In this document: in pieces, positions 1 to 10,093 of the stretch | Position numbering within the stretch: the stretch's first letter is position 1 | Layout: each line of letters begins with the position of its first letter | NCBI GenBank assembly: GCA_016207765.1 | Contig: JACQOY010000080.1 | Location: 1-10,093, forward strand | Direction: 5' to 3' | Length of the DNA: 10,093 nt | DNA from: Deltaproteobacteria bacterium | GTDB taxonomy: Bacteria > UBA10199 > SBBF01 | Made by a program: the position numbers and the translations under genes | Notes under the pieces: model-generated | Told to the model about the DNA's origin: nothing | Database searches by the model: none | What the model saw: only the letters and a program-made list of their open reading frames with translations

Positions 1-1
1 G

Positions 2-310
2 TTCTTCGCGTGTCTTTCCACCATGGTCAAGCAGAGGCACGAGTCGATCGATCAGTTCAAAAAAGGGAACCGGGACGATCTGATCAAAAAAGAGGAAGAC
101 GAAATCCGCGTCATTGAAGGTTTTCTTCCCAAACAGTTAAGCGAAGGCGAACTCGACTCGCTGATTGCCGAGGCAATGTCAACAACCGGCGCCAAGGGCC
201 CAAAAGACATGGGTTTGGTGATGAAGACCCTGAAGGAAAAAACAGCCGGCAGAGCCAACGGCAAACTCCTCTCCGAAAAAGTAAAAAACGCCCTAAGCAA
301 AATTTCCTAA
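2..310 (+). CDS. yqeY: GatB/YqeY-family protein, C-terminal part (5' truncated by window edge)
   Basis: The reading frame is open from the window edge to the TAA at 308-310. An ATG at 23 lies inside the conserved block: the preceding residues (LST) plus MVKQRHESIDQF match the mid-protein helix of YqeY proteins, which are usually about 150 residues, so the true start lies left of the window. Visible conserved blocks are KQRxESI, ExRVIEGFLPKQLS, a DMGLVMK stretch and the terminal GRANGKLLSEKVKNAL. YqeY shares the C-terminal tRNA-binding-type domain of the GatB amidotransferase subunit, but its own role is poorly defined. The family often sits upstream of dnaG and rpoD, as here. The gap to dnaG is 78 bp and holds a promoter, so dnaG need not depend on this gene. 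The family call is firm; the function is not. Confidence 0.88.
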   Translation, partial: FFACLSTMVKQRHESIDQFKKGNRDDLIKKEEDEIRVIEGFLPKQLSEGELDSLIAEAMSTTGAKGPKDMGLVMKTLKEKTAGRANGKLLSEKVKNALSKIS

Positions 311-334
311 AATAGACCTTCATCAGATACCCCT

Positions 335-362
335 TTGATTATTTTTTGGCCGTGGCTATAGT
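335..362 (+). promoter_or_regulatory. Sigma70-type promoter upstream of dnaG-rpoD
   Basis: TTGATT at 335-340 (4 of 6 to the -35 consensus) and TATAGT at 357-362 (5 of 6 to the -10 consensus) are separated by 16 bp. This predicts a start near 369 and a leader of about 20 nt. AAAGG at 380-384 lies 4 nt before the dnaG ATG, and a second purine block AAGGA is at 372-376. The match is by eye only. Confidence 0.5.
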
Positions 363-388
363 ACCCGCTTTAAGGACTAAAAGGCATC

Positions 389-2212
389 ATGACTGACCTC
401 TACCCCCGCGAAAAGCTGGACGAAATCGTCAACCGGATGGATATCGTTACCCTGATTTCCGAATATACCCCCCTTAAAAAAAGCGGCCGTAATTACAAGG
501 GATTATGCCCGTTTCACGGGGAGAAGACCCCTTCCTTCACCGTCAGTTCCGAAAAGCAGGTCTTTTATTGTTTCGGCTGTTCTGCCGGCGGGGACCTGTT
601 CGGTTTCCTGATGAAAATCGAAAACCTCACCTTTCCGGAAGCCGTTCAAAAACTGGCGTCCCGCACCAACGTAACATTGCCGGCCGCCGATAAAAAGGCA
701 AAGACAGAACGGGACAACCGCGAAATTCTCTACCGGGTCAACCGCTATGCGGCTTGGTACTTTGCCGATGCCTTAAAAAAACCATCCGGCGCGGCGGTCC
801 TCAATTACCTCAAAAAACGGGGGATCGAGCCGCAAACAATCGCGGAATTCCAGCTTGGCTTTGCCCCCGATGCGTGGGAGGGGCTGGTTTCGTTCCTGAA
901 ATCGAAAAAGGTCCCGCTGACCCACGCGGAAGTTCTGGGCCTGACACGAAAAAGAAAAGACGGCACCCCCTACGATTTTTTCCGAAACCGCCTGATTTTT
1001 CCGATCATTGATTTTGAAGGGAGAATTGTCGGCTTCGGCGGCCGGCGGCTCGAAGACAAGCCCGCCTCCGAAGAGGCGAAGTACATCAACTCGCCCGAAT
1101 CGCCCGTCTACCACAAGGGTTTAAGCATTTACGGGCTGGCCCAAGCCAAAAAGGCGATCCGTGAATCGGATGAAGTCATTCTGGTGGAAGGGTACATGGA
1201 CCTGATTCGTCTTCATCAGGCGGGAATCAAAAATTGCATTGCCCCTCTGGGAACGGCGCTTACCTTTTCCCAGATCAATACCCTCCGCCGAACCGTTGAA
1301 CGGTTTGTGTTGATGTTCGACGGCGATTCCGCCGGCCGGAAGGCCTCGGAGAGGGCCCTCTGGCTGATGTTTGAGGCGGGGATTCATCCCCGTCTGGTCC
1401 GCCTGCCGGATGGGGAAGACCCCGATTCGTTTGTTCAGCATCATGGGGGGGAGACCCTAAAGGCCGAAATCGCCAAGGCCAATCCGGCCATGGAGCAACT
1501 CCTTTCCGAAGAATTGAAAAAAACGGGGCTCAAAGTAAGCGATCGCGCCTCTGCCGTCCGGAAACTGCTCCCCCTCGTGCAGGCGCTCCCCTCCGAACTC
1601 GAACAAAGGGGGTATCTGGCGCGGATGGCCCAGTTTTTGGGCACCGATGAAGCCTCCCTTGTTTCTCTCGTAGCACGGCAAAAAAACCAGGAGGAAACAC
1701 AACCGCGTGAGGCAATAGAGGGCCCCAATCCCAAAGAGGGACCACTTCGTGGAGGGGTCCCTTCGGGACAAAAGATTTCGCTTGAAAGAATTCTTTTGGA
1801 GCTTTATGTCAGAGACCCCCGGCTCACGGCGGACATTCTTAATCGGGAATTATTCCGGCAATTTGAAGACGAAACGATACGGAGGCTGGCCTTACACCTT
1901 GAGGAAAATTTTGCTCTCCGCAAGACCGATAGATGCGATTGGCTTCTGAATTCGGATCACGGTTTTGATCCGGCATGGATCGCCGAAGTGCTGGTGGCGA
2001 GCGAATCATGGCCCGAAGGGGAGGATCTGAAAAAAACGGCGCTCAAGTCGTTTAACCGTTGGAAGCTGAAAAAACTGCAATATGAACTGGAAAGGCTGAC
2101 CGGTGAAATCCAGCTCGCCGAACTCAAGGAAAACAGGGAGCTGATTTTCAAGCTGTTGGCGCGGAAAAACGAACTGGCCAGCGGTATCAAGGAATTGCAA
2201 CCGGAAAATTAA
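389..2212 (+). CDS. dnaG: DNA primase DnaG
   Basis: Synthesises the short RNA primers for lagging-strand replication and binds the DnaB helicase at the fork. The 607-residue length is normal for the family (E. coli 581). The N-terminal CHC2 zinc-binding domain shows C40, H43, C61 and C64 (CPFH ... CFGC). The central catalytic core carries the TOPRIM domain: the acidic EGYMD motif at 267-271 and DGDSAGR at 311-317, with metal-binding D311 and D313. A charged linker, roughly residues 430-460, leads to the helicase-interaction domain (about 460-607), rich in leucine and charged residues. The ATG at 389 has a purine-rich ribosome site 4 nt upstream and gives the standard N-terminus with zinc domain. 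The gene is 5 bp from rpoD, the usual dnaG-rpoD arrangement. The linker DNA is full of small palindromes (separate entry). Confidence 0.97.
1738..1769 (+). repeat. Cluster of short palindromes inside the dnaG linker
   Basis: GGGACC (1738-1743) pairs with GGTCCC (1756-1761) around an inner CCAC-TTC-GTGG hairpin (1742-1752). GTCCC (1757-1761) can instead pair with GGGAC (1765-1769) across a TTC loop. The first and last hairpins share 1757-1761, so they are mutually exclusive. The region encodes a glycine/proline-rich stretch ([11 protein letters not shown]) between the primase core and the helicase-binding domain, where insertions are tolerated. Confidence 0.55.
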
Positions 2213-2217
2213 TACAT

Positions 2218-4056
<1,839 letters not shown>

Positions 4057-4058
4057 TG

Positions 4059-4132
<74 letters not shown>

Positions 4133-4142
4133 GAAAAACGTC

Positions 4143-4169
4143 TTGGAATATCGTATATCGGGTTAAAAT
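4143..4169 (+). promoter_or_regulatory. Weak candidate promoter for the zinc-ribbon gene
   Basis: TTGGAA at 4143-4148 and TAAAAT at 4164-4169 (5 of 6 to the -10 consensus) are separated by a short 15-bp spacer. The predicted leader to the TTG start at 4249 is about 70 nt. The element overlaps the tRNA promoter on the other strand, so the two units may be transcribed divergently from the 116-bp region 4133-4248. Confidence 0.25.
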
Positions 4170-4179
4170 AAAACACCAA
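4150..4179 (-). promoter_or_regulatory. Candidate promoter of the tRNA gene
   Basis: On the minus strand TTGGTG (4179-4174) is followed after 18 bp by TACGAT (4155-4150). An overlapping alternative -10, TATACG (4157-4152), has 16-bp spacing. Both place the start about 10 nt before the tRNA 5' end at 4132, a typical tRNA leader. Each hexamer is only a partial match. Confidence 0.35.
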
Positions 4180-4239
4180 AAAGATTGTTTACAAAACATT
4201 TCCCGATCTGTTAGGTAGGGGCCCGTTCTTGTTCTTTCC

Positions 4240-4244
4240 GGAGG
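4240..4244 (+). promoter_or_regulatory. Ribosome binding site deciding a TTG start
   Basis: GGAGG lies 4 nt before TTG at 4249. The next in-frame ATG (4309) has no such site and would remove the conserved first helix, so TTG is the likely start of the zinc-ribbon protein. Confidence 0.6.
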
Positions 4245-4248
4245 CTGT

Positions 4249-4950
4249 TTGAAAAACGAACTGGTCAAACTCATTGAGCTGTCCAAAATCGACGCCGAAA
4301 TCGACGCTATGGCGGAAGCCCGGGAAGAACTCCCCTCCCAAATCGATAAACTTCAAAGTCAGCTAAACGAGCTGGAAAACTCCCTCAACGAAAAAAAACA
4401 GGAACTTATTCTCTGGGAAAAAGACAAAAAAACCAGGGAACAGGAACTGACCGAAAAAAAGGACTGGATCGCCAAACGCGAAGGAATCCTGAAGGAAATA
4501 AAAACCAACAAGGAATATCACGCGGCCCTGAAAGAAGTGGCGCAAGCCAAAAAAGCAATCACCGATATTGAATCGGCCCTCCTGCAACTGATGGGCCGGA
4601 TCGATGAACGAACCAAAGAACTGGCCGATCTGGAAAAGGAAGTCATCGAGAAAAAACCGCCGATCGAAGAGCAAATAAGGGGAAAAAAGGGGCAGATCGG
4701 CGTTCTGGAACAACAGGTGGGGGACAAAACCGCCGAGCGCATCCAAAAAGAAAAGGAACTCGAGGAAGGTCTCCTCAAAAAGTACAAAACAATCAAGGCC
4801 CGTCTTTCACCGGCGGTGGCCCCGGCCGGCAGAGGCGTTTGCCTGGAATGCAACATGAACATCCCGCCGCAATTGTACCTCGAACTTCAAAAATTCAAGC
4901 AGGTCATCTCGTGCCCCCGCTGTCACCGGATTTTGTATTTGGAGACATAA
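4249..4950 (+). CDS. Coiled-coil C4-type zinc-ribbon protein (zf-RING_7 / COG1579-type)
   Basis: A 233-residue soluble protein. Residues about 1-175 are highly charged heptad-rich sequence (many EKK, EKE and LEKE blocks) with a short break near the middle, predicting a long antiparallel coiled-coil hairpin. The C-terminus carries a zinc ribbon with C198-x2-C201 and C222-x2-C225, separated by PPQLYLELQKFKQVIS, the hallmark of the zf-RING_7 family (CT398-like proteins). Members are thought to bind nucleic acid or act as assembly scaffolds; no general enzymatic activity is established. The TTG start is supported by GGAGG 4 nt upstream and by the N-terminus KNELVKLIELSKIDAEID, typical of the family. 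The gene is followed immediately, from the base after its stop, by a large inverted repeat. The family call is strong; the biological role is unknown. Confidence 0.88.
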   Translation: MKNELVKLIELSKIDAEIDAMAEAREELPSQIDKLQSQLNELENSLNEKKQELILWEKDKKTREQELTEKKDWIAKREGILKEIKTNKEYHAALKEVAQAKKAITDIESALLQLMGRIDERTKELADLEKEVIEKKPPIEEQIRGKKGQIGVLEQQVGDKTAERIQKEKELEEGLLKKYKTIKARLSPAVAPAGRGVCLECNMNIPPQLYLELQKFKQVISCPRCHRILYLET

Positions 4951-5080
4951 GCCGCAAACAAAGAGAGTCCCTTTGACGAAGCAATTTTTGTTCCCGCCGG
5001 TCCCATTGGCCTTCAAGACATTTCACCTCCGAGCGGCTTACAAAAATTGCGAAGACAAAGGGACTCTCTTTGTTTGCAGC
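4951..5080. repeat. 130-bp inverted repeat with about 40-bp arms between convergent genes
   Basis: The left arm 4951-4990 and right arm 5041-5080 are reverse complements over about 36 of 40 positions. The outer 25 bp match with one mismatch (4953 against 5078), a 5-bp block is divergent, and the inner 10 bp (GCAATTTTTG against CAAAAATTGC) match perfectly. The central 50 bp show no clear pairing. Each arm contains a smaller imperfect palindrome, CAAAG...CTTTG. The element starts on the base after the zinc-ribbon stop codon and ends 5 bp before the aldo/keto reductase stop codon. It could be a bidirectional transcription end or processing site, or a MITE-like element; no clear target duplication flanks it and it codes for nothing evident. 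Confidence 0.85.
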
Positions 5081-5085
5081 TACAG

Positions 5086-6201
5086 TCATTTTACCAACAA
5101 CTCACAAATTTTCTGCAGTGTCGGCAGGTCCCAATTCGGCCGGGCGAGAACTTTCAAATTTTCCTCCACATGCTCCTTTTCTTTCATTCCGGCCATTGCC
5201 GCGCAAACCCCCGGCGTCGAAACCACAAATTGAAGGGCCTTTTGCGCCAGCGTCAGGTGATTCGGCAGTTGGCGGGTAAGGGATGAAGGAAGATTCAAAA
5301 GCTGGCCTTGCAAAAGAGGGGCAGAGGTCATCACCGATATTTTATGGGCCGTAGCGGCCGGAAAAATGGGACAGCTTTTCCCCTGCAATGTCTGATTCGA
5401 TATGCTCACTGCCTCAAGCATCGCCATGTTGTAGGGAAGCTGGATGGCCTGAAAATGGTGCCCGGCTCCCCCCGCCTTTTTGGCCGCCTCAACCACCCGG
5501 TCGAGCGAGATGTGTTCGGCCACTGCGGCCGGTTCGCGAAAGGCGGTCCAGGTGGCCAAACCATAACATTGGATTTTCCCCTTGGCCGCGTTTTCCTCGA
5601 AAAGGGAAAATGCCTTGGTGAGGCGGTCGTAAAAAACATCCTCCCCCGTAACCGGAAGCTGTGTTTCGGGGTTATGCAAATAATAAATGTCGATGGTATC
5701 AAGACCGAGGTTCGACAAACTAAGATCGATCTGCTCTTGAAGATAAGCGGGATGCATGCAGTGACAGGAGGCGACAATATCATCCGGCGTGATAATGCCC
5801 CGATCGAACCATTTCTTGCGGATATACGCCTCCATATTTGTCACGGGATTGGAATCGAAGGGGATAAAGCCTCCCTTGGTGCTGACCACCACCTGATTGC
5901 GCTGGATGACCTTCGATTCGATGAGCCTCTTCAAAACACGTCCAACAACTCTCTCACTTCGCTGGCACCGGTAATTGACCGCCGTATCGATGAAATTGCA
6001 TCCCCGGGAAAGGGCAAAACCCACCGTTTCTTCCAGCAATTGATCGGTTTTATCGTCGTAGGCCCCCAAATAGGTCCCAAGCCCCAAAGAGGAGACCTGC
6101 CACCCTTTAAGCATCCGCCATTTGTCGGGATGGATGCCGTTTTTATGCGCCTTTTGAAATTTTTGGGTCCCTTCAGGGGTGGCGCCTTTGGGAGGAATCA
6201 T
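5086..6201 (-). CDS. Aldo/keto reductase family protein
   Basis: A 371-residue predicted cytoplasmic NAD(P)H-dependent oxidoreductase of the TIM-barrel aldo/keto reductase superfamily; the substrate is not predictable. The N-terminal ATPEGTQKF followed by SSLGLGTYLG (37-46) matches a recognisable COG0667-like subgroup. Putative catalytic tetrad residues are D72 and Y77 (IDTAVNYR), K109 (STKGG) and a histidine in SCHCMHP (H147 or H150). Other family blocks are QRSERVVG (80-87), DTIDIYYLHNPE (168-179) and IQLPYNMAMLEA (253-264). The ATG at 6201 fits the subgroup N-terminus. No good Shine-Dalgarno sequence precedes it, and the in-frame sequence upstream has no ATG, GTG or TTG before a stop. The gene is divergent from the membrane-protein gene at 6340 and converges on the zinc-ribbon gene across the inverted repeat. 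Confidence 0.92.
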   Translation of the reverse strand: MIPPKGATPEGTQKFQKAHKNGIHPDKWRMLKGWQVSSLGLGTYLGAYDDKTDQLLEETVGFALSRGCNFIDTAVNYRCQRSERVVGRVLKRLIESKVIQRNQVVVSTKGGFIPFDSNPVTNMEAYIRKKWFDRGIITPDDIVASCHCMHPAYLQEQIDLSLSNLGLDTIDIYYLHNPETQLPVTGEDVFYDRLTKAFSLFEENAAKGKIQCYGLATWTAFREPAAVAEHISLDRVVEAAKKAGGAGHHFQAIQLPYNMAMLEAVSISNQTLQGKSCPIFPAATAHKISVMTSAPLLQGQLLNLPSSLTRQLPNHLTLAQKALQFVVSTPGVCAAMAGMKEKEHVEENLKVLARPNWDLPTLQKICELLVK

Positions 6202-6247
6202 GGAAAAAATGCTATGCCGAATGTCCCCAACGTTACAAGCAAAATGA

Positions 6248-6271
6248 TAGCCCCAACCGTAGTCCCAACTG
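6248..6271. repeat. Two tandem copies of a 12-bp unit in the divergent intergenic region
   Basis: TAGCCCCAACCG (6248-6259) is followed directly by TAGTCCCAACTG (6260-6271), 10 of 12 identical, then a partial TAGCG. A looser relative, ATGTCCCCAACG, lies near 6218-6229. The repeat sits between the divergent starts at 6201 and 6340, where operators would be expected. A small hairpin ACCCC/GGGGT (6297-6301 and 6309-6313) lies further right. Nothing else is recognisable in the 138-bp gap. Confidence 0.4.
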
Positions 6272-6339
6272 TAGCGATTAACAAATCACGGGGACAACCC
6301 CTCTTTATGGGGTAGCGTTCTTTCCACAATTCGATTAAA

Positions 6340-7185
6340 ATGCACTTCGTGATGATTGTAGTCTTCATCGTCCTGATCGTACTTGGTCTTGTTATCCTCT
6401 ATCCCATCACCCCCCGTTATTTTAAGGAAACCAAGAAATTGTGGATTACGGTCGGAACCATTCTCATCCACATCGGCGCTTACGGCCTGTTATGGCTTCA
6501 TCTTCCAGGCGTTGTTTTTGTTTCTCTTCTGCTCTTCGAAGCGGGCCTGTTTGTCGTCTGGGATCCCTTTCATCTTTGCCCTCCGCCGCAAAAAAAACTT
6601 GTCAACACAATCGGTTTCATCGTCACGGCGGCGGGAGTCATCATCAGCCTTTCCATTTTCACCTCTTTTCCGCTCTGGCTTTGGGCCCTTCCCCTGATTA
6701 TCGCCCTCCTTCCTTATGTGGTTCCCCCGTTGGGCAGGCAGAGCCGGTCGATTCTGGCCCTTTCCATCATTCTGGTGATTGTCTATCTGGGCATCATGGG
6801 GCTTAACACCTGGCGTCGGCTTGTTCCGGAAGGGGAAAAAACCGTTGGCACCGGTCTTGCCGGTTCCGAAACAAAATCGGAAAAAACTCCCGCCCCCGAG
6901 ACTCCCCCGCTTCCGCCCCCTTCATTACCGGGGGAAAAAACAGTTACTCCGGCGCCGACGGTTCCTCTCGCAGGTGAACCTCCGGGGCCTGTAACCAGGG
7001 CCCTTCAGGGGATCGACAAAAGGATGCAGGAGCTGGAGGAGGAAAATGCGCGACTCAAAATGGAGCTTGAAACTCTGCGGAACGAGAACCTGAAACTGCG
7101 GGAATCAATGGTCGGGAAAAACAGGGAAATCGAACAGCAGAAAGAGCAGATTGAAGGGATCAAAGGGGCGGTGGAGAAGCTGTAG
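6340..7185 (+). CDS. Unrecognised six-span membrane protein with C-terminal coiled coil
   Basis: A 281-residue protein I cannot assign to a family. Six hydrophobic segments are visible at about 5-22, 34-54, 57-74, 88-107, 112-128 and 137-155, with an acidic E67 buried in the third. A hydrophilic linker of about 70 residues follows, rich in proline, glycine and threonine (PAPETPPLPPPSLPGEK). Residues about 225-281 form a strong heptad pattern (MQELEEENARLKMELETL and onward), predicting a coiled coil for dimerisation or partner binding, probably on the cytoplasmic side. The ATG at 6340 has no Shine-Dalgarno sequence; an ATG at 6352 (M5) is an equally possible start. Its 3' end overlaps the convergent RuBisCO-like gene by 26 bp. 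Codon use does not obviously differ from its neighbours. It is likely a real gene, given the coherent membrane plus coiled-coil layout. Confidence 0.75.
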   Translation: MHFVMIVVFIVLIVLGLVILYPITPRYFKETKKLWITVGTILIHIGAYGLLWLHLPGVVFVSLLLFEAGLFVVWDPFHLCPPPQKKLVNTIGFIVTAAGVIISLSIFTSFPLWLWALPLIIALLPYVVPPLGRQSRSILALSIILVIVYLGIMGLNTWRRLVPEGEKTVGTGLAGSETKSEKTPAPETPPLPPPSLPGEKTVTPAPTVPLAGEPPGPVTRALQGIDKRMQELEEENARLKMELETLRNENLKLRESMVGKNREIEQQKEQIEGIKGAVEKL

Positions 7186-8404
7186 CTTTTTCCCAGGCAT
7201 GCCTCAAACTCCGGGCCCCGGCGCGAGGGCCCCCGGAATGCCCGTAAATCCCCCTTCCCGCGATAAATCCAAAATCGACGTGACCAATTTTTTCAAGGAC
7301 GCGGGGGAATGTGTCCGCCGCGTCGCTTCCGCCGGGAATCGGCAGGGCCGGCGCGATATTCCCCATCGGTTCCAAACAGGCACAAATGTTTTTCAGCACG
7401 CTTTCATCGGTCATCTGCATCCGTTCCCCAAAACCGGGAAGGACGATCATGTCGGCACCGGACAAACGCTGAAGTTTCGTCAAAACCACCCCGTCAATGC
7501 CGAAATGGCTCATCCGCTCGAAAAGCGCCAATCCCGTAAAATGGCCCATTACCGGCAGTTTTGATTTCCTTCGGAGCATCCGCAGGGCGCTGATTCCGGT
7601 AAACAGGCTGTTCAACATGACCGCGTTCGCCCCGTTTTTTTCGGCCTCTTCGTAGAGCCTTTCAATTTCGTCCACTTCGTCGGTCAGGTTGGCCACCAGC
7701 ATTTTCGGCCGGCCTGTTTCTTTTTCGGCATTTTTGCGGGCGGTCCCGGCAAAACGCATCCGTTCAGCCGTTTTTGACCATTCGGCATCGGCCATCATCT
7801 CGTCGTCTTTGACGATATCGCACCCCCCCACCCAGCTTTCAAAGGCAAGCTGGGCAAAATCGCCGGGGGCAAGTCCGATGTTCGGCTTCACCACGCCGAT
7901 AAAAAACGGACGATCATGAATTTTGAGCCGTTCGCGAAGCCCCCTGACCCCAAACTGCGGCCCTTCAAACAATTTGAGGTAGCTTTCCGGAAAATGGATA
8001 TCGCAAAGTCTTATGGTTGAGATTCCGGGGCAGTAAAAAGGCCCCTCCCCGGCCATGGCGCTCAACAGATTGGGGATGCGGGGGCCAAAGTTGCGATGCG
8101 GATGAGCCACCCGGACGCGACAGAGGGTGAAGTGATTCCCCCTGATCCAGGGAAAATCGCACCTTGATTTTTTCGATGTCGAGAGAATTTCAAGGGCGAC
8201 AACCTTGGCGCCGAAACGGAGGCGCAGGTCTTCATCAACGCCGGCGCGTTGCCATTGGGCGGTGCTTTGCTCGGAACAGAGCTGGGCGGCGGCGAGTTTT
8301 GGATCGATTGAGCATTCGAAGATATAGTCGAAGAAGAGATAATCCTCTCTGGAAATATTTTTCTCGTCAGCGAAGAAGGCGGCAATGTCTTTTGGTTCAA
8401 TCAT
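7160..8404 (-). CDS. RuBisCO-like protein (form IV, RLP)
   Basis: A 414-residue homologue of the RuBisCO large subunit, last gene of the xseB-ispA-yjbQ-RLP operon. The N-terminal domain shows the AAAQLCSEQSTAQW block (38-51). The barrel has VKPNIGL (172-178), GGCDIVKDDE (193-202), GHFTG (287-291), LSGADMIVLPGFGE (314-327), PIPGGSD (355-361) and the terminal GRGIYGHSGGPRAGA. Compared with spinach RuBisCO, the K175, K201, D203, E204 and H294 equivalents are retained (K173, K199, D201, E202, H288). K177 is N175, R295 is F289, H327 is about V321 and the loop-6 K334 is about E327. CO2 fixation is therefore not expected. Known form IV proteins act as enolases, isomerases or decarboxylases, for example in methylthioadenosine salvage. 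The start overlaps the yjbQ stop as ATGA (4 bp), implying translational coupling. The family call is strong; the substrate is unknown. Confidence 0.93.
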   Translation of the reverse strand: MIEPKDIAAFFADEKNISREDYLFFDYIFECSIDPKLAAAQLCSEQSTAQWQRAGVDEDLRLRFGAKVVALEILSTSKKSRCDFPWIRGNHFTLCRVRVAHPHRNFGPRIPNLLSAMAGEGPFYCPGISTIRLCDIHFPESYLKLFEGPQFGVRGLRERLKIHDRPFFIGVVKPNIGLAPGDFAQLAFESWVGGCDIVKDDEMMADAEWSKTAERMRFAGTARKNAEKETGRPKMLVANLTDEVDEIERLYEEAEKNGANAVMLNSLFTGISALRMLRRKSKLPVMGHFTGLALFERMSHFGIDGVVLTKLQRLSGADMIVLPGFGERMQMTDESVLKNICACLEPMGNIAPALPIPGGSDAADTFPRVLEKIGHVDFGFIAGRGIYGHSGGPRAGARSLRHAWEKATASPPPL

Positions 8405-8832
8405 GATTCAACACCAATTATTGTCACATTCACCTGCCTCGATTTCCTCGGCCCGTCCAATTCCACGAAAAAAATCCTCTGCCAGGCACCGAGGTTTAAT
8501 TGTCCGTTCTCCAGAACAATTGTTTCGGAAGTACTCATGAAATATTTCAGAAGATGGCTGTGGGCGTTTGATCGGCCGTCGATCGCTTCATGATTGTGCG
8601 CATAGCGGGCCTTTGGATCAGCCAGGGACGCGGCAAACCGGACAAAATCTTCGTGCAACCGGCCGCATTTTTCATTGATGGAAACAGCGGCCGTTGTATG
8701 CAGACTCGTCACCACAACGAGCCCGTTTTTCAAGGGTTGCCGTTCCACCAAGGTTTGAACCTGTGGGGTGATATCGATCAGTTCAATCGGGTTTTGGGAG
8801 CCGATTTTCAGGATTTCGCTTTTTATCATCAT
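8401..8832 (-). CDS. yjbQ: YjbQ-family protein (UPF0047; secondary thiamine-phosphate synthase-like)
   Basis: A 143-residue single-domain protein of the YjbQ/UPF0047 family, some members of which have weak thiamine-phosphate synthase activity, joining the pyrimidine and thiazole halves of thiamine. Conserved blocks are SLHTTAAVSINE (43-54), the histidine-rich RYAHNHEAIDG and NAHSHLL (about 76-95), and the signature LNLGAWQRIFFVELDGPR (112-129). It overlaps ispA by 4 bp upstream (ATGA) and the RuBisCO-like gene by 4 bp downstream. A second ATG at 8829 stands 4 nt from the AAGGA ribosome site, while the ATG at 8832 is only 1 nt from it. The true start may therefore be 8829, shortening the protein by one residue. 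The family call is firm; thiamine synthesis as the main physiological role is uncertain even in studied members. Confidence 0.92.
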   Translation of the reverse strand: MMIKSEILKIGSQNPIELIDITPQVQTLVERQPLKNGLVVVTSLHTTAAVSINEKCGRLHEDFVRFAASLADPKARYAHNHEAIDGRSNAHSHLLKYFMSTSETIVLENGQLNLGAWQRIFFVELDGPRKSRQVNVTIIGVES

Positions 8833-9755
8833 TTCCTTCTCTCCACAATAAACTCGGCAATCGCGCGAAGCGCATCCGCCTCCGGGCCAAAACCATTGAG
8901 CGATCCCAGGGCCTCTTCTTTCGCAATATTGGCCGCCTTTTTGGCCCCTTCCATGCCCATTACCGAGGGATAGGTCGCCTTCTTGTTTTCTGCGTCACTC
9001 CCGATATCCTTCCCCAAATCGCTCCCACCAACAATATCAAGGATGTCGTCGGCAATTTGGAAGGCCAACCCCACCGCCTCGCCGTAAGATTCGATAGCCG
9101 CCAGCCGGCCGGAGCCCGGCTGGCAGGCTCCGGCCGCCAGTTTTTGATCCGTTGCCTCCGCCATCAACGCGCCGCTCAAGACCGATGCCGCAATCAATCG
9201 CCCTGTTTTCAATTGATGCAGTTTGCGAAGGGCCGGGAGATCGATGGCGTTCCCTTCAGCTTCCATATCAAGCACCTGACCACCCACCATCCCCATCGAA
9301 CCGGTGGCGCTGGCGATGTGGTAGATGATTTCGAGCACGCAACGCGGGTCGCGCAGGGAGTCTTTGAGCTTTCCCAGAACCAGAAACGCCTGCGACAACA
9401 ATGCGTCCCCCGCCAAAATAGCCACCGCCTCGCCGAAAACTTTGTGATTCGTGGGGACTCCCCTGCGAAGACTGTCGTCGTCCATCGCCGGAAGATCGTC
9501 GTGGATCAGCGAAAAGGTGTGAATCATCTCCAAGGCGCAGGCGATGGGAAGAACCTCCCGCCGGCCCCCGCCGCACGCCTCGGAGGCGGCCATGCAAAGA
9601 ATCGGACGAATCCGTTTGCCGCCGGCAAAAATGCTGTAGCGCATCGCCTCGTGTACCTTGGGAGGATGAAGCTCCTTTTTGGGCAACGACGAATCAAGCG
9701 CCTCGTTCACCAGCGCCTGGCATTCTTTGAAATAATGTTCGAGATCAAATTGCAT
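8829..9755 (-). CDS. ispA: Polyprenyl (farnesyl/geranylgeranyl) diphosphate synthase
   Basis: Condenses isopentenyl diphosphate with allylic diphosphates to make C15-C20 isoprenoid precursors. With the ATG at 9755 the protein has 308 residues. The first aspartate-rich motif is HDDLPAMDD (86-93 region), the substrate-binding block is AGGKRIRP (44-51), GGQVLDME lies near 158-165, and the second aspartate-rich motif is FQIADDILD (D236, D237, D240). Chain length (FPP or GGPP) cannot be read securely from the sequence. A TTG at 9767 would add four residues; I prefer the ATG because MQFDLEHYF is a typical family N-terminus, but neither start has a ribosome site. It overlaps xseB by 11 bp (ATG) or 23 bp (TTG), the classic xseB-ispA pairing. 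Residues about 209-220 are a 12-residue in-frame insertion made by a palindromic DNA element, in a loop before the second motif; catalytic motifs are intact. Confidence 0.95.
   Translation of the reverse strand: MQFDLEHYFKECQALVNEALDSSLPKKELHPPKVHEAMRYSIFAGGKRIRPILCMAASEACGGGRREVLPIACALEMIHTFSLIHDDLPAMDDDSLRRGVPTNHKVFGEAVAILAGDALLSQAFLVLGKLKDSLRDPRCVLEIIYHIASATGSMGMVGGQVLDMEAEGNAIDLPALRKLHQLKTGRLIAASVLSGALMAEATDQKLAAGACQPGSGRLAAIESYGEAVGLAFQIADDILDIVGGSDLGKDIGSDAENKKATYPSVMGMEGAKKAANIAKEEALGSLNGFGPEADALRAIAEFIVERRK
8834..8838 (-). promoter_or_regulatory. Ribosome binding site of yjbQ inside the ispA 3' end
   Basis: AAGGA on the minus strand within the last ispA codons, 1 nt before the ATG at 8832 and 4 nt before the ATG at 8829. 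Its spacing favours the second ATG. It is the only clear Shine-Dalgarno sequence in this four-gene operon. Confidence 0.5.
9097..9140. repeat. 36-bp in-frame palindromic insertion in ispA with 8-bp direct repeats
   Basis: GCCGCCAG occurs at 9097-9104 and 9133-9140, exactly 36 bp (12 codons) apart. Between and across them lie two perfect overlapping inverted repeats. CCAGCCGG (9101-9108) pairs with CCGGCTGG (9116-9123). CGGCCGGAGCC (9106-9116) pairs with GGCTCCGGCCG (9126-9136). The two hairpins cannot form together. The encoded peptide reads LAA-GACQPGSGR-LAA, and removing one 36-bp unit restores a normal family spacing. Confidence 0.75.
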
Positions 9756-9990
9756 TGTTTTCGTCAATTTTTAGCGCCGTCTTTTTGCCCGTCTGATCTT
9801 TCATCAACATTTCCACTTTCCCTTCCGCCTCATTGAGTTTCTGTTCGCAAAACCGGGTCAGTTCCATTCCCTCTTCAAAGACCTTAAGCGAATCCTCCAG
9901 CGAAAGATCCCCCCCTGTAAGCGCCTCCACCATCTTTTCAAGCTGGGCCATCGCCTGTTCGAATTTGAGGGTTTTTGATGTTTTTGACAT
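9745..9990 (-). CDS. xseB: Exodeoxyribonuclease VII small subunit
   Basis: An 81-residue small subunit that binds several copies per XseA large subunit to form exonuclease VII, a single-strand DNA nuclease. The typical helical-hairpin sequence is complete: FEQAMAQLEKMVEAL (10-24), GDLSLEDSLKVFEEGMEL (27-44) and CEQKLNEAEGKVEML (48-62), followed by a polar tail. It is the first gene of the minus-strand run, and its 3' end overlaps the ispA start, the common xseB-ispA arrangement. No xseA is visible in the 100 bp to the window edge. No Shine-Dalgarno sequence precedes the ATG at 9990; instead a perfect 8-bp palindrome ends 7 nt upstream. Identification is secure from length, motif pattern and context. 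Confidence 0.94.
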   Translation of the reverse strand: MSKTSKTLKFEQAMAQLEKMVEALTGGDLSLEDSLKVFEEGMELTRFCEQKLNEAEGKVEMLMKDQTGKKTALKIDENNAI

Positions 9991-9997
9991 ATTGTAG

Positions 9998-10019
9998 GGG
10001 CGGCCCTATATGGCCGCCC
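9998..10019. repeat. Perfect 8-bp palindrome just upstream of xseB
   Basis: GGGCGGCC (9998-10005) and GGCCGCCC (10012-10019) flank a 6-nt CTATAT loop and would form a very stable hairpin in the xseB leader, ending 7 nt before its start codon. The surrounding TGTAGGGGCGGCCC resembles REP-like intergenic palindromes seen from memory in many bacterial genomes; copy number here cannot be tested. It is followed by no T-run on the minus strand, so it does not look like an intrinsic terminator. Confidence 0.6.
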
Positions 10020-10093
10020 ATCGGTTAAGGGCAACCCCACCACATCCCATAAAGAGGAACTGCTTACGCTGTAAAGGGTGGCCGCTCTTCAAC
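10020..10093. other. Unassigned sequence at the right edge
   Basis: 74 bp without a recognisable gene. On the minus strand one frame from the edge reads VEERPPFTA and stops (TAA, 10066-10064), which could be the tail of an upstream gene, but other frames are also open. Several small inverted motifs occur (GGTT...AACC at 10023-10036, CTTAC...GTAAAG near 10063-10076), so it may be an extension of the palindromic repeat. Confidence 0.25.

What the first reader, a model, noticed from the sequence alone, without database searches (positions are those of the whole stretch)
7160..9990. RuBisCO-like protein and YjbQ occupy the dxs position of an xseB-ispA operon
Seen: four minus-strand genes overlap one another (11-23, 4 and 4 bp), so they are very probably co-transcribed and translationally coupled: xseB, ispA, yjbQ, RLP. 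Known: in enterobacteria ispA is followed by dxs, whose product DXP feeds isoprenoids and thiamine. In Rhodospirillum rubrum a form IV RuBisCO-like protein isomerises 5-methylthioribulose-1-phosphate in a route that returns methylthioadenosine carbon to DXP and isoprenoids. YjbQ members can make thiamine phosphate, whose thiazole half also derives from DXP. Inference: this operon may tie an RLP-based methylthioadenosine shunt or another sugar-phosphate reaction to prenyl diphosphate and thiamine supply. The link rests on gene order only.
Basis: partly seen in the sequence, partly recalled or inferred. Interest (0 to 1): 0.75.

Follow-up and report, generated by a model that had tools for sequence, protein, structure and literature searches.

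The report
RuBisCO-like protein in isoprenoid operon
In a little-known bacterial lineage, a RuBisCO relative of unknown function and a small partner protein sit where the first gene of isoprenoid (terpene) synthesis is usually found, and that gene was not found in most of these genomes, so the pair may help make the starting molecule another way, which a simple enzyme test could settle.

Summary
Confirmed: xseB-ispA-yjbQ-RLP are four overlapping minus-strand genes. The order is old: 26 of 46 genomes of the window's class carry this RLP, 23 of them with ispA next to it (one has two small genes between), 17 with yjbQ in the middle. The isoprenoid link survives. No DXS was found in the 84%-complete genome; in the class DXS passes its cut-off in 5 of 46, DXP reductoisomerase in 43, HMG-CoA reductase in 0. 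yjbQ precedes RLP in 55 of 77 named loci outside the class, and an idi-like gene follows RLP in 20 (6 of 6 tested are IPP isomerase). Best reading, inferred: RLP and a dedicated YjbQ turn a ketose-1-phosphate, most likely 5-deoxyribulose-1-phosphate, into DXP. Against it: RLP does not track DXS absence (p=0.38), and 16 genomes show neither RLP nor any dxs piece.

The parts
7160..8404 (-). RuBisCO-like protein, form IV, IV-Photo type, 414 aa
   Evidence: 52%/51% identity to C. tepidum RLP (1tel) and R. palustris RLP2 (2qyg); tree; active-site pattern shared with 23 further class rows and 77 other rows
8401..8832 (-). YjbQ / UPF0047 protein of the RLP-linked type (D85, R87)
   Evidence: PF01894 118.9 bits, TIGR00149 105.9 bits over cut-off; R87 in 99% of 73 RLP-linked YjbQ and in none of five solved YjbQ
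8829..9767 (-). IspA, farnesyl diphosphate synthase (TTG start; the in-frame ATG would give 8829-9755)
   Evidence: NF045485 357 bits over cut-off
9745..9990 (-). XseB, exodeoxyribonuclease VII small subunit
   Evidence: TIGR01280 77.7 bits over cut-off
5086..6201 (-). Aldo-keto reductase beyond the operon's 3' end; directly behind RLP in L119 and L127; role in the module uncertain
   Evidence: PF00248 108 bits; same-strand neighbour with gaps of 12 and -4 bp in L119 and L127
6340..7185 (+). Convergent gene of no known family whose 3' end overlaps the RLP 3' end (7160-7185); not part of the operon
   Evidence: no Pfam or NCBIfam match at 0.001

Best explanation
The window holds an isoprenoid operon in which a IV-Photo RuBisCO-like protein and a dedicated YjbQ work as a pair (shown: gene order and co-conservation; the pairing of function is inferred). 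The RLP keeps the catalytic lysine and the metal-binding lysine, aspartate and glutamate of RuBisCO but not lysine 334 needed for carboxylation, so it should enolise or isomerise a sugar phosphate and not fix CO2 (residues shown; chemistry inferred). Its far-end (P2) phosphate site has become apolar while the P1 site has gained arginines, which fits a ketose 1-phosphate with an apolar other end (inferred; roles of residues recalled). I think the substrate is most likely 5-deoxyribulose 1-phosphate, made from 5'-deoxyadenosine by MtnP and MtnA or from DHAP and acetaldehyde by an aldolase, and the product DXP, by the same 1,3-isomerisation that DeepYkr RLPs carry out on the methylthio analogue. 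YjbQ would handle an intermediate or by-product (its step is not known). DXP then enters the MEP pathway next to IspA, adding to or standing in for the missing DXS.
For: RLP next to ispA in 23 of 26 RLP-bearing class genomes. A second isoprenoid link in other bacteria: the gene directly after RLP forms one cluster in 20 gammaproteobacterial, mostly Chromatiaceae, loci (gap -4 bp in five of the six printed), and six of six members tested are IPP isomerase over cut-off. yjbQ upstream of RLP on the same strand in 55 of 77 named loci outside the class, 46 of them with gaps of -4 to +11 bp; R87 in 99% of 73 RLP-linked YjbQ and in 0 of 5 solved ones. dxs over cut-off in 5 of 46 class genomes, dxr in 43, HMG-CoA reductase in 0; the same models pass in 10, 9 and 5 of 14 control genomes. 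mtnP over cut-off in 36 of 46, the window's genome included, mtnA in 40 of 46. In 24 class and 77 other RLPs K175, K201, D203, E204 and H294 are kept in all 101; R295 and S379 (P2 side) are replaced in all, H327 in at least 100; K334 and G404 (P1 side) are R in all. Lipoyl synthase, a radical-SAM enzyme that yields 5'-deoxyadenosine (recalled), comes after idi in 9 loci of the map (one representative tested). In Chlorobi the neighbours include an LsrF-type thiolase (513.8 bits, cut-off 297) and a RhaD-type aldolase/dehydrogenase, whose substrates are related 5-deoxypentulose phosphates (recalled).
Against: RLP does not track dxs loss (p=0.38). Sixteen of 46 class genomes show neither RLP nor dxs (17 if the dxs fragment of G030 is not counted), yet 15 of the 16 have dxr, so another DXP source must exist there. 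G005, in the window's family, has xseB-ispA, the convergent gene and the AKR but no yjbQ-RLP between, and no RLP or dxs over cut-off anywhere. RLP and class II aldolase are not complementary (8 of 26 against 7 of 20, p=1.0). 5'-deoxyadenosine alone is probably too small a flux to be the only DXP source (recalled estimate). yjbQ was not found beside RLP in 22 of the 77 named loci (12 Chlorobi, 7 Chloroflexota, 3 others; view too short in three) nor in 6 ispA-RLP class loci. The divergent RLP of G037 does not share the residue pattern. No substrate has been tested.
Confidence: 0.32

Rival explanations
1. The RLP-YjbQ pair does something unrelated to DXP (the still unknown IV-Photo function, linked in C. 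tepidum to sulfur oxidation and stress), and ispA and idi are neighbours for regulatory or historical reasons.
For: No association between RLP and dxs loss; genomes without both exist; Miller et al. 2018 state that the C. [quoted passage not shown] palustris RLP2 remains to be found (passages); in Chromatiaceae the pair lies near puf genes, where genes cluster for many reasons.
Against: Two separate isoprenoid neighbours (ispA, idi) in distant lineages, with close or overlapping genes kept across large divergence.
Confidence: 0.42
2. The RLP makes a 1-deoxy-pentodiulose phosphate from ribulose 5-phosphate or ribulose bisphosphate by beta-elimination, a RuBisCO side reaction (recalled), and a reductase (the nearby AKR, or another dehydrogenase) reduces it to DXP, as in the RibB and YajO bypasses.
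For: AKR directly behind RLP in L119 and L127 and near it in the window; a short-chain dehydrogenase cluster directly behind RLP in 11 Chlorobi loci (one representative tested); RibB, AceE and YajO suppressor routes are listed in PMC10663253 (passages); one locus (L079) has 6-phosphogluconate dehydrogenase behind RLP.
Against: Residues of the P2 phosphate site are replaced (R295 and S379 in all 101 rows), which argues against a substrate with a C5 phosphate; the AKR is near RLP or ispA only in the window, L117, L119, L127 and the RLP-less L187 and has no solved relative at 1e-15.
Confidence: 0.08
3. One reading: the RLP is the methylthioribulose-1-phosphate isomerase of a methylthioadenosine-isoprenoid shunt.
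For: mtnP and an mtnA fragment occur in the genome; no dxs found; Miller et al. 2018 cite earlier work in which R. palustris RLP2 slowly converted a small part of the substrate.
Against: IV-Photo and not DeepYkr by nearest relatives and residues; no detectable activity of R. palustris RLP2 and no phenotype in the shunt (PMC5893883, passages).
Confidence: 0.06
4. The pair serves thiamine: YjbQ makes thiamine phosphate and the RLP supplies or rearranges a thiazole precursor.
For: YjbQ scores over the cut-off of the family that NCBI names secondary thiamine-phosphate synthase; DXP also feeds the thiazole (recalled).
Against: NCBI marks that family as a hypothetical equivalog, and RLP-linked YjbQ differ at R87 from five solved ones; no thiamine gene appeared among the neighbours identified, but only a small part of the neighbours was identified.
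Confidence: 0.07

Closest known systems
IV-Photo RubisCO-like proteins (C. tepidum RLP, R. palustris RLP2)
   Same: 51-52% identity over nearly the full length, same substitutions at the active-site positions compared, yjbQ upstream in the four Rhodopseudomonas loci too
   Different: Described as coming from phototrophs (PMC7844134, passage); here in an ispA operon of an uncultivated lineage with records titled Deltaproteobacteria. Whether this lineage is phototrophic was not tested.
DeepYkr RLP of the methylthioadenosine-isoprenoid shunt (R. rubrum, R. palustris RLP1)
   Same: An RLP proposed to feed DXP; mtnP and an mtnA fragment present in the genome
   Different: Not among the nearest relatives; the one IV-Photo member whose test I saw, RLP2, lacks the activity (PMC5893883); cupin not searched
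xseB-ispA-dxs-yajO operon of E. coli (recalled)
   Same: xseB, ispA and, in L119 and L127, an aldo-keto reductase in the same order
   Different: yjbQ-RLP stand where dxs would be; no NCBIfam model assigns the AKR
Unknown Dxs alternatives inferred by a 2023 survey (PMC10663253)
   Same: dxr without Dxs and without the mevalonate pathway; that survey counts 181 of 4,400 species missing only Dxs, 172 of them without either gene of the MTA shunt (section read)
   Different: That survey used representative genomes and sought only the MTA-shunt RLP and cupin; here mostly draft genomes and the IV-Photo RLP

Membership tests
IV-Photo RLP | Best sequence matches and tree position with C. tepidum RLP and R. 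palustris RLP2 | tested here: met
   best PDB matches at 1e-148 to 1e-143, next RLP (3nwr) at 1e-53; 104 rows separated from two outgroups, SH-aLRT 99
IV-Photo RLP | Active-site substitution pattern of the group | tested here: met
   each of 19 positions in the window holds a residue seen in other rows of the group
IV-Photo RLP | Occurs in a phototroph | not tested
DeepYkr RLP (MTRu-1P isomerase) | Sequence groups with R. rubrum RLP and R. palustris RLP1 | tested here: inconclusive
   no DeepYkr sequence was put in the tree; the nearest solved RLPs are IV-Photo, which speaks against it
MTA-isoprenoid shunt | mtnP and mtnA in the genome | tested here: met
   mtnP 331 bits over cut-off; mtnA as a fragment of 161 aa at a contig edge, 250.8 bits, under cut-off 279
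MTA-isoprenoid shunt | cupin MTXu-5P sulfurylase | not tested
   not searched
YjbQ / UPF0047 | Family profile over curated cut-off and conserved residues | tested here: met
   H45, E54, H79, H93, D126, R129 kept
DXS replacement | dxs absent while the rest of the MEP pathway is present | tested here: inconclusive
   no dxs over cut-off and dxr present in the 84% complete genome; ispD to ispH not searched; RLP presence not tied to dxs absence
DXS replacement | Forms DXP in vitro or rescues a dxs mutant | not testable with these tools
   needs enzyme assay or complementation
RuBisCO (carboxylating) | Lysine 334 and the P2 phosphate residues | tested here: not met
   K334 to R328, R295 to F289, H327 to V321, S379 to G358

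The most novel reading that the evidence does not exclude
IV-Photo RLP plus its own YjbQ is a DXS-independent source of DXP, a 5-deoxypentulose-1-phosphate 1,3-isomerase system that can stand in for DXS in bacteria without it and adds to DXS in phototrophs. It would give the IV-Photo clade and the YjbQ family a function at one stroke and fill part of the published Dxs gap.
Probability: 0.22. Interest if true: 0.87.

Novelty: new variant of a known kind. Interest (0 to 1): 0.62.

Why it matters
Three open questions meet here: the function of IV-Photo RLPs (left open for RLP2 in PMC5893883), the real role of YjbQ, and how MEP-pathway bacteria live without Dxs (172 of 181 such species unexplained in PMC10663253). 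A conserved yjbQ-RLP pair, two isoprenoid neighbours in distant lineages, and a class in which Dxs is rare though DXP reductoisomerase is nearly universal turn them into one assay. The one search of the held papers for both names found no paper with YjbQ and RubisCO-like together.

Tried and rejected
Considered and set aside: (a) dxs hidden as a divergent gene: the split C55 pair of the window's genome and the hits examined in five other dxs-less genomes (G043, G038, G045, G026, G001) score best as transketolase, narrowly so in G045 (212.5 against 200.4 bits), and over a transketolase cut-off in the two full-length ones (G043, G038), while the G029 control scores 792 bits as dxs. The hits of the other dxs-less genomes were not examined in this way. 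(b) Incompleteness as the reason for dxs absence: dxr is found in 43 of the same 46 genomes. (c) Mevalonate pathway: HMG-CoA reductase in 0 of 46. (d) A second RLP or RuBisCO in RLP-less genomes: PF00016 finds the same 26 genomes. (e) RLP and class II aldolase as alternative sinks for the MtnA product: no complementarity. (f) Phototroph RLPs nested inside the class RLPs, as the quick tree drew it: a tree with the class as one clade was better by 13.7 log units, p-AU 0.72, so no direction of transfer is claimed. (g) AKR as YajO: no NCBIfam assignment, no solved relative at 1e-15. (h) Promoter and terminator scan: counts not notably above shuffles (1 against a mean of 2.8; 9 against 8.0), so no transcript ends are claimed.

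Limits: the 80 named loci are the best 80 of 201 confirmed and thus a biased sample. The simple gene caller missed RLP in some loci, so gene-order counts come; gene starts are the script's guesses. L138 (G037, a class genome) was wrongly labelled with the named group and left out of the class rows.
Full report
What is there. The window is one whole contig of a draft genome (1.89 Mb, 256 contigs, 84% complete). On the minus strand xseB (9745-9990), ispA (8829-9767), yjbQ (8401-8832) and a RuBisCO-like protein (7160-8404) overlap by 23 or 11, 4 and 4 bp. The families are clear, except that no NCBIfam RuBisCO or RLP model reaches its cut-off for the RLP. The plus-strand gene 6340-7185 overlaps the RLP's 3' end and matches no family; an aldo-keto reductase lies behind it at 5086-6201.

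Which RLP. The nearest solved proteins are C. tepidum RLP (52%) and R. palustris RLP2 (51%); the next RLP is far away (1e-53 against 1e-143). Miller et al. 2018 (PMC5893883, passages seen) call both Photo RLPs; [quoted passage not shown] In a tree of 106 rows the window's RLP lies with the class and phototroph rows, apart from two outgroups. At 19 positions of the RuBisCO active site, 24 class rows (window included) and 77 other rows share nearly one pattern: E60, W66, K175, K201, D203, E204, H294, G380 and G403 kept in all 101; K177 to N, N123 to E, K334 to R, G381 to S and G404 to R in all; T65 to Q in 99; R295 to F in 100 and L in 1; S379 to G or A in all; H327 to I in all 77 others and to I, G, V or L in 23 of 24 class rows (the last not shown); H298 varies. 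The divergent RLP of G037 departs from this pattern. The role of each position is recalled. The pattern says enolisation yes, carboxylation no; phosphate bound at P1, none at P2.

Conservation of the order. A class-wide search found the RLP in 26 of 46 genomes (the same 26 by the Pfam profile). Seventeen have xseB-ispA-yjbQ-RLP, six ispA-RLP without yjbQ (one, L123, with two toxin-antitoxin-like genes between), one yjbQ-RLP away from ispA, two RLP alone. Three of these genomes match named contigs by length: Deltaproteobacteria bacterium CG11_big_fil_rev_8_21_14_0_20_47_16, Deltaproteobacteria bacterium NC_groundwater_354_Ag_B and bacterium SKS1.bin41.

Outside the class. One scan of named genomes kept the best 80 of 201 RLP loci, 77 of them outside the class. 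In 55 of the 77 yjbQ lies upstream on the same strand, 46 with gaps of -4 to +11 bp and nine with 56 to 383 bp: purple sulfur and non-sulfur bacteria, Gemmatimonadota and one Chloroherpetonaceae. It was not found in 22: 12 other Chlorobi, 7 Chloroflexota, one Desulfobacterales, L045 and L079; in L079, L091 and L093 little or no sequence lies upstream. R87 of the window's YjbQ is kept in 99% of 73 RLP-linked YjbQ; five solved YjbQ have a gap (three) or E (two) there. So RLP-linked YjbQ look like a subfamily, but the comparison set is small. In 20 gammaproteobacterial loci the next gene after RLP forms one cluster; six of six members tested are IPP isomerase over cut-off. In 9 loci of the map the next gene is of a cluster whose tested representative is lipoyl synthase, and reaction-centre genes lie upstream in many (two representatives tested). 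In Chlorobi the neighbours are an LsrF-type thiolase, a RhaD-type aldolase/dehydrogenase and a short-chain dehydrogenase (representatives tested).

The MEP pathway in the class. dxr is over its cut-off in 43 of 46 genomes, HMG-CoA reductase in 0 of 46, dxs in 5 of 46 (G002, G003, G013, G028, G029) with a likely fragment in G030 (330 bits). In the 14 control genomes the three models pass in 9, 5 and 10. The window's genome has dxr and no dxs; its best dxs hit is a split transketolase, and five further hits tested elsewhere also score best as transketolase, narrowly in G045. mtnP is over cut-off in 36 of 46 including the window's genome; mtnA in 40 of 46, in the window's genome only as a fragment at a contig edge. 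ispD to ispH were not searched. A 2023 comparison of 4,400 species found 181 missing Dxs only, 9 of which carry one or both genes of the methylthioadenosine shunt (PMC10663253, section 3.1 read, other passages).

Results against the DXP reading. RLP-bearing genomes have dxs in 2 of 26, the others in 4 of 20 counting the fragment (p=0.38; among genomes at least 90% complete and at most 5% contaminated 2 of 18 against 2 of 11, p=0.62). Sixteen genomes show neither gene, 15 of them with dxr; nine of the sixteen are in the high-quality set. In G005, in the window's family, xseB-ispA, the convergent gene and the AKR are there but yjbQ-RLP is missing between them. So the RLP cannot be the only DXP source in the class; it is at best one of several, or an addition. 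Class II aldolase, another sink for the MtnA product, is found in 8 of 26 and 7 of 20, no complementarity. In 9 of 20 fetched ispA loci without RLP in the slot a zinc dehydrogenase lies next to or near ispA, in none of the RLP loci; its role is unknown.

How it most likely works. R. rubrum RLP and R. palustris RLP1 isomerise 5-methylthioribulose-1-phosphate to 1-methylthioxylulose-5-phosphate (PMC4958253, PMC5893883, passages). The same move on 5-deoxyribulose-1-phosphate would give DXP at once, without a cupin (inference). That substrate arises from 5'-deoxyadenosine by MtnP and MtnA: R. rubrum MtnP accepts 5'-deoxyadenosine, and an isomerase product 5-deoxyribulose-1-phosphate has been proposed (PMC6302742, section read). 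A ketose-1-phosphate with an apolar end fits the altered P1 and lost P2 site, and the failure of RLP2 on the methylthio analogue does not exclude it. Shown are gene order, residue pattern and pathway gene content; substrate, product and the YjbQ step are inferred.

Novelty. The pieces are known families. New here, as far as the held papers show (no paper with both YjbQ and RubisCO-like; nothing on the point in the titles and abstract starts listed), are the yjbQ-RLP pair as a conserved unit, its ispA and idi neighbours, and its spread in a class where dxs is rare. The main RLP review (Tabita et al. 2007) and the R. rubrum shunt paper (Erb et al. 2012) were not held, so earlier notice there cannot be excluded.

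Noticed in passing
class of the window's genome, G000-G045: dxs over cut-off in only 5 of 46 genomes although dxr is in 43 and HMG-CoA reductase in none; sixteen genomes have neither dxs nor RLP, so a further DXP source must exist.
   Followed up: partly
L188-L191, L197-L199, L202, L205: In 9 of 20 fetched ispA loci of genomes without RLP in the slot, a zinc-dependent dehydrogenase of the threonine/polyol type lies next to or near ispA, on either strand; none was found in L114-L139 and L140 at 1e-8. Several genomes share a family, so these are not independent cases.
   Followed up: partly
L187 (G005:C31): Close relative with ispA 82% and AKR 76% identical in which yjbQ-RLP is missing between ispA and the convergent gene.
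   Followed up: yes
L123:1858-2557: Two small genes between ispA and RLP resembling an HI0074-family and an MntA-type toxin-antitoxin pair (the MntA match is under its cut-off).
   Followed up: no
window 4058-4132: tRNA-Met (CAT) on the minus strand between rpoD and a CT398-like zinc-ribbon gene.
   Followed up: no
L070, L075, L084, L096, L108, L109, L112: In Chlorobium-type loci RLP has, by cluster, an LsrF-type thiolase and a RhaD-type aldolase/dehydrogenase upstream and a short-chain dehydrogenase downstream; yjbQ was not found there.
   Followed up: partly
L069, L073, L077, L078, L087, L099, L111 (Chloroflexota) and L097 (Desulfobacterales): IV-Photo-like RLPs in MAGs of Chloroflexota and Desulfobacterales; xylose-isomerase-like sugar enzymes lie near RLP in the Chloroflexota loci.
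   Followed up: no
L207, L212 (G029, G030): In two genomes dxs or its fragment is followed by a class II aldolase gene.
   Followed up: no
window 6340-7185: By eye a membrane-type protein with a charged, coiled-coil-like tail; no family match; convergent with RLP.
   Followed up: no
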